A stretch of DNA of 60,688 bases from Salegentibacter echinorum (GTDB lineage Bacteria; Bacteroidota; Bacteroidia; Flavobacteriales; Flavobacteriaceae): assembly GCF_900129445.1 (NCBI RefSeq), contig NZ_FQVT01000017.1:1-60688 (forward strand), given 5' to 3'. Shown piece by piece: positions 1 to 60,688 of this stretch; the first letter of the stretch is position 1, and each line of letters opens with the position of its first letter. The notes beneath the pieces were generated by a model. The model had not been told where the DNA came from. It saw nothing but the letters and a program-made list of their open reading frames with translations, and did no database searches. The position numbers and the translations under genes were made by a program.

Positions 1-146
1 ACAGGGGGTTCTTTTTTGAAAATCGATCAAAACAACGAAATAAACCAGTGAAATGGTAGATTTAGGGTGCCTTATATTTATTTAGGACAGGATTGTTCTT
101 CAACCACCCTTTTTCGTAAAGATTTCAATTAGCAAGGAGGATAATT

Positions 147-308
147 ATGAAATTGCTCTTCGGCTCTATTATAAAAGAGAACGTGTTATTTGGTTATATT
201 TTTATCGGCATCAATGATAAGTTAGCAATAACGTCCGCAACGTTTTTGGAAATATTTTGTAGAACCTATTATAATTGGGCTCCTATAGCTTTCTATAATG
301 ATGGATGA
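147..308 (+). CDS. Small hypothetical ORF, 53 aa
   Basis: An ATG at 147 follows a strong purine-rich AAGGAGG six bases upstream, which is unusual in Bacteroidetes where such ribosome sites are weak. The reading frame encodes 53 residues with hydrophobic stretches (VLFGYIFIGI) and stops at TGA 306-308. I recognise no family. It could be a remnant of a longer gene or a chance ORF; nothing nearby supports a function. Kept only because of the ribosome-site match. Confidence 0.25.
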   Translation: MKLLFGSIIKENVLFGYIFIGINDKLAITSATFLEIFCRTYYNWAPIAFYNDG

Positions 309-657
309 TTTTTAGTAGTACGGTTTCTTCGGCCTATCGAAAAATTATCGTAAAATTTGAAGTGAAAATTCCGTAAAATTTTAGGCTGTTTGAGCCAAAC
401 GGATTTTTAAATTTATACTAAAGGTTATTGGCGAGTTCCTAAAATTTAGGGATCGAACGATAAATTTAGATAAAGTTTCGTAAGCCTAGACTTTTTTGTT
501 TCTTTTTTGGGTAATACAAAAAAGAATAAATAGCATTAGAAAGTTTAAAGATAAATTCTGTTCTAAAATTAATTAGGACAATACCGGTAAATTATAAAGA
601 TTAATACAATCAATTACTGCTTAAGGCGACTATTGAGTAGTATTAAAAAATACTGGT
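309..657. other. Intergenic region with one AT hairpin
   Basis: No convincing gene is seen here. A perfect 10-bp hairpin (TTCTTTTTTG at 500-509 with CAAAAAAGAA at 517-526) is present. Similar T-rich/A-rich hairpins are common between flavobacterial genes, so this is probably a transcription-termination or repeat structure. The rest is AT-rich and featureless to the eye. Confidence 0.4.
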
Positions 658-705
658 CACGAATTCACAAATAATAAGTAGCTGTGAATTCGTGGCTTTT
701 TTTAT
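658..705 (+). terminator. Rho-independent terminator
   Basis: A 12-bp perfect stem (CACGAATTCACA at 658-669 with its complement at 683-694) is followed by GGCTTTTTTTATT, so it ends plus-strand transcription entering from the left. The same ATTCACGAAT word recurs in the terminator at 56747-56786, suggesting a shared repeat origin. Confidence 0.7.
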
Positions 706-727
706 TCAAGAATAAACAAAATTAATT

Positions 728-1063
728 TTACCCAACCCGCAAACCGTTTTCTACCTTAGCATCTGTATTTAGCAATACAATATCATTTGCTTCTCCCACG
801 ACACCCAGCACCAGGCACTCACTCATAATATTGGCGATTTGTTTCTTCGGAAAATTAACCACAGCCACAATTTGCTTGTTTAACAAATCTTCTTTGCTAT
901 AACGTTTAGTAATTTGAGCTGAAGTTTTTCTAAAACCAATTTTGGTTCCAAAGTCGATACGCATTTTATAGGCCGGATTTCTCGCTTCCGGAAAATCTGA
1001 AACCTCAACTATGGTCCCAATGCGCATTTCTACTTTCTCAAAATCTTTCCAGGATATTTTCAT
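728..1063 (-). CDS. tRNA-binding domain protein, CsaA-like
   Basis: The 111-residue protein is a single tRNA_bind OB-fold, the size of CsaA proteins. Visible hallmarks are VEMRIGTIVEV near the N-terminus, the FGTKIGFRKTSAQIT segment and the C-terminal SECLVLGV strand. CsaA-type proteins bind tRNA and have been proposed as export-related chaperones; the true role in Bacteroidetes is unknown. The ATG at 1063 lies 73 bp from the divergent gene at 1137, so the two probably share a small promoter region. Confident in family, not in cellular function. Confidence 0.85.
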   Translation of the reverse strand: MKISWKDFEKVEMRIGTIVEVSDFPEARNPAYKMRIDFGTKIGFRKTSAQITKRYSKEDLLNKQIVAVVNFPKKQIANIMSECLVLGVVGEANDIVLLNTDAKVENGLRVG

Positions 1064-1136
1064 CGCCTACTTTTAAAAATCGAAAATAACATAAATACTT
1101 TTTTTCACATTGAATTTGTAACTTTATAAGAAAAAA

Positions 1137-1706
1137 ATGGCCAGAACTGCTTCCACAATGATAGAACTGGGCACTCCCGCACCAGATTTTCATCTAATAG
1201 ACGTGATTATCAACAACCGCTATTCTTTAGAGAATATACGCGGCAAAAAAGGCACGTTAATTATGTTTATTAGCAATCATTGCCCTTTTGTAAAACACGT
1301 TAACGAAGAAATTGTAAGACTGGCGGGGGATTATAGGGTTTTAGGTTTTGGGTTTGCAGCCATTATGAGTAACGACGTAGAAAACTACCCGGCAGACCAT
1401 CCCGATAATATGCATGAAGTTGCCAGAAGACACCAATATTCCTTTCCATACCTCTATGATGAAAGTCAGGAAGTTGCCAGGGCTTATAAAGCCGCCTGCA
1501 CGCCAGATTTCTATCTTTTTGACGATGAACTTAAATTGATTTACCGGGGACAATTAGATAACTCCAGGCCCGGAAATGGTATTCCCGTAAATGGACGCGA
1601 CATTAGAGAAGCTATGGATGCGGTTTTAAACAACAAAAAAGTACTTCCAAATCAGAAGCCCAGTATAGGCTGTAATATAAAATGGAAGTATAGTCCTGAT
1701 ACCTGA
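1137..1706 (+). CDS. Thioredoxin-like (redoxin/AhpC-TSA) family protein
   Basis: The 189-residue cytoplasmic protein has a thioredoxin fold of the AhpC/TSA (redoxin) group. The active-site region is NHCPFVKH with a single cysteine at residue 49, followed by ACTPDFYLFD in the position of the cis-proline loop and a C-terminal GCNIKWK cysteine motif. These three cysteine segments typify a family annotated simply as thioredoxin family protein in many bacteria. The lack of CxxC makes a peroxiredoxin-like or disulfide-exchange role more likely than classic thioredoxin activity. It is followed by a true peroxiredoxin, suggesting an oxidative-stress neighbourhood. Confidence 0.85.
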   Translation: MARTASTMIELGTPAPDFHLIDVIINNRYSLENIRGKKGTLIMFISNHCPFVKHVNEEIVRLAGDYRVLGFGFAAIMSNDVENYPADHPDNMHEVARRHQYSFPYLYDESQEVARAYKAACTPDFYLFDDELKLIYRGQLDNSRPGNGIPVNGRDIREAMDAVLNNKKVLPNQKPSIGCNIKWKYSPDT

Positions 1707-1870
1707 ATACAAGGCTTATTCCCCCTCACAAAGTACTAATTTAGCATCCAATGATTTAAGTATCAGTTAATTTTATCATAATACATATATTTCCTATTGG
1801 TTTAATAGGTTTTAAAGCAGAATATTTTTTAATTTTAAATTTTGAAAACTATCAAATAAAACAACATATT

Positions 1871-2512
1871 ATGAGCGAATTAAAATTAGGAGATAAGGCA
1901 CCAAATTTTGATGCTGAAACTTCTGAAGGAAAGATCAATTTTTACGATTATTTAGGAGATAGCTGGGGAATCCTGTTTTCCCATCCCGCCGATTATACTC
2001 CTGTGTGTACCACAGAACTTGGTGCTGTGGCCAAATACAAAGATGAATTTGCCCAGCGCAATACCAAAGTTTTAGCTTTAAGTGTAGATGGTGTAGAATC
2101 ACACAAAGGTTGGATTGAAGATATTAACGAAACTCAAAATACCACGGTAAATTTTCCAATTATTGCCGATGAGGATAAGAAAGTCTCCAATCTTTATGGA
2201 ATGATTCATCCAAAAGCAGATGATACACTAACTGTGCGTTCAGTTTACGTGATCGCGCCCGATAAAAGTATTAAATTAATGATTACTTATCCTGCCAGTA
2301 CAGGTCGTAATTTCGATGAACTACTAAGAGTTATCGATTCATTACAGCTTACTGCTTATCAAAAAGTAGCGACTCCTGCCAATTGGAAAGAGGGAGAAGA
2401 TGTGGTAATAAGCCCGGCGGTTTCTAACGAAGAAGCCAAAGAGCTTTTCCCAAAAGGTTTTAAAGAAGTAAAACCTTATTTAAGAATGACGCCGCAACCA
2501 GACAATAAGTAA
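1871..2512 (+). CDS. 1-Cys peroxiredoxin, Prx6 type
   Basis: The 213-residue protein shows the Prx6-class active site HPADYTPVCTTELG with the peroxidatic cysteine at residue 46, and a long C-terminal extension containing ATPANWKEGEDVVI typical of Prx6 dimers. It reduces hydrogen peroxide and organic hydroperoxides in the cytoplasm using an external thiol. No signal peptide is present. The stop codon is directly abutted by a GC-rich palindrome (2513-2537). It probably has its own promoter in the 164-bp AT-rich leader. Family call is firm. Confidence 0.93.
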   Translation: MSELKLGDKAPNFDAETSEGKINFYDYLGDSWGILFSHPADYTPVCTTELGAVAKYKDEFAQRNTKVLALSVDGVESHKGWIEDINETQNTTVNFPIIADEDKKVSNLYGMIHPKADDTLTVRSVYVIAPDKSIKLMITYPASTGRNFDELLRVIDSLQLTAYQKVATPANWKEGEDVVISPAVSNEEAKELFPKGFKEVKPYLRMTPQPDNK

Positions 2513-2537
2513 GGCCCCCTAACCCCCAAAGGGGGAA
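2510..2537 (+). repeat. Stop-codon-abutting GC palindrome, copy 1
   Basis: Starting at the TAA of the peroxiredoxin gene the sequence reads TAAGGCCCCCTAACCCCC, then AAAGGGGGAA. The CCCCC/GGGGG halves form a hairpin. Related copies lie right after the stop codons of the dual immunophilin, trpE and trpB, in the same orientation relative to the gene. Confidence 0.6.
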
Positions 2538-2612
2538 TTTAAACATGATGATCAAAAAATGGGGTAATATCGAATGTTTTTGAAGAATGTTGGTTTCACC
2601 GCATTCTAATTA

Positions 2613-2655
2613 AAAAGGCCTCACAGGATCAAAACTGTGAGGCCTTTTATTATTT
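2613..2655 (+). terminator. Bidirectional terminator
   Basis: A perfect 14-bp stem (AAAAGGCCTCACAG at 2613-2626 with the complement at 2635-2648) has A-rich and T-rich flanks, so it can end transcription from both the peroxiredoxin gene and the converging immunophilin gene. The CTCACAG core resembles the palindrome at 54619-54643. Confidence 0.7.
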
Positions 2656-2796
2656 AGAATTATCCAATGGAGGTTTGGAACTTATTCCACACTTGAAAAA
2701 ATTTCGTCTTTATTGGAAATCAATAAATAGATTACTAAGCTTCTCTCAATCATCGTGATGTAACAACATTAACGTTTTATTCTTAAGGCAGCTCCT

Positions 2797-2826
2797 TCTT
2801 TCCCCCTTTGGGGGCCAGGGGGCTTA
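2797..2826 (-). repeat. Stop-codon-abutting GC palindrome, copy 2
   Basis: On the minus strand, a few bases after the stop codon of the dual immunophilin, the sequence reads AAGCCCCCTGGCCCCC then AAAGGGGGAA. It has the same layout and orientation relative to the gene as the copy after the peroxiredoxin stop. Confidence 0.55.
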
Positions 2827-2829
2827 TTT

Positions 2830-3762
2830 TTATTTTATTTCTACTAATTCCAAATCAAATACCAATGCTGCATTTGGTGGAATTACCCCTCCTGCTCCAC
2901 GTTCTCCGTAAGCTAAGTGAGACGGAATCACAAAGCGAGCTTGTGAACCTGTTTTTAGCAGTAAAAGTCCTTCATCCCAACCGCTAATTACCTGGCCGGT
3001 GCCGACTTTAAATTCCAGCGGCTGATTTCTTTTATAGGAAGAGTCAAAAACAGTTCCATCGGTTAGCATTCCTTTATAATGCACAGAAACGGTTTGCCCT
3101 TTTTCTGGCCTTGCTCCTTCTCCCTCTTTCTCAATTTTATAGCGAAGTCCGCTTTCGGTTTTATTAAATCCTTGTGAGTGTTTTCCCAATAATTCCTCTT
3201 CACGTTTTTTTGCAGCTGCTTCCCGCTCGGCTTTCGCACCGTTAAATTGCCTAAAAGCTTCTACTGCGTTAAAGTTTTTTGCTTTCTCTCCTCCCCTAAG
3301 AATTTCCAGTTTCTCTATTTCATCACCTTGCTCTATGCTATCTACCACATCCTGACCTTCAAGTACATTTCCAAATAACGTATGTTTCCCGTCTAGCCAG
3401 GGTGTATCTGTATGCGTAATAAAAAATTGGCTTCCATTGGTACCCGGGCCGGCATTGGCCATAGATAGTTTCCCCGGGCCATCGTGTTTTAATTCTGGGT
3501 GAATTTCATCTTCAAATTTATAACCGGGGCCACCAACACCACTTCCCTGGGGATCGCCTCCCTGAATCATAAAATTAGGAATCACCCTGTGAAATTTAAG
3601 TCCGTCATAATAAGGTTTTCCCTGCGGAAAAGCATCGTTTTCCAAATTCCCTTCGGCAAGAGCCACAAAGTTTCCTACCGTTCCCGGTACTTTTTCGTAT
3701 TCCAATTCAACCAAAATCTGTCCTTTGGTTGTATAAAATTTAGCGTATAATCCGTCGTTCAT
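2830..3762 (-). CDS. Cyclophilin-FKBP dual immunophilin (peptidyl-prolyl isomerase)
   Basis: The 310-residue protein fuses two unrelated proline isomerases. Residues about 5-165 are a cyclophilin with [17 protein letters not shown] (catalytic-type Arg59) and NGSQFFIT. Residues about 205-310 are an FKBP domain with [27 protein letters not shown] and [18 protein letters not shown] charged, probably helical linker (residues 168-200) joins them. There is no signal peptide, so it acts in the cytoplasm on proline bonds of folding proteins. Dual-family immunophilins of the CFBP order were described from Flavobacterium; this matches that architecture. Start ATG at 3762 gives a normal cyclophilin N-terminus. 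Confidence 0.92.
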
Positions 3763-3889
3763 TTTTATTAATTTTTAAGTTGTAAAGATATCTTTTTTGC
3801 TGAAGTTTTTAATAATTAGTGTTCGACTAATGATTTAATCCCATAATGCGCTGAGAAACGATTTTTGCACTGATTCATGAATAATGGGG

Positions 3890-5515
3890 TTAATACACCT
3901 TTTTACCATTTATATAAGTATCCAGAATTTTTGTTTCGGGTACTTTGTTAAGGTCAACCTCCATAATATCCTGGTTTAAAATCACAAAATCGGCAAACTT
4001 CCCGGCTTCGATACTTCCTTTTTCGTTTTCTTCAAAATTAGCATAGGCCGCCCATATAGTCATTCCCTTTAAAGTTTCTTCCCGGGATAGTGCCTCTTCT
4101 TTCATGAAACCTCCCTCGGGATAGTTATCGGTATCCTGTCTTCCAACTGAAGCGTAAAATGTAAGAAAAGGATTTACCTCTTCAATAGGGAAATCGGTGC
4201 CTAGCGCTACAATTCCCGCTTCGTTCAATAACTTTTTATAAGCATAAGCACCTTTTATTCTTTCTTCGCCCAGCCGGTCCTCTGCCCAATACATATCGCT
4301 GGTCGCATGGGTGGGTTGCACCGAGGGAATAATATTTTTACTGAAATAATGAAAATCAGCTTCATCAATAATCTGGGCGTGTTCTATTCTCCAGCGTCGG
4401 TCTTCATCGTTTTCCAACAATTCATCGTAAGTTTTCAACACCAGGTAATTTGCCGAATCCCCAATGGCGTGGGTGTTCATTTGAAATTCAGAATTTGCAA
4501 TTCGTTTGGCCGTTTCTTTAAAATCTTCCACCGGGGATAGCAGCGCTCCAAAATGTCCCGGCCTGTCGCTGTATTCTTCTTTTAGCGCTGCACCGCGAGA
4601 TCCCAGTGCGCCATCGCCAAAGAATTTCACCGAACGTACATTTAACCGGTCGGTTTTATAAGGTCCTTTCTCCAGGTAATAATCTAAATTTTCTTTAGAA
4701 TTACTAATCATCGCATAGATCCTAATTGCTATTTCATCCTGTTGTTGCAAGCTATCCATAAGCTCGATTATTTTTCTGTCGAGCCCCGCATCTACCACGG
4801 TGGTTAACCCGTAGCTAAGCGCAATATCTTCGGCTTGTTTTAAGGCTTTTATTTGATCCTGTTTAGTGGTTTCTGGTTGCGCCCGGGAAATTAGTTGCAT
4901 AGGATTATCTACAATAATTCCGGTAAGTTTGCCGTTTTTTTGTTCAATATCGCCACCGTCGAAAGTTGTTTCTGTAGTAATATTCGCTTTATCCAATGCC
5001 GCCTGATTTGCCAGTAGCGCATGCCCATCTATTCGGGTAATGGCCACCGGGGTTTCAGGGAAAAGTTGATCTAAAGTATCTTTTGCGGGGAACTCCTTAT
5101 TTGGCCAATCGTTTTGATCCCATCCCCTACCGGTAATAAAATCTGCATTGTTTTTCTTCTGAAAATCCACAATACGCTGTACTACTTCCTTAAAACTCTT
5201 TGTGCCGGTTAGCTCTACTTTTTGCTGCTGCAATCCCATTCCGTAGAAATGTGCGTGGGCATCTATAAGTCCCGGAAATACTGCTTTTCCTTCTGCATCT
5301 ATGGATTTTTCAGCTCTATATTTTTTCTTTAAGGCTTCAGAAGAACCAATTTCAAGAAACTTCCCATCTCTTACTACAAAAGCTTCCTGTTTACTAAAAG
5401 TACTATCTACCGTATAAATTTCAGCATTAAAAACTAATAAATCTGCATTTTCTTTCTCTTCAGAATTACAGGAAAAAATGAAAAGACCAAGAAAAAAAAG
5501 GAGTAGTTTATTCAT
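3890..5515 (-). CDS. Amidohydrolase family lipoprotein, YtcJ-like
   Basis: The 541-residue protein begins with a lipoprotein signal ending in LFIFSC (Cys16 as lipid anchor), so it is probably attached to a membrane facing the periplasm or surface. The rest is a metal-dependent amidohydrolase of the amidohydro_3/YtcJ group: FPGLIDAHAHFYGMG carries the first metal histidines, a later NTHAIGDSAN and IEHAQIID supply others, and ALGTDFPIEEVNP gives the catalytic Asp. The substrate is unknown; family members act on amides, formamides or N-acyl compounds. The terminator at 5543-5571 separates it from the upstream membrane-protein gene, so it is probably transcribed alone. Confidence 0.88.
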   Translation of the reverse strand: MNKLLLFFLGLFIFSCNSEEKENADLLVFNAEIYTVDSTFSKQEAFVVRDGKFLEIGSSEALKKKYRAEKSIDAEGKAVFPGLIDAHAHFYGMGLQQQKVELTGTKSFKEVVQRIVDFQKKNNADFITGRGWDQNDWPNKEFPAKDTLDQLFPETPVAITRIDGHALLANQAALDKANITTETTFDGGDIEQKNGKLTGIIVDNPMQLISRAQPETTKQDQIKALKQAEDIALSYGLTTVVDAGLDRKIIELMDSLQQQDEIAIRIYAMISNSKENLDYYLEKGPYKTDRLNVRSVKFFGDGALGSRGAALKEEYSDRPGHFGALLSPVEDFKETAKRIANSEFQMNTHAIGDSANYLVLKTYDELLENDEDRRWRIEHAQIIDEADFHYFSKNIIPSVQPTHATSDMYWAEDRLGEERIKGAYAYKKLLNEAGIVALGTDFPIEEVNPFLTFYASVGRQDTDNYPEGGFMKEEALSREETLKGMTIWAAYANFEENEKGSIEAGKFADFVILNQDIMEVDLNKVPETKILDTYINGKKVY

Positions 5516-5542
5516 AATGCTATCTATTTGCGTATAAAAATA

Positions 5543-5571
5543 AAAAATGCGTCCGTTAAAGACGCATTTTT
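5543..5571. terminator. Rho-independent terminator
   Basis: An 11-bp perfect stem (AAAAATGCGTC with GACGCATTTTT) around a 7-base loop has T-runs on both strands. It probably ends transcription of the minus-strand membrane-protein gene that stops at 5600. Confidence 0.75.
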
Positions 5572-5599
5572 AAGTATTTATTTATAGCTATTCTTAACA

Positions 5600-6730
5600 C
5601 TAAAAGATCGCCTGAAGTATTTGATCGCGAATACTTTTGTTTGCTGAAGCCGCCAGGGCCACCGAAACAAATAAACCTATCATCGCATAGGAGAAATCTT
5701 TAAAGATCATTTTACCGGCTTTTTTACGGTGTTTTTTACCTTTTTTCTTACGTGCCAAACTTATGGCTATTTCCCTACCGCCAATAATACCAAGGAATAC
5801 CCAGGTAGTACTCATTGGCACCGTGCTAATAAACAGTTTGTAAATAAGCAGCACCACGTAGGTTAAATCTACGAGGGTTGCAGCCCTAATATCAGAAATT
5901 CGGGATTTTTCACTTACTACCTCCTGTATTTTATCCCCACGTAGGTAGAATAATAACCCCAGGCCTGCAAATATGGTTAAGGCAAATACTATAAATTGAA
6001 AAGTATCAAGGCTTCGCGGCAGGAAGACCGCAATATTGGCCCCGTCTTGCATTACCCAAACCCCCCAGAGCGTACCACTCACAATCCACTGTACAGCCGT
6101 CCAGCTATTGTTGAATTTCCGACTTTTAAAGTATTTACGAATAAAATTATAGGAAAGGTACCACACTAAAAAAGACAGGATAAACGCAAGAATGTAGCCC
6201 GTCCAACTCTTCCAAACCACCGAGGTGATTCCTGACGTATCGGCACTAAATACACTTAAAATAAGAAAAGTAGTGGATACCGGCATTTTAAGCCTGGTAA
6301 GGATCAACAAGACTAAGGGCGCAATAATTTGAAAGAAACTAAAGGACTCAGGATGCGGATATGGCGAAGTACCATCAGGCTTTAGCAGTCTTTGAAAGGT
6401 GACATCCCCATCAAAGAAATACCAACTAAAACTCACCACGCCCAGAAATATAGTTCCCACATAGATCCATAAGATCCACCAGCGTTTGGCTTTGTTACTT
6501 TCTATAAAGGTTCCCAGGGATTGAATACTGTCATTTGCAATTGTGGCATAAGCGGCAAAGAAAAAACCAAGCCACATGGCTGCTGTTTTATTACCGGTAA
6601 AAATACCTGCGGTTATAATACCTACAATGATAATTGCCAGGAAGGTCTTTTCCTGCACCATAAAGTCCAGAATGTTCAAATATGGGCGGGACCGGTCACT
6701 ACGTTTAAACTTTTTTCCTTTTTTTGCCAT
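5600..6730 (-). CDS. Divergent PiT-like multi-pass membrane protein
   Basis: The 376-residue protein has a lysine-rich N-terminal tail and about ten hydrophobic segments. Two motifs recall the inorganic phosphate transporter (PiT) family: ANDSIQSLGTFI at residues 65-76, like the ANDxxQxLGT signature of PiT repeat 1, and PVSTTFLILSV at residues 150-160, like the PVSTT signature. The second half retains VPMSTTWVFLGIIGGREI, a degenerate repeat copy. It could be a phosphate or other anion symporter, but sequence drift is large, so substrate is inference. A lysine-rich cytoplasmic loop (ARKKKGKKHRKKAGK) lies near the C-terminus. Confidence 0.6.
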   Translation of the reverse strand: MAKKGKKFKRSDRSRPYLNILDFMVQEKTFLAIIIVGIITAGIFTGNKTAAMWLGFFFAAYATIANDSIQSLGTFIESNKAKRWWILWIYVGTIFLGVVSFSWYFFDGDVTFQRLLKPDGTSPYPHPESFSFFQIIAPLVLLILTRLKMPVSTTFLILSVFSADTSGITSVVWKSWTGYILAFILSFLVWYLSYNFIRKYFKSRKFNNSWTAVQWIVSGTLWGVWVMQDGANIAVFLPRSLDTFQFIVFALTIFAGLGLLFYLRGDKIQEVVSEKSRISDIRAATLVDLTYVVLLIYKLFISTVPMSTTWVFLGIIGGREIAISLARKKKGKKHRKKAGKMIFKDFSYAMIGLFVSVALAASANKSIRDQILQAIF

Positions 6731-7084
6731 CTAAATAGCGCTTTTAAGAATATTAATTTGTGTTTTTGCTTTTTAAAAACTTTAAAAATGCAGGTGCAAT
6801 ATTAGTTAGTTCTCTTTGTAAAAACAGAATTTCAATGTTGTGTTATTGTTAAGTAATTTTTAACCATAAGTTACATTGATGCTCGTTATAAACACCAAAT
6901 TCAGATTTTTCGAATATTACAGGATAAACATAGATTTCCCCGATTTTGTTGCAAAAGTAGTTAAAACGGAAATTATTTTACAGATACAGGTAGAAAATAA
7001 TCATTATTATGTTACTCAACATCTCTTGTAAATTATAGCTTGATGAGAATGGAGAAAATGAAATAAAGAAGAGAGCATAAAAAA
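6731..7084. other. Intergenic region upstream of PiT-like gene
   Basis: About 350 bp without a convincing ORF. A minus-strand TACTTTTG (complement of 6952-6959) fits the Bacteroidetes -7 box TAnnTTTG and could start the PiT-like transcript with a leader of about 215 nt. No matching -33 box was found at the ideal distance, so the promoter is tentative. Confidence 0.35.
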
Positions 7085-7113
7085 AAAGAGACAAGAATCA
7101 AGAATTAAGAAAA
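7085..7113. repeat. Degenerate heptanucleotide repeat
   Basis: Successive 7-base units GAGACAA, GAATCAA, GAATTAA, GAAAACT run here. The complementary strand (CTTAATT CTTGATT CTTGTCT) resembles the tract at 44623-44672. Confidence 0.55.
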
Positions 7114-7144
7114 CTGTATGCTTTATATAAAGTTCGCCATAAAA

Positions 7145-7166
7145 AAAGCATCCAGAGGGATGCTTT
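7145..7166 (-). terminator. Terminator of barrel gene
   Basis: A 9-bp stem (AAAGCATCC with GGATGCTTT) and AGAG loop is followed on the minus strand by TTTTTTTATGG, placing it 27 bp after the stop of the barrel gene ending at 7193. Confidence 0.75.
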
Positions 7167-7192
7167 AAATAATTTTGAACATTTTGAAATTT

Positions 7193-8923
7193 TTAGAAAT
7201 CAAATTTATAAGTTCCTCCCGCGAGTACCTGGATACCCTGAACTTTAAAATTGGTCCATCTATCGTAATCTTTATTCAACAGGTTACTTCCTTTTACAAA
7301 AATTGAGAGCCTGTCGTTAAAACGGTAGCCTAAATTTGCGTTTACGTCAAAATAACTGTCTAATTTAATGGTTTCTCGGGAAGGATCGCCTGTAGTTGCT
7401 GCTACAATCCTTTCCTGATCATAGCGTTCTCCTGTGTAAAAAAGATTTAAACCTGCAAACCATTTTTCGCTAATTTGATAATCAGCATTCAACGAAGCTT
7501 TTAGGTCTGGTAGGTTCCAGGCTTCAGCTTGCCTATCTGTGTTGTAATCTAAGTATTCAGCATTAAGGCTCAATCTAAAATCCCTGTTTACATCTACATT
7601 TAATTCCGCAGCAACTGAAAGTGTTTTTACATCATCATAAACCACATCAAAAGAGTTTCCGAAGGCATAATTTTCGGCTACAACGGCATTGGCCTGAGAA
7701 TTTCGGGTAAATAAGGCTTTGTTAAACTGAGACGCATAAGCAGCTTTAAAATTATAGGAAACACTGTTGCTCAATTTTCCTTTTGCACCTACATAAGCAT
7801 CATATTCATTATCTGTAGGTTTAACGGCAACACTGGGCGAAATAAACGGGTTCTGTTGCGCAAACTTATAGTAAGTATTTTGTTGCAAGCCACCTTCTAA
7901 ACCGGCATAAGGAGTGAAATAATCGCCTGCAAGCTTATAACTGGCCGTCACCTTAGGATAGATTTTAAAGCTGTTATCGCTATTTTCTGTATCCAAACTG
8001 TAGTAGAAAGCCACGCCCAGGTCCAGGGTTAGATCGTCGCGCAGAATCACTAAGCTCGGGTTAATCCCAAAATTCATAAAAGTGTATTCAAAACTATTTG
8101 GTGCGAGAAATTCCTCTCCCATTTCACCGTTTACAATATCGGCGTGCAGCCTAGTGGTAATCAACTCGTCGGCAATATTCATCTCAAAAGTTCCGTGGGC
8201 ATCAAAATGATTTTCAGCAGTGGAATAAGAGTCTCCGGTATATCTATATCTTGCCCGCGCTTTATCGAAAAAAGAATCATACATGTCTATTTCCCCACCG
8301 GCATACACCGAATAGTAATTTTGGGCAGGATCTATACTGTTAATGGTTTCCCGGGAAAAAGTATTATTTGCAGGCAGGCCATACCAGTTAAAAAGCTGAT
8401 GTTCGCCGCCAACCTCGGTCTTCCAACCCAGGTCACGATTTTTAGAATTATAACTTAAGTTAAGTTCGGTATCGTAAAATTTATCATCTAAAATAATATC
8501 ATCAATACCGCCCTGACTGGAGTTGTGCTTTAGAAAAATGCCGAAATTATCGTTTCGGTTCACTTCCAGATTGCTGTAAAATTCGGCGAGAAGGTTACCG
8601 TAATTTCCAAAGCCAAGGCTGGCGTAATTATCGTAAACCTTAACCGGCCTTTCCCTTTCTACAGTCGTCGCCCTTCCTTTAGCCGGTGTAAAAGTAGAAG
8701 CTACCGGCACCGAAAAAATCCTGTACTGCACCTGTTTCTTTTGGGTTGTAACAGAATCTGCTTCTGTAGGCATTTGTTTAATTTTATTAGCGTCTTTTAC
8801 CGTGGGCGTATAAGGTTTTACCACGGTTACTGTTTCGCTACCAATGGGATCCTGGGCAAAAAGAATCCCACTTACTAAAAATAGACATAAAAACAGGCTT
8901 CTTTTTATAGAGAACATTCGCAT
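7193..8923 (-). CDS. Outer-membrane beta-barrel, TonB-receptor-like, no plug
   Basis: A protein of about 576 residues with a signal peptide (SLFLCLFLVSGILFAQ) and alternating beta-strand sequence to the C-terminus, which ends GSNLLNKDYDRW...GGTYKFDF, the signature of the last strands of TonB-dependent receptors. No carboxypeptidase-like or plug domain precedes the barrel, which starts at about residue 95, and the short N-terminal SETVTVVKPYTPTV segment resembles a TonB-box-containing linker. I chose ATG 8923: the frame also opens at a TTG at 8941, but the signal peptide starts better at 8923 or 8917. It lies 43 bp downstream of a large TPR gene and is probably cotranscribed and functionally coupled with it. 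Confidence 0.7.
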   Translation of the reverse strand: MRMFSIKRSLFLCLFLVSGILFAQDPIGSETVTVVKPYTPTVKDANKIKQMPTEADSVTTQKKQVQYRIFSVPVASTFTPAKGRATTVERERPVKVYDNYASLGFGNYGNLLAEFYSNLEVNRNDNFGIFLKHNSSQGGIDDIILDDKFYDTELNLSYNSKNRDLGWKTEVGGEHQLFNWYGLPANNTFSRETINSIDPAQNYYSVYAGGEIDMYDSFFDKARARYRYTGDSYSTAENHFDAHGTFEMNIADELITTRLHADIVNGEMGEEFLAPNSFEYTFMNFGINPSLVILRDDLTLDLGVAFYYSLDTENSDNSFKIYPKVTASYKLAGDYFTPYAGLEGGLQQNTYYKFAQQNPFISPSVAVKPTDNEYDAYVGAKGKLSNSVSYNFKAAYASQFNKALFTRNSQANAVVAENYAFGNSFDVVYDDVKTLSVAAELNVDVNRDFRLSLNAEYLDYNTDRQAEAWNLPDLKASLNADYQISEKWFAGLNLFYTGERYDQERIVAATTGDPSRETIKLDSYFDVNANLGYRFNDRLSIFVKGSNLLNKDYDRWTNFKVQGIQVLAGGTYKFDF

Positions 8924-8966
8924 ATTAAATTTTCTTAACAATTAGATTGAGAACTTTTTAAACTGA

Positions 8967-11900
8967 TTAATTGGTTTCTACTGAAGAGTTGGTTTTTGCT
9001 TCTTCAGCTTTAATTCTGGATAATTCTTGTTTGGATTCTGTTACAATTTTTGGATAATTGCTGAAGTTTTTGATTACGTTATCCAGAATATAAGTCGCCT
9101 GATAAGCATCACCTAACTTCTCGAAGTTTTTGGCCATTAATACCAGGCCTTTGGCTCCCCAACGCTTATAACCGGAGAAATCTTTGGCGAGAATTTGTAC
9201 CGCAGCATTGGAAGCTTCAAAATTCCCGGCCGAATTCTTAAAATAAGCATCGTAATAAAGCGCCTCTGCAGCCAGTTCGCCTTTTGCTGTTTTTTGTACT
9301 TCGGCATAAGCAGATTTAGCTTTTTGCATATTTCCGGAAGCAAAAGCAGCACGGGCCACGATTAACCTGGCATCATTCCTGGCTTCTTTATCTGCTTCTT
9401 CATTACCTAAAACTTTATCGGCATAAGCAGCAGCTTTTTGGTTTTGCTCCAGTTCTAAATAAGATTTCATGAGGTTACTCTGGGCAAAAACCACATTTTG
9501 TTGTGAACCGGCCTCTTTTTCCAATCTTTCTAAATAAGTTACCGCTTCCCGGTAATTCTCGTTTTCTAAAAGCAATTCCGATAATCTAGAAAGTGACTGC
9601 TCGGTAAATTCATTCTTAGGTTTTTCGGCAACATATCTATAATATTTAGCGGCCTTATGTTTTTCACCTTTTCTAAAATATAACTGTCCTAAATAGAAAT
9701 TGGCATTTATAGCGTGAATTCCATTTGGAAAGCTTCCCAGGTATTTTTCAAATCCGCTAATGGCTTTGTCGTAGTCATTATTAAAATATTGATTTTCGGC
9801 AGCTTCATAACTGGTATCATCAAGATCTGCATCGGTAACTTCAACAAAATCTATATTTTTCACCCAGCGCGCATACTCATCGGTCCTTCCCATATCTACA
9901 TACACCATTCTCGCAGTAGAAACTGCCTGCATGGCCTCTGGCGTATTGGGATAGTCGCTAACTATCTGCTTTAAACGCCTTAAAGCCTGGTCACCGTTAT
10001 TGGAATTGTAATGTATAAGCCCCTGTCTTAACATTGCTTTTGGCACGAACGCACTTTTTGGTACTTCTCTTATCAACCTATCGTAAGTAGAAAGCCCATT
10101 TTGAGTATTATTGGCAGCGATATAAGTGTTTCCTAATTCGTATAAAGCATCGTCCCGATAGGAAGAGCGGGAATATTTATTGATAAATTTTTTAAGTTCT
10201 TCAATTTTGGTATCCCTTCTATCTATAAAACCATAACTCATCGCTTTTTGAAATGCGGCATAATCGTTATTTCCACTTTGGGCGATGGCTTTATTATAAG
10301 CTTCTATCGCCGGCCAGTATTGGCTGCTCACAAAATAGGTGTCTCCCAGGCGCAACAAAGCATCGTTCCTGGTGGCCACTTCTTTACTATCATCTTCAGC
10401 AAAACGCTTAAAGTATTCTATCGCCCTGGCATATTCATTTTTTTTGAAGTAGGCATATCCCAGGTTATAATCGAGGTTTTCCAGTTCGTCTGTACCGCGT
10501 GCAGCACTCATTCCTGCGAATTCTTTATATCCTATTATCGCATCGTCTATTCGGTTAATACTGTATTCACTTTCTGCTTTCCAGAAAGTAGCTTTTGCAG
10601 TGATTTTTTGATCTCGTGGTTCTGAAAGTGCTTTTTCGAAGTTATTGATCGCTTCAACATAATCCCCATCTTCGTAAAGCTGAAGCCCATAATAATAAGC
10701 TACCTTTTGATAGGCCTGTTTATCGCTAAAGTTCCTGTTTTTTTCTAACAGGCGCATCGCTTCTTCGTAGTTCTTTGAGGTAAGGAAAGAATCGATCAAT
10801 AAGCTTTCAACCTCTTGTTTAGCTTCAGAATCGGGATATTTTTCGAGATACGTGATCAAAACCTGCGAGGGACTCTCATAACTATTTCCTATCTCATACC
10901 CGAGCCTTGCATAATTTAAATAAGCATCTTCCTTAATTTTAGCATCAAAATCCATTTCACTGGCATTTTTAAATGCGTTTAAGGCTTGTTGCTTTTGGTT
11001 AGATTTTAGGTAAGACTGCGCTAAATGGTAATAGGCATTTTGTGCGATTGCATTATTTCCATCAATTATTTTATTGAATTCGGCGATTGCTTTTTCAAAA
11101 TCACCTTGTTTATAATAAGCGTAACCCAATTGGTAATAATCGGTGTTGTTCCATCTGCCCCGCTGGCCGTTGTATTCCTTAAGGTATTTAATGGCCTCGT
11201 CATATTTCTCCAGGTTAAAGTAGCTCTCTCCAATAATCTTATTTAATTGAGAACGCTCTAAACGATTGGAACTTTGCAGTTGCTCTTTTCCTAGTGCTAT
11301 GGCTTTTTCAAAATTACCGAGTTTAAAATTCATATCAGCCTGGAAGTAAGAAAGGTCTTCGCTGTATCGGTCGTTAGATTTCACCTCTTCAAAATACTGG
11401 TTGGCTTCCTCATAATCATCACCTTCATAGGCCATATACCCAATGTAATATTTAGCCTGCGAGCCAAATTCCTTAGAATCGCGCACCCTTTCTAAATATT
11501 TACGGGCCTGGTCAAAGCGCTTGGCTTTAAAGTAAGCATAACCATTATTGAAATAGAAACGTTCCCGGTCTTTGCGGCTCATACTGTTTTCGTCAACCTT
11601 ATCGTACCATTTTCTAGACAGGGAATATTTTCCCGTTTTAAAATAGTAATCGGCAACGTCTAGATAAGCCGAATTGGTTTTTGTGCTGGTAGGATAACGG
11701 GTCACAAAGCGCTCCATAAGCTTATCGGCACCCGGTTGATTTAACCTTACTGCCGCATTGGCAATATAGTAAGCACAATCGCCTTCAATTTTTTCATCTT
11801 CGGTTTGTTCTTTTACATCGTCAAACAAATTTTGGGCAGCCAAAAATTGCTGATTATTATATAGCTCCAGGGCACGATTAAACTCGGCGAGATCATTGGT

Positions 11901-11981
11901 ATAGGCCGCCGAACGTTGAGAAATTCCCTGAAATGAAAAGCAGATTAAAACAACAAACAGAAGGATTTTGTTAGATGTCAT
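8967..11981 (-). CDS. Exported 1004-residue tetratricopeptide repeat protein
   Basis: The protein begins with a signal peptide (ILLFVVLICFSFQGISQ) and continues as more than twenty TPR-like helical hairpins, for example YYQLGYAYYKQGDFEKAIAEF and NLGYAYFKKNEYARAIEYF. Several resemble YbgF/BamD-type TPRs found in periplasmic envelope proteins. No enzymatic domain is visible; it is most likely a periplasmic or outer-membrane-associated scaffold. It is the promoter-proximal gene of a two-gene unit with the plugless barrel, so the pair may form one envelope complex (inference). A TATCTTTG -7 box lies 25 bp upstream. Confidence 0.82.
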   Translation of the reverse strand: MTSNKILLFVVLICFSFQGISQRSAAYTNDLAEFNRALELYNNQQFLAAQNLFDDVKEQTEDEKIEGDCAYYIANAAVRLNQPGADKLMERFVTRYPTSTKTNSAYLDVADYYFKTGKYSLSRKWYDKVDENSMSRKDRERFYFNNGYAYFKAKRFDQARKYLERVRDSKEFGSQAKYYIGYMAYEGDDYEEANQYFEEVKSNDRYSEDLSYFQADMNFKLGNFEKAIALGKEQLQSSNRLERSQLNKIIGESYFNLEKYDEAIKYLKEYNGQRGRWNNTDYYQLGYAYYKQGDFEKAIAEFNKIIDGNNAIAQNAYYHLAQSYLKSNQKQQALNAFKNASEMDFDAKIKEDAYLNYARLGYEIGNSYESPSQVLITYLEKYPDSEAKQEVESLLIDSFLTSKNYEEAMRLLEKNRNFSDKQAYQKVAYYYGLQLYEDGDYVEAINNFEKALSEPRDQKITAKATFWKAESEYSINRIDDAIIGYKEFAGMSAARGTDELENLDYNLGYAYFKKNEYARAIEYFKRFAEDDSKEVATRNDALLRLGDTYFVSSQYWPAIEAYNKAIAQSGNNDYAAFQKAMSYGFIDRRDTKIEELKKFINKYSRSSYRDDALYELGNTYIAANNTQNGLSTYDRLIREVPKSAFVPKAMLRQGLIHYNSNNGDQALRRLKQIVSDYPNTPEAMQAVSTARMVYVDMGRTDEYARWVKNIDFVEVTDADLDDTSYEAAENQYFNNDYDKAISGFEKYLGSFPNGIHAINANFYLGQLYFRKGEKHKAAKYYRYVAEKPKNEFTEQSLSRLSELLLENENYREAVTYLERLEKEAGSQQNVVFAQSNLMKSYLELEQNQKAAAYADKVLGNEEADKEARNDARLIVARAAFASGNMQKAKSAYAEVQKTAKGELAAEALYYDAYFKNSAGNFEASNAAVQILAKDFSGYKRWGAKGLVLMAKNFEKLGDAYQATYILDNVIKNFSNYPKIVTESKQELSRIKAEEAKTNSSVETN

Positions 11982-12005
11982 TTAATTTTTTTTTAGTTGA
12001 TGATT

Positions 12006-12013
12006 CAAAGATA
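12006..12013 (-). promoter_or_regulatory. -7 box of TPR-barrel operon
   Basis: The minus strand reads TATCTTTG, an exact match to the Bacteroidetes TAnnTTTG -7 box, about 25 bp before the TPR gene start. A -33 TTG at ideal spacing is not obvious. Confidence 0.5.
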
Positions 12014-12217
12014 ATTTAAACCTTGAGTTATTAACGTCGATAAATAGTGATAATTATGTTAATCTCAAAAAAAGTAAATGCGCGTCTTTTGAAAAATGTA
12101 TATTTACGATACTTTTACACCTTAGTTTCTATTATTAAAAACGCTACGGGTTTGCCAGAATTCAACTTATTTTTTAGCTGAAACTTCTCGCACCCAAATC
12201 ATTAAGTTTTAAAATAT

Positions 12218-12901
12218 ATGTCCCATACCGTTCTGGAATTAAAAAATGCCGCTATTTATCAGCGTGAAAGCCTTATTTTATCTGAAGTTGACGTTACTAT
12301 AAATAAAGGGGAGTTTGTTTATCTCATTGGAAAAACCGGCACCGGAAAAAGTAGTTTTATGAAAACGCTTTACGGGGATTTACCGCTTACTGAAGGTGAA
12401 GGGACCATTGTAGATTATAATCTTAGGACACTTAAGGAGAAAGATATCCCTTACTTAAGACGAAAATTGGGAGTGGTTTTTCAGGATTTCAAACTACTCA
12501 CAGATCGAAATATAAAAGACAACCTGCTTTTTGTACTTAAAGCTACCGGCTGGAAAGACCAAAAAGCCATGGAAAACAAAATTGATGAAGTATTGGGTAA
12601 AGTCGCCATGAAATCTAAAAGTTTTAAGTTTCCTTATCAACTTTCTGGCGGCGAGCAGCAGCGGGTTGCCATTGCCCGGGCACTTTTAAATGACCCCGAA
12701 TTAATCCTGGCAGACGAGCCCACCGGAAACCTCGATCCCCAAACTTCGGTAGAAGTCATGGAAGTACTACAGGAAATAAGCAAAAACGGCAACACCATCC
12801 TTATGGCCACCCACGACTATGCTTTACTACTAAAATACCCGTCTAAGACCTTAAAGTGTGACGGCCAACGCGTGTTTGAAGTGGTGCAAAAATCAGTTTA
12901 A
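12218..12901 (+). CDS. ftsE: FtsE-like ABC ATPase of cell division
   Basis: The 227-residue protein is a single ABC nucleotide-binding domain: Walker [11 protein letters not shown]-loop VFQDFKLL, signature [15 protein letters not shown], Walker [14 protein letters not shown] and switch MATHDY. It is closest in motif detail to FtsE, which pairs with the membrane protein FtsX to activate septal peptidoglycan hydrolysis. No ftsX neighbour is present; in Bacteroidetes ftsX is often elsewhere. A LolD/MacB-type assignment is the main alternative, but the short length and [11 protein letters not shown] segment favour FtsE. Confidence 0.8.
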
Positions 12902-12907
12902 TTCAAT

Positions 12908-13080
12908 TGTGAGTTATCGGTTCTCGGGCTGGCAAATTTCATCTACTAAATACTACTACTGCGAACTGATTGTTTGTGGTTTGTTGTTTAGTGTTTGGTG
13001 TTAAAAACTGAATACTGTTCCTGCACACTGCGATTGCCAACTGCACACTGAAATACTGCGACTGCCGACTGCCTACTATT
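12908..13080. repeat. Degenerate heptanucleotide repeat tract
   Basis: Low-complexity DNA with a period of about 7 bases that drifts from GTTTGTG-like units to ACTGCGA/ACTGCCA units. Similar tracts lie at 50370-50438 and 60463-60595. It has no ORF and lies in the converging gap between ftsE and typA. Confidence 0.6.
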
Positions 13081-13104
13081 CAACGAACCTTGAACTTCTA
13101 GCGC

Positions 13105-13155
13105 AAAAAAAAAGGCTTGTTAAAAGTTCCTTTTCAGAAATCTTAAAACAAGCCT
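13105..13155 (-). terminator. typA terminator
   Basis: AGGCTTGTT at 13113-13121 pairs with AACAAGCCT at 13147-13155. On the minus strand the stem is followed by a run of T residues (A-run at 13105-13112), 24 bp after the typA stop. Confidence 0.7.
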
Positions 13156-13178
13156 AAAGCTTTATTTGTAAAAACAGA

Positions 13179-14978
13179 TTAAACTATTTTATTTCTTTTT
13201 CGTTCATTTTCGGTAAGAAAAACTTTACGCAATCTTAGGTGATTTGGCGTTACTTCTACATATTCATCTTTCTGAATATATTCTAAAGCCTCTTCCAAAG
13301 AAAACTTAATCGCCGGAACAATTTTAGCCTTATCGTCGGCACCAGAAGAACGTACGTTAGAAAGCTTCTTGGTTTTCGTAATATTCACGGCCATATCATC
13401 CTGACGTGAGTTTTCACCAATTACCTGTCCCTCATAAATCTCTTCACCGGGATCTACAAAAAACTTCCCTCTATCCTGAAGTTTATCTATAGAATAAGGA
13501 ATTGCTTTTCCTTTTTCCATAGAAATTAAAGATCCGTTTTGACGCTGCGGAATTCCACCTTTTAAGGGTTGATACTCCTTAAACCTATGTGCCATAATCG
13601 CCTCTCCTGCAGTAGCGGTAAGCAATTGATTTCTTAAACCAATAATTCCCCTGGAAGGAATAATAAATTGCATAATCATGCGCTCCCCACGGGTTTCCAT
13701 GCTCAACATTTCGCCTTTTCGCATAGTTACCATTTCCACGGCTTTACCAGAAACATCTTCAGGCAGGTCTATAGTAAGTTCTTCTACCGGCTCACATTGT
13801 TCACCATCTATTTCTTTAATAATCACCTGCGGCTGACCTATCTGCAACTCATAACCTTCCCTACGCATGGTTTCTATTAACACCGAAAGGTGCATTACCC
13901 CACGGCCATAAACCAAAAATTTATCGGCACTATCGGTTTCCTGCACTCTTAACGCCAGGTTTTTTTCAAGCTCTTTGGTTAGCCTTTCTTTAATATGCCT
14001 TGAAGTCACAAACTTTCCATCTTTACCAAAGAAAGGAGAGTCATTAATAGTAAACAGCATACTCATTGTAGGCTCATCTATGGCTATGGTTTTAAGTCCT
14101 TCAGGATTTTCTACATCGGCAACGGTATCACCAATTTCAAAACCTTCTAAACCAACCAGCGCACAAATATCGCCGGGTTGAACCTCATCTACTCGTTGGC
14201 GACCAAGCCCTACAAAAGTATAAAGTTCTTTAATTTTTGTCTTTTTTATACTACCATCACGCTTCACTAAAGAAATTTGCATTCCTTCTTTTAAGGTCCC
14301 GCGTTGTAAACGACCAATCGCAATTCTTCCTGTAAAAGAAGAGAAATCTAATGAGGTAATAAGCATTTGGGTTGAACCTTCCTGAACTTTTGGTGAAGGA
14401 ACATGTTCCAAAACCATATCCAAAAGCGGTTCAATATTTTCGGTCTTTTCATTAGGATCTTCACTCATCCAGTTATTTAAAGCAGAACCATAAACCGCTG
14501 GAAAGTCCAATTGCCATTCTTCGGCACCCAATTCAAACATCAGGTCAAACACTTTTTCGTGAACCTCGTCTGGCGTACAATTAGGTTTATCTACTTTATT
14601 TACCACCACACAAGGCTTAAGCCCTAAATCTATAGCTTTTTGCAGTACAAATCGTGTTTGTGGCATAGGCCCTTCAAAAGCATCTACTAAAAGCAACACC
14701 CCATCTGCCATATTCAATACCCGTTCTACTTCTCCACCAAAATCGGCGTGACCGGGAGTATCAATAATATTAATCTTTGTGTCTTTATAGACTACCGAAA
14801 CGTTTTTTGAAGTAATGGTAATCCCCCGTTCCCTTTCCTGGTCATTATTATCCAGAATAAGATCTCCTGTATTTTGGTTATCCCTAAACAAACGGCAGTG
14901 ATACATAATTTTATCAACCAAAGTAGTTTTACCGTGGTCAACGTGTGCGATAATCGCGATATTTTTAATAGCTGTCAT
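13179..14978 (-). CDS. typA: Translational GTPase TypA/BipA
   Basis: The 599-residue protein has the full BipA layout: G1 AHVDHGKTT at residues 10-18, switch [21 protein letters not shown], then EF-Tu domain 2, EF-G domains III and V, and the BipA-specific C-terminal region ending ERKRNKIV. It binds the ribosome and helps 50S assembly and stress adaptation, especially at low temperature. The start at 14978 has AGGAGC just upstream. A minus-strand TACATTTG (15006-15013) is a likely -7 box. Confidence 0.95.
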
Positions 14979-15005
14979 ATATAAGCTCCTAATTTTTTAA
15001 GGCTG

Positions 15006-15013
15006 CAAATGTA
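15006..15013 (-). promoter_or_regulatory. Candidate typA -7 box
   Basis: The minus strand reads TACATTTG, matching TAnnTTTG, about 28 bp upstream of the typA ATG. The 313-bp gap 14979-15291 otherwise holds only the kdsA promoter and AT-rich DNA. Confidence 0.5.
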
Positions 15014-15266
15014 CGGCATTAATTAAAAACACAGGGGACAAAATTCACGAAATATCAATAAAAATTTTTGAAGTAATTTTAGTGTAAATCAATTGATTAA
15101 CGTTCTAAAAACTGAAAAAAAAGCTTCAGAAAGCATTTTTTTCTTGAAATAATAAAGAAATAGAGAAAATGACGCTAACTACTCCTCTATTCTGAAAGAG
15201 TGTTCATTACATAAAAAATTCGGAGATAGTTAATATAACAAAGAATCTAATTCTTTTCAATTCTAT

Positions 15267-15274
15267 TATCTTTG
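15267..15274 (+). promoter_or_regulatory. kdsA -7 box
   Basis: TATCTTTG followed by CA, the commonest flavobacterial -7 form, 17 bp before the kdsA ATG; a transcript would have a very short leader. No clear TTG lies 19-21 bp upstream. Confidence 0.6.
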
Positions 15275-15291
15275 CATCTTAATTCGTATTT

Positions 15292-16110
15292 ATGAAACTT
15301 GAAAACATTCCGCAGTTAAAGCATATCAACGCTAATAACTTCTTTTTACTTGCCGGGCCCTGCGCCATAGAAGGTGAGGATATGGCATTAAGGATTGCCG
15401 AAAAAGTAGTAAGTATTACCGATAAACTGGAAATTCCCTACGTGTTTAAAGGCTCCTTTAAAAAAGCCAACCGCAGCCGTATTGATAGCTTTACCGGGAT
15501 TGGGGATGAAAAAGCTTTAAAAATCCTTCGGAAAGTTTCAGAGACTTTTAAAGTACCTACAGTTACCGATATCCACGAAGTAAGTGATGCCAATATAGCT
15601 GCGGAATATGTGGATGTGCTTCAAATCCCCGCTTTTTTGGTGCGTCAAACCGATTTGGTAGTCGCTGCGGCCAAAACCGGAAAAACAATTAACCTAAAAA
15701 AAGGACAGTTTATGAGTCCCGAGAGTATGAAGCATGCCGCAACCAAGGTGACCGAATGCGACAACGAACAGGTAATGCTAACCGATCGTGGAACTATGTT
15801 TGGCTACCAGGATATGATTGTAGATTTCCGCGGAATCCCAACTATGCGCGAGTTTGCACCAACGGTTTTAGACGTCACTCACTCCCTGCAACAACCCAAT
15901 CAAAGCAGTGGTGTTACCGGCGGAAGACCAGATATGATTGAAACCATTGCCCGCGCTGGCGTTGTAAATAAAGTTGACGGACTTTTTATAGAAACACACT
16001 TCGACCCCGCCAATGCTAAAAGCGATGGTGCCAATATGTTAGATTTAAAACATCTTGAAAAATTGTTAAGCAATCTTGTCGCGATTAGGAAAGTGGCTAA
16101 TCAGCTTTAG
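15292..16110 (+). CDS. kdsA: 3-deoxy-8-phosphooctulonate synthase
   Basis: The 272-residue TIM-barrel enzyme condenses PEP with arabinose 5-phosphate to Kdo 8-phosphate, feeding lipid A core synthesis. Diagnostic segments are LLAGPCAIEG, FKGSFKKANRSR, the VTDIHE strand, INLKKGQFMSPE, TDRGTMFGY and DVTHSLQQP, all as expected for KdsA rather than DAHP synthase. Length matches the family. It is a stand-alone gene with its own -7 box and a cytoplasmic product. In cell-envelope terms it is essential in most Gram-negative bacteria. Confidence 0.95.
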   Translation: MKLENIPQLKHINANNFFLLAGPCAIEGEDMALRIAEKVVSITDKLEIPYVFKGSFKKANRSRIDSFTGIGDEKALKILRKVSETFKVPTVTDIHEVSDANIAAEYVDVLQIPAFLVRQTDLVVAAAKTGKTINLKKGQFMSPESMKHAATKVTECDNEQVMLTDRGTMFGYQDMIVDFRGIPTMREFAPTVLDVTHSLQQPNQSSGVTGGRPDMIETIARAGVVNKVDGLFIETHFDPANAKSDGANMLDLKHLEKLLSNLVAIRKVANQL

Positions 16111-16421
16111 AAATTTTATTGCTAAAATTATGAATAAACCAACCTGGGGCAAGTCCAGGAGGTTTTAAAAAAGGAAAAATTGATTTCCAGGCTTCCCGGT
16201 AGTTATTGGGACGCAGCATTTAAATCTCAATTATCGTGTAAACATTCTCCCCTGTCCTAACTTTAAACTATTTAACCAAAGCTCCTGAAAGTTATTTCAG
16301 GAGGATATTTCAATTTAATTATTTGAGCTCCAATAATTAAAAAAACGTTAATGCAAGTAGCTTGTGCAGATTTTTCTTTTGAAAAAATCTATTTTGCAAG
16401 ACTTGATTTTAACGGCTATAT
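16111..16421. other. Intergenic region with a hairpin
   Basis: No ORF is supported. CTCCTGAAA (16282-16290) and TTTCAGGAG (16295-16303) form a 9-bp hairpin without a strong T-run; it might terminate kdsA transcription weakly. The 120 bp before the porin are AT-rich and probably carry its promoter, but no clean TAnnTTTG was found. Confidence 0.4.
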
Positions 16422-17576
16422 ATGAAACACCAATCTACAGGAGAAAGTTTAAGCACCTATTCACCTCTTTTATTATTCATCTGTTTTCTAATCTCTCTTC
16501 CGATTTCAGCACAAGATGAACCTAAAATTTCAGTTGGAGGTGCGTTGCGTTTCAACTATAATCTTTCGTCCTGGAAAGAGGGACAAAAAAATCGCGGTGG
16601 AGATTTTGGTTATGATATGTTTCGGGTGAACTTCAATGCCAGGTTTAAAGGTGTTTATCTAAACGCAGAATATAGATTATACTCAGACGCTTTTGGAGGT
16701 GGGGTGCTAAAACAAGGCTGGATGGGTTATAAATTTTCCGATATCGATGAAATTCAGATAGGGCTCACGCAGGTACCTTTTGGCATTCAACAGTATAACT
16801 CCCACAATTGGTTTTTTAACCTAACCTATTATGTAGGCCTGGAAGACGATCACGATATGGGCTTAAAATATATACATGCGGGAGAGAAATTTGAATATCA
16901 TCTCGCCTTCTTTAAAGGGGCTGAGGAATTGAATTTTGGCAGTGAGACCGAATCTTCCACCAGCCGTTATTCTTACGATGTAGTAGGAAGAAATAAAGAA
17001 ATTAATCAATTTAATGGGAAATTCGTTTATAAGTTTGGGGATAAAGCAGCCAATAGATTAGGAGTTTCGGCACAATATGGGTCACTTTATAATCTGGACA
17101 CTAAAGAAAATGGAGATCATTATGGGCTCGCCGCTCATTATGAATTTAGCCAGGATCGATGGAATGTAAAAGCACAAGCCCTTACTGCTTCTCATAATCC
17201 TAAAAACGCTGCAGGAGAAAATAGGGACGTTTTAAAATTTGGTGCTTATGGAGCTCCATATCAGGTAGCGGCAGATTTTAATCTATATTCCCTTGCTGTT
17301 TCCAGAAATATTCCTGTTAACTTAGGACCTGTTTCTAATTTGGAATTCTACAATGATTTTGGTTATATGCAAAAACAAAAGTCTCAATTTACAGATTCCT
17401 ATATGAATGTTACCGGCGTTTTGGTGACAGCAGGACAGGTTTATACTTATATAGATTACGCAGCAGGTTATAACCATTCCTGGCTGGGCGGTAATTTTAA
17501 AGATGACTTTGCCGCAGGAAATCCCGATGCAAAATGGGAGGCCCGTTTTAATATAAATATTGGTTATTATTTTTAA
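16422..17576 (+). CDS. Porin-like outer-membrane barrel protein
   Basis: The 384-residue protein has an N-terminal hydrophobic signal (LLLFICFLISLPISAQ) and a body of alternating amphipathic strands ending in an aromatic-rich terminal strand (RFNINIGYYF), as expected for an outer-membrane barrel with C-terminal Phe. VGGALRFNYNL and NAEYRLYSDAF resemble OprP/carbohydrate-porin-type strands. It lies 23 bp upstream of a BCCT transporter, so it probably provides the outer-membrane route for the same osmolyte (inference). The signal peptide would be long if the first ATG is used; no internal ATG gives a better one. Confidence 0.75.
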   Translation: MKHQSTGESLSTYSPLLLFICFLISLPISAQDEPKISVGGALRFNYNLSSWKEGQKNRGGDFGYDMFRVNFNARFKGVYLNAEYRLYSDAFGGGVLKQGWMGYKFSDIDEIQIGLTQVPFGIQQYNSHNWFFNLTYYVGLEDDHDMGLKYIHAGEKFEYHLAFFKGAEELNFGSETESSTSRYSYDVVGRNKEINQFNGKFVYKFGDKAANRLGVSAQYGSLYNLDTKENGDHYGLAAHYEFSQDRWNVKAQALTASHNPKNAAGENRDVLKFGAYGAPYQVAADFNLYSLAVSRNIPVNLGPVSNLEFYNDFGYMQKQKSQFTDSYMNVTGVLVTAGQVYTYIDYAAGYNHSWLGGNFKDDFAAGNPDAKWEARFNINIGYYF

Positions 17577-17599
17577 ATTAATCTTAGAAAATCAACTAT

Positions 17600-19213
17600 A
17601 TGGCTAAGAAAGTTACAAGAAGTGATGAGAAGAAAACGATTTTTGGGTTGGATATAAACGGTCCTGTGTTTTTTACTTCCTCTTTTTTCATTCTCGTAAG
17701 CATTACCTTAACGCTTATCTTTGAGAAAGAAGCTGAAAAAACATTTAAAAATATTCAAACAGCGGTAGCCGATAATGCCGACTGGTTTTTTATCCTGGCG
17801 ATTAACTCCTTTTTGGTTTTTCTAATTTATCTGGCACTCAGTAAATTTGGAAAGCTAAGAATTGGCGGACTAAACGCTAAACCAGAGTTTACCAAAGGCT
17901 CCTGGTTTGCCATGCTCTTTAGTGCCGGGATGGGAATTGGTCTTTTATTCTTTGGAGTAGCCGAACCGGTTAACCATTATGCGAATCCACCAATGGCAGA
18001 GCCAGAAACGGCAGCAGCAGCACAGGAAGCTATGAATTTCACCTTCCTGCATTGGGGCTTTCACGCCTGGGGTGTCTATGCCCTGGTAGGACTTTCCCTG
18101 GCCTATTTCACTTATTCTCGCGGACTTCCGTTAACCATTAGATCCATATTTTATCCATTTTTGGGCGATAGAATTTATGGAAGAATTGGGGATGCTATAG
18201 ATATTTTTGCGGTACTGGCCACCTTATTTGGGCTCGCAACCTCACTGGGTTTTGGAGTGCAACAAATAGCTTCAGGCTTAAATCATGTCTTCGGCATATC
18301 TAACGGGATATTTACCCAGGTTATGCTTATTGTAGGAATTACCATAGTTGCAACAACCTCTGTGGTACTGGGGGTAGATAAGGGAGTAAAAATTCTTAGT
18401 GAATGGAATATGCGCATTGCACTGGTCTTATTATTACTGGCTCTTGTTTTGGGCCCAACCATTTTTATTTTTAGATCTTTTGTTGAAAACACCGGAAGCT
18501 ATTTCTATAACTTTTTAAAAATCGCAACCTGGAGTGAAACCTATACCAACGGTTCCTGGCAAAATAACCAGACAATTTTCTATTGGGGCTGGTGGATTGG
18601 TTGGTCTCCTTTTGTGGGAATGTTTATCGCCAGAATCTCTAAAGGTAGAAGCATAAGAGAGTTTATTCTAGGCGTATTACTGGTACCTTCCCTGGTGACA
18701 TTTTTCTGGATGTCAACCTTTGGAAGTTCAGCAATTCAGCAAGCAATGACAGGCGATGGTACTATAATTAATGCAGTAAATGAAAGTATTGACACTGCGT
18801 TATTTGTGTTCTTTCAGGATTATCCGCTTGCTATGCTTATTAACATCGTAGCCATTATTCTTATTGCCGGGTTCTTTATTACCTCATCAGACTCCGGTTC
18901 CCTGGTGGTAGATAGTTTAACTTCCGGAGGAAAGATAGATTCTCCTGTTGGTCAACGTATTTTTTGGGCCGTGACTGAGGGAGCCGTAGCGGCTGTTTTA
19001 TTAATTGGTGGCGGACTGCAGGCATTGCAAACCGCAACCATTGTTACCGGTCTTCCTTTTGCGTTAATTCTTATGGTAATGTGTTATTCACTCTACAAAG
19101 GCCTTAGAGAAGATTATGCCGAGTTGGAAGACAAGAAAGAACAGAAAGAAATAGAAAATTATGAGGAAATTGTACATAATATTGTGCAAAAGAGAAATAC
19201 TAAAAAAGAATAA
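17600..19213 (+). CDS. BCCT family betaine/choline/carnitine-type transporter
   Basis: The 537-residue inner-membrane protein has twelve expected membrane segments and the BCCT signatures GMGIGLLFFGVAEPVNHY near residue 112 and WGWWIGWSPFVGMFIARIS near residue 330, the latter containing the tryptophan-rich betaine-binding box. Family members take up quaternary ammonium osmolytes by Na+ or H+ symport. The charged C-terminal tail (about 50 residues, LEDKKEQKEIEN) may be an osmosensing domain as in BetP (inference). It is directly downstream of a porin and upstream of a Usp gene, forming an osmoprotection cluster. Confidence 0.92.
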   Translation: MAKKVTRSDEKKTIFGLDINGPVFFTSSFFILVSITLTLIFEKEAEKTFKNIQTAVADNADWFFILAINSFLVFLIYLALSKFGKLRIGGLNAKPEFTKGSWFAMLFSAGMGIGLLFFGVAEPVNHYANPPMAEPETAAAAQEAMNFTFLHWGFHAWGVYALVGLSLAYFTYSRGLPLTIRSIFYPFLGDRIYGRIGDAIDIFAVLATLFGLATSLGFGVQQIASGLNHVFGISNGIFTQVMLIVGITIVATTSVVLGVDKGVKILSEWNMRIALVLLLLALVLGPTIFIFRSFVENTGSYFYNFLKIATWSETYTNGSWQNNQTIFYWGWWIGWSPFVGMFIARISKGRSIREFILGVLLVPSLVTFFWMSTFGSSAIQQAMTGDGTIINAVNESIDTALFVFFQDYPLAMLINIVAIILIAGFFITSSDSGSLVVDSLTSGGKIDSPVGQRIFWAVTEGAVAAVLLIGGGLQALQTATIVTGLPFALILMVMCYSLYKGLREDYAELEDKKEQKEIENYEEIVHNIVQKRNTKKE

Positions 19214-19325
19214 ATCAGAAATTCTCCTCCTGAGAAGTTCGGGATTTAATGATTTCTGCTTTATATTTTAGGGATTCGAATCAACGTCTTAATATAATTG
19301 GTAACACTATTAAAATAAAGGTATT

Positions 19326-20183
19326 ATGGAAAAACTAAAAAATGTCTTGGTAAGTTTAGACTTATCTGAAATTGATACGGGCCTTATTAAGTATGCTTCG
19401 TTTTTAGCCGAAAAACTAAAAGTAGAGAAAGTATATTTTGTTCATAATATTAAAAAATATGAGATCACCTCACTATTTGAAGAGCAGCTAAAAGATATTA
19501 ATCTCGATGAAATTATTGGGGACGAACTAAACGAAAAAGTAGCTACTCACTTTACGAATGAAGTAGAGTGGGAAGTACTAATTTCTGAAGATCCTTACAC
19601 CGAATCCTTAATTAGCTATATCGTTAATAAATATTATATCAATTTGGTGATTCTTGGTAATAAAAACAGAAAAAAAGGAACCGGCGTGGTAAGCAATAAA
19701 TTATTGCGCTTATTAAAATGTGATATTCTTTCCCTCCCTCTCAATTTCACGCCAAAAATTGATAAAATATGGGTAGGAACCGATTTTTCCCGGGAGTCTA
19801 AAAAAGTATTTACGGTGGCAGAGATTTTACAGCAAGCTACTAAAGCCTCGGTTTCTGCCGCTCACGTTTTTTCAATTCCGGTGCAATTTTCCCCCTATGT
19901 CTCTACCGAAACAATGACTCCCAAGATTGAAAACCACGCAAAGCAAAAGATTGAGAAGTTTCTTGATAAATTAGATTATAACGGCGATATATCTCCTGTT
20001 ATCATCCCGGGACGCACCTCCAGCACGGCCAGTAATCTTCTCGACTTTGCAATAAGGGATAAAGTAGATATGCTTGTAGTGGCAGATAAAGGTGCCAATA
20101 ACATCTCCAACCTTTTGGTGGGAAGCGTTACTGAAGAACTTTTTGGTGAAAAACCCGAATTGCCAATATGGGTCTCAAAGTAA
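19326..20183 (+). CDS. Universal stress protein, tandem UspA domains
   Basis: The 285-residue protein has two Usp folds: LKNVLVSLDLSEIDTGLIKYA at the start and DKIWVGTDFSRESKKVF near residue 150. The second ends with the ATP-binding-type glycine pattern VVADKGANNISNLLVGSVTE; the first has LVILGNKNRKKGTGVVSNKL, also similar. Usp proteins act in the cytoplasm in stress survival, often binding ATP. Placed 112 bp after the BCCT gene, it may tune osmolyte uptake or share its regulation (inference). Confidence 0.88.
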   Translation: MEKLKNVLVSLDLSEIDTGLIKYASFLAEKLKVEKVYFVHNIKKYEITSLFEEQLKDINLDEIIGDELNEKVATHFTNEVEWEVLISEDPYTESLISYIVNKYYINLVILGNKNRKKGTGVVSNKLLRLLKCDILSLPLNFTPKIDKIWVGTDFSRESKKVFTVAEILQQATKASVSAAHVFSIPVQFSPYVSTETMTPKIENHAKQKIEKFLDKLDYNGDISPVIIPGRTSSTASNLLDFAIRDKVDMLVVADKGANNISNLLVGSVTEELFGEKPELPIWVSK

Positions 20184-20223
20184 TATTACTTAGTAATTTA
20201 TCCACCAGAACTAGTCATTCAAG

Positions 20224-20261
20224 TTTCAAGCCTTTTTGTTTTTAAATAAAAAGGCTTGAAA
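20224..20261. terminator. Bidirectional terminator
   Basis: A perfect 14-bp stem (TTTCAAGCCTTTTT with its complement) with a 10-base loop lies between the converging Usp and hydrolase genes. T-runs occur on both strands. Confidence 0.85.
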
Positions 20262-20288
20262 TATAAAGCTATTAATGGCTTATCTGTT

Positions 20289-21119
20289 TTAGTCTAAAAA
20301 TTCTGCTGAAATTATTACCGGCAAATGATCTGATGGGTATTTTAAATCTTTAGAATCACTTAAGACGGCATATTTCAAAACTTCCACCTTATTATTTACA
20401 AAAATATAATCAATCCTCCTCGTCACCGGCTCATCAAATTTATAGCCATTAAAAGTACCTTCTGGACCAAACTTTAACTGGGCTATCTTTTTTGAATCCT
20501 GCATTTTTTCAGCTAAAAATTTAATGGGAGCAACATTTGGTTCAAGATTTAAATCTCCCATAACAAACACCGGCAAATCTTGAGTATTTAATGCTGAAAC
20601 TTTTTCCCATATAAGCTTTGCGCTATTAATCCTGGCTTGCTCTCCCACGTGATCAAAATGCGTATTAAAGACCCAGAAAATCTTTCCTGATTCTTTTTCT
20701 TTAAATTTAGCGTAAGTACAAATACGTTTATAAGCCGCATCCCAGGCTTTAGAAATTTCATTTGGAGTTTCTGAAAGCCAAAAAGTATCCTCCTGCAACA
20801 CCTCAAACTGTTCCGAATCGTAAAAAATGGCACAAAACTCCCCTTTCTCACCACCATCTCTTCCAACTCCCAAATACTCATAACCGGGTAAAGCCTGGCC
20901 AATATAATTTAACTGATTAACTAATGCCTCCTGAACTCCAAAAATATCGGGTTGATGATATTTTAACTGGTTCGCCAAATGTGATTTTCTTTTAGACCAG
21001 GAATTTTCTCCATCATTCTCATTTTGATATCTTATATTATAGGTCATGAATTCAATTTGGGCATTTAAGGTGGTCATAAAGCAGCAAAAAATAAAAGTAA
21101 GTATGGTTTTTCTAAACAT
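20289..21119 (-). CDS. Secreted endonuclease/exonuclease/phosphatase (EEP) family hydrolase
   Basis: The 276-residue protein has a signal peptide (TILTFIFCCFMTTLNAQ) and an EEP fold: MTYNIRYQ, the metal-binding FGVQEAL, NTHFDHVG, VMGDLNLEPN and the terminal SDHLPVI. Secreted members of this subgroup act on sugar phosphates, phospholipids or nucleic acids; the substrate cannot be told here. I start it at ATG 21119 rather than the upstream in-frame ATG at 21146 because the former begins the signal peptide. That ATG overlaps the end of the upstream dehydrogenase gene by 8 bases, implying translational coupling. Confidence 0.87.
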   Translation of the reverse strand: MFRKTILTFIFCCFMTTLNAQIEFMTYNIRYQNENDGENSWSKRKSHLANQLKYHQPDIFGVQEALVNQLNYIGQALPGYEYLGVGRDGGEKGEFCAIFYDSEQFEVLQEDTFWLSETPNEISKAWDAAYKRICTYAKFKEKESGKIFWVFNTHFDHVGEQARINSAKLIWEKVSALNTQDLPVFVMGDLNLEPNVAPIKFLAEKMQDSKKIAQLKFGPEGTFNGYKFDEPVTRRIDYIFVNNKVEVLKYAVLSDSKDLKYPSDHLPVIISAEFLD

Positions 21120-22341
21120 ATTCACTCGAGTTTTCAAGTCTTCCATCTACATAATCCTGTAAATAATTAAACTCTTTAGTTAATTTTCCATCTTGCGTCA
21201 TTTTTGCCCGGTTAAGAATTCCATCTTTATCCTCATTAAAAAAAGCGGGAATAACGTGTTTCATAAACATATCACCAAATCCTTCACTGGCATCTTTGGG
21301 TAATTCGCAAGGGAGGTTATCTACCGCCATAACCAATAGACTGTCTTTTTCCCTGAAATGAACTTCCGTTTCATTTTTAAGATCATAACCGTAAAACGGC
21401 TCTGCAACGGTAGAAGGCCTTATGGTACTGGCAATAGGTTCATTAATATCACAAGAAACATCGGCAATGGTTTTAATATTAAATTGTGGTGATTTCGCAT
21501 CTTCGGCGGTAAAAAATACCGGTGCACCATCATCATAAAAATGCCCCGCAATAAAGAAATCGGTTACTTTAGCAAAACGCATGAAATCTGATTCATAGCG
21601 CTCGGGATATTCAAAGAATTCTTCTTTTTCTCCTTTGCTTCCATCTTTTCGCTTATTATATTCGAGGACATCAATATTACAATAAACAGCTTTCTTGAAA
21701 TCACTAGTTAAAAACTCATCAACTTCCAGTTTCTTTATTTTTAAATGATCAAGAATTTCCATAGCGCCGTGGGCTACTTTCCCTTTTCCGGTTAATAAAA
21801 TCTTTAAGGGTGGCACTACAATTTTGTCAAGTTCTGCCAACATGGCATTTAGATCTGGCAGGTCTGCAGCCCTGGGTAACGTGAATAACCCCTCTTTTAA
21901 TCCAATTCCACGAAATCCATTATAAGCACCTACCAGCCCGGCATATCTTCCAAATCCAATAAGCCTGCCGTTATCTTTATTAGTAATAAGTTCATGGTCG
22001 TATAATTGAATATTATTTTTCAAAATTTCCCTTAGCAAATCCCGGTTATAAGGTTGCTTTTTAATAGTATGGGAAAAAAAGAAATATTTTTTATTCGGAA
22101 TTAATGCCGGCAATGGCACCTCTTTCACTCCCAGGAATACATCGCAATCTGAAACATCCTCTGCCACTTCGAACCCCGCATCCTTATATTCCTGATCCTT
22201 AAAAACTCGTATTTTTGAAGTTTGAACTTTAAAGCTGGCTTTAGGGTATTGAGTAACAAGTTCTTTTAATTTTTGGGGAGAAAAAACCACTCTCTTATCT
22301 GGCGGTGTCTTTTCTTCCCTAATTATTGCAAATTTTATCAT
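21112..22341 (-). CDS. AlaDH/PNT-family, saccharopine-dehydrogenase-like oxidoreductase
   Basis: The protein of about 409 residues starts FAIIREEKTPPDKRVVFSP, the pattern of the N-terminal domain of alanine dehydrogenase/transhydrogenase and of lysine-forming saccharopine dehydrogenase. KILLTGKGKVAHGAMEIL is a Rossmann glycine motif, IADVSCDINEPI and PSTVAEPFYGY match the LYS1-like subgroup, and the region YAGLVGAYNG fits the substrate site. The substrate is unproven; flavobacterial homologues are usually called NAD(P)-dependent oxidoreductases. I start at ATG 22341 because the family motif begins there; a longer form from 22380 is possible. It precedes and overlaps the EEP gene. Confidence 0.72.
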   Translation of the reverse strand: MIKFAIIREEKTPPDKRVVFSPQKLKELVTQYPKASFKVQTSKIRVFKDQEYKDAGFEVAEDVSDCDVFLGVKEVPLPALIPNKKYFFFSHTIKKQPYNRDLLREILKNNIQLYDHELITNKDNGRLIGFGRYAGLVGAYNGFRGIGLKEGLFTLPRAADLPDLNAMLAELDKIVVPPLKILLTGKGKVAHGAMEILDHLKIKKLEVDEFLTSDFKKAVYCNIDVLEYNKRKDGSKGEKEEFFEYPERYESDFMRFAKVTDFFIAGHFYDDGAPVFFTAEDAKSPQFNIKTIADVSCDINEPIASTIRPSTVAEPFYGYDLKNETEVHFREKDSLLVMAVDNLPCELPKDASEGFGDMFMKHVIPAFFNEDKDGILNRAKMTQDGKLTKEFNYLQDYVDGRLENSSEYV

Positions 22342-22377
22342 AAATGGTATAAGTTTTGTTGAATTCTGGTTGTATCT

Positions 22378-22385
22378 CAAAGATA
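22378..22385 (-). promoter_or_regulatory. -7 box for AlaDH-like gene
   Basis: The minus strand reads TATCTTTG, 37 bp before ATG 22341 of the dehydrogenase gene. It sits back to back with a plus-strand TATCTTTG at 22400-22407. Confidence 0.55.
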
Positions 22386-22399
22386 TGAATTTAAAATCG

Positions 22400-22407
22400 T
22401 ATCTTTG
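22400..22407 (+). promoter_or_regulatory. -7 box reading toward ssrA
   Basis: TATCTTTG followed by AC on the plus strand. The next annotated plus-strand gene is ssrA, 320 bp downstream, so the transcript would include the structured segment at 22590-22680. Confidence 0.5.
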
Positions 22408-22589
22408 ACAACTTTTAAAAAGCTAAAAATTTTTCTCAATAAGAGAATTTAAGTTTTTTATTATCTGTAAGCTTCTAATTAGATTCCGACTTAATTAGTA
22501 GTGATTGAAAATCTGAAATTATTTTTAAAAGATTTTCTTAGTATTCTGAAATTTTGAAGCGTGGTTCAGTTGTAAAAAGAAGTACGAGC

Positions 22590-22680
22590 TTGCGTTAGGG
22601 ATAGTAGCGGTTAGCTCCCAATTTTTATTGGGACTAATAGCGAATAGCCCGCCCTTTTTCTGGAAAAGAAAAAGGGAACG
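22590..22680 (+). other. Structured intergenic element, possible ncRNA
   Basis: Two strong hairpins follow the conserved-looking word GCGTTAGGGATAGTAGCGG (22592-22610): CCCAAT/ATTGGG with TTTT loop at 22617-22632, and CCCTTTTTCT/AGAAAAAGGG at 22652-22676. I have a recollection of similar GGGATAGTAGCGG-containing segments recurring in Flavobacteriia genomes, but cannot name a family. The region 22342-22725 holds no ORF. Confidence 0.45.
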
Positions 22681-22725
22681 CCCAGGAACTTCAGAAAAAT
22701 CGGAATAAAAATGTTCTTTATTTAT

Positions 22726-23125
22726 GGGGTCGACTTGGTTTTGACAGCGAGTCTAATTGAGTTGTAAGCACGTCGAGCGCTGGGATATAGCTCGTAAATA
22801 TCATATTTCACACTTTTTTAAACGGCGAAGATAACTACGCCTTGGCTGCGTAACCGAATTATAGTAGGTTACTCTTAACCCCAACAAGGTTGGGGGCCAA
22901 GATGTCCCGCGAAGGCCTTGATTTACGGCATTCGCATAAGGGGCACCGATAAAGTAAATATAGGAACTGCAGGACCTTGATGTAGTTCTAAAACTTAAGT
23001 AAGGGTACGGAAAAAGTTAGGTCGTTTTCAGCCAGACTTTTTTCCGACAATCTAAGTGAAAACTAAGCGTGTAGAAAGCATCTGAATTGCTTGTTTGGAC
23101 GAGGGTTCGAACCCCTCCGACTCCA
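22726..23125 (+). ncRNA. ssrA: Transfer-messenger RNA (tmRNA)
   Basis: The 5' end GGGGTCG pairs with the 3' CGACTCC to form the acceptor stem, and GAGGGTTCGAACCCCTC is the T-arm. The resume frame GGC at 22824 encodes GEDNYALAA followed by TAA (22851-22853), which ends in the ALAA degron of tmRNA tags. Length of about 400 nt is normal. CCA is not encoded after the discriminator A. tmRNA with SmpB rescues stalled ribosomes and tags the nascent chain for proteolysis. Its 3' end is the integration site of the adjacent island and remains intact. Confidence 0.95.
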
Positions 23126-23127
23126 CT
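23114..23127 (+). repeat. attL of ssrA island, 14-bp direct repeat
   Basis: CCTCCGACTCCACT spans the end of the tmRNA T-arm, acceptor stem and two bases beyond. An identical copy is at 29674-29687. tmRNA 3' ends are classic tyrosine-integrase attachment sites. Confidence 0.85.
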
Positions 23128-23130
23128 ACT

Positions 23131-23176
23131 AAAAGCCGTATTTCCTTTACTATTAAGGGTTTGCGGCTTTTTTGTT
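23131..23176 (+). terminator. Terminator after ssrA
   Basis: AAAAGCCG (23131-23138) pairs with CGGCTTTT (23164-23171), followed by more T residues. It lies on the island side of attL, so the element supplies the tmRNA terminator. Confidence 0.7.
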
Positions 23177-23180
23177 TTAT

Positions 23181-23206
23181 AATTTGTACGGTTTCTGTAC
23201 GGTAAC
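23181..23206 (+). repeat. Integrase arm-type repeats, left
   Basis: Two TGTACGGT units (23185-23192 and 23196-23203), 11 bp apart, inside AATTTGTACGGT...TGTACGGTAAC. The same paired arrangement and flanks occur at 29511-29535 beside the integrase gene. Confidence 0.65.
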
Positions 23207-23289
23207 AGGTTTTTTAGCATCAATTCATATCTAAAATTTTAATTTATCTTTATTGTATTAGCATTTAGCCGTGCTAATTATTTGAACAG

Positions 23290-23325
23290 AAAGGAGGGCT
23301 TATCAGTAAGGTATGCCCTCTTTCA
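23290..23325. terminator. Weak hairpin before cargo gene
   Basis: AAAGGAGGGC pairs with GCCCTCTTT across a loop of about 15 bases, with a moderate T-rich tail. It may be a terminator or part of the lipoprotein leader. Confidence 0.35.
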
Positions 23326-23418
23326 TTTCTCATTTTTGTGGTTATTTTAAAAAAACTATCTTTAACAAAAGATTGTTCCCTACCTTCGATCTTCTCGTCT
23401 AACAAAAACCGAATTAAA

Positions 23419-24315
23419 ATGAAAAAAATTATGTTCTGCCAATTGGCTTTAGTTTTACTATTTACTTCCTGTGGTACAGGTTATGAAATTGTGCAAAAAG
23501 ATTTCCCAACTGAACAAACTACTATTAATTCCGATGCATCGAAAGAAGATTTATTCAAACTTTCTCATTTATGGATGAGGACTGCCCTAAAAAATAATAT
23601 TAAAGGGAATATTTCAGAAGATATTAATTCCGGTATGCTGGCGGGCAAGGTTTTGATTGATGGTTTTTATTATAACAGTACAGGGTTGGCAAGTGGATAC
23701 AGTAACTCAGCCAAAACAGAAATATTGGGTTTGACTCAAATTGATGTTAAAAATAATCAAGCCCAAATTAAAATAGATATTGAACCGTTTACCGTAATTG
23801 AAAGTAATTATTTAGAAACCTCTGGATTAAATGATGACGAAATCAAAAACCAGTTAAATAATTTAATGGACTCCTATAAAAACTTTATTTCTAATCATAA
23901 GATTATTAAAACAAATTTTGACACTAAAGAACAGGTAATAAACATAGAGAACAAAAAGAAAAATGACCTTTACGTTATTGCCAATAAATGGATGGTGGAA
24001 AAGTTCAATAATGCAAAGTCTGTTGTTCAATTTAGCGATAAAGAAGCAGGAGTAGTTACTGGAAAATACTTAATTGGTGAGGTCTTTTTTTATGAACAAC
24101 AAGATAATTCTGGTAAAGATGTATTTGCTTTAATTACTATCGAAGTTAAAGATGAAGCAGCAAAGATTAGTTTAAACCCTGATGATCTTGAATATTTAAT
24201 AAGTAACAACCTAAAGGAAAAGTCTGGACTAAATAAAGAAAAGTTAGAGAATCACTTAGAAGTGCTAGCAAGTTCTTTTGAAAGTTACTTAAAGAATAAC
24301 CAGTCTTCATTCTAA
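23419..24315 (+). CDS. Cargo lipoprotein with duplicated DUF4468-like domain
   Basis: The 298-residue protein starts at ATG 23419 with a lipoprotein signal (MKKIMFCQLALVLLFTSC, Cys18); the frame extends upstream to a GTG at 23338 but the signal peptide fixes the start. The mature part contains two similar blocks of about 110 residues: DLFKLSHLWM...GKVLIDGFYY...SYKNF and DLYVIANKWM...GKYLIGEVFF...SFESYL. Each resembles the DUF4468/TBP-like-fold domains of Bacteroidetes lipoproteins (from memory). Function is unknown. It is the only plus-strand gene in the island and the likely accessory cargo. Confidence 0.75.
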   Translation: MKKIMFCQLALVLLFTSCGTGYEIVQKDFPTEQTTINSDASKEDLFKLSHLWMRTALKNNIKGNISEDINSGMLAGKVLIDGFYYNSTGLASGYSNSAKTEILGLTQIDVKNNQAQIKIDIEPFTVIESNYLETSGLNDDEIKNQLNNLMDSYKNFISNHKIIKTNFDTKEQVINIENKKKNDLYVIANKWMVEKFNNAKSVVQFSDKEAGVVTGKYLIGEVFFYEQQDNSGKDVFALITIEVKDEAAKISLNPDDLEYLISNNLKEKSGLNKEKLENHLEVLASSFESYLKNNQSSF

Positions 24316-24433
24316 TTTTTTTATACTGATTTTAAGGTATTAATTTTACCTGAAAATATTTTCAGAAAATCAAGTTTATACGTGTGTGTACGTCGTTTTT
24401 CCAAAAAAATTATGTGTAGCATTGAAGTAGTTT

Positions 24434-25516
24434 TTATCTTATTATTATTTGGTGGGGTTGGGGGGTGTCTTTAAAGGCTCTCCAATCCAACCTTATTAAA
24501 TAATCTGCAATATCTTTACCCTCATTTTTGTCCTCTTTAGGTGCTAACTCCTCCAATAAATCGGAAAAGGTAAATTTAGTTCCCGGTAACCTTCTTTCTA
24601 TTTCTTCCGCTTTCCTCTTCCATTCCCTAAATGTTTGCCCTTCTTTAGAGAGATCAGGAAAGGTTAAAACGGTTCTACCTTTCAATACTTTCAGTTTATC
24701 AAATTTGAAACTGCTTTTATTATAAACTGCTAACCAAATAAGGTTTTCAGGCTGTTCAGGTAAACCAAAATACAAAGTCCCGTAAATAGCTGTTTTGGGG
24801 GCTTCTACTAAAGCAACAGGGTTTAATGGGTACTTGCTTAACAGGTGTTCCCCAAATAGGCAGGAAACCTTTAATTCATTCTTATTATAGGCTTCTAACC
24901 AGTCCGGCAAAGGTTCATATCTTTTACTGTGGTACTTATCAATAATAGAGTGTAAAAAGTCCGTTCCTGTGGTGTGGTTGCTTTTACTAAATTGCTTTAC
25001 CTGTACGGCTCTAATATTGCTTTTGAGATCAATAAAAGGAAAGGTAACCGCTCCTTTTCTGTAACCTGCTTTAATAGTGCCTATTTTATAAAGTTCAACG
25101 GCTTTAGTAACATCTGAAACCTCAAAAGGAAAAGGAACTTTAGTAAATAGGTTCTGAATAAATACATTTAGTTCGTACCTGTCAGGCTCTAACGTCTGTT
25201 TAAGTACTTCAACAGGAATAAAGTCAGGTTTAGGGCGTGTTTCTGCCTTTTTTCGGACTGGTATTGGTTCAGACTTCCAAGTTCCGTTAAAAGTGCCTCG
25301 TTCCTGTTCTTTTATCATTTGGTAATAACCGTCTTTGTATGGGTTTAGGTGGTAACCGCATTTGCTTTCACGGTCGCAACGTCCGTATTGTTCTGGCAAA
25401 TAGTCGCCTGTTTCTGTATCAATGTAACGAACGAATGTTTTTTTACCGCAATCGGTATTCGGGCAATGGTGTTTTTTACTGCCTGTTTCTAAAATGTATC
25501 GGTAGCCATATCTCAT
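24434..25516 (-). CDS. Zinc-finger primase-like protein (DUF6371-type)
   Basis: The 360-residue protein opens with a zinc-binding motif (HHCPNTDC with Cys18 and Cys23, then RCDRESKCGYH with Cys47, Cys53 and His56) reminiscent of the zinc fingers of DnaG-like primases. The central region VALVEAPKTAIYGTLYFG resembles the toprim ETEKT... element, and VLTFPDLSKEG could hold the toprim Asp. The C-terminus ends DIADYLIRLDW. I recognise it as close to proteins labelled DUF6371 in Bacteroidetes mobile elements. Following a RecA-like ATPase, it suggests a replication module. No biochemical proof. Confidence 0.6.
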   Translation of the reverse strand: MRYGYRYILETGSKKHHCPNTDCGKKTFVRYIDTETGDYLPEQYGRCDRESKCGYHLNPYKDGYYQMIKEQERGTFNGTWKSEPIPVRKKAETRPKPDFIPVEVLKQTLEPDRYELNVFIQNLFTKVPFPFEVSDVTKAVELYKIGTIKAGYRKGAVTFPFIDLKSNIRAVQVKQFSKSNHTTGTDFLHSIIDKYHSKRYEPLPDWLEAYNKNELKVSCLFGEHLLSKYPLNPVALVEAPKTAIYGTLYFGLPEQPENLIWLAVYNKSSFKFDKLKVLKGRTVLTFPDLSKEGQTFREWKRKAEEIERRLPGTKFTFSDLLEELAPKEDKNEGKDIADYLIRLDWRAFKDTPQPHQIIIR

Positions 25517-25531
25517 ATTTCCCTCACTTGG

Positions 25532-25584
25532 TGTTCACGCTGTTCACGCTGTTCAAAATGTGAACAGTGTGAACACAATGAACA
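25532..25584. promoter_or_regulatory. Mirror array of six 9-bp-spaced TGTTCA/TGAACA sites
   Basis: TGTTCA starts at 25532, 25541 and 25550; its complement TGAACA starts at 25561, 25570 and 25579. Spacing inside each triplet is exactly 9 bp and the triplets mirror each other around position 25558. It fills the 69-bp gap between the ATPase stop and the primase-like start. It could be iteron-like origin DNA, an operator array, or in RNA a 14-bp hairpin. Confidence 0.65.
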
Positions 25585-25585
25585 T

Positions 25586-26656
25586 TTACAATTTTAAATA
25601 TTTGTTTACTGCTCCAAGGGAAATACATAGTTCAGAAGCAATCTGTCTTTGTGAGTAGCCCTTTTGACTTAGTTCCTTTGTTTTTTCAATCGTGTTATTC
25701 CTGTCCTGTTCTGTAAATTGCTTCAGGTGTTCACGTTCTGTTCCAAGCCCGACAAATTCAAATTCAAGATAATTAAGGGGCTTTTGTATTTGACAGATAA
25801 TCACGTTTTCAGTATCGTATAATATTTCAGTATTTCTGGCTTTTATCTGCTTTATGTATCTTAAATACTTATCAGTATGACTTTCCCCAATAGCAAAACA
25901 ACTATCTACAAAATTTATAAGCATTTTACTACCCTGTAAATCATTACGGGTTATCGCTTTTGATAAATCTCTTTTGGGAGTATGTGCGAGGGCTAAAATT
26001 GAAAGTCCATATTTACTTTTAAGTGCTTTTAAATGCTTCATAAGAGGTAAAGCATCCTTTGCTTTTTCGGTTTCATTTTTCAGATAAGTAATATTATCAA
26101 TGATTAAAATTTTTGATCCTGTTTCTTTTATGCTTTCTTCTATGGAGTAGTTTAGATAATTTTCAAAGCTTTCATTTTTAGGTAATTCCGCATCCGGGTT
26201 TATTTCGACGCGAATAAAATTCTTATCAAAAAAATAATGGTTCTCAAATTCCTTTTTATCCTCGTTTTTTACCGAATATCTTGCTTCAAATTGTTTAGCT
26301 GAAAGTTCAAAATCAAAATACAAAATTGGTTGTTTATTCGCTTCAAACTTAAAGCCAGGTATTTTTTCTCCATTGCTTATACTATTACCAATTTGAACGG
26401 CTAGAATTGACTTCCCTAAATTGGTATCCGCAAATAATATACATAGTTCATTTTCGTGCCATAGTTCACCGAAAAGCATTTGAGGTATAGGACTTTTTTT
26501 TGCCTGCTCAATCCAGCTATTTGCTGTTTTCACTTTAAATAGACCTTTGTTTTCCTTTTCTATTTCAGACTGCTCTTTGAGCTCCTGAACGTGGTTAAGC
26601 ATAGTTTCAGGCTCTTTAAGATCGTTAAATACCGGGTTTAATTTCTTTGCTTCCAT
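25586..26656 (-). CDS. RecA/RepA-like AAA ATPase of mobile element
   Basis: The 356-residue protein has a RecA-fold ATPase core: a variant Walker A FADTNLGKS (residues 75-83; the usual first glycine is Ala or Asp), ILYFDFELS at 111-119 and Walker B ILIIDN at 183-188, followed by the LALAHTPKR sensor. This resembles plasmid RepA/DnaB-like helicases and KaiC-type ATPases of integrative elements. A C-terminal helix-turn-helix (YSQRQIASELCISLGAVNKY) suggests site-specific DNA binding. It begins 2 bp after the preceding gene ends, so translation is coupled. Likely role is replication initiation or helicase loading (inference). Confidence 0.72.
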   Translation of the reverse strand: MEAKKLNPVFNDLKEPETMLNHVQELKEQSEIEKENKGLFKVKTANSWIEQAKKSPIPQMLFGELWHENELCILFADTNLGKSILAVQIGNSISNGEKIPGFKFEANKQPILYFDFELSAKQFEARYSVKNEDKKEFENHYFFDKNFIRVEINPDAELPKNESFENYLNYSIEESIKETGSKILIIDNITYLKNETEKAKDALPLMKHLKALKSKYGLSILALAHTPKRDLSKAITRNDLQGSKMLINFVDSCFAIGESHTDKYLRYIKQIKARNTEILYDTENVIICQIQKPLNYLEFEFVGLGTEREHLKQFTEQDRNNTIEKTKELSQKGYSQRQIASELCISLGAVNKYLKL

Positions 26657-26658
26657 AT

Positions 26659-26964
26659 CTAAAATAATTTTGTCTGTTTAGATATAGGAAAGAGCTTCTT
26701 ATCGGTAGAGTAATATCTTGCCGGAAATTTTGATATACGACAAAGTTCATTTTTCACCTCAACAATTCTACCTTGTTTTTTCCATTTTGCAACATACCTG
26801 CAAATATTAGCTCTAAGAATACCTGTCTTTACTGACACCATTAACATAGTGGACGGCTGGTTTTTAAAAGCTCTAAAAACTTCGTCCATTTGTGCGACAA
26901 ATTTTTTATCTTGCCCCTGTCCTGCGAAAGACTTTTTAAGGCTTTGTTTACTTTCAGTATTCAT
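26659..26964 (-). CDS. Small winged-helix-like protein, 101 aa
   Basis: No named family recognised. The middle (FRAFKNQPSTMLMVSVKTGILRANICRYVAKWKKQGRI) has the pattern of a winged helix: helices, a recognition helix and a basic wing KWKKQGRIVEV. Similar small proteins sit between the HTH and ATPase genes of Bacteroidetes integrative elements. Spacing is 4 bp from the HTH gene and 2 bp to the ATPase gene, so the three are one operon. Could be a replication or excision cofactor. Confidence 0.6.
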   Translation of the reverse strand: MNTESKQSLKKSFAGQGQDKKFVAQMDEVFRAFKNQPSTMLMVSVKTGILRANICRYVAKWKKQGRIVEVKNELCRISKFPARYYSTDKKLFPISKQTKLF

Positions 26965-26968
26965 AGCC

Positions 26969-27253
26969 TTATTTTTTTAGTTCGGTTAGACTCTCTAAAA
27001 TTTCGCTTCGCTTGTAATACCTTTTTCCTGAAATTGAATAGGCAGTAACACGCCCTTTATTAGTCCAGTGCCAAAGGGTTGTTTCGTGTATTTGTAAAAG
27101 GTTTGCGGTTTGTTCCCTGGTCAAAAGGTTATCTTGTGCCTCTTTGTTGTGAAGTTCCTTTTTAAACGCTTCTAATTGCGTTTTAACGCCCTCGTTTATC
27201 AGTTCCGCTAACTGTTCAGGGCTTGTAGATAAAAATTGAATTGCTTTATTCAT
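26969..27253 (-). CDS. Excisionase/MerR-type helix-turn-helix protein
   Basis: The 94-residue protein has a C-terminal helix_turn_helix_17-like domain: LLTREQTANLLQIHETTLWH, then WTNKGRVTAYSISGKRYYKRSEILESL, the recognition-helix and wing pattern of excisionase-family proteins. The N-terminal half is a short helical segment. In such islands this protein typically controls excision or the replication operon. A perfect inverted repeat lies 3 bp upstream of its start codon and may be its operator. Confidence 0.8.
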   Translation of the reverse strand: MNKAIQFLSTSPEQLAELINEGVKTQLEAFKKELHNKEAQDNLLTREQTANLLQIHETTLWHWTNKGRVTAYSISGKRYYKRSEILESLTELKK

Positions 27254-27255
27254 AA

Positions 27256-27280
27256 CCGTATAAATATTTAGTTTATACGG
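27256..27280. promoter_or_regulatory. Candidate operator of HTH gene
   Basis: Inverted repeat CCGTATAAA (27256-27264) and TTTATACGG (27272-27280) with a 7-bp spacer lies immediately upstream of the HTH gene start at 27253. Symmetry suggests binding of a dimeric regulator. Confidence 0.5.
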
Positions 27281-27335
27281 CTAAAGTAGAGTGTATTTAA
27301 ATCTATTTCATTGATTTTCAATAGCTTGAAATAGT

Positions 27336-28214
27336 CTAACCATTACTAACCATTTCTTTAAGTTCCTTATTGATTTTCAAGTAAACCTCATCTTTCTCAT
27401 TTACAGTTGTTTCGGCTGTTATTGGTTCGAAAAAATTATTTATTCCTTGGATAGTTTTTATTTCTACACCTTTTAAGGCTCTTACAAAATGTATCCTGCT
27501 TTTATTATTTCTTTGGTTATTGTCAAGATAAATTAAGCCGTATTTTTTATGAAGTAAATAAATTAAAATTGCCATTTCTTTACCCTTTAAAGCTTTAAAT
27601 CTTTCCTGAATTGACCAAATTAGTTGGGGGCTTGCTTTATCAATAAAAAAGGCTCTTAGAGGAGTTTCATTTTTTTCTACCGGTTTTTTTAGGTTCTTGA
27701 TATGTTCTTGCTTAGGAATATTTACTTTTTTAATAGATTTTACTGCTTTTTTAAAATCCTTTTTAAGCGGACTTTCCATAAGATTTATTCCAATCGTCTT
27801 AAGTAAACTATAGAATTTATCTATTGAATTTAGCAGCGTTGCTTTTAATATCTTAGCTTCACTTAATTGTTGTGTCTGCACATTTACAATTATTACAAGT
27901 GAAAATTTTTCTATTTCTTCTAAACTACTTTCTATGTGGATCAACCGATTAGTAAAAGTGTTTTTTGCACCCCTTTTTCCCTCTCTTACACGCAAAGCTG
28001 ATGAAAATAGTTCAAAAGTTTTTTCAGCCAAATCTTTTAGAATCAAGACGAAATCTTTAATTAAATATTGAAATGTATCTTTTGTAAAATCGATTAGTCT
28101 AATCTCATTATCTTCCCAGGAAGCAATTAGGTTGAGGTACTTTTTATCAGTATTATATCTTTCAAAGGTTAATACATTTATTGCTTTAGTGTAATTTATT
28201 ACAGTTTCTCCCAT
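27336..28214 (-). CDS. Hypothetical protein next to integrase
   Basis: A 292-residue protein with no recognised domain. The first half is mostly helical; residues about 155-190 are Lys-rich (KKDFKKAVKSIKKVNIPK), and the C-terminal part ALKGKEMAILIYLLHKKYGLI followed by RSRIHFVRALKG-like sequence recalls proteins adjacent to Bacteroidetes integrases (RteC-like neighbourhood, from memory, not demonstrable). Its ATG overlaps the integrase TAA by one base (TAATG), implying translational coupling to integrase. A regulatory or excision role is possible but unproven. Confidence 0.65.
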   Translation of the reverse strand: MGETVINYTKAINVLTFERYNTDKKYLNLIASWEDNEIRLIDFTKDTFQYLIKDFVLILKDLAEKTFELFSSALRVREGKRGAKNTFTNRLIHIESSLEEIEKFSLVIIVNVQTQQLSEAKILKATLLNSIDKFYSLLKTIGINLMESPLKKDFKKAVKSIKKVNIPKQEHIKNLKKPVEKNETPLRAFFIDKASPQLIWSIQERFKALKGKEMAILIYLLHKKYGLIYLDNNQRNNKSRIHFVRALKGVEIKTIQGINNFFEPITAETTVNEKDEVYLKINKELKEMVSNG

Positions 28215-29476
28215 TATTCAAAATATTTAAAGGCGTCCAGGGCTAAATCTTTATTACTCTTCTTAATGTAGTTGAGAAACATTTTTTCGCTCCCGTGTCC
28301 GGTTATGTTTATTAAATAGGTGGTGGGTACTTTCCCGTAAAAATTAGTTGCAAATGAACGCCTGCCAATGTGAGAGGAAACTAACTCCCACTTTTGAAAA
28401 GTGTCTTCAATATCCCGGTAATCGTTTTTTGTTGGTTTAACGCCCTTTGGTGCTATTGAAACCCGTCTCTTGCCTTTAACCTCATCATTAATCTTTGCAA
28501 GTTCACAAACTTCTTTTATGTAGTCGTTATAACGTTGGTCTGAAATAGGACGTGGAAAGTTCCCGTTACGCTTTTTAAGTACCTCCCTAACCTCCTTTGT
28601 AACAGGAATAGACATTTCTTTTTTGGTCTTCTTTTGTCTAAACTCCAACAAGGTCTTACCGTCTTCTATTCTTATCATTTCAGGCTTAAACCTCATAAAG
28701 TCGCTAACCCGTTGCCCTGTGAAACAGCTTATTAAAAGCCAATCCCGGGCGTTATCTAAATAATCGTGTTCCAGTTCTGCTTTTTTAATCTTTTCCAGTT
28801 CTTCAAGGCTTAAATAAATGTGGTTCGCCTCTTCGCGCTGTAAAGTAATCCCGTCAAGTTGGTGGTGTGTTTTAAGTCCTAAATACCGGGCGTGGAAACA
28901 GATCGTTTTTATTAGGACAAATTCCCGGTGTTGGGTGTTTTGGGAATAGGCATTTTTATTACTGAAATCTACATAAGCCTTTTTAAAGTCTTCATTTATT
29001 TCATTGATCAGGATAGTTTTACCTAATTCCCTTTGTAACCGCAACATTTTGTTTTTAGTAACCTTTACTTTCTTCCGGTTCGCTTCGGTAATTTCGTTTT
29101 TCCTGTATTCTAAATAGTAATCAATGTAACTAATGAGATCGTTAGGAATTTCTCTTGTTTCCGGTGGGTTGTAGTAATTTTCAATTGTGGTCTTTAACCA
29201 GCTTTTGTCAATCTTTCCCGGTACTGTGGCTTCAAAGGCTTTTAAAATGAAGTCTTCTAACTCGCTTAACTGGTTGTTTACTTCAGTTTGCAGGTTCTTT
29301 ACTTTGATATCCTTTAAACGTTTTTTGGTGTGGTAGTTATTCCAATAATCCCGGGTAACCTGAATTTGTGTTTTGCCTCCAATAACAAAATCTTTGTCAT
29401 CGTGCCTAAATAGTAAACGTAAGTTAAGAGGTGCTTTTTCCCGCGTGGAACGGTAGAGAAAGTTAACAGTAGCCAT
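28214..29476 (-). CDS. Tyrosine recombinase (integrase)
   Basis: The 420-residue protein has an N-terminal arm-binding domain, a SAM-like core-binding domain (about 105-205) and a catalytic domain with Arg256 (FTGQRVSDF), a Lys in the KKTKKEMSI hairpin, His369 and Arg372 (SSHIGRRSFAT), His394 (TGHGSEKMF) and nucleophile Tyr403. All catalytic residues are present, so it is probably active. It integrates the island at the ssrA 3' end. The gene lies at the right end beside attR, with TGTACGGT arm-type repeats directly upstream that may also affect its own promoter. Confidence 0.93.
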   Translation of the reverse strand: MATVNFLYRSTREKAPLNLRLLFRHDDKDFVIGGKTQIQVTRDYWNNYHTKKRLKDIKVKNLQTEVNNQLSELEDFILKAFEATVPGKIDKSWLKTTIENYYNPPETREIPNDLISYIDYYLEYRKNEITEANRKKVKVTKNKMLRLQRELGKTILINEINEDFKKAYVDFSNKNAYSQNTQHREFVLIKTICFHARYLGLKTHHQLDGITLQREEANHIYLSLEELEKIKKAELEHDYLDNARDWLLISCFTGQRVSDFMRFKPEMIRIEDGKTLLEFRQKKTKKEMSIPVTKEVREVLKKRNGNFPRPISDQRYNDYIKEVCELAKINDEVKGKRRVSIAPKGVKPTKNDYRDIEDTFQKWELVSSHIGRRSFATNFYGKVPTTYLINITGHGSEKMFLNYIKKSNKDLALDAFKYFE

Positions 29477-29510
29477 ACAATTAATAATTTGAACAATACA
29501 AATCTAATAA

Positions 29511-29535
29511 ATTTGTACGGTAGTTGTACGGTAAC
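29511..29535 (+). repeat. Integrase arm-type repeats, right
   Basis: Two TGTACGGT units (29514-29521 and 29525-29532), 11 bp apart and in the same sequence context as the left pair at 23181-23206; the two 26-bp segments differ only in the 3-base spacer. Confidence 0.65.
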
Positions 29536-29594
29536 TTGCAAACTATTTCAAACTAACTCAAAGAATAATTAATACCTGAATAGCTAGTAAAGGG

Positions 29595-29624
29595 TTGTAT
29601 TTATTGAATTTAAGGTTATCTTTG
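29595..29624 (+). promoter_or_regulatory. Outward promoter at right end of island
   Basis: TTG (29595-29597), a 19-bp spacer and TATCTTTG (29617-29624) make a full Bacteroidetes promoter reading toward attR. It is followed by a hairpin (TAAGACG with CGTCTTA, about 29633-29667). Confidence 0.5.
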
Positions 29625-29673
29625 GCTTAAAATAAGACGTTCCGGGTTGTTGAGGTTTTGCGTCTTAGTGCTG

Positions 29674-29687
29674 CCTCCGACTCCACT
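29674..29687 (+). repeat. attR of ssrA island, 14-bp direct repeat
   Basis: CCTCCGACTCCACT, identical to 23114-23127 at the tmRNA 3' end, marks the right boundary of the island. Confidence 0.85.
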
Positions 29688-31452
<1,765 letters not shown>

Positions 31453-31482
31453 CTTAATAAACTTATTGCAAATGGTCCATAT

Positions 31483-31510
31483 TGTCAGGCTGAGCTTGTC
31501 GCAGCCATTC
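31483..31510. repeat. REP-like palindromic sequence
   Basis: GTCAGGCTGAGCTTGTCGCAGC, a sibling of the palindrome that the IS110 element has interrupted at 51271/52532. Confidence 0.5.
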
Positions 31511-31675
31511 TTATTTAGAAATGTTTGGATAACCTTTAATTATTTAAACGGTTCAACAAGTCGTTATCTGGGCCTTCTGTAGTATATAAATTATTTCTAC
31601 ATCAATTGGGTTTAGAACCCAATAGTTTATAACTATTTTTGCAAAAGATTAGAAATTTAAATATTCCGATTATTT

Positions 31676-32650
31676 ATGGCCGAAATGCTTTTTAATCCAT
31701 TTAAGGATTTGATTTTTGACGAACATTTTTGTTTCCTTACCGGAGACTTAACTAATGAAAATATGAGCGTTTTTCCTGAATGGCTCATGGATCATTTTAA
31801 TCTTGGGAATGAAAGAATTGAAATGATGGATAAAACCAAATCTTATAAATATGCCGACCTTAAACTGCCCTGCTCTGCCAGGGTAAAAGATGCTTTTGAG
31901 GAATTGGATACAAAAATTCTGGCTGCTTATAATAAAGGATACGAGGGAATGGCATCTCTCGATGAGGAACAGCTATTTCAATGGACGGGAAGAATAGTCT
32001 ATGGTTTGTTATATTATGAAATGGTTTATGAAAGGAACAGGCTGCAAAAAAAAGATGAAGAGTTTGCACTTTCCATGCCACTTAGAAAACGTTTTGGTCA
32101 CTTCCACCTAATGCTACAATCTTTAGTAGAACCAATTTCCTTCGTTGGTAAAAAACCGTGGACTATCACGGTATTCCCCCTAAAATATTCAGCAGATATT
32201 CTTAGTTTTCGCGATGATACAATTAATTTAATGTTCTCATTTGGAGTGAATGGGTTTGGTTTTATTGCCTGTTTACAGGATAATGGGGTAATTGGAGAAA
32301 AACATAGCGAAATACTTAGTAAAATAAAAGGTCATGTTTTACACCCTGTTCAGTTTGAAGAATTATACGCCAGTTTTCATTATACAGATTATATTTTAAA
32401 ACAAGATCCCCAGTACAAGGTTGAAAGCCATGATAATGGCATCAACATAGAAATTGAAAAAACTGAAAAGCCTCCGGTTTTCGATTTCTGGGATGAAGAT
32501 ATGTATGCGCAATTGCTTGCTAACTATTGGCAGGTTTATGGAATTGAAAGGGAAGATATTCTTCGACCTCAAAAACCCCGACTTAGCTTTCTTGAAGATC
32601 CATACACCAAAGATTTTATTAATCCCGAATCTATTAAATTGCCATTTTAA
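31676..32650 (+). CDS. Hypothetical protein, 324 aa
   Basis: No family recognised. The protein is soluble, without signal peptide or membrane segment, rich in aromatic and acidic residues, with a likely mixed alpha/beta body and a conspicuous C-terminal run of FDFWDEDMYAQLLANYW and PRLSFLEDPYTKDF. It has good codon use and an ATG right after a typical AT-rich leader, so it is a real gene. It is next to rtcB but 220 bp away and probably a separate transcript. No function is suggested. Confidence 0.7.
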   Translation: MAEMLFNPFKDLIFDEHFCFLTGDLTNENMSVFPEWLMDHFNLGNERIEMMDKTKSYKYADLKLPCSARVKDAFEELDTKILAAYNKGYEGMASLDEEQLFQWTGRIVYGLLYYEMVYERNRLQKKDEEFALSMPLRKRFGHFHLMLQSLVEPISFVGKKPWTITVFPLKYSADILSFRDDTINLMFSFGVNGFGFIACLQDNGVIGEKHSEILSKIKGHVLHPVQFEELYASFHYTDYILKQDPQYKVESHDNGINIEIEKTEKPPVFDFWDEDMYAQLLANYWQVYGIEREDILRPQKPRLSFLEDPYTKDFINPESIKLPF

Positions 32651-33025
32651 GTCTAAGATAAAAAATATGATCAGTTAGGCTAAAACTATAGTTTAGCATT
32701 GTGTTGATAATATCTTAATTTATCATTCAGAACGCAGCTTGCGGAGTGAAGAATCTCTATTCTAAAGTAACTATTTATCTTTTATAAAATCCAAAGATTT
32801 CAATCTTTTTAATCCTCCCTAAAGGGCGAAAGCTTGAGATTCACTTGTTTTCTCTTTAGTAAGGGTAAAAACAAGTGAATATGTCTAAACGGGTGAATTG
32901 CTACATTCTAAAAAAAGATTCCTCCTACGTCGAAATGACAGCTTATTACAATTGCAATGGATTTATTAAGCTACAGCTTTTAAAATTTATTAAAAAAATT
33001 TAAACTAAACTCCCCTAAGGTACGC
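32651..33025. repeat. Intergenic region with two REP-like units
   Basis: No ORF is supported. At 32723-32758 CATTCAGAACGCAGCTTGCG...GAATCTC and at 32916-32940 AGATTCCTCCTACGTCG AAATGAC are two diverged, oppositely oriented REP-like units between converging genes; together they could form a long-range hairpin. Confidence 0.45.
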
Positions 33026-36000
33026 TCATTCCAAAACAACACCAACTCCTATTTTTTCCAATAAGTAAGGATTATGATCTATAACTAAAATATCATTGTA
33101 CCTGGCTAGTTTTTGAAGCATATCGAACAATAAATCAATATCTGCATAATGTAATCCCGTGCTGGGTTCATCCAAAATATATAGCTTATTTTCAGCTTGC
33201 TCTTCCAACCAGTTTAACAATAAAAGACGTTGCTTTTCTCCGGAAGACAAAGATTGTACAGGCTGCTCTAGATTGAGATGTTCCAGGCCAATCGCTTCCA
33301 ATTTCTCTAAAAATTGAAGGTTTTTTGAGTCCAAACCAGCTGCTGTCAACCATTTTTTTGCTTCAGAAATATTAAGCGCGAGCACCTCAGCGATATTCTT
33401 TAAAGCCACTCGCTGCGCCAGGATTTCCTGTTTATATCGTTGTCCATCGCAGATCTCACAAATTTCAACTGCATTTGCAACTACATCCAATGAAGTTTCT
33501 ACATATCCCCTTCCCTTGCAGTTGGGACACTGGCTCGTTTTGGTTTTATACGAAAAATCGCGCGGTTTAAAATCTGAATGGCCGGCGAAAATCTTCCCGA
33601 CTTCAGTTAATAAATTTAGATAAGAAACCAGCAACGTATTGGAATGAGAGCGCAACTTTTTGGGTTCAAAATACTGTGTTCCCTCGTATTTGTTAGGGAA
33701 ATTTATGCACTCACTATTAACAGGTTTTCCAAGCTCAATGCTGGGCATTAAAATGTCCCTTACCAAGGTGGTTTTTCCTATTCCAGATTTTCCGCTAATG
33801 GCGGTAATTCCGCCCACGGGCACCTCCAGTTCTTTTCTCACCAAAGTATGTTTGGACAAATTCTTAATGGAAATAACCGATTTTGATGCTTTTAGCACTA
33901 CTTTTTTAGAAGGTGATTTTAGATACGGATGGCAATTGGGCTGCTTTAGAAAATCGGCCGGTTTTCCCTTAAATATCACCGAGCCACCCAATTTGCCGGC
34001 CTTGGGTCCCAGCTCTATCAATTCCTGAGCAGCTAAAATTACTTCTTTATTATGTTCAATAACGACCACCGTGTTTCCTTTTTCAATAAGTTCTTTCAGA
34101 ATAAAGATTAGGTCTGGGATGTTATTATGGGACAATCCCGCCGAAGGTTCATCCAGCAAATAGGTAACACCCTTCAACGGACTGTTCAATTGCTTGATTA
34201 AGGCGACTCTTTGGTTTTCACCACCAGAGAGTGTGCTGGATTTCCGGTTGAGCTGCAAGTAATCTATATGTAATTGCCCCGCTCTTTTTATGGTATTTAG
34301 CAAATGCGGCTTGATCCTTTCAATAAGATGCAGGTCTATTTCTTTCTCATGTTGCTCATTTTTCAGCCATTCCTCCAAAGCTTTAAAATCCATCGACTTA
34401 ATTTCGTGAATGGATTTATTTGCAATTTGAAAGTTCAACCGATCCGGTTTTAATCCGCTCCCCGCGCAATGGCTGCATTTAGCCGGCGCAAAAAGTGCTT
34501 TGAGCTTTTTAATATGTTTGTTCTTGCGGGTTTTGTAATACTCTTGCTTTAAATATTCAAACAGTCCATCCCAGCGCATGCTTAGCTTTTGGATCCCTTC
34601 CCTGGTTTTGGTCTTAAACCGCCAGTTTGCTTTCCATACCTTCTCACCGGTGCCGTAAAACAAGACCTCTTTTTGCTGTTCTGAAAGTTCTTTAAAAGGC
34701 GTTTTTAGGGAAAATCCATAGGTTTTTCCCAATTCCTCCACCACCGCCATATACTGGCTGTCTGGCTGGCCGTAGTACGCCAGTGCTTTGTTGTGCGTAA
34801 ACAATCCACTGAGGATGCTCTGGTTTTTATCGAGTATTATCTTGTCTAAACCGGGAAGCAATTCCTCGCCATATCCCTCACAAATCGCACACTTTCCCAG
34901 TTCGTGATTATTGGAAAAATGACTGGCAGAAAGCTCTTCTCCTTCATATTGTGCCTTTCGGGAAAAAGCAAATCTCAAAATCTTATCAATTCCGGTTTGT
35001 TTGGCGATATCAATGCGCGGCGTAAAACTCCTTTCCTTTCGGGTTATACAAATAGTGGGTGTAAGTCCCGTGATATGATCTACCTCCAACTGAAAATCCA
35101 CTCCCACCCTGGACTGCTGATAAGCCGAAAATTGTTTGGTCATTTCCTGCATGCCATAACCTTGTAAGGTATCTATCACCAACGAAGATTTTCCGGAGCC
35201 TGAAATACCCGTCACAACAGTAAGTTTGTTTTTTGGCAAATTAAGATCCAAATCTTTGAGATAATGGGTGCGCGCGCCTTTAATGGTAATTTTATCCTGG
35301 CGTTCACGAGAAATTTCAGGAAAACTTAAAGCTTTTGACTTTCCGGTGTTTTTCACCAATGTATCACAGGAAGATTCAAAAAGTGGGTGATTTTCAAAAC
35401 AGATAATTCCCGCGGTTTGCTTTTTCAGCCTATGCAAAGCTTCCAATAGTTGCCTTACATTTTGTCGGTGCAGGCCAATGCTTGGCTCTTCGAGTAACAA
35501 AATCGTGTTCTTGGATTGTTTTGCAAAATGTTTGGCTAATTTTATACGCTGTGCCTCTCCACCGGATAAAGTATTGGAAGCCTGTCCTAACTTAATATAC
35601 CCCAGCCCCAATTGCAACATCAATGACAGGATTTTAGCAATCTTTGGTTCATCGCCAAAAAAATCATAAGCTTCGGTGATACTCAAATCATAAATATTGG
35701 CAATATTTTTATTTTGCCAGCGCACTTTTAATACTTCGGGTTTAAAGCGTTTGCCATTGCAACTGGGACAAACCTGGTTGATCGTGCCCATCACGTTCAT
35801 GGAAAGCGTGATAAGCCCAGCACCTTCACAGGTCTCGCACCTTCCCTTTTTATTATTGAAGGAAAATGCACTTTTGCTAAGTTTTAGCGTTTTGGCCTCT
35901 GGCGATTTTGCCAAAAGGTCACGTATTTTATTGGCTAACCCCACATAAGTCGCGGGATTGCTTCGAGGCGTTTTGCCAATTGGCCGATCGGAAACCCGAA

Positions 36001-37516
36001 GCAGTTTTAATTCTTTTTTTTCTGAAATTTGAGAAAGTTTTTTATTTACTTCTGAAGTTTTTCGGCTCCCCACGCTTAGTTCGCCTGGTTTGGGTTTGAA
36101 GGTTTTTGTTGAAATCAAACTGGGCTTGGGTGCTTCTTCCGAAGACTCCCTCCAAAATTCAGCTAAAGTGAGGCTCTCCAAATTTTTGGAATCAAGAAAT
36201 TCTTTTACAGGTCCGTTAAAAATCACTTCTCCGCCATGAATTCCTGCGCCAGGACCCAATTCCACGATCCAATTGGCAGCCTTAATAAAATTTAGATCGT
36301 GCTCTACCACCATCACCGTATTTCCGCGAGCAATCAAACGATTTAAAATGTGTCTTAAATACTGCTGATAATCTTGCGAAAGACCAATAGAAGGTTCATC
36401 AAAAACATATAAAATACCCTGCAAGCTGCTGTTCACCTGCTTTATGAGTTTAATGCGCTGCCCATCGCCAGAAGAGATATGGGTACTTGAAGTGGCCAGG
36501 GAATATTGGGTCATTCCCAATCTTATAAGATCGAACAAAGGGGTGCAGATCTTGTTGGCCAAAACCTCTTCCCCAGCCGATAATTTCAGGCTTTTCAGTT
36601 TATCATACAGTTTGGTTAAAGAGAGTTCCATCCACTCCTGGAAGTTAAGCCCCTGCCATTTATAAACAAGATTTTCAGGCTTAATTCTTGCGCCCTTGCA
36701 GCTGGGACATTTCCGGGAACTTACAAATCGCAAAATACTTTTATTGCGATCCAATCTTAAAATATCTTTCATCACGGGAAGCATACCTTTATAAAATCCT
36801 TCTTCCCGGGGCTTCGCCTTAAAACCTTCCCATCTTAGCCGGGACTCCAGGGTATGCTTTCCGAAGAAAACCTTCACGCGATCACTTCCATTCAGCACTA
36901 CATCCTTTTGGGCTTCGGTAAGTTCTTTCCACGGAATGTCCACGTTAAATCCGTGCGCTTTACAAACTTTGTTCAGTTCATCTACCGTGATCTGGGAATA
37001 TACAATATAGCCATTGGGAAGTGTGGTAGTGATGGCTCCCTCGCGCAGGGTTTTGTTCTCATCGCCCAAAACTTTATCGAGATCTATAAACTCTTCCTCC
37101 CCAATCCCCCGGCAACGCTCGCAAGCTCCTTTTGGATGATTAAAGGAAAATAAAGATTTACTCATTTTTTCGTTGCCGGAATACCGTGCAAAAAGAATCC
37201 TGAAAATCGCAGTAAGTTCAGAGAGTGTTCCAAAAGTAGCATTGATAGATTGAAAGCGTTTGGACTGCCCTACTTTAATTACCGGTGGCAGCTCCTTAAT
37301 ATCATCTACCTCGGCCGTGGGTATAGACTGCGCATTTTGCTGATTATAGGCCGGCAAACTTTCCAAAAAATAACGATAGCCTTCATTGGCAATGACATCC
37401 ATGGCCAGTGAAGATTTCCCCGAGCCCGACAAACCGGTCACCACGATCAATTGGTTTTCGGGAATCTTTAAATTGATATTCTTCAGATTGTTTTGGTGGG
37501 CATTAGTGATGCGCAT
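33026..37516 (-). CDS. Double-length UvrA-like ABC ATPase, 1496 aa
   Basis: Canonical UvrA is about 940 residues; this 1496-residue chain holds two UvrA-like units, four ABC half-sites. Site 1: Walker A GLSGSGKSS (28-36), signature ISSGDGQ, DEPSIGLS (373-380). Site 2: no Walker A, but IGKTPRSNPATY (513-524), LSGGEAQ (650-656) and a Walker B altered to LLLEEPSIGLH. Site 3: GISGSGKSS (770-778), LSGGENQ, LDEPSAGLS. Site 4: GKSGIGKTT (1242-1250), LSSGEKQ, ILDEPSTGLH. All four CxxC...CxxC zinc modules remain. The stretch between LFARYSG and SLFSFNHPKGACERC is only a few residues, so the UvrB-binding domain is missing. It is unlikely to serve in excision repair; related UvrA-like proteins give drug tolerance. 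Start 37516 fits UvrA; 37567 is an upstream alternative. Confidence 0.85.
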   Translation of the reverse strand: MRITNAHQNNLKNINLKIPENQLIVVTGLSGSGKSSLAMDVIANEGYRYFLESLPAYNQQNAQSIPTAEVDDIKELPPVIKVGQSKRFQSINATFGTLSELTAIFRILFARYSGNEKMSKSLFSFNHPKGACERCRGIGEEEFIDLDKVLGDENKTLREGAITTTLPNGYIVYSQITVDELNKVCKAHGFNVDIPWKELTEAQKDVVLNGSDRVKVFFGKHTLESRLRWEGFKAKPREEGFYKGMLPVMKDILRLDRNKSILRFVSSRKCPSCKGARIKPENLVYKWQGLNFQEWMELSLTKLYDKLKSLKLSAGEEVLANKICTPLFDLIRLGMTQYSLATSSTHISSGDGQRIKLIKQVNSSLQGILYVFDEPSIGLSQDYQQYLRHILNRLIARGNTVMVVEHDLNFIKAANWIVELGPGAGIHGGEVIFNGPVKEFLDSKNLESLTLAEFWRESSEEAPKPSLISTKTFKPKPGELSVGSRKTSEVNKKLSQISEKKELKLLRVSDRPIGKTPRSNPATYVGLANKIRDLLAKSPEAKTLKLSKSAFSFNNKKGRCETCEGAGLITLSMNVMGTINQVCPSCNGKRFKPEVLKVRWQNKNIANIYDLSITEAYDFFGDEPKIAKILSLMLQLGLGYIKLGQASNTLSGGEAQRIKLAKHFAKQSKNTILLLEEPSIGLHRQNVRQLLEALHRLKKQTAGIICFENHPLFESSCDTLVKNTGKSKALSFPEISRERQDKITIKGARTHYLKDLDLNLPKNKLTVVTGISGSGKSSLVIDTLQGYGMQEMTKQFSAYQQSRVGVDFQLEVDHITGLTPTICITRKERSFTPRIDIAKQTGIDKILRFAFSRKAQYEGEELSASHFSNNHELGKCAICEGYGEELLPGLDKIILDKNQSILSGLFTHNKALAYYGQPDSQYMAVVEELGKTYGFSLKTPFKELSEQQKEVLFYGTGEKVWKANWRFKTKTREGIQKLSMRWDGLFEYLKQEYYKTRKNKHIKKLKALFAPAKCSHCAGSGLKPDRLNFQIANKSIHEIKSMDFKALEEWLKNEQHEKEIDLHLIERIKPHLLNTIKRAGQLHIDYLQLNRKSSTLSGGENQRVALIKQLNSPLKGVTYLLDEPSAGLSHNNIPDLIFILKELIEKGNTVVVIEHNKEVILAAQELIELGPKAGKLGGSVIFKGKPADFLKQPNCHPYLKSPSKKVVLKASKSVISIKNLSKHTLVRKELEVPVGGITAISGKSGIGKTTLVRDILMPSIELGKPVNSECINFPNKYEGTQYFEPKKLRSHSNTLLVSYLNLLTEVGKIFAGHSDFKPRDFSYKTKTSQCPNCKGRGYVETSLDVVANAVEICEICDGQRYKQEILAQRVALKNIAEVLALNISEAKKWLTAAGLDSKNLQFLEKLEAIGLEHLNLEQPVQSLSSGEKQRLLLLNWLEEQAENKLYILDEPSTGLHYADIDLLFDMLQKLARYNDILVIDHNPYLLEKIGVGVVLE

Positions 37517-38016
37517 AACAGACCTTTTTTTTGCAAAACAAAGAATTAAAAAACGATTAGTCGGCAAATTTATCCGTATAATTCACTTCATTTATAAAAT
37601 GCACTTTTTAATATGGAAGGGTGCCTAATTATCCCATATTCTGTAAATAGTTGAACTTAATCCCTTTTAACCCAATCGTAATATTATAAATAATCTGAAA
37701 CAACATTTAAAACCTGTTTTTCGTAGTTCAAAAAAGATTAGAATCTAGACGGCTATTGATCCAATCCACCATTGTCTTTTCCAAGACCAAATACTCAGCT
37801 ATTTATTTAGCTAAACTTTCTTAAGTTCTTTGTGATTAATCAGTATCGATTTAGCTCATTTGGTTTTAAAGATAGAATCTTTCTAAATAACTACTTTCCA
37901 AAGCATTAATTCCTATAACTGATATTTATCATAATATCCAGACAGTATTCTGGATAAATTTGATGGTATAATATAGAGACAAAATCTTTTGTGAATCCAC
38001 ATCAAAACTGAACATC
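37517..38016. other. Divergent intergenic region before sdhC
   Basis: No gene seen. A plus-strand TAAATTTG at 37955-37962 matches TAnnTTTG and may start the sdhCAB transcript, leaving a leader of about 45 nt. No clean -33 TTG was found at the ideal distance. The rest is AT-rich without notable repeats. Confidence 0.35.
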
Positions 38017-38676
38017 ATGAGCATATTTTTTAGGAAATTTATTATTGCCGCTACAGGATTGTTCCTGTGCATTTTTTTAATCGTCCATTTGTCGGCAAAT
38101 TCCTTGTTACTACTTCCCGAGGCATCTGCGCGAGGTTTGTACAATGCCTATTCAACAACTTTGCGTGAAAACCCGTTGATAACCGCAGTGTCATATCTGC
38201 TTTATTTATCTATTATTTTTCACGTGATCTATGCTGCAATTATTACTATTAAGAACAGAAAATCCAAAGGTACTGGCTATAGGGTAAACCACAAACAGGA
38301 AAACAGTACCTGGGCTTCTCAAAACATGGGGTTTCTAGGTGTGTTTATTCTACTATTTATCGTAGTGCACCTGGTTAATTTCTGGGCAAGGGTGAAATTG
38401 GGGATTGGTGAAAGCGTAGGCTTAGACGTTGATGGAAATACCGATGTATATGAAATAACCTATACCTTATTCCATAATATTTACTACGTGCTTTTCTATA
38501 TCCTGTTGATGATCCCATTAGGGTTTCACCTTCATCACGGACTTAAAAGTGCATTTAAAACACTTGGTTTTTATCATAAAAAAGGGCTAAGGGTATTGGC
38601 CAAAATCTCACTTGTATATGCCTTTGTAATGAGCATAGGCTTTGGTGTTATTCCTTTAATCGTTTATTTTAAATAG
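38017..38676 (+). CDS. sdhC: Succinate dehydrogenase cytochrome b subunit
   Basis: The 219-residue protein has five predicted membrane segments and histidines positioned for heme ([46 protein letters not shown]), as in diheme succinate:quinone oxidoreductases of the Bacteroidetes type (b558, TIGR02046-like). It anchors SdhA and SdhB to the inner membrane and passes electrons to menaquinone. First gene of sdhCAB; 7 bp separate it from sdhA, so they are cotranscribed. Confidence 0.92.
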
Positions 38677-38683
38677 CTACAAC

Positions 38684-40594
38684 ATGAAATTAGATTCTAA
38701 AGTACCTGAAGGCAGGCTGGAAGATAAATGGAGAAACTATCAATTTAAATCTCATTTAATTAACCCTGCAAATAAAAAGAAATTAAATGTAATTGTTGTT
38801 GGTTCCGGGTTATCTGGTGCCGGTGCTGCAGCAACTTTGGCCGAGCTTGGATATGATGTTCAATGTTTTTGCTATCAGGATTCTGCCAGGCGGGCGCATT
38901 CGGTTGCTGCTCAAGGTGGAATTAATGCCGCTAAAAACTATCAACACGATGGGGACAGCGTTTGGCGTATGTTCTACGATACTTTAAAAGGAGGTGATTT
39001 TAGGTCACGAGAAGCAAACACCTACCGGCTTGCAGAGCTTTCTGCTCCATTAATAGACCACTTTACACAACAGGGAGTGCCTTTTGCAAGGGAATATGGT
39101 GGGGTATTGGTAAACCGAAGTTTTGGTGGGGTGCAGGTGCAACGAACTTTTTATGCCAGGGGACAAACCGGGCAACAATTAGTAGTAGCAGCCTATTCTC
39201 AATTATATAAAATGATTAAAGCCAAAAAAGTAGAAATGTTGCCCAGGCATGAAGTATTGGATATCGTTATTATAGACGGAAAAGCAAAAGGCGTAATTGC
39301 CAGGGAATTGTCAACAGGAAAAATTAAACGTTTTGTAGCCGATGCTATTGTTCTTGCCACCGGCGGTTATTCCCGCGTATTCAGGTTATCTACCCTGGCC
39401 ATTGGTTGTAATGGAAGTGCTATTTGGAAAGCGCATAAGAGAGGTGCCTATTTTGCCGCACCCAGCTTTACCCAAATTCACCCAACAGCGCTGCCACAAA
39501 CCAGTGAGTCCCAATCTAAGTTAACCCTGATGTCTGAATCTCTTCGGAATGATGGTCGAATATGGGTGCCAAAAAAGAAAGGCGATGATAGACCGGCCAA
39601 AGATATTCCTGAAGATGAAAGGGACTACTACTTAGAGCGAAAATACCCCAGTTTTGGTAACCTTGCCCCACGGGATATTTCTTCCCGGGCCGCCAAAGAA
39701 CGTATTGATGCGGGACACGGTGTGGGACAGTTAAAAAATGCTGTTTACCTGGACTTTAAACACGCCATAGAACGTTTTGGAAGAGAGACCATAGAAGACA
39801 GGTATGGAAACCTGTTTACGATGTATAGAAAAATTACCGGGATAGATGCTTATAAAGAGCCTATGAAGATCTCCCCTGCCGCTCACTTTTCAATGGGCGG
39901 TTTATGGGTAGATTATGAATTAATGACCACTATCCCGGGATTATATGCCATTGGAGAATGTAATTATTCAGATCACGGCGCTAATCGACTGGGTGCTAAC
40001 TCCCTGCTGCAAACCAGTATAGATGGGTACTTTATTTTACCAAATACCATTAATAATTACCTGGAAGGAGAATTAAAAGCTAAACGTCCCGAGATAGATC
40101 ATCAAGAGTTTAGTAAAGTTGAAGCTGAAGTAAAAGACCAAATACAAAGTCTTCTGGATATTAACGGAAGCAGAACAGTAGATGATTTCCACAGGGAGTT
40201 AGGAAAAGTGATGTGGCAGGAATGCGCGATGAGCCGTAATAAAAAAGGTCTTGAAAAAGCCATTACACAAATAAAATCGATTAAAGAAGATTTCTGGAAA
40301 GACGTTAAGGTAACCGGTAGTAGTGATGAAATGAATACCGAGCTGGAAAAAGCCTTGCGCCTTGCAGATTTTATTGAGCTTGCTATTTTAATGTGTACAG
40401 ATGCCCTGCAACGCGATGAATCCTGTGGAGCACATTTTAGGGAAGAGTATCAAAGTGAAGAAGGTGAAGCTGTGCGTAATGATGAAGATTATGCTTATGT
40501 ATCTGCCTGGGAATACAATGCAGGAGAATTTAAACTGCATAAGGAAGAATTAAAATTTGAATTTGTAAAGCCGACTGTAAGAAGTTATAAATAA
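38684..40594 (+). CDS. sdhA: Succinate dehydrogenase flavoprotein subunit
   Basis: The 636-residue flavoprotein has the FAD dinucleotide motif [19 protein letters not shown], the covalent-FAD region [16 protein letters not shown], the substrate region (HPTALPQTS, with [13 protein letters not shown]) and [12 protein letters not shown]. It oxidises succinate to fumarate on the cytoplasmic side in the TCA cycle. Sequence details match the fumarate-reductase-like SdhA group of Bacteroidetes, so reversible use in fumarate reduction under low oxygen is possible. Cotranscribed with sdhC and sdhB. Confidence 0.95.
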
Positions 40595-40601
40595 CAGCAT
40601 T

Positions 40602-41345
40602 ATGAAAGTAACATTTAAAATTTGGAGACAGGACAGCCCAGATTCCAAAGGTGAACTCAAAACTTATGAGACCGATGGACTCACAGAAGATATGTCTTTT
40701 TTGGAAGCTTTAGACCACCTCAACGAAAAGTTAGTACTAAAGAATGAAAAAGTGGTAGCCTTTGAATATGATTGTAGAGAAGGTATTTGCGGACAATGCG
40801 GTGTATTTATAAATGGAAGGGCGCACGGCCCACACGATCATATGACCACCTGCCAGTTACATATGCGTAGCTTTAAGGATGGAGATACAATTACCGTAGA
40901 GCCCTGGCAGGCCGGTGCCTTTCCCATAGTAAAAGACCTAGTGGTAGATCGCACCGCGTTTGATCGTATTGTGGAGCAAGGTGCTTATATCACAGCAAAA
41001 ACAGGAACAGCACCAGAAGCTAACTCTATTCCCGTTCCCAAAGAAGTTTCAGACGCGGCCATGGATATGGCAGCTTGTATTGGTTGCGGCGCTTGCGTGG
41101 CTACCTGCAAAAATGCTTCGGCGGCTTTATTTACTTCGGCAAAAATAAATCATCTCAATAAATTGCCGCAGGGAAAGGCAGAACAACACACCCGACTACT
41201 GGATATGACCAAACAAATGGAAGTAGAAGGCTTTGGCAGTTGTACATTTACCGCCGCCTGTGAAGTAGAATGCCCTGCAGAAATTTCCATAAGCAGTATT
41301 GCCGAAATGAATGCTCGTTATGTAAAAGCCAAAATCTTTGGTTAA
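40602..41345 (+). CDS. sdhB: Succinate dehydrogenase iron-sulfur subunit
   Basis: The 247-residue protein carries a [2Fe-2S] motif (CREGICGQCG followed by TTCQLHM) and two further clusters from CIGCGACVATCKN and CTFTAACEVECPAE. It transfers electrons from the SdhA flavin to the membrane subunit. The ATG at 40602 follows the sdhA stop by 7 bp. A terminator at 41404-41432 ends the operon. Confidence 0.95.
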   Translation: MKVTFKIWRQDSPDSKGELKTYETDGLTEDMSFLEALDHLNEKLVLKNEKVVAFEYDCREGICGQCGVFINGRAHGPHDHMTTCQLHMRSFKDGDTITVEPWQAGAFPIVKDLVVDRTAFDRIVEQGAYITAKTGTAPEANSIPVPKEVSDAAMDMAACIGCGACVATCKNASAALFTSAKINHLNKLPQGKAEQHTRLLDMTKQMEVEGFGSCTFTAACEVECPAEISISSIAEMNARYVKAKIFG

Positions 41346-41403
41346 TCACTCAAAGTATTTAACATTTTTTAGATGAGCTTTATTTGAAAAACTATTTTCA
41401 TAG

Positions 41404-41432
41404 AAACCTCGTGGTCTTGCTACGAGGTTTTT
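41404..41432 (+). terminator. sdhCAB terminator
   Basis: A 9-bp stem AAACCTCGT/ACGAGGTTT with a 9-base loop and T-tail lies 59 bp after the sdhB stop. Confidence 0.8.
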
Positions 41433-41748
41433 ATTTCTGTAAACTTTCAGAAAAAATTAATTCAGAATAATCTTCCATAAAACAAGATTTTAAATTAGGC
41501 AGGTACAATCTTTTTCCTTGCTATTTGCTGCTTTTTTCTTACCTATTGCCCCTATTTTCTATTTTCTCGATTATTCAGTAAAAACATTAAAAAAACACAT
41601 TGTAAAACACTAGAATTCAAACGTTTTCGTAGATACAGCCAAAAAAACAGGGTCAAGAACTGATGCTCATCATATTCTACAGGAATAGCTATGCTTATCT
41701 TTATATCAAATCAATAACAAGAGCGTATTCACCGTAAAACTTTTCGTC
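41433..41748. repeat. Intergenic region with heptanucleotide repeat
   Basis: Between about 41517 and 41577 a pyrimidine-rich tract of 7-base units (TTGCTAT, TTGCTGC, TTTTTTC, TTACCTA, TTGCCCC, TATTTTC, TATTTTC) is seen. No ORF. The remaining DNA probably carries the usp promoter, which I could not place. Confidence 0.5.
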
Positions 41749-42528
41749 ATGAAAAATATTTTAATTCCTTTCGACTTCTCAAAAGCCTCCTATAATGCTT
41801 TAGATTATGCAGTTCAATTTGCAGCCGACAGCCCTCAGTTAAACCTGCACCTTCTCCATGTAAATACTGAAGATGGCAATGAAACTGAAATAATGGAAAG
41901 ACTGCATGAAGTGGTTTCTAAATATAAGAAAAACCAGACACCAGAAATTAAATTATATGTTCTCACTGGACAGTTGAATTCTTCTATTTTAAGCATTCAG
42001 GAAGAACTGAAGATAGATTTAATGATTATGGGAACCACAGGTGCTCAGGTGGGTAAAGAAACTATGGACACCAATACGTCAAAATTTGTGCACAAAGCCG
42101 ATCTTCCGGTGCTGGTTATTCCAGAAAACACTAAAAACTTCAGAATAAAAACTATTATTCTAAGCCTTGGGAAAGACAAGATAGCCGATAAAAATGTGCT
42201 GCACAACCTATTAGATGTTTCGCGAAGATTTAATGCCCAGGTACACGTACTCACCATAGATAGAGGGCAGAAAAATATTGGTTATACCGAAGAAGATGAA
42301 AGTAATGAAAGAACATTACAGTATTTTCTGGAGATGTTTTACTCTCATCATTCTTTTCACGAAAATGAAGATATTGAAAAAGGTATTAAGGAATACCTGG
42401 AAGCTAACCACGTAGATATGCTGGCCATTATGCCAAACACCCACCTGGAAGAGGGAGAAGCCTCTAAAGGAAGTTTAACACGTATCCTAACCCTACGTAC
42501 GCAAACACCCTTATTGATACTTGATTAA
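41749..42528 (+). CDS. Universal stress protein, two UspA domains
   Basis: The 259-residue protein begins KNILIPFDFSKASYNALDYA, a UspA start, with DLMIMGTTGAQVGKETM as the nucleotide-type loop, and a second Usp half from about residue 140 ending MLAIMPNTHLEEGE...GSLTRILTLRTQTPLLIL. It lies 81 bp upstream of pckA and may be cotranscribed with it. Compared with the Usp near the BCCT gene, the sequences are different paralogues. Likely role is stress adaptation through ATP or ligand binding. Confidence 0.87.
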   Translation: MKNILIPFDFSKASYNALDYAVQFAADSPQLNLHLLHVNTEDGNETEIMERLHEVVSKYKKNQTPEIKLYVLTGQLNSSILSIQEELKIDLMIMGTTGAQVGKETMDTNTSKFVHKADLPVLVIPENTKNFRIKTIILSLGKDKIADKNVLHNLLDVSRRFNAQVHVLTIDRGQKNIGYTEEDESNERTLQYFLEMFYSHHSFHENEDIEKGIKEYLEANHVDMLAIMPNTHLEEGEASKGSLTRILTLRTQTPLLILD

Positions 42529-42609
42529 TAAAACTTATTCAACAACTTTAATAATACCTGTAGAAGACCAGGAGTTCAAACCCTATTAACCAGTTAAAAT
42601 TATATAATT

Positions 42610-44247
42610 ATGAAAAATGCTCAAAAAAGTACCAAAAGCCTGGAAAAATATGGCTTAAAAGACAATAAGGTACATTGGAACCTAAGCGGAGAGGAACTCC
42701 AAAAGATCACTGTGGAAAAAGGCATGGGTAGAGAAACCGATAATGGCACTTTAGCCGTTAATACAGGTGAATTCACTGGTAGATCGCCTCTAGACCGTTT
42801 TATAGTAAAAGATGATTATACCCAGGATGTATGGTGGGGAAAGGTAAACAAACCCATTTCTCCTGAAAATTTTGACCGTCTTTACGATCGCGTTACAGCG
42901 TATCTTTCTGGTAAGGAAGCTTATGTACACGATGGTTATGTAGGTGCTTATCCCGAATATAGATTAAATGTAAGAACGATTACCGAATATCCCTGGTCCA
43001 ACTTTTTTGTGAAGAACATGTTCTTAAGATTAGACGAGAAGGAGCTTGAGAATTTTGAAGAAGACTGGGTGGTATTGTGTGTGCCCGGCTATGCTGAAAT
43101 CGATCCACAGGAATATGGAATTCGCAAAAACAGCAAGGGTAATTTTAGTATTTTAAACTTTACCAAAAAAATTGCACTTGTTGGTGGGTCTGCTTATACT
43201 GGGGAAATGAAAAAAGGGATATTTTCTGCCTTAAACTACATTTTACCAAAGGAGAAAGAGGTCCTTCCCATGCACTGTTCTGCTAACGTGGGTAAAGATG
43301 GGGATACTGCAATTTTCTTCGGGCTATCTGGTACTGGTAAGACAACACTATCTGCAGATCCAGACAGAAACCTTATTGGAGATGATGAGCACGGCTGGAC
43401 ACCAGATGATATAATATTTAACTTTGAAGGCGGATGCTATGCTAAAGTAATTGGTCTTGCTGAAGAAAATGAGCCTGACATTTATCGTGCTATTAAACCG
43501 GGTGCATTATTGGAAAATGTAGTATTTGAAGAAGGAACTAACAAAGTAGATTTCTTTGACAGTACTATCACTCAAAATACCCGGGTAAGTTATCCTATTG
43601 ATCATATTGAAAACATTCAGGAAGGTTCTTATGCTAAAAACCCCAAGAATATTTTCTTCCTTACCTGTGATGCTTTTGGAGTGCTACCTCCGGTTTCTAA
43701 ACTTACTCCAGGCCAGGCTGCCTACCACTTTATCTCTGGTTATACCGCTAAAGTTGCAGGAACAGAAGCAGGAATTACAGAGCCGGTACCATCATTCTCA
43801 GCTTGTTTTGGTGAGCCATTTATGCCTTTGCACCCAACCGTGTATGCCGAAATGTTAAGTGAGAAAATGAAAGAAGCTGGTGTAAATGTATGGCTAATAA
43901 ACACCGGTTGGAGCGGTGGACCTTATGGAGTTGGTTCAAGGATTAAACTGAAATATACCAGAAGTATGATTTCTGAAATTCTTAAAGGAAACCTGGAGGA
44001 TGTAGATTATGAAACACACCCAATATTTGGATTAAATATGCCAAAATATTGCCCCGGAGTACCTTCAGAATTATTGAATCCAATTAACACCTGGCTTCAG
44101 AAAGGAGCATATATCCAGAAAGCCATTCACCTGGCAAGTTCGTTCCATCTGAATTTTGAAAAATTTGCCGGCAAAGCATCTAAAGAGATTCGAAATGGAG
44201 GACCACTTATTGAGGAACACCACAAAATGAGCTATACAGATATATAA
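42610..44247 (+). CDS. pckA: ATP-dependent phosphoenolpyruvate carboxykinase
   Basis: The 545-residue enzyme interconverts oxaloacetate + ATP with PEP + CO2 + ADP. The kinase P-loop GLSGTGKTT near residue 237, DDEHGW, the substrate site RSPLDRF, and INTGWSGGPYGVGSRIK identify PckA of the ATP type rather than the GTP type. In gluconeogenesis it works opposite pyruvate carboxylase, whose gene also lies in this window. A good terminator (44270-44307) ends the transcript. The length and motif order are normal. Confidence 0.95.
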   Translation: MKNAQKSTKSLEKYGLKDNKVHWNLSGEELQKITVEKGMGRETDNGTLAVNTGEFTGRSPLDRFIVKDDYTQDVWWGKVNKPISPENFDRLYDRVTAYLSGKEAYVHDGYVGAYPEYRLNVRTITEYPWSNFFVKNMFLRLDEKELENFEEDWVVLCVPGYAEIDPQEYGIRKNSKGNFSILNFTKKIALVGGSAYTGEMKKGIFSALNYILPKEKEVLPMHCSANVGKDGDTAIFFGLSGTGKTTLSADPDRNLIGDDEHGWTPDDIIFNFEGGCYAKVIGLAEENEPDIYRAIKPGALLENVVFEEGTNKVDFFDSTITQNTRVSYPIDHIENIQEGSYAKNPKNIFFLTCDAFGVLPPVSKLTPGQAAYHFISGYTAKVAGTEAGITEPVPSFSACFGEPFMPLHPTVYAEMLSEKMKEAGVNVWLINTGWSGGPYGVGSRIKLKYTRSMISEILKGNLEDVDYETHPIFGLNMPKYCPGVPSELLNPINTWLQKGAYIQKAIHLASSFHLNFEKFAGKASKEIRNGGPLIEEHHKMSYTDI

Positions 44248-44269
44248 TTTCATAGCTAATCAATAACCT

Positions 44270-44307
44270 AAAAGCCGTTATCTTTTCTAAGATAGCGGCT
44301 TTTTTTC
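44270..44307 (+). terminator. pckA terminator
   Basis: AAAAGCCG-TTATCTT pairs with AAGATAGCGGCTTTT around a short loop, followed by T residues, 23 bp after the pckA stop. Confidence 0.8.
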
Positions 44308-44800
44308 TTTCTATGTTTTTTAGAAATCCCACTCCTAATAACACATTTGAGGTCATTAATTTTTAATTCCTTAGATTATAATTTAAAGACAATTCTTCAT
44401 TAAATGGTAAAACGGTCTTAATAAGCAAAATATCTTTACAGTAAAGCTTTGGAGCAGTCTTGTATTATTCATCTTAAACCGAAATATTCACATAATCACT
44501 CTCCATGCTCCACCATAACTAAGGTTTATCATCCTGTAGCAGAACATATTGAGAGTAACCTCCGAATACTATTTTTACAATGATTCTTGAATAATGACGA
44601 TTAAACTTTGATCAACTTACAATGATCTTGATTCTCGCCTCTTATTTCTTTTTTCTATTTTCTATTCTCCATCTAAAATAAAATCTGCTTCTAGAACTGC
44701 TAAAAGACCTTAAACCCTTCATCATCAACAACTACAAAGTTAAAGGAAGCTTTTATAAAAAATTTAACATCTTTTTAGCAAAATGGGAAAAGAAAGAAAG
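44308..44800. repeat. Intergenic region with heptanucleotide repeat
   Basis: At about 44623-44672 the sequence runs in 7-base units (CTTGATT, CTCGCCT, CTTATTT, CTTTTTT, CTATTTT, CTATTCT), the same motif family as 7085-7113 read on the other strand. No ORF is supported in the rest. Confidence 0.5.
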
Positions 44801-44834
44801 TATATTTGTACCTACAAATGTTGTTAGTACAAAT
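44801..44834 (+). promoter_or_regulatory. marR promoter with overlapping operator
   Basis: TATATTTG (44801-44808) is a -7 box, and it overlaps TTTGTA-CC-TACAAA (44805-44818), an inverted repeat; a third half-site GTACAAAT lies at 44827-44834 over the start codon. This suits repression by the MarR protein encoded next. Confidence 0.55.
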
Positions 44835-45282
44835 GAATATTGAAGAGCATTTAAATACCAGTAACTTACCTGTCGCCAGAAAGCTTAGTTTAAACATTCT
44901 GGTGACAGCACAGCTTATTGAAGAAAAGGTAGCTGGAGCTTTAAAACCGTTTGATCTTAGCATTCAGCAATTTAATGTGTTGCGCATTTTAAGGGGGCAA
45001 AAAGGAAAACCGGCAAATTTGAGTACCATTCAGGAACGTATGGTGAGCAAAATGAGCAATACCACCCGCCTGGTAGATAAGTTGATCGCTAAAGACCTGG
45101 CTAAAAGAATTATTTGCAAAAGTAATCGCAGAAAAGTGGAGATTAATATTACCGAAAACGGACTCCAGCTTTTAGATAAAATAGACCCCAAAGTTGATGC
45201 GGTTGAAAACGAATTAATCAAACATTTAAACCGTGAGGAAATAGAACAAATAATTAACGGTCTCGATGAAATAAGAAATTAA
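44833..45282 (+). CDS. MarR-family transcriptional regulator
   Basis: The 149-residue protein is a winged-helix MarR regulator: LSIQQFNVLRILRGQKG, the recognition region STIQERMVSKMSNTTRLVDKL and the wing RKVEINITENGLQLL. I start it at ATG 44833 (MNIEEHLN) since the frame's earlier start at 44806 would overlap the -7 box. It heads a three-gene operon with a nitroreductase and YceI protein, touching the next start (TAAATG). It probably represses the operon in response to a small electrophile or phenolic ligand (inference). Confidence 0.88.
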   Translation: MNIEEHLNTSNLPVARKLSLNILVTAQLIEEKVAGALKPFDLSIQQFNVLRILRGQKGKPANLSTIQERMVSKMSNTTRLVDKLIAKDLAKRIICKSNRRKVEINITENGLQLLDKIDPKVDAVENELIKHLNREEIEQIINGLDEIRN

Positions 45283-45915
45283 ATGGAAAATTATATTGAA
45301 AATTTAAACTGGCGCTATGCAACCAAAAAGTTTGATCCTTCAAAAAAATTAAATGAAGAAATTATAGCGAAACTCTTAAAAAGTTTACAGCTTTCTGCTT
45401 CTTCCTATGGGCTTCAGCCTTATGAAATTTTCGTAGTTTCAGATGAAAAGACTAAAGAAAAACTAAAGCTTGCAGGTTGGAATCAGGCTCAATTTACAGA
45501 TGCCTCTCATATTTTTATTTTTGTCGGATTAAAACATTTAGATGAGGCTTATATAGACTCCTATGTTAAGAACATCAGTAATATTCGGGATATTCAGGTT
45601 CGCGACCTGGGCGCTTTAAAGGATAAGCTTATTAAAAATATTGTAGAAGAGCCAAAGAATGAACAAAAAGCCTGGGCACAAAAACAAGCTTATCTCGCTC
45701 TTGGAAATTTCCTATCGGCCGCAGCAAATTTAAAAATAGACACCTGCCCAATGGAAGGCTTTGATACCGAAAAAATTGACAAAGTACTGGGGATTACCGG
45801 CACCAATCTTAGCACAGCGGTTATCGCTTCGGCGGGATATCGCAGCAAAGACGATGCATTACAGCATGCTAAAAAAGTAAGAAAAGAAAAAGAAGAATTA
45901 TTTCACTTAATTTAA
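45283..45915 (+). CDS. NAD(P)H-dependent nitroreductase family protein
   Basis: The 210-residue FMN-dependent flavoprotein has RYATKKFDPSKKL at the start (the phosphate-contact Arg region), SSYGLQPYEIFVV, and GFDTEKIDKVLGI near the C-terminus, as in NfsB/oxygen-insensitive nitroreductases. It reduces nitro compounds or quinones with two electrons. Its ATG directly follows the marR stop codon, so translational coupling and MarR control are likely. It is a common neighbour of MarR and YceI genes in Bacteroidetes. Confidence 0.9.
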   Translation: MENYIENLNWRYATKKFDPSKKLNEEIIAKLLKSLQLSASSYGLQPYEIFVVSDEKTKEKLKLAGWNQAQFTDASHIFIFVGLKHLDEAYIDSYVKNISNIRDIQVRDLGALKDKLIKNIVEEPKNEQKAWAQKQAYLALGNFLSAAANLKIDTCPMEGFDTEKIDKVLGITGTNLSTAVIASAGYRSKDDALQHAKKVRKEKEELFHLI

Positions 45916-45934
45916 ACTATAAATAAAAAATGTT

Positions 45935-46513
45935 ATGAAAAAGAATGTATTTAACAGCCTAATGGCACTCGTAGTAGTATTTTCAATGGTCTCCTTTGCA
46001 GGAAATCCTATCAAAGAAAAACAGGTAAAAGTAAAGCAAAGCGAAATAACCTGGCAAGGTGAAAAAGTAACCGGGTTTCACGAAGGAACCATAGCCCTTA
46101 AAGACGGTTTTCTTATTATGGAAGATGGTAAACTTAAAGGTGGTGAGTTTGTGATAGATATGACCAGCATTACCGTAACCGATCTTAGCGGTGAAAATAA
46201 AGGCAAATTAGAAGGACATTTAAAATCTGATGATTTCTTTGGCGTGAAGAATTATCCTACCGCTAAAATGGTGATTAAAAGTGCCTCTAAGAAAAACGGA
46301 AATACCTATGGTGTAGTAGGCGATCTTACCATAAAAGGCAAAACGAATCCCGTGACTTTCAATATGGAAGTAGAGGAGAATGAAGCAGAAGCAGATATCG
46401 TAATAGACAGGTCAAAATATGACGTGCGTTATGGTTCCGGGAGTTTCTTTGATAACCTGGGAGATAAAACCATTTACGATAACTTTGAATTAGATGTAGA
46501 GTTGAAATTCTAA
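45935..46513 (+). CDS. YceI-family periplasmic protein
   Basis: The 192-residue protein has a signal peptide ending in SFAG and a YceI lipocalin-like barrel: EITWQGEKVTGFHEGTI, GHLKSDDFFGVKNYP and VGDLTIKGKTNPVTF, IVIDRSKYDVRYGS. YceI proteins bind isoprenoid or amphiphilic ligands in the periplasm and are often induced with nitroreductases or base stress. It is 20 bp downstream of the nitroreductase gene and ends the operon before a REP-like unit and terminator. Confidence 0.92.
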   Translation: MKKNVFNSLMALVVVFSMVSFAGNPIKEKQVKVKQSEITWQGEKVTGFHEGTIALKDGFLIMEDGKLKGGEFVIDMTSITVTDLSGENKGKLEGHLKSDDFFGVKNYPTAKMVIKSASKKNGNTYGVVGDLTIKGKTNPVTFNMEVEENEAEADIVIDRSKYDVRYGSGSFFDNLGDKTIYDNFELDVELKF

Positions 46514-46521
46514 AATTGAGA

Positions 46522-46547
46522 TGTCATTCCGACGTTGGAGGAATCTC
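46522..46547. repeat. REP-like palindromic sequence
   Basis: GTCATTCCGACGTTGGAGGAATC, a class of intergenic repeat widespread in Bacteroidetes and related to the units at 32916-32940. Confidence 0.5.
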
Positions 46548-46587
46548 TTTTTTTAGAATAAAGATTCTTTATCGCACAAACTTTCTT

Positions 46588-46622
46588 AAACCCGAAAAAG
46601 TTAAAATCACTTTTTCGGGTTT
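46588..46622 (+). terminator. yceI operon terminator
   Basis: AAACCCGAAAAAG pairs with CTTTTTCGGGTTT across a 9-base loop and runs into ATTTTTTA. Confidence 0.8.
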
Positions 46623-46640
46623 ATTTTTTAAAGATTTAGC

Positions 46641-46670
46641 TTGCAATTCTAAATAGGCTTTTTATCTTTG
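46641..46670 (+). promoter_or_regulatory. Complete Bacteroidetes promoter before decayed ORF
   Basis: TTG (46641-46643), a 19-bp spacer, then TATCTTTG (46663-46670) and AC. An ATG occurs 6 bp further on, but its frame is broken. Confidence 0.55.
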
Positions 46671-46675
46671 ACACA

Positions 46676-46830
46676 ATGAAACCAGCATGCTGCTGGATGA
46701 TAAAGGAATAGAAAAGGGAATTGATTATACACAGGTGACACATTCCTAAATTGAGCTTAAAATTATAGATGAAAAATTGCATAGCAAATAACTGGTGGTG
46801 GAAAAATTACGTCAACACGTCGTGAAGTAA
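46676..46830 (+). pseudogene. Decayed small gene remnant
   Basis: After a good promoter the frame from ATG 46676 breaks at a TAG after eleven codons. The next frame from 46687 reads MLLDDKGIEKGIDYTQVTHS then TAA (46747-46749), and continues in frame as IELKIIDEKLHSK, TAA, LVVEKLRQHVVK before a final TAA (46828-46830). Continuity across stops with reasonable amino-acid use suggests a gene that has decayed by one frameshift and two nonsense changes. I cannot name the family. A terminator follows. Confidence 0.35.
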
Positions 46831-46857
46831 CACTGCTATGGTATAAATAAAAATACG

Positions 46858-46890
46858 AAAGGCTTGTCTCACGACAGGCCTTTTTTTTTG
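46858..46890 (+). terminator. Terminator before trp operon
   Basis: AAAGGCTTGTC pairs with GACAGGCCTTT (one G-U pair) around TCAC, followed by eight T residues; it isolates the trp operon from upstream transcription. Confidence 0.8.
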
Positions 46891-46948
46891 CCCAAATTTA
46901 AAAACTAACTGTAAAAGCAGTATCTAAATTTCAAATAAAAAAATAAAA

Positions 46949-46973
46949 CTCCTGGCTTCGCCAGAGTGACAAA
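46949..46973. repeat. REP-like half unit before trpE
   Basis: CTCCTGGCTTCGCCAGAGTGACA contains CTGGC-TTC-GCCAG, ending just upstream of trpE; it fits the family of REP-like units with the GTGACA end. Confidence 0.45.
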
Positions 46974-46982
46974 AAATAAATT

Positions 46983-48377
46983 ATGTATCGACTAAAAACC
47001 AGGCATAAAAAATTATTGGCAGATACACTTACCCCAGTGAGTGTTTATCTAAAAGTTCGAGATAAATATCCAAACAGTTTGCTGTTGGAAAGTAGTGATT
47101 ACCGCGCCAATAATAACAGCTTTTCCTATATATGCTGTAATCCCATCGCTTCTATAAAAGTTCAGAATGAACAAATAATTGAAACCTTTCCCGATGCTAC
47201 CGAAAATATCACTAAAATTTCTTCGGAAGTAAATGTACCAGAGAAAATTCAGGAATTTGCGAAACAGTTTAAAACTGAAAAATCTGATTTCAAATTTATT
47301 AATAATGGGCTTTTTGGATACATCGCATATGATGGAGTTCGATATTTTGAAGATTTAGAGATCAAAAAACGAAATGGCGACCTACAATTACCCGATATGT
47401 ATTACGCCGTTTATCAAAATATTATAGCGATAAACCATTTTAACAATCAGGCTTTTATTTTTGATCATAGTTATAACACCGATTCGAAAATTGAAGAAAT
47501 TGAGCAACTTATAAAAGTTAAAAACTTTGCCACCTATAACTTTGAAAGACAGGATTCTCCAATCTCCAACCTTACAGATAGTGAATTTAAAGAAAACGTA
47601 AAACGCGGGAAAGAACATTGCTACCGTGGTGATGTCTTTCAAATGGTACTTTCCCGCCGGTTTTCGCAAAAATTTAAAGGAGATGAATTCAACGTTTATA
47701 GGGCGCTGCGCAGTGTAAACCCCTCCCCCTACCTCTTTTATTTCGACTATGGAAACTTTAAAATATTTGGTAGCTCTCCTGAAGCGCAACTTGTAGTGCA
47801 GGATGGCCGGGCTGAAATTCATCCTATCGCCGGCACTTTTAAACGTACCGGAAACGATGAGGAAGATGCTGAATTAGCCAGAAAATTAGCCGCAGACGAG
47901 AAAGAAAATGCGGAACACGTGATGTTGGTAGATCTCGCCAGAAATGACCTAAGCCGCCATGGAAATAATGTAAAAGTGGAAAACTACCGTGAAATACAAT
48001 TTTTCTCCCACGTGATTCACCTGGTAAGTAAAGTAACCGGCATTAAAAATCCAGACACACCAACCATGCAAGTCGTGGCCGATACTTTTCCTGCGGGAAC
48101 CTTAAGTGGTGCGCCAAAGCACAGCGCAATGAAACTTATTGAGAAATATGAAAATGTAAATCGGGATGCCTACGGTGGTGCGATTGGTTTTATGGATTTT
48201 AACGGAAACTTTAATCACGCGATCATCATTAGGTCTTTTGTAAGTAAAAACCACCAATTACACTACCAGGCCGGTGCTGGTGTAGTTTCAGAATCTGTAG
48301 AAGAAAATGAACTACAGGAGGTTTATAACAAATTGGGTGCACTTACCAAAGCGCTGGAATTAGCAGAGGATGTGTAA
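46983..48377 (+). CDS. trpE: Anthranilate synthase component I
   Basis: The 464-residue protein forms anthranilate from chorismate with TrpG supplying ammonia. Motifs of the chorismate-binding domain are GEIFQMVLSRRF-like RGDVFQMVLSRRF, SPSPYLF-like NPSPYLFYFDYG, IAGTFKRTGNDEEDAEL, DLARNDL and GTLSGAPKHSAM. First gene of the seven-gene trpEGDCFBA operon, which resolves it from PabB. The LLLESSDYRANNNSFS region near residue 38 includes an LLESS tryptophan-feedback-type motif. The stop codon is followed at once by a GC-rich palindrome. Confidence 0.95.
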   Translation: MYRLKTRHKKLLADTLTPVSVYLKVRDKYPNSLLLESSDYRANNNSFSYICCNPIASIKVQNEQIIETFPDATENITKISSEVNVPEKIQEFAKQFKTEKSDFKFINNGLFGYIAYDGVRYFEDLEIKKRNGDLQLPDMYYAVYQNIIAINHFNNQAFIFDHSYNTDSKIEEIEQLIKVKNFATYNFERQDSPISNLTDSEFKENVKRGKEHCYRGDVFQMVLSRRFSQKFKGDEFNVYRALRSVNPSPYLFYFDYGNFKIFGSSPEAQLVVQDGRAEIHPIAGTFKRTGNDEEDAELARKLAADEKENAEHVMLVDLARNDLSRHGNNVKVENYREIQFFSHVIHLVSKVTGIKNPDTPTMQVVADTFPAGTLSGAPKHSAMKLIEKYENVNRDAYGGAIGFMDFNGNFNHAIIIRSFVSKNHQLHYQAGAGVVSESVEENELQEVYNKLGALTKALELAEDV

Positions 48378-48407
48378 GGCCTCCCCTAACCCCTCCTAAG
48401 GAGGTGG
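48375..48407 (+). repeat. Stop-codon-abutting GC palindrome, copy 3
   Basis: From the trpE stop: TAAGGCCTCCCCTAACCCC then TCCTAAGGAGGTGG, a diverged version of the palindrome after the peroxiredoxin stop. The AAGGAGG half lies about 35 bp before the trpG start, too far for a ribosome site. Confidence 0.55.
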
Positions 48408-48435
48408 ATAAAAACGAACAAGGAAATTTATAAAA

Positions 48436-49086
48436 ATGGATAACAATAACGATAATAAAAATGCTCCCCGGGAGCGCCAGGGTGGGTCTATTCTGGTAAT
48501 AGATAATTACGATTCTTTTGTGTATAATTTAGTGCATTACCTGGAAGAAATGGACTGCGAAGTAACGGTAAGAAGAAACGACCAGTTAGAGCTGGAAGAT
48601 GTGGAAGAGTTTGATAAAATTCTACTTTCCCCGGGGCCGGGAATTCCGGAGGAAGCGGGATTACTAAAACAAATTATCGAAAAGTATGCCGCTACAAAAA
48701 GTATTTTGGGCGTTTGCCTGGGACAACAAGCTATTGGAGAGGTTTTTGGTGGAAAACTGGGAAATCTAGAGTCGGTTTATCACGGGATTGCAAATCAGAT
48801 AGAACTTTCTGTGACCGATGAACCCTTATACAAAGACCTGCCTAAACAAATGCAGGTGGGCCGTTACCATTCCTGGATTGTCCTCAAAGAATTGCCAGAT
48901 TGCCTGGAGGCCACTTCCTACGATGAAAATGGACAAATTATGTCGCTTCGCCACAGAGAGTATGATGTACGCGGGGTGCAGTTTCATCCCGAATCGGTTC
49001 TAACGCCAGAAGGCAAAAAAATGATCCAGAACTGGGTGAAAAGCCCGAGCCCAGCGCGAAGGGAAGGAAATAATAAAAAATTATAA
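48436..49086 (+). CDS. trpG: Anthranilate synthase component II (glutamine amidotransferase)
   Basis: The 216-residue class-I glutamine amidotransferase has ILVIDNYDSFVYNLVHYL, the nucleophile region ILGVCLGQQAIGEVFGG with its catalytic Cys, and VQFHPESVLTPEG with the His-x-Glu of the triad. It passes ammonia to TrpE. The protein has a 17-residue polar N-terminal extension (DNNNDNKNAPRERQGG) and a 15-residue C-terminal tail (KSPSPARREGNNKKL) beyond the usual family ends; both are GC-rich and look like translated repeat sequence. It may also serve PabB, as in some bacteria. Confidence 0.95.
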   Translation: MDNNNDNKNAPRERQGGSILVIDNYDSFVYNLVHYLEEMDCEVTVRRNDQLELEDVEEFDKILLSPGPGIPEEAGLLKQIIEKYAATKSILGVCLGQQAIGEVFGGKLGNLESVYHGIANQIELSVTDEPLYKDLPKQMQVGRYHSWIVLKELPDCLEATSYDENGQIMSLRHREYDVRGVQFHPESVLTPEGKKMIQNWVKSPSPARREGNNKKL

Positions 49087-49143
49087 ATAAAAAAAACTCC
49101 CATTTGTTCTCCTTCTTAGAGGAAGTTAAGGGAAGCTCATACT

Positions 49144-50136
49144 ATGAAAGAACTTTTAAACAGATTAATTAATCACGAGACCATCTCTAAAGATGAAGCC
49201 AAACAGGCTTTATTCAGTATTTCGAATGGCGAATATAACGAAAGCCAAATCGCCGCTTTTCTCACTGTTTATATGATGCGCAGTATTACCATTGCAGAGT
49301 TGGAGGGCTTTCGGGATGCGCTTTTAGAGCTTTGCGTGGCCGTAGATTTAAAAGCTTACGATCCTATAGATTTATGTGGCACCGGCGGTGACGGCAAGAA
49401 TACGTTCAATATTTCCACGACCTCCTCTTTTGTAACGGCAGGAGCCGGAATTCACGTGGCAAAACACGGAAATTATGGCGTTTCTTCAGTAAGTGGAAGT
49501 TCTAACGTTATGGAAAGCCTGGGAATAAAGTTTAGCAACGACCCTGCATTTTTAGAAAAATGTATCGAAAAAGCTGGGATTTGTGTATTACACGCTCCCC
49601 TATTTCACCCCGCGATGAAAAATGTGGCTCCTATTAGGAAATCCCTGGCTGTAAAAACCTTTTTTAATATGTTGGGACCTATGGTTAATCCCGCTTTTCC
49701 GCAAAATCAATTAGTAGGTGTTTTTAATTTGGAGCTTGCCAGGATGTATGGTTATCTTTATCAAAACACCGATAAAAATTTTACCATTTTGCACGCTTTA
49801 GACGGTTATGATGAAATTTCCCTTACGGGAGCCACCAAGACTATTTCCAATAATTCTGAAGGCATGGTAAGTCCGGAGGATTTTGGCGTAGCCCGCTTAA
49901 ATGAAGAAGAGATTGCCGGCGGCGGATCTATAGCAAGTTCTGCTAAAATATTTCAGAATATTTTAAAAGGAGAAGGCACTAAAGCCCAACAAAATGTGGT
50001 GTGCGCCAATGCGGGTATGGCTATCGCCACCGCAAAAAACCTAAGTCCCCGGGAAGGTTTTGAAGCTGCCAAAGAATCTATAGCTTCGGGGAAGGCTTTG
50101 CAGGCGCTGAAAAAGTTACAGCAATTAAGTAAGTAA
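49144..50136 (+). CDS. trpD: Anthranilate phosphoribosyltransferase
   Basis: The 330-residue enzyme transfers the phosphoribosyl group of PRPP to anthranilate. Diagnostic segments are DLCGTGGDGKNTFNIST (PRPP loop), KHGNYGVSSVSGSSNVMESLG and FFNMLGPMVNP, typical of TrpD. It is third in the trp operon, with 57 bp from trpG. No oddities in length. The start ATG at 49144 is preceded by a weak AAGGGAAGC. Confidence 0.95.
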   Translation: MKELLNRLINHETISKDEAKQALFSISNGEYNESQIAAFLTVYMMRSITIAELEGFRDALLELCVAVDLKAYDPIDLCGTGGDGKNTFNISTTSSFVTAGAGIHVAKHGNYGVSSVSGSSNVMESLGIKFSNDPAFLEKCIEKAGICVLHAPLFHPAMKNVAPIRKSLAVKTFFNMLGPMVNPAFPQNQLVGVFNLELARMYGYLYQNTDKNFTILHALDGYDEISLTGATKTISNNSEGMVSPEDFGVARLNEEEIAGGGSIASSAKIFQNILKGEGTKAQQNVVCANAGMAIATAKNLSPREGFEAAKESIASGKALQALKKLQQLSK

Positions 50137-50172
50137 ATGTCTGGTTATAAAGTCCGATAACTGCGTTACGCT

Positions 50173-50222
50173 AATTTTGAAAACAGTCACTTACATTAGT
50201 AAATTCCTTGATTTTCAAAATT
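50173..50222. repeat. Palindromic repeat in trpD-trpC gap
   Basis: AATTTTGAAAA (50173-50183) and TTTTCAAAATT (50212-50222) form an 11-bp inverted repeat around 28 bases. The 305-bp gap 50137-50441 otherwise contains only a REP-like unit and a heptanucleotide tract. Confidence 0.45.
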
Positions 50223-50330
50223 TCGCAAGCCTTGTTCTCGAACTTTCTAACTCAGAATTTATATCTATATATAAATAAAAAAAATGACAGGAGGTTTGAG
50301 GTTTAAAAGTTGAAGCAATAAACAACAAAA

Positions 50331-50363
50331 GATTGCCGTGCTCCTGCGTCGCTCGCAATGACA
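50331..50363. repeat. REP-like unit in trpD-trpC gap
   Basis: GATTGCCGTGCTCCTGCGTC followed by GCTCGCAATGACA; same family as 55962-55998 and 60418-60452. Confidence 0.55.
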
Positions 50364-50369
50364 AAAACC

Positions 50370-50438
50370 AGTGAGCAGTCGCAGTATGCAGCAGGCAACC
50401 CACAACCGACAACCGACAACTGACAACAGATAACTGAA
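50370..50438. repeat. Heptanucleotide tract before trpC
   Basis: Units such as CAGTCGC, AGTATGC, AGCAGGC, AACCGAC, AACTGAC and AACAGAT continue to the trpC start codon; it may have displaced the native leader. Confidence 0.55.
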
Positions 50439-50441
50439 AAC

Positions 50442-51233
50442 ATGAACATTTTAGATAAAATAATAGCCGATAAGCACAAGGAACTGGTATTAAAAAAACT
50501 GGTGGTTCCCGTTTCGCAGTTAGAACAAGCTGCTTTATTTGAGCGGGAAAATGTTTCCCTCGCGCAAAAATTAAAAGTCAGCAATACCGGGATTATAGCC
50601 GAGCATAAAAGACGCTCCCCTTCCAAATCGATTATTAATCAAGGCTTGAATGTACAGGATGTTGCAGAGGGTTATGAAAATGCCGGTATTTGCGGAATGT
50701 CTGTGCTAACCGATGGTAAATATTTTGGAGGTTCTTTAGACGATCTCTTATATGCCAGGGCTGCCGTAAAGATGCCACTTTTAAGAAAAGAGTTTGTTAT
50801 TGACGAATATCAAATCCTGGAAGCCAAAGCCAACGGTGCCGATGTAATCCTGTTGATCGCCGCAGTTTTAGATAGGGAACAGATAAAAACGCTTTCAGAA
50901 TTTGCAAAAAACCTGGGATTGGAAGTGTTGCTGGAAGTTCATAACGAAGCAGAATTAGAAAAATCGATTATGCCCAGCTTAGATATGCTTGGGGTTAATA
51001 ATCGCAATTTGAAGACTTTTGAAGTGAGTACCGAAGTAAGTAAAAAACTTTCAGAAAAAATCCCTTCAGAATTTGTAAAAGTTTCTGAAAGCGGTATTAG
51101 TTCGGTTGAAGCTATAAAAGAGCTCAAAGAATTTGGCTATAAAGGTTTTTTAATTGGAGAGAATTTTATGAAAACCGATAATCCCGGCGAGTCTGCAATG
51201 AGTTTTGTAAAGAAATTAGAGATTAAGGTATAA
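50442..51233 (+). CDS. trpC: Indole-3-glycerol phosphate synthase
   Basis: The 263-residue TIM-barrel enzyme closes the indole ring from CdRP. Motifs are GIIAEHKRRSPSKSII (catalytic Lys region), LTDGKYFGGSLDDL, LRKEFVIDEYQI, GVNNRNLKTF and VSESGISSVEAI, all as in stand-alone TrpC. The operon is interrupted downstream by an IS110 element before trpF. Codon use is like the other trp genes. Confidence 0.94.
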   Translation: MNILDKIIADKHKELVLKKLVVPVSQLEQAALFERENVSLAQKLKVSNTGIIAEHKRRSPSKSIINQGLNVQDVAEGYENAGICGMSVLTDGKYFGGSLDDLLYARAAVKMPLLRKEFVIDEYQILEAKANGADVILLIAAVLDREQIKTLSEFAKNLGLEVLLEVHNEAELEKSIMPSLDMLGVNNRNLKTFEVSTEVSKKLSEKIPSEFVKVSESGISSVEAIKELKEFGYKGFLIGENFMKTDNPGESAMSFVKKLEIKV

Positions 51234-51339
51234 GATGTTGATTACAAAGGCCTTTACTAAGTTTATCAAAGTGCTTCGACAGGCTATTAGATTAGCATTC
51301 TATATTTACAAGAAGTTTAATCATATTAAATTTCTGAAA

Positions 51340-51478
51340 AACCAGAGGAGTAAGGTGAACTATTTCGACTCTTAAACTATTAGATTTATGCTGAGCATCA
51401 GTCCTTGCTCCTCTTAGGTTTTGGTACCATTTAGAATGTCAAGCTTAAAGGCTTATTAATAGCGTTAGTACACAAACC
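51340..51478 (+). ncRNA. Candidate IS110 bridge RNA
   Basis: Two loops can be drawn. Loop 1: AACCAGAGGAG-TAAGG (51340-51355) pairs with CCTTGCTCCTCTTAGGTT (51403-51420). Its interior holds TGCTGAG (51389-51395), the reverse complement of the seven target bases CTCAGCA right of the core, and TTCGAC (51364-51369), present left of the core. Loop 2: GGTTTTGGTAC (51417-51427) pairs with GTACACAAACC (51468-51478). Its interior holds TTAGAATG (51431-51438), identical to the element right end before the core (52512-52519), and TAATAG (51457-51462), complementary to the left end CTATTA. A small hairpin AAGC/GCTT separates these two. Established IS110 bridge RNAs have one target-binding and one donor-binding loop; the layout here fits. 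The left target guide match is the weakest. Confidence 0.6.
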
Positions 51479-51515
51479 TATTGGTTATTCAGGTTTTAAT
51501 AGCTAATTCAAAGTT

Positions 51516-52496
51516 ATGAAAAATTTAATTTCAGGCATCGACATTTCAAAAGACACTTTGGACTATTGCTCCTTGAGTACAGAAAAAGTTGAGGTAATTA
51601 CCAGGGGCGTATTGGACAATGAGAAAAAGGCCATTGAAAAGTGGCTCAAAAGTCATGACCAGAAAAATACTGTATTTGCTTTGGAACATACTGGTCATTA
51701 CGGTGCGACCTTGATCAATTGTCTCCATAAAAACGGTTACGTTTTCTATTTGATCAACCCTTTAGAACTTAAAAAGTCACTGGGTATCGATAGGGGTAAA
51801 AGTGATGCAAAAGATGCTTATCGCATTGCAGAATACGCCATTACAAACAAACACAAGCTAGAGCCATATCAGCTGCCTAAAGAAAACCTTGGTAGGCTCA
51901 AAGCACTTATTACAGCGAGAGAGCGCTACGTAAAGATGTCTGTGCAGGTTCAAAACAGCTTGAAGGCCAATGAGATCCTAAACCAATCCATTGATGTTAA
52001 AGTGTTGATCAAAGAAGAAAAGAAACAGTATAAATCCATTCAAAAAAGCATTAGAAACATTGAAAATGAAATGCAAAAAATCATTGAAGCCGACCAGGAA
52101 TTAAAAAGTAGCTACAAGAAGATGACTGCGGTTATTGGCGTAGGTCCGGTCATTGCCATAAAATGTATAGCAGAAACAGATAATTTTCTCAAATTCGATG
52201 ATCCTAGAAAATTCAGCTGTCATTGTGGCCTAGCACCTTTCCCATACCAGTCCGGCACTAGCATAAAAGGTAGAACAAAAACGCATTTTTTAAGAGACAA
52301 ATCCTTAAAAGCCGTGTTGACCAAAAGAGCTATTTCTGCAATTCAACATGATCCTCAATTAAAAACGTACTATAATCGAAAGATCAAAGAAGGAAAGCAT
52401 CATATGAGCGTAATCAATGCAGTTGCCAATAAACTCGTGCTAAGAATATTTGCCGTTGTAAAAAGAGATGAACCTTTTGTGAAATTAGCTGCTTAA
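51516..52496 (+). CDS. IS110-family transposase (DEDD recombinase)
   Basis: The 326-residue protein has the RuvC-like N-terminal domain with acidic residues Asp9 (GIDISKD), Glu57 (ALEHTGHYG), and Asp97 and Asp100 (GKSDAKDAYR), a helical coiled middle, and the C-terminal Transposase_20 domain with VIGVGPVIAIKCIAE and LAPFPYQSGTSIKG, where Ser246 is the likely nucleophile. Both domains are complete, so it is potentially active. In this family the enzyme is guided by an element-encoded bridge RNA to pair donor and target. Confidence 0.93.
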   Translation: MKNLISGIDISKDTLDYCSLSTEKVEVITRGVLDNEKKAIEKWLKSHDQKNTVFALEHTGHYGATLINCLHKNGYVFYLINPLELKKSLGIDRGKSDAKDAYRIAEYAITNKHKLEPYQLPKENLGRLKALITARERYVKMSVQVQNSLKANEILNQSIDVKVLIKEEKKQYKSIQKSIRNIENEMQKIIEADQELKSSYKKMTAVIGVGPVIAIKCIAETDNFLKFDDPRKFSCHCGLAPFPYQSGTSIKGRTKTHFLRDKSLKAVLTKRAISAIQHDPQLKTYYNRKIKEGKHHMSVINAVANKLVLRIFAVVKRDEPFVKLAA

Positions 52497-52545
52497 ATAT
52501 TTGTTTATATCTTAGAATGCTCAGCAGGACAAAAAAATATAACTA

Positions 52546-53193
52546 ATGAAAGAATTAAAATTAAAAATCTGCGGTATGAAGGAAGCAGATAATATTCTGG
52601 AAGTGGCAGAGCTTCAGCCAGATTATATGGGTTTTATTTTTTATGATAAAACGCCCAGAAATTTTGATGCTGAGATGCCGCAAATTCCTTCCGCAGTAAA
52701 AAAAACCGGGGTGTTTGTCAACGCTAAAATAGACGACATCTTAAAAAAGATTAGAAAATACGATCTAAAAGCCCTTCAATTGCACGGAAATGAGAGCCCC
52801 GAGTTTTGTGGTGAACTCAATATTTTACTCAGGGAAGTGAAGATCGAACTTATTAAAGTTTTTTCGATAGGCGAAGATTTTGACTTTAAAGATATAAAAG
52901 CTTATGAAGCCGTGGTCGATTATTTTCTCTTCGACACCAAAGGAAAAAATAAAGGTGGCAATGGTACTGTTTTCAATTGGGAGATCTTAAAAGAATACCC
53001 TTCAGAAAAACCATTTTTTCTAAGCGGCGGAATTGGTTTGGAACAGCTAAGCGCAGTAAAGGAATTGCAGGAACATTTTCGCGCAAAAGGAAAAGAAGAT
53101 GTGCTGTATGCGATAGATGTGAACAGTAAATTTGAAGATAAACCGGGGCTGAAAAATGTGGGGAAATTGAAAAAGTTAGAGGTTAGAGGTTAG
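52546..53193 (+). CDS. trpF: Phosphoribosylanthranilate isomerase
   Basis: The 215-residue TIM-barrel enzyme isomerises PRA to CdRP. It starts LKLKICGMKEADNI, which carries the catalytic Cys, continues YMGFIFYDKTPRNF, then FDTKGKNKGGNGTVFNW with the catalytic Asp and FLSGGIGLEQL. The gene is separated from trpC by the IS110 element, from whose right end it lies 24 bp downstream. Its last codons (LEVRG) are translated from a heptanucleotide GTTAGAG repeat which runs over the stop codon. Confidence 0.93.
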   Translation: MKELKLKICGMKEADNILEVAELQPDYMGFIFYDKTPRNFDAEMPQIPSAVKKTGVFVNAKIDDILKKIRKYDLKALQLHGNESPEFCGELNILLREVKIELIKVFSIGEDFDFKDIKAYEAVVDYFLFDTKGKNKGGNGTVFNWEILKEYPSEKPFFLSGGIGLEQLSAVKELQEHFRAKGKEDVLYAIDVNSKFEDKPGLKNVGKLKKLEVRG

Positions 53194-53202
53194 AGGTTAA
53201 AA
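53175..53202 (+). repeat. GTTAGAG heptanucleotide repeat over trpF stop
   Basis: Three perfect GTTAGAG units and a partial fourth begin inside trpF and include its TAG stop (53191-53193). Period 7 shifts reading frames, so a gain or loss of a unit would change the TrpF end. Confidence 0.6.
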
Positions 53203-53260
53203 ATTGTGAAAAATACTGCGAGGATTTAAGACCTTTCAGGTATTATAAAATACAGATAAA

Positions 53261-54442
53261 ATGAGTTATCAGGTTAATGAAAAAGGATATTACGGGGAAT
53301 TTGGCGGTGCTTTTATTCCTGAAATGTTATATCCCAACGTAGAGGAATTGCGGTCGCAATACCTTGATATTATGAAAGAGGATTCTTTTCAGAAAGAATT
53401 TAAGGCGCTATTGCGGGATTATGTGGGACGTCCTACCCCGCTTTATTACGCAGAAAGATTTAGCAAAAAGTATGGCACTAAAGTATATTTAAAGCGGGAA
53501 GACCTTTGCCATACCGGCGCCCATAAAGTGAATAATACCGTAGGCCAAATTTTAATGGCAAAACGCCTGGGCAAAGACCGCATTATCGCCGAAACCGGTG
53601 CCGGCCAGCACGGCGTGGCTACGGCTACAGTTTGCGCGCTTATGGGAATAAAATGTATCGTTTATATGGGCGAGATCGATATTGAGCGACAGGCACCAAA
53701 CGTAGCCAGGATGAAAATGCTTGGCGCAGAAGTTATTCCGGCAAAATCGGGCAGCCGAACGCTTAAGGATGCTACCAATGAAGCGATTAGGGACTGGATA
53801 AACAATCCGCTGGACACTCATTATATCATTGGCTCGGTGGTTGGTCCTCACCCCTATCCCGATATGGTTGCACGTTTTCAAGCGGTAATTTCTGAAGAGA
53901 TTAAAGCGCAATTACAGGAGAAGGAAAACAGGGAGAACCCAGATTATGTAGTGGCCTGTGTTGGTGGCGGAAGCAACGCAGCCGGAGCTTATTATCATTA
54001 TTTAGATAAACCTGAAGTTGGAATTATCGCTGTGGAAGCAGCCGGAAAAGGCATTTCCAGCGGGGAATCTGCCGCTACTTCGGCACTGGGAAATGAGGGG
54101 ATTATTCACGGTAGTAAGACCTTATTGATGCAAACGCAAGACGGCCAGATTACCGAACCCTATTCCATTTCTGCCGGCCTTGATTATCCCGGCGTTGGCC
54201 CTATGCATGCTAACCTCTTTACCAGCGGGAGAGGTGAGTTTATCTCAATAACCGATAAAGCCGCGATGGATGCGGGATTAGAATTGGCAAAACTGGAAGG
54301 AATAATCCCAGCTATTGAAAGCTCGCATGCCCTCGCTATTTTTGAGCAGCGAAAATTCAAAAAAGAGGATATCGTGGTGGTAAACCTTTCTGGGCGAGGC
54401 GATAAGGATTTGAGCACTTATATTGATTATTTTGATTTATAA
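53261..54442 (+). CDS. trpB: Tryptophan synthase beta chain
   Basis: The 393-residue PLP enzyme joins indole and serine. It has [13 protein letters not shown], the PLP-lysine segment [40 protein letters not shown] (phosphate loop) and ESSHALA at the C-terminal half. Length and motifs fit the classical TrpB1 type. It lies 67 bp after trpF, and its stop is followed by a GC-rich palindrome. Product forms the alpha2beta2 complex with TrpA. Confidence 0.95.
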
Positions 54443-54467
54443 AAGCCTCTGGCTCCCAAGGGGGGAA
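54440..54467 (+). repeat. Stop-codon-abutting GC palindrome, copy 4
   Basis: After the trpB TAA: AAGCCTCTGGCTCCC then AAGGGGGGAA, the fourth and most diverged copy of the palindrome found immediately after stop codons. Confidence 0.5.
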
Positions 54468-54618
54468 TTATTCAGTTGTAAAACTACTAGTGAGTTTATT
54501 TAAAAAGATTGTAACGGGCACTGTGCTATCATTGAGAAAATAGAAAATATTAGTGTATTCGTGGCGAAAAATTGTAAGCAGAATAGGTTCTGCAATAGAT
54601 TTAGAATGACAATTAGAC

Positions 54619-54643
54619 CTCACAGGTTTTGAAAACCTGTGAG
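54619..54643. repeat. CTCACAGG palindrome before trpA
   Basis: Perfect 12+1+12 palindrome: CTCACAGGTTTT, G, then its complement. Flanked by GAC and ATC. I recall this motif as a frequent intergenic palindrome in Bacteroidetes. It ends 19 bp before the trpA ATG and would form a stable hairpin in the leader. Confidence 0.7.
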
Positions 54644-54661
54644 ATCTCAAAGAATGAGACA

Positions 54662-55423
54662 ATGAACAGAATAAATAAAAAACTTCAGGAAGACCATAAA
54701 TTGCTGTCTATTTACTGTACGGCGGGTTATCCTGAACTTGAAGATACTCTACCAATTATTCAGGAATTAGAGAAAAATGGCGTCGATTTTTTAGAAATCG
54801 GCTTGCCTTTTAGTGATCCGCTGGCCGATGGTCCTACCATTCAGCAGAGTTCTACCAAGGCCCTGCAAAGCGGGATGACCAGCAATAAACTTTTTGAACA
54901 ATTAAAAGATATTAGAAATTCCGTGGAAATTCCGCTAATCATTATGGGATATTTTAATCCTATGTTACAATATGGAGTGGAAAAGTTTTGTAAGAAATGC
55001 GCAGATACAGGTATTGACGGACTTATTATTCCAGACCTCCCGGTTGATGTTTACAGCAAAAAGTATAAAGCTATTTTTGAAAAATACGGGCTCCGGAATA
55101 TATTTTTAATTACGCCGCAAACCTCTGAAGAACGAATTCGGTTTATAGACTCGGTCTCCAACGGATTTATTTATATGGTGAGTACTGCCAGTGTAACCGG
55201 TTCTACATCTGGATTTAACGAAGAAACCAGAAATTATTTTAAACGGGTTAAGGAAATGCAGCTTAAAAACAAGCTGATTGTTGGGTTTGGAATTAGCGAT
55301 AAAGAAAGTTTTATCCAGGCGACACAATATACTAAAGGCGCTATTATTGGTTCTGCATTTATCAAGACGCTCAATAAACACGGAAAAGCGGGGATTGGGG
55401 ATTTCATTAAAAGTATTCGCTAG
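54662..55423 (+). CDS. trpA: Tryptophan synthase alpha chain
   Basis: The 253-residue TIM-barrel enzyme cleaves indole-3-glycerol phosphate. It begins MNRINKKL and has LSIYCTAGYPELE, LEIGLPFSDPLADGPTIQ with the catalytic Glu and Asp, DGLIIPDLPVD, and VGFGISDKES. I start at ATG 54662, where family homology begins; the frame extends to 54629 but that would be inside the palindrome. Last gene of the operon, 219 bp after trpB, with two repeats in the gap. Confidence 0.93.
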   Translation: MNRINKKLQEDHKLLSIYCTAGYPELEDTLPIIQELEKNGVDFLEIGLPFSDPLADGPTIQQSSTKALQSGMTSNKLFEQLKDIRNSVEIPLIIMGYFNPMLQYGVEKFCKKCADTGIDGLIIPDLPVDVYSKKYKAIFEKYGLRNIFLITPQTSEERIRFIDSVSNGFIYMVSTASVTGSTSGFNEETRNYFKRVKEMQLKNKLIVGFGISDKESFIQATQYTKGAIIGSAFIKTLNKHGKAGIGDFIKSIR

Positions 55424-55507
55424 CTTTAACGATATTCTAACAGAGTCTTAATACGTTTTTTGATGATTAAATATTATCTTCAGTTTAAATTCTAAAATAC
55501 ACATATT

Positions 55508-55651
55508 ATGGGAGGTCCAATTGAAGATAATAAAAGAGAAAGAAGTGAGAAACAGAAAAATCCTACCAATCCTACGGGAAAAACCGACAGACAGAATAAT
55601 GAGGTAGATTTTGATGAAGAAACAGTGAAAGACCAACAGAATAAAAAGTAA
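55508..55651 (+). CDS. Small hydrophilic protein, 47 aa
   Basis: A short frame with ATG 55508 and stop 55649-55651 encodes a highly charged peptide (MGGPIEDNKRERSEKQKNPT...VDFDEETVKDQQNKK). It is low-complexity and likely disordered. It sits 2 bp upstream of the bTHX start, which supports it being translated and coupled. No family is recognised. Confidence 0.55.
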   Translation: MGGPIEDNKRERSEKQKNPTNPTGKTDRQNNEVDFDEETVKDQQNKK

Positions 55652-55653
55652 CT

Positions 55654-55788
55654 ATGGGACGCGGAGACAAAAAGACGAAACGAGGAAAAATAGCCATTGG
55701 TTCACACGGAAAATTACGCCCCCGGCGTAAGAAATTTAAAGTAAAACCAACCACTATGGCACAGCAAGACAAAAAAGACTTAGAGTAG
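55654..55788 (+). CDS. 30S ribosomal protein bTHX
   Basis: The 44-residue basic protein MGRGDKKTKRGKIAIGSHGK... matches Thx/bTHX: the GxGDKKTxRGKI start and GSxGKxRPRxK middle are the family signature. It is a small stabilising protein at the head of the 30S subunit, found in Thermus and many Bacteroidetes. Too short for most ORF callers. Located 2 bp after a 47-residue ORF and followed by a terminator. Confidence 0.88.
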   Translation: MGRGDKKTKRGKIAIGSHGKLRPRRKKFKVKPTTMAQQDKKDLE

Positions 55789-55809
55789 TTATAGGTTGAC
55801 TACGTCTTG

Positions 55810-55854
55810 AAACCCTGAATTTAAAAGCTTAGGCTTTTAGGTTTAGGGTTTTTT
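55810..55854 (+). terminator. bTHX terminator
   Basis: AAACCCT and AGGGTTT enclose AAAAGC-TTAG-GCTTTT, making a long hairpin followed by TTTTT, 22 bp after bTHX. Confidence 0.7.
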
Positions 55855-55961
55855 GTTTGATAGTGAATTTTATATAGCTGGCAGAAGAAAACTTATATCG
55901 AGAACAATTGATTAGAGCAATTCCAGGCTTTCTGAAACACCTATCTTTATACATAATATAA

Positions 55962-55998
55962 GATTGCCGCGCTTCGTTTCCCTCCGCTCGCAATGACA
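55962..55998. repeat. REP-like unit
   Basis: GATTGCCGCGCTTCGTTTC then CCTCCGCTCGCAATGACA; same family as 50331-50363, lying between converging genes. Confidence 0.55.
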
Positions 55999-56014
55999 AG
56001 ATGAGCAGCATTTT

Positions 56015-56674
56015 TCAAAACCACTCCTTATATTGCAGCACCCTAAAATCTATGGTATTGAAATCCTTATCTTTTTGCTTCATTTCTTTGTAGAGTGCCA
56101 TACTGCCCACAGCCCGGTTTGCAGAACCGGAAGGTGCAGTTAAACTAACCGTTTTTATGAGTCGGCCGTCCAGTACAAATTGATGTACCCTGGGAACATC
56201 ATTAGAAATTATTTTCATTTTAATATCCTCATCCCTGTTTTTTAAATGTCTTCGGAAGAAATATTCGGGGCCATTTTTAGAATTTCCACCGGTAAAAAGC
56301 AGGGTATCAATCTTCTTATGTTCTCTAAGAATTCCAATAAGATCACGTAGTTCGGGTTCCTGAATTCCTAAATCTGAAGCGTCAATTTTTTCCCGCTTAC
56401 TACTGGCTACCATATCACAGACTCCTATTCCTCTTTTTTCGAGAAATGCTTTTCTTTGGGATATGGCTTCCGGCGTGTTTTCAAATTTTAAATTTAAGTT
56501 GAAGATCTTGTCTAAAATAATCCATAAAAGTCCGTCCCTGCTACCGTAGCAAAAGTCAACATCGCCGGGTTTAAATTCCCGCTGGGTAAACCGGGGCGGT
56601 GGTAATGTTCCCACGATAAGTTTCGTAGCATTCTTTGGAATATAGGGCGGATATGGATGTTTGTGATGGAAAAT
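56015..56674 (-). CDS. UDG-superfamily DNA glycosylase, probable ATT start
   Basis: The body has GTLPPPRFTQ, VDFCYGSRDGLLWIIL (the FYGxxxNxFW-type pocket of the MUG/TDG branch), RGIGVCDMVASSKR, TLLFTGGNSKNG and TAPSGSANRAVG, equivalent to the superfamily motif 2 loop. Such enzymes excise deaminated or mismatched bases. Only a GTG at 56614 (199 residues) is a conventional start, but the frame is open upstream and encodes FHHKHPYPPYIPKNATKLIV, which I recall as the normal N-terminus of flavobacterial homologues preceded by Met. The Met position holds ATT (minus strand, 56672-56674), giving 219 residues. A (GGGTTAT)n repeat begins 8 bp upstream. Family call fair; substrate unknown. Confidence 0.65.
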   Translation of the reverse strand: MFHHKHPYPPYIPKNATKLIVGTLPPPRFTQREFKPGDVDFCYGSRDGLLWIILDKIFNLNLKFENTPEAISQRKAFLEKRGIGVCDMVASSKREKIDASDLGIQEPELRDLIGILREHKKIDTLLFTGGNSKNGPEYFFRRHLKNRDEDIKMKIISNDVPRVHQFVLDGRLIKTVSLTAPSGSANRAVGSMALYKEMKQKDKDFNTIDFRVLQYKEWF

Positions 56675-56682
56675 AGTAGTTC

Positions 56683-56730
56683 GGGTTATGGGTTATGGGT
56701 TATGGGTTATGGGTTATGGGTTATGGGTTA
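56683..56730. repeat. (GGGTTAT)7 heptanucleotide repeat
   Basis: Six perfect GGGTTAT units plus GGGTTA in tandem, ending the tract at 56730. Perfect arrays like this are prone to slippage. It occupies the place of the leader of the glycosylase gene. Confidence 0.85.
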
Positions 56731-56786
56731 AAATAAAAAAAGGAACCCAATTCACGAATATCCTGAATAATTTATTCGTGAATTGG
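56731..56786 (-). terminator. Pyruvate carboxylase terminator
   Basis: CCAATTCACGAATA (56747-56760) pairs with its complement (56773-56786), a 14-bp stem. On the minus strand it is followed by GGGTTCCTTTTTTTATTTT. Shares the TTCACGAAT word with the terminator at 658-694. Confidence 0.8.
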
Positions 56787-56796
56787 TGGTTAAATT

Positions 56797-59700
56797 TTAT
56801 TTGAGTTTAATAACCAGGTCGTCGGCGAAAACCATGGTGCCTTCTTTGTGAATAATTGCATCTATTTCTCCCGCTTTATTGGCGGTGATGGTGGTTTCCA
56901 TTTTCATGGCTTCAATTACAAATAAAGGCTCATTTTTATCAACTTTCTGTCCTTTTTCTACCAATATTGAAGAAAGTGAACCCTGTATAGGTGCGGCTAT
57001 TTCTTTTTCGTTAGATTTATCTACTTTTTGGTGTACCACTTTTTCCACCTCCACAGATTTATCCTGAATTTTCACAATCCTGGTTTGTCCGTTTACTTTA
57101 AAAAAGGCATCTACCATCCCATCTTCATCAGCAGTTCCTACCGATAGAAATTCAATGAGTAGCATTTTTCCTTTATCCATTTCAACGGTAATCTCCTCTC
57201 CGGGACGCATTCCGTAGAAAAAATTGGAAGTTGGGATGTTCATCACTTCCCCGAACTTTTTATAGTGGTTAAAATATTCAGTAAAAACTTTTGGATATAA
57301 TTTATAGGAAAGGAAATCTGTCATTTCCAATTTTCGCCCCATACCTTCACTAAAAGTATCCTTGAACTCTTTAAATTCCTTTTCAAAATCTATAGGTTCT
57401 AAATGTGCATTGGGTCTATCGGTATAAGGTTTTTCTCCTTTCAGGATTATTTTTTGGATATCTTTTGGGAATCCGCCGTACGGCTGACCCAGGTCTCCTT
57501 TAAAGAAATTTTTAACCGACTGCGGAAAGGAAAGGCTTTCCCCTTTCTCCATCACATCTTCTATGCTTAAATTATTACTCACCAGGTATTGCGCCATATC
57601 GCCAACCACCTTACTGCTGGGCGTTACCTTAATGATATCGCCAAACAGCTTGTTTACCTTAGAATACATCGCGGTAATCTCGTGAAACCTGGATGCCAGG
57701 CCTAGAGACTCTGCCTGTGGTTTTAAATTGGAATACTGCCCGCCGGGAATTTCGTGTTTATAAACATCGGCCGCTCCCGCTTTAAGTCCGCTTTCAAAAG
57801 GGAAATAATATTTTCTTACGGCTTCCCAGTAATGCGAATGTTCATTGAGTTTTTCCATATTAAAATTGGCTTGTCGCTCGCCAGATTTTGTCATTTCTAC
57901 CAGGGAATTAAAATTAGGCTGCGAGGTAAGTCCCGAAAGCCCAGCTAATGCCACATCTACCACATCTACCCCGGCTTCGATAGCCTTTAGATAGGTAGCC
58001 GATTGTATGGACGAAGTATCGTGGGTATGCAAATGCACCGGTAAGTTGATTTCAGATTTTAATGCGGAAATAAGCTCGGTAGCAGCGGCGGGTTTTAGCA
58101 AACCGGCCATATCTTTAATCGCCAAAATATGCGCCCCGGCATTTTCTATATCTTTTGCCAGCTGAAGGTAATAGTTAAGATTGTATTTACTGCCTTTATC
58201 AAGCAAATCTCCGGTATAACAAATAGAAGCTTCAGCAAGTCCCGAAGTGTTTTTCCTAACGTATTCTATTGAAGGTGCTATAGATTCCATCCAGTTTAGG
58301 GAATCAAAAATCCTGAACACATCTACCCCATTTTCCCAGGCTTCAGTCACAAATTTTTCGATTAAATTATCGGGATACGCGGTGTAGCCTACACCATTAG
58401 AACCCCGCATCAACATTTGTAATAAGATATTGGGAATCGCCTTCCGCAGTAATTGCAAGCGCTCCCAGGGATTTTCTTTTAAAAACCGCAAGCAAACATC
58501 AAAAGTAGCGCCACCCCAAACTTCCATACTAAAGGTTTCGGGATTGTTTTTGGCATAAGCTTCAGCCACTTTTAGCATATCCTTACTTCGCATACGCGTA
58601 GCCAGCAAACTTTGGTGCGCGTCCCTAAAGGTAGTATCGGTAAAATGAATCTTTTTTTCATTCTTCAACCACCCGGCAAATTTCTCCGGCCCCAGTTCTG
58701 TTAGTAGATCTTTGGTTCCTTTAGGATAAGCTGCATTGGCATCAAAAGCAGGAACTTCAGCTTTAATCAGGTTTGGTTTTTCTTTAACCTCTTTTACATC
58801 GGGGTTGCCATTCACAATCACATCACCTAAAAACTCTACCATCCTGGTGGCGCGGTTTCGGGTTTCCTTCAGCTTAAAAAGTTCAGGGTTGTTGGCGATA
58901 AAATTCACGGTCACACTACCATCCCGAAATTTTGGATGATCCAAAATATTATTTACAAAGGGAATATTGGTTTTTACACCTCTAATCCTGAATTCGGCCA
59001 GGGCACGTTGCATTTTTCGGCAGGCGCCATCCAAAGTCCTTCCGCTGGCTGAAACTTTTACCAACATAGAATCAAAAAACGGGGAAACGGTTACCCCCTG
59101 ATACAAACTCCCGGCATCTAACCTAATCCCAAACCCCGAAGCACTTCTATAAGTAGTAATCGTACCGTAATCTGGCTGAAAGTCATTGGCGGGATCTTCG
59201 GTGGTAATTCGGCATTGCAGGGCAAAACCGTTAATACTCAAAGCCTCCTGACTTTTAATCTTAATTTGTTCGTCGCTCAACTTATAGCCGCCGGCGATAA
59301 AAAGCTGTGCTTTTACCAGGTCTATGCCGGTAATCACTTCGGTCACCGTGTGTTCTACCTGAATCCTGGGGTTTACCTCAATAAAGTAAATGCTGCCATC
59401 CTGATCTACCAGAAATTCTACCGTACCAATATTATTATAATTCACTGCTTTACATATATTCAAGGCATATTCGTAAAGCTTTTCTTTTATGGTATTATCC
59501 AGGTTGTGGGAAGGCGCAAACTCGATTACTTTTTGGTAGCGACGTTGCACCGAGCAGTCCCGTTCGAAGAGGTGTACCATATTCCCGTGCTGATCTCCCA
59601 CAATTTGAATCTCAATATGTTTGGGGTTTTCTATAAACTTTTCAATAAAAACAGTATCGTCGCCAAAAGCATTTAAAGCTTCCCTTTTGGATTCTGAAAA

Positions 59701-60246
59701 AGCTTTTTTTAGCTCTTCCTCTTTCCGCAACACCCGCATCCCGCGGCCACCACCACCGCTGGCAGCTTTAAGCATAATGGGATAACCAATACGATTGGCC
59801 TCCTCAATTGCAATTTCGAGCGTTTCCAGTTCCTTTTCATTACTTTCAATTACCGGCACCTTATTCTTTACTGCCACCGTTTTAGCAGTCACTTTATCGC
59901 CCAGGTTTTTTAACACCGAAACATCGGGACCAATAAAAATAATATCGTGAGCGGCACATGCTTCGGCAAAGCTGGCATTTTCAGAGAGAAAACCATAACC
60001 TGGGTGAATAGCATCGGCACCTACATCTTTAGCCACTTTAATAATAGCTTCAATATCGAGGTAAGGTTTTAGCGGTTCTTTATCGGGACCAATTTGGTAA
60101 GATTCATCGGCTTTATAGCGGTGCAGGGAATAACGGTCTTCAAAGGTATAAACACCTACGGTATCAATTCCAATTTCGGTGCAGGCCCTAAATATTCGTA
60201 TTGCGATCTCCCCACGATTGGCTACCAGTACTTTTTGAATCTTCAT
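56797..60246 (-). CDS. pyc: Pyruvate carboxylase
   Basis: The 1149-residue biotin enzyme carboxylates pyruvate to oxaloacetate. It has in order the biotin carboxylase domain (KVLVANRGEIAIRIFRAC, ASGGGGRGMR ATP grasp, EVNPRIQVEHTVTE), the carboxyltransferase domain (FTDTTFRDAHQSLLATRMR, MEVWGGATFDVCLRFL, with HLHTHDT), and the C-terminal biotinyl domain with AMKMETT, Lys1115 being the biotinylation site. Single-chain form and about 1150 residues are normal. It supplies oxaloacetate, opposite to PckA in this window. No biotin ligase gene is nearby. A long minus-strand leader contains only AT-rich DNA. Confidence 0.95.
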   Translation of the reverse strand: MKIQKVLVANRGEIAIRIFRACTEIGIDTVGVYTFEDRYSLHRYKADESYQIGPDKEPLKPYLDIEAIIKVAKDVGADAIHPGYGFLSENASFAEACAAHDIIFIGPDVSVLKNLGDKVTAKTVAVKNKVPVIESNEKELETLEIAIEEANRIGYPIMLKAASGGGGRGMRVLRKEEELKKAFSESKREALNAFGDDTVFIEKFIENPKHIEIQIVGDQHGNMVHLFERDCSVQRRYQKVIEFAPSHNLDNTIKEKLYEYALNICKAVNYNNIGTVEFLVDQDGSIYFIEVNPRIQVEHTVTEVITGIDLVKAQLFIAGGYKLSDEQIKIKSQEALSINGFALQCRITTEDPANDFQPDYGTITTYRSASGFGIRLDAGSLYQGVTVSPFFDSMLVKVSASGRTLDGACRKMQRALAEFRIRGVKTNIPFVNNILDHPKFRDGSVTVNFIANNPELFKLKETRNRATRMVEFLGDVIVNGNPDVKEVKEKPNLIKAEVPAFDANAAYPKGTKDLLTELGPEKFAGWLKNEKKIHFTDTTFRDAHQSLLATRMRSKDMLKVAEAYAKNNPETFSMEVWGGATFDVCLRFLKENPWERLQLLRKAIPNILLQMLMRGSNGVGYTAYPDNLIEKFVTEAWENGVDVFRIFDSLNWMESIAPSIEYVRKNTSGLAEASICYTGDLLDKGSKYNLNYYLQLAKDIENAGAHILAIKDMAGLLKPAAATELISALKSEINLPVHLHTHDTSSIQSATYLKAIEAGVDVVDVALAGLSGLTSQPNFNSLVEMTKSGERQANFNMEKLNEHSHYWEAVRKYYFPFESGLKAGAADVYKHEIPGGQYSNLKPQAESLGLASRFHEITAMYSKVNKLFGDIIKVTPSSKVVGDMAQYLVSNNLSIEDVMEKGESLSFPQSVKNFFKGDLGQPYGGFPKDIQKIILKGEKPYTDRPNAHLEPIDFEKEFKEFKDTFSEGMGRKLEMTDFLSYKLYPKVFTEYFNHYKKFGEVMNIPTSNFFYGMRPGEEITVEMDKGKMLLIEFLSVGTADEDGMVDAFFKVNGQTRIVKIQDKSVEVEKVVHQKVDKSNEKEIAAPIQGSLSSILVEKGQKVDKNEPLFVIEAMKMETTITANKAGEIDAIIHKEGTMVFADDLVIKLK

Positions 60247-60688
60247 TGCTTGTTGGTTTAGTTGGTTGTTGATTTACTAAGACCGTTAAACTATAAAAAC
60301 AATGATTATTACAGCTGATTTTTATGCTAAAATTTAATTAAAATCGGGTTTTGGTTGTCGGTTATCTGTTGTGAGTTATCGGTTGTGAGTTTTCAGTTGT
60401 GCGTTATCAGGTCGTTTGTCATTGCGAGCGACGAAGGAGCGCGGCAATCTCTTTTTTCGTTTGTGGTTTGGGGTTTGTTGTTTGGGGTTCTGCTCACTGC
60501 AACTGCCAACTGAATACTGCAACTGCAAACTGGGTAACAGTTATCGGTTGTGAGTTATCAGTTGTGGGTTTTCGGTTATGGTTATCAGGTCGTTTGTCAT
60601 TGCGAGACCCACTACAAAAAATTTGAAAAACGGCAATATTGACGTAAACTTACGGTACAAATCAAAAGCGGCCATTTGTAACCGTCTT
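60247..60688. repeat. Repeat-filled intergenic end of window
   Basis: Upstream of pyc there is no ORF. Heptanucleotide-period DNA (GTTATCG, GTTGTGA units) runs from about 60352 to 60417, a REP-like unit GTCATTGCGAGCGACGAAGG...GCAATCTC at 60418-60452, another heptad tract (AACTGCC/AACTGAA then GTTATCG units) at 60463-60595, and a partial REP-like GTCATTGCGAG at 60596-60606. The last 80 bp show nothing recognisable. Confidence 0.6.

What the first reader, a model, noticed from the sequence alone, without database searches (positions are those of the whole stretch)
51340..51478. Candidate bridge RNA with donor and target guides readable by eye
The non-coding 5' part of the IS110 element folds into two successive stem-loops. 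Loop 2 carries TTAGAATG, identical to the element right end before the core, and TAATAG, complementary to the left end after the core: the pattern of left and right donor guides. Loop 1 carries TGCTGAG, complementary to the seven target bases beginning at the core, and TTCGAC, found to the left of the core. Four matches in the expected order are hard to explain by chance, although each is short and the left target match is displaced by a few bases.
Basis: partly seen in the sequence, partly recalled or inferred. Interest (0 to 1): 0.85.

Follow-up and report, generated by a model that had tools for sequence, protein, structure and literature searches.

The report
IS110 bridge RNA targeting a repeat
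A small jumping gene in a bacterium carries an RNA that names both the DNA it came from and the repeat it jumps into; this kind of RNA is known, but in this branch one of its address labels sits a few letters off and seems to tolerate more than one spacing.

Summary
The finding is right: 51340-51480 is the two-loop part of a bridge RNA of an IS110-group element (core CT 51284-51285 to 52520-52521; recombinase 51516-52496). The window alone is weak evidence; relatives settle it. Over 27 element types loop 1 tracks each element's own flanks in 0 of 20,000 permutations (the right flank only with 6-7-nt windows, 9-nt windows fail). Stem 1 covaries (10 of 11 pairs) and known 'handshake' contacts are present. 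The target is a REP-like repeat, TTCGAC-N3/4-CTCAG.

The displaced left match is the unusual part. In other branches, apart from the sister one, offset 0 is best or tied in 29 of 29 sites. In the window's branch 9 of 10 sites are displaced by 1-3 nt, and one identical RNA sits in sites of two spacings; the sister has 3 of 11 at offset 1. I read this as a left guide that skips bases beside the core, the last of which (G, 10 of 10) matches the other loop's handshake base. Promoter-like motifs meet across the circle junction. A known mechanism with a plausible new guide geometry.

The parts
51275..51280 (+). Left target (LT) TTCGAC in the interrupted REP-like repeat; spacer AGG 51281-51283
   Evidence: 10 clade-A insertion sites compared
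51284..51285 (+). Core CT, left junction; start of the element
   Evidence: common to both junctions
51284..51296 (+). Right donor (RD) CTATTAGATTAGC; contains the -7-like box TAGATTAG 51288-51295
51313..51333 (+). 5' stem-loop AAGTTTAATCATATTAAATTT
   Evidence: fold, -7.2 kcal/mol; of 9 types folded, L002 (-9.8) and L104 (-8.1) also have a clear hairpin, the other 6 weaker or none
51345..51355 (+). Stem 1, 5' strand, closing the target-binding loop
51403..51412 (+). Stem 1, 3' strand
51364..51369 (+). Left target guide (LTG) TTCGAC; TCT 51370-51372 follows, CT 51371-51372 in the core register by alignment with relatives
51373..51388 (+). TAAACTATTAGATTTA between LTG and RTG, possible inner hairpin (TAAA/TTTA); not formed in the fold
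   Evidence: against
51389..51395 (+). Right target guide (RTG) TGCTGAG, complementary to CTCAGCA
51396..51397 (+). Handshake bases CA of loop 1, complementary to donor bases TG left of the core
   Evidence: 27 of 27 types match at both positions (register set by hand)
51415..51421 (+). Stem 2, 5' strand TAGGTTT, closing the donor-binding loop
51474..51480 (+). Stem 2, 3' strand AAACCTA
51431..51438 (+). Left donor guide (LDG) TTAGAATG
51457..51462 (+). Right donor guide (RDG) TAATAG, complementary to CTATTA (core included)
51463..51464 (+). Handshake bases CG of loop 2; C complements the G next to the target core
51516..52496 (+). IS110-group recombinase, 326 aa; D9, E57, D97, D100 and Ser246 at the DEDD and serine motifs
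52500..52503 (+). -33-like TTTG in the right end, 20 nt from the -7-like box in the circle junction
52512..52519 (+). Left donor (LD) TTAGAATG, right end of the element
52520..52526 (+). Core CT 52520-52521 and right target CAGCA

Best explanation
This is an IS110-group insertion sequence whose left non-coding end encodes a bridge RNA. The element leaves as a circle. The circle joins its right and left ends, restores a promoter across the joint and transcribes the RNA. Loop 2 reads the joint (donor), loop 1 reads a REP-like repeat (target), and the DEDD/serine recombinase exchanges strands at the shared CT core. In this branch the left target guide reads TTCGAC, which lies 3 or 4 bases from the target core, and skips bases between it and the core, so several versions of the repeat can be used. 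The base next to the core (always G here) is matched by the handshake base of loop 2. Shown here by sequence comparison: stem covariation, guide tracking over the family, repeated target, displaced guide, promoter-like motifs. Inferred: transcription, circle formation, recombination, and that skipped bases are looped out.
For: Pfam PF01548 and PF02371, and PDB relatives IS621 (E 2e-20) and ISCro4 (E 4.9e-17); DEDD and serine motifs present. Stem 1: 92.7% of cells paired, 10 of 11 pairs with changes on both sides, covariation score 0.750 against 0.326 shuffled and 0.363 at best when slid. Stem 2: own arms pair better than swapped arms, 0 of 20,000. Target guides: register-free 0 of 20,000 for the left and for the right with 6-7-nt windows; with registers set by hand, own 4.68 of 6 against 1.78 for the right guide (27 types) and 5.55 of 7 against 1.94 for the left guide in 19 types outside clade A. 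Handshake: loop 1 against donor 27 of 27 types; loop 2 against target base 7, own 0.743 against 0.407, 0 of 50,000, and 83 of 50,000 in 15 thinned types. Repeat: 23 TTCGAC-N2-6-CTCAG sites in the own genome against 1 for the reversed pattern. Displacement. Promoter-like motifs: TTG at -19 to -17 in 21 of 25 types, TANNTT[TA]G at position 5 of the left end in 16 of 25, 15 of these at spacing 20.
Against: Right-flank tracking fails with 9-nt windows over the whole leader (4039 of 20,000). Within the window's branch the left guide hardly varies, so its own tracking there is not significant (5978 of 20,000); only L058 differs (CTCGGCTC against CTCGCCTC, one mismatch). Right-guide tracking inside the branch is modest (304 of 20,000; 105 of 20,000), and L002, L059 and L104 score higher on 3, 2 and 1 foreign flanks than on their own. 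The second handshake base of loop 2 shows no signal (16813 of 50,000) and L009 and L080 do not pair at the first. One branch site (L105) is not displaced. The permutations do not correct for relatedness, except for one thinned set. In the window the -7 box is TAGATTAG, one base from TAnnTTTG; 7 of 25 types have no -7 match. No RNA or recombination data were available.
Confidence: 0.93

Rival explanations
1. Bridge RNA as above, but the displaced TTCGAC in loop 1 does not pair: this branch relies on the right target guide and core, and the TTCGAC in the loop is a leftover of an earlier, flush target.
For: The left guide hardly varies within the branch, the targets are a repeat that has TTCGAC anyway, and the window's right guide matches its flank over 7 of 7 bases.
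Against: The left guide tracks the target in the other branches. TTCGAC, or CTCGGC with a CTCGCC target in L058, is kept in all 7 branch members while neighbouring loop bases change. A leftover would be expected to drift.
Confidence: 0.2
2. The leader is a regulatory RNA or translation-control structure of the transposase mRNA, and the matches to the ends and flanks are incidental.
For: It lies just upstream of the gene; small-RNA control of the ISPpu9 transposase is reported (PMC8450116, start of the abstract seen in the listing). Window-only target matches are not significant against the whole leader.
Against: Matching of each leader to its own flank across the family is not expected from translation control.
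Confidence: 0.03
3. Target preference for the repeat is set by the protein or by DNA hairpins, and the guides merely mirror a fixed target.
For: REPs are targets of several IS families, IS110 among them (PMC1525189, passages); the clade-A targets are one repeat family.
Against: Related recombinases sit in different targets (AACAAGTT, CTTCAG, CGGTCT, CAGATT and others) and the loop changes with them.
Confidence: 0.04

Closest known systems
IS621 bridge RNA (IS110 group; PMC11208160, PMC11208158)
   Same: Recombinase family with DEDD and serine, RNA in the left non-coding end, two loops, four guides in the same order and strand sense, CT core, handshake bases, promoter across the circle junction, repeat (REP) target.
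   Different: Distant recombinase (phmmer E 2e-20); -33/-7 motifs of the Bacteroides kind instead of a sigma70-like promoter; left target guide not flush with the core, with variable spacing.
seekRNA of IS110/IS1111 elements (PMC11187229)
   Same: The same guide principle under another name; the long non-coding region is upstream of the gene as in its IS110 type.
   Different: [quoted passage not shown] the order here is that of the IS110 type.
REP-targeting IS110 elements ISPpu9, ISPpu10, ISPa11 (PMC1525189)
   Same: Insertion at a fixed place in a repeat family.
   Different: Pseudomonas REPs; that paper is from 2006 and predates the RNA explanation. Here the repeat is TTCGAC-N3/4-CTCAG.

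Membership tests
IS110 group | RuvC-like DEDD domain plus Tnp domain with catalytic serine | tested here: met
   (by sequence motif)
IS110 group | Long non-coding left end upstream of the gene, short right end | tested here: met
   left end 232 nt from core to start codon; right end about 25 nt
IS110 group bridge RNA | Two successive stem-closed internal loops conserved in relatives | tested here: met
IS110 group bridge RNA | Loop 1 guides track target, loop 2 guides track donor, correct strands | tested here: met
   over the family; RDG weaker; within clade A the left guide is not resolved
IS110 group bridge RNA | Core dinucleotide shared by donor and target | tested here: met
   CT at both junctions of the window and its branch where both are held; in most types outside clade A only C is shared
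IS621 guide geometry (not a requirement of the group) | Left target guide pairs contiguously up to and through the core | tested here: not met
   displaced by 1-3 nt in 9 of 10 sites of the branch (register set by hand)
IS110 group | Junction promoter in the circular form | tested here: inconclusive
   motifs present at near-constant spacing in most types; transcription not testable
IS110 group bridge RNA | RNA is made and directs recombination | not testable with these tools
   no expression or activity data
IS1111 group | Short left end and long right end | tested here: not met
   the long non-coding end is on the left, the right end is short
IS1111 group | Sub-terminal inverted repeats | not tested
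   no inverted-repeat search of the ends was run
REP repeats as target | Repeated, extragenic, palindromic | tested here: inconclusive
   repeated in the own genome, 23 sites against 1; extragenic position and palindromy were not tested
Rfam families | Match above gathering score | tested here: not met
   51200-52700 searched; one sub-threshold bxd_5 hit inside the gene

The most novel reading that the evidence does not exclude
A branch of bridge RNAs reads its target in two separated pieces: a left guide that skips the bases beside the core with an elastic gap (TTCGAC 3 or 4 bases from the core), plus the right guide, while the base at the core edge is checked only after strand exchange by the other loop's handshake base. 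One RNA can therefore use several versions of a repeat family.
Probability: 0.45. Interest if true: 0.65.

Novelty: new variant of a known kind. Interest (0 to 1): 0.52.

Why it matters
Bridge RNAs are programmable recombination guides, and in IS621 the left target guide runs flush into the core. A natural branch that appears to tolerate gaps of different length there would loosen that rule. It would also explain how one element can use a variable repeat family, and it can be tested in a plasmid assay. The 29 element types, drawn from what appears to be the Bacteroidota (inferred from the two named relatives), extend guide and handshake evidence and add promoter-like motifs of the Bacteroides kind.

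Tried and rejected
Calls that led nowhere: viral-contig scan (no relative); plasmids (2585 records, all below 60% identity, not used); Rfam (nothing above threshold); literature on flavobacterial REPs (4 papers listed, none relevant by title and abstract). An empty site at the same place was sought in 14 congeners: the trpC-trpF gaps are 21-328 nt, too short for this element, and too different to serve as an exact empty site.

Considered and dropped: a protein-set repeat preference, a translation-control role, and a GC or GCT core instead of CT. GCT is common to both junctions in the branch; it would shift all offsets alike and not remove the difference between sites.

Rows left out of the 29 types: L003, L023, L024, L026, L027, L063 (too diverged, decayed, duplicated, a copy of another type, or no recognisable leader; L003 is in the tree), L078 (5' end missing), L005 and L006 (fragments). 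Left-guide register tests (25 types; one search likewise) lack L057 (contig edge), L007 (left end not found), and L062 and L064 (different core). Right-guide tests (27 types) lack L105 and L016 (no right end found) and the odd right flank of one L060 copy. In the register-free tests each type gave one site. The leader alignment A2 holds 24 of the 29 types. The guide registers, the handshake register and the bases were set by hand, knowing the flanks; searches are the register-free checks. One search's loop-2 handshake picks were wrong for several types because of my pattern and were replaced. L015 entered the tree with its protein cut at an in-frame stop (181 aa). The 9-nt right-flank test was not significant (4039 of 20,000); windows of 6 and 7 nt, nearer the guide length, were tried afterwards (0 of 20,000), and the same-sense control there was itself low (410 of 20,000 at 7 nt). 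The stem-1 structure counted was predicted from the same alignment, which favours it over slid versions.

Full report
Observation. The window holds one IS110 element between trpC (50442-51233) and trpF (52546-), recombinase 51516-52496; the trp gene names are my reading of the translations. It is the only full copy in its genome; two short fragments of another IS110 lie at contig ends. Shuffled loops give all four as long in 0 of 20,000, both of loop 1 in 1, both of loop 2 in 17. Against the whole leader the two target matches alone are ordinary (909 and 706 of 2000), so the single sequence is suggestive, not conclusive.

Relatives. Protein searches covered 397 genomes of the window's family, 15 of its genus (16), 395 of its order (19), 395 of its phylum (20), 88 of the family of G546 (22), 7 and 320 of the genus and family of G703 (23, 30) and 150 of the family of G909 (24), overlapping sets drawn in part; one genome-contig scan gave L002 and L003. 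From these came 29 usable element types, some with several insertion sites. The window's branch (clade A: window, L002 Wocania ichthyoenteri 76%, L057, L058, L059, L104, L105) is one clade (100/98); L060, L106 and L107 are its sister (99/96). That the host is a member of the Bacteroidota is inferred from the named relatives.

Structure. On 24 aligned leaders stem 1 keeps 92.7% of cells paired; 10 of 11 pairs show changes on both sides; the covariation score is 0.750 against 0.326 in shuffles and 0.363 at best when slid. Two other measures do not exceed shuffles (pairs with a double change 119 of 500; further pair types 404 of 500), and the structure was derived from the same alignment. RNAalifold on those 24 predicted stem 1 only; on the 10 closest leaders it also gave an inner stem and three pairs of the donor loop. 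Stem 2 was tested by swapping arms between elements: own arms pair better, 0 of 20,000, with L057 and L041 giving only 4 pairs.

Guides. Register-free: left flank in sense, whole leader, own 7.81 of 9 against 6.57, 0 of 20,000; reverse-complement control 10706 of 20,000. Right flank in antisense: not significant with 9-nt windows (4039 of 20,000), 0 of 20,000 with 6 and 7 nt; same-sense controls 257, 2578 and 410 of 20,000. Within loop 1, left and right each 0 of 20,000, also without clade A; controls 4240 and 783 of 20,000. Left donor 0 of 20,000, control 6586; right donor 27 and 973 of 20,000, controls 9780 and 6598. Inside clade A: right guide 304 of 20,000; left guide 5978 of 20,000, that is, no resolving power. 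L058 is the natural reprogramming case: its right guide and its flank both read CTCGAAAT. The element types are related to one another and the permutations do not correct for that.

Handshake. PMC11208158 (sections 8 and 11 in full, other passages) describes bases beside the right guides that pair with the partner DNA after strand exchange. Here the last bases of loop 1 match donor bases 7 and 6 in 27 of 27 types, through three donor versions (TG, TA, AT). In loop 2 the first handshake base pairs with target base 7: own 0.743 against 0.407, 0 of 50,000; thinned to 15 types 83 of 50,000; the second base shows nothing (16813 of 50,000). L009 and L080 do not pair at base 7 at all.

The displaced left guide. 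PMC11208158 gives the IS621 left guide as one stretch, A50-U58, and PMC11208160 (passages) kept only bridge RNAs without gaps in the nine-base left guide for its motif analysis, so a branch like this could have been filtered out there. Here, of 29 sites outside clades A and B, 26 match best at offset 0 alone and 3 weak ones tie with it. Clade B: 8 of 11 at 0, 3 at 1. Clade A: 1 at 0, 3 at 1, 5 at 2, 1 at 3. The four L059 copies have one identical 165-nt leader and sit at offsets 1 (three sites, TTCGAC-N3-CT) and 2 (one site, TTCGAC-N4-CT). Both spacings exist as uninserted repeats in the window's genome: of 23 sites listed, 20 have 3 and 3 have 4 spacer bases. The base before the core is G in 10 of 10 clade-A sites and the loop-2 handshake base is C in all seven members. 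Since the repeat itself has G there, the two facts may have one cause. My reading: the left guide skips bases beside the core, and the G is read by the handshake. That the bases are looped out is inference.

Promoter. In 25 types with both ends, TTG lies at -19 to -17 of the right end in 21, one base earlier in 3 (L017, L062, L064) and further off in L011. TANNTT[TA]G starts at position 5 of the left end in 16 of 25, two more have a shortened form, 7 have none; 15 of the 16 lie 20 nt from the TTG in the circle. PMC2483708 (one passage) gives the Bacteroides -7/-33 motifs as TAnnTTTG/TTTG. In integrated copies TTG at that place occurs in 4 of 53 left flanks. Left-end conservation is also needed for donor pairing; the TTG is outside the paired bases.

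Known or new. The kind is known: IS621 bridge RNA (PMC11208160, passages; PMC11208158), seekRNA (PMC11187229, passages) and REP targeting by IS110 elements (PMC1525189, passages). I noticed no report of a gapped or variable left guide in the listings or in the passages read. Most subscription papers and bioRxiv are not in that library, so this is a weak negative. 'REP-like' is my label: the sequence is repeated, but its palindromy and extragenic position were not tested.

Noticed in passing
L008, L018, L020-L022, L028-L040 (genome G257, same genus): One congener holds 18 listed copies of one distant relative (39%; a 19th match, L041, is another type). Of 9 with a readable left flank, 6 have AACAAGTT, 2 AATAAATT and 1 CTCCAGATT before the core.
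   Followed up: partly
L024:2440-2900 (genome G406): The leader of this element carries tandem, partly decayed duplications of the bridge RNA unit.
   Followed up: no
L060 right flank: The right flank begins CCTTTAGATTTACAC, like the element's own left end, whereas the five sister copies begin CTCAG; possibly a junction with another copy or a core-conversion product.
   Followed up: no
L043-L056, trpC-trpF gap: The trpC-trpF gap of several congeners carries other repeat-like sequences (for example CTGAAACAAGTTCAGGATGACG) in place of the window's one.
   Followed up: partly
C24 ends of the own genome (L005, L006): Two contig ends stop in an IS110-like gene end (55-56% over 31-32 residues), with a CATAGAATAC right end visible in L005; probably a further, unassembled IS110 of another branch.
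   Followed up: no
L060, L061, L079 and others outside clade A: In most types outside clade A the left and right junctions share only C, the second core base differing (CC on the left, C plus another base on the right).
   Followed up: partly
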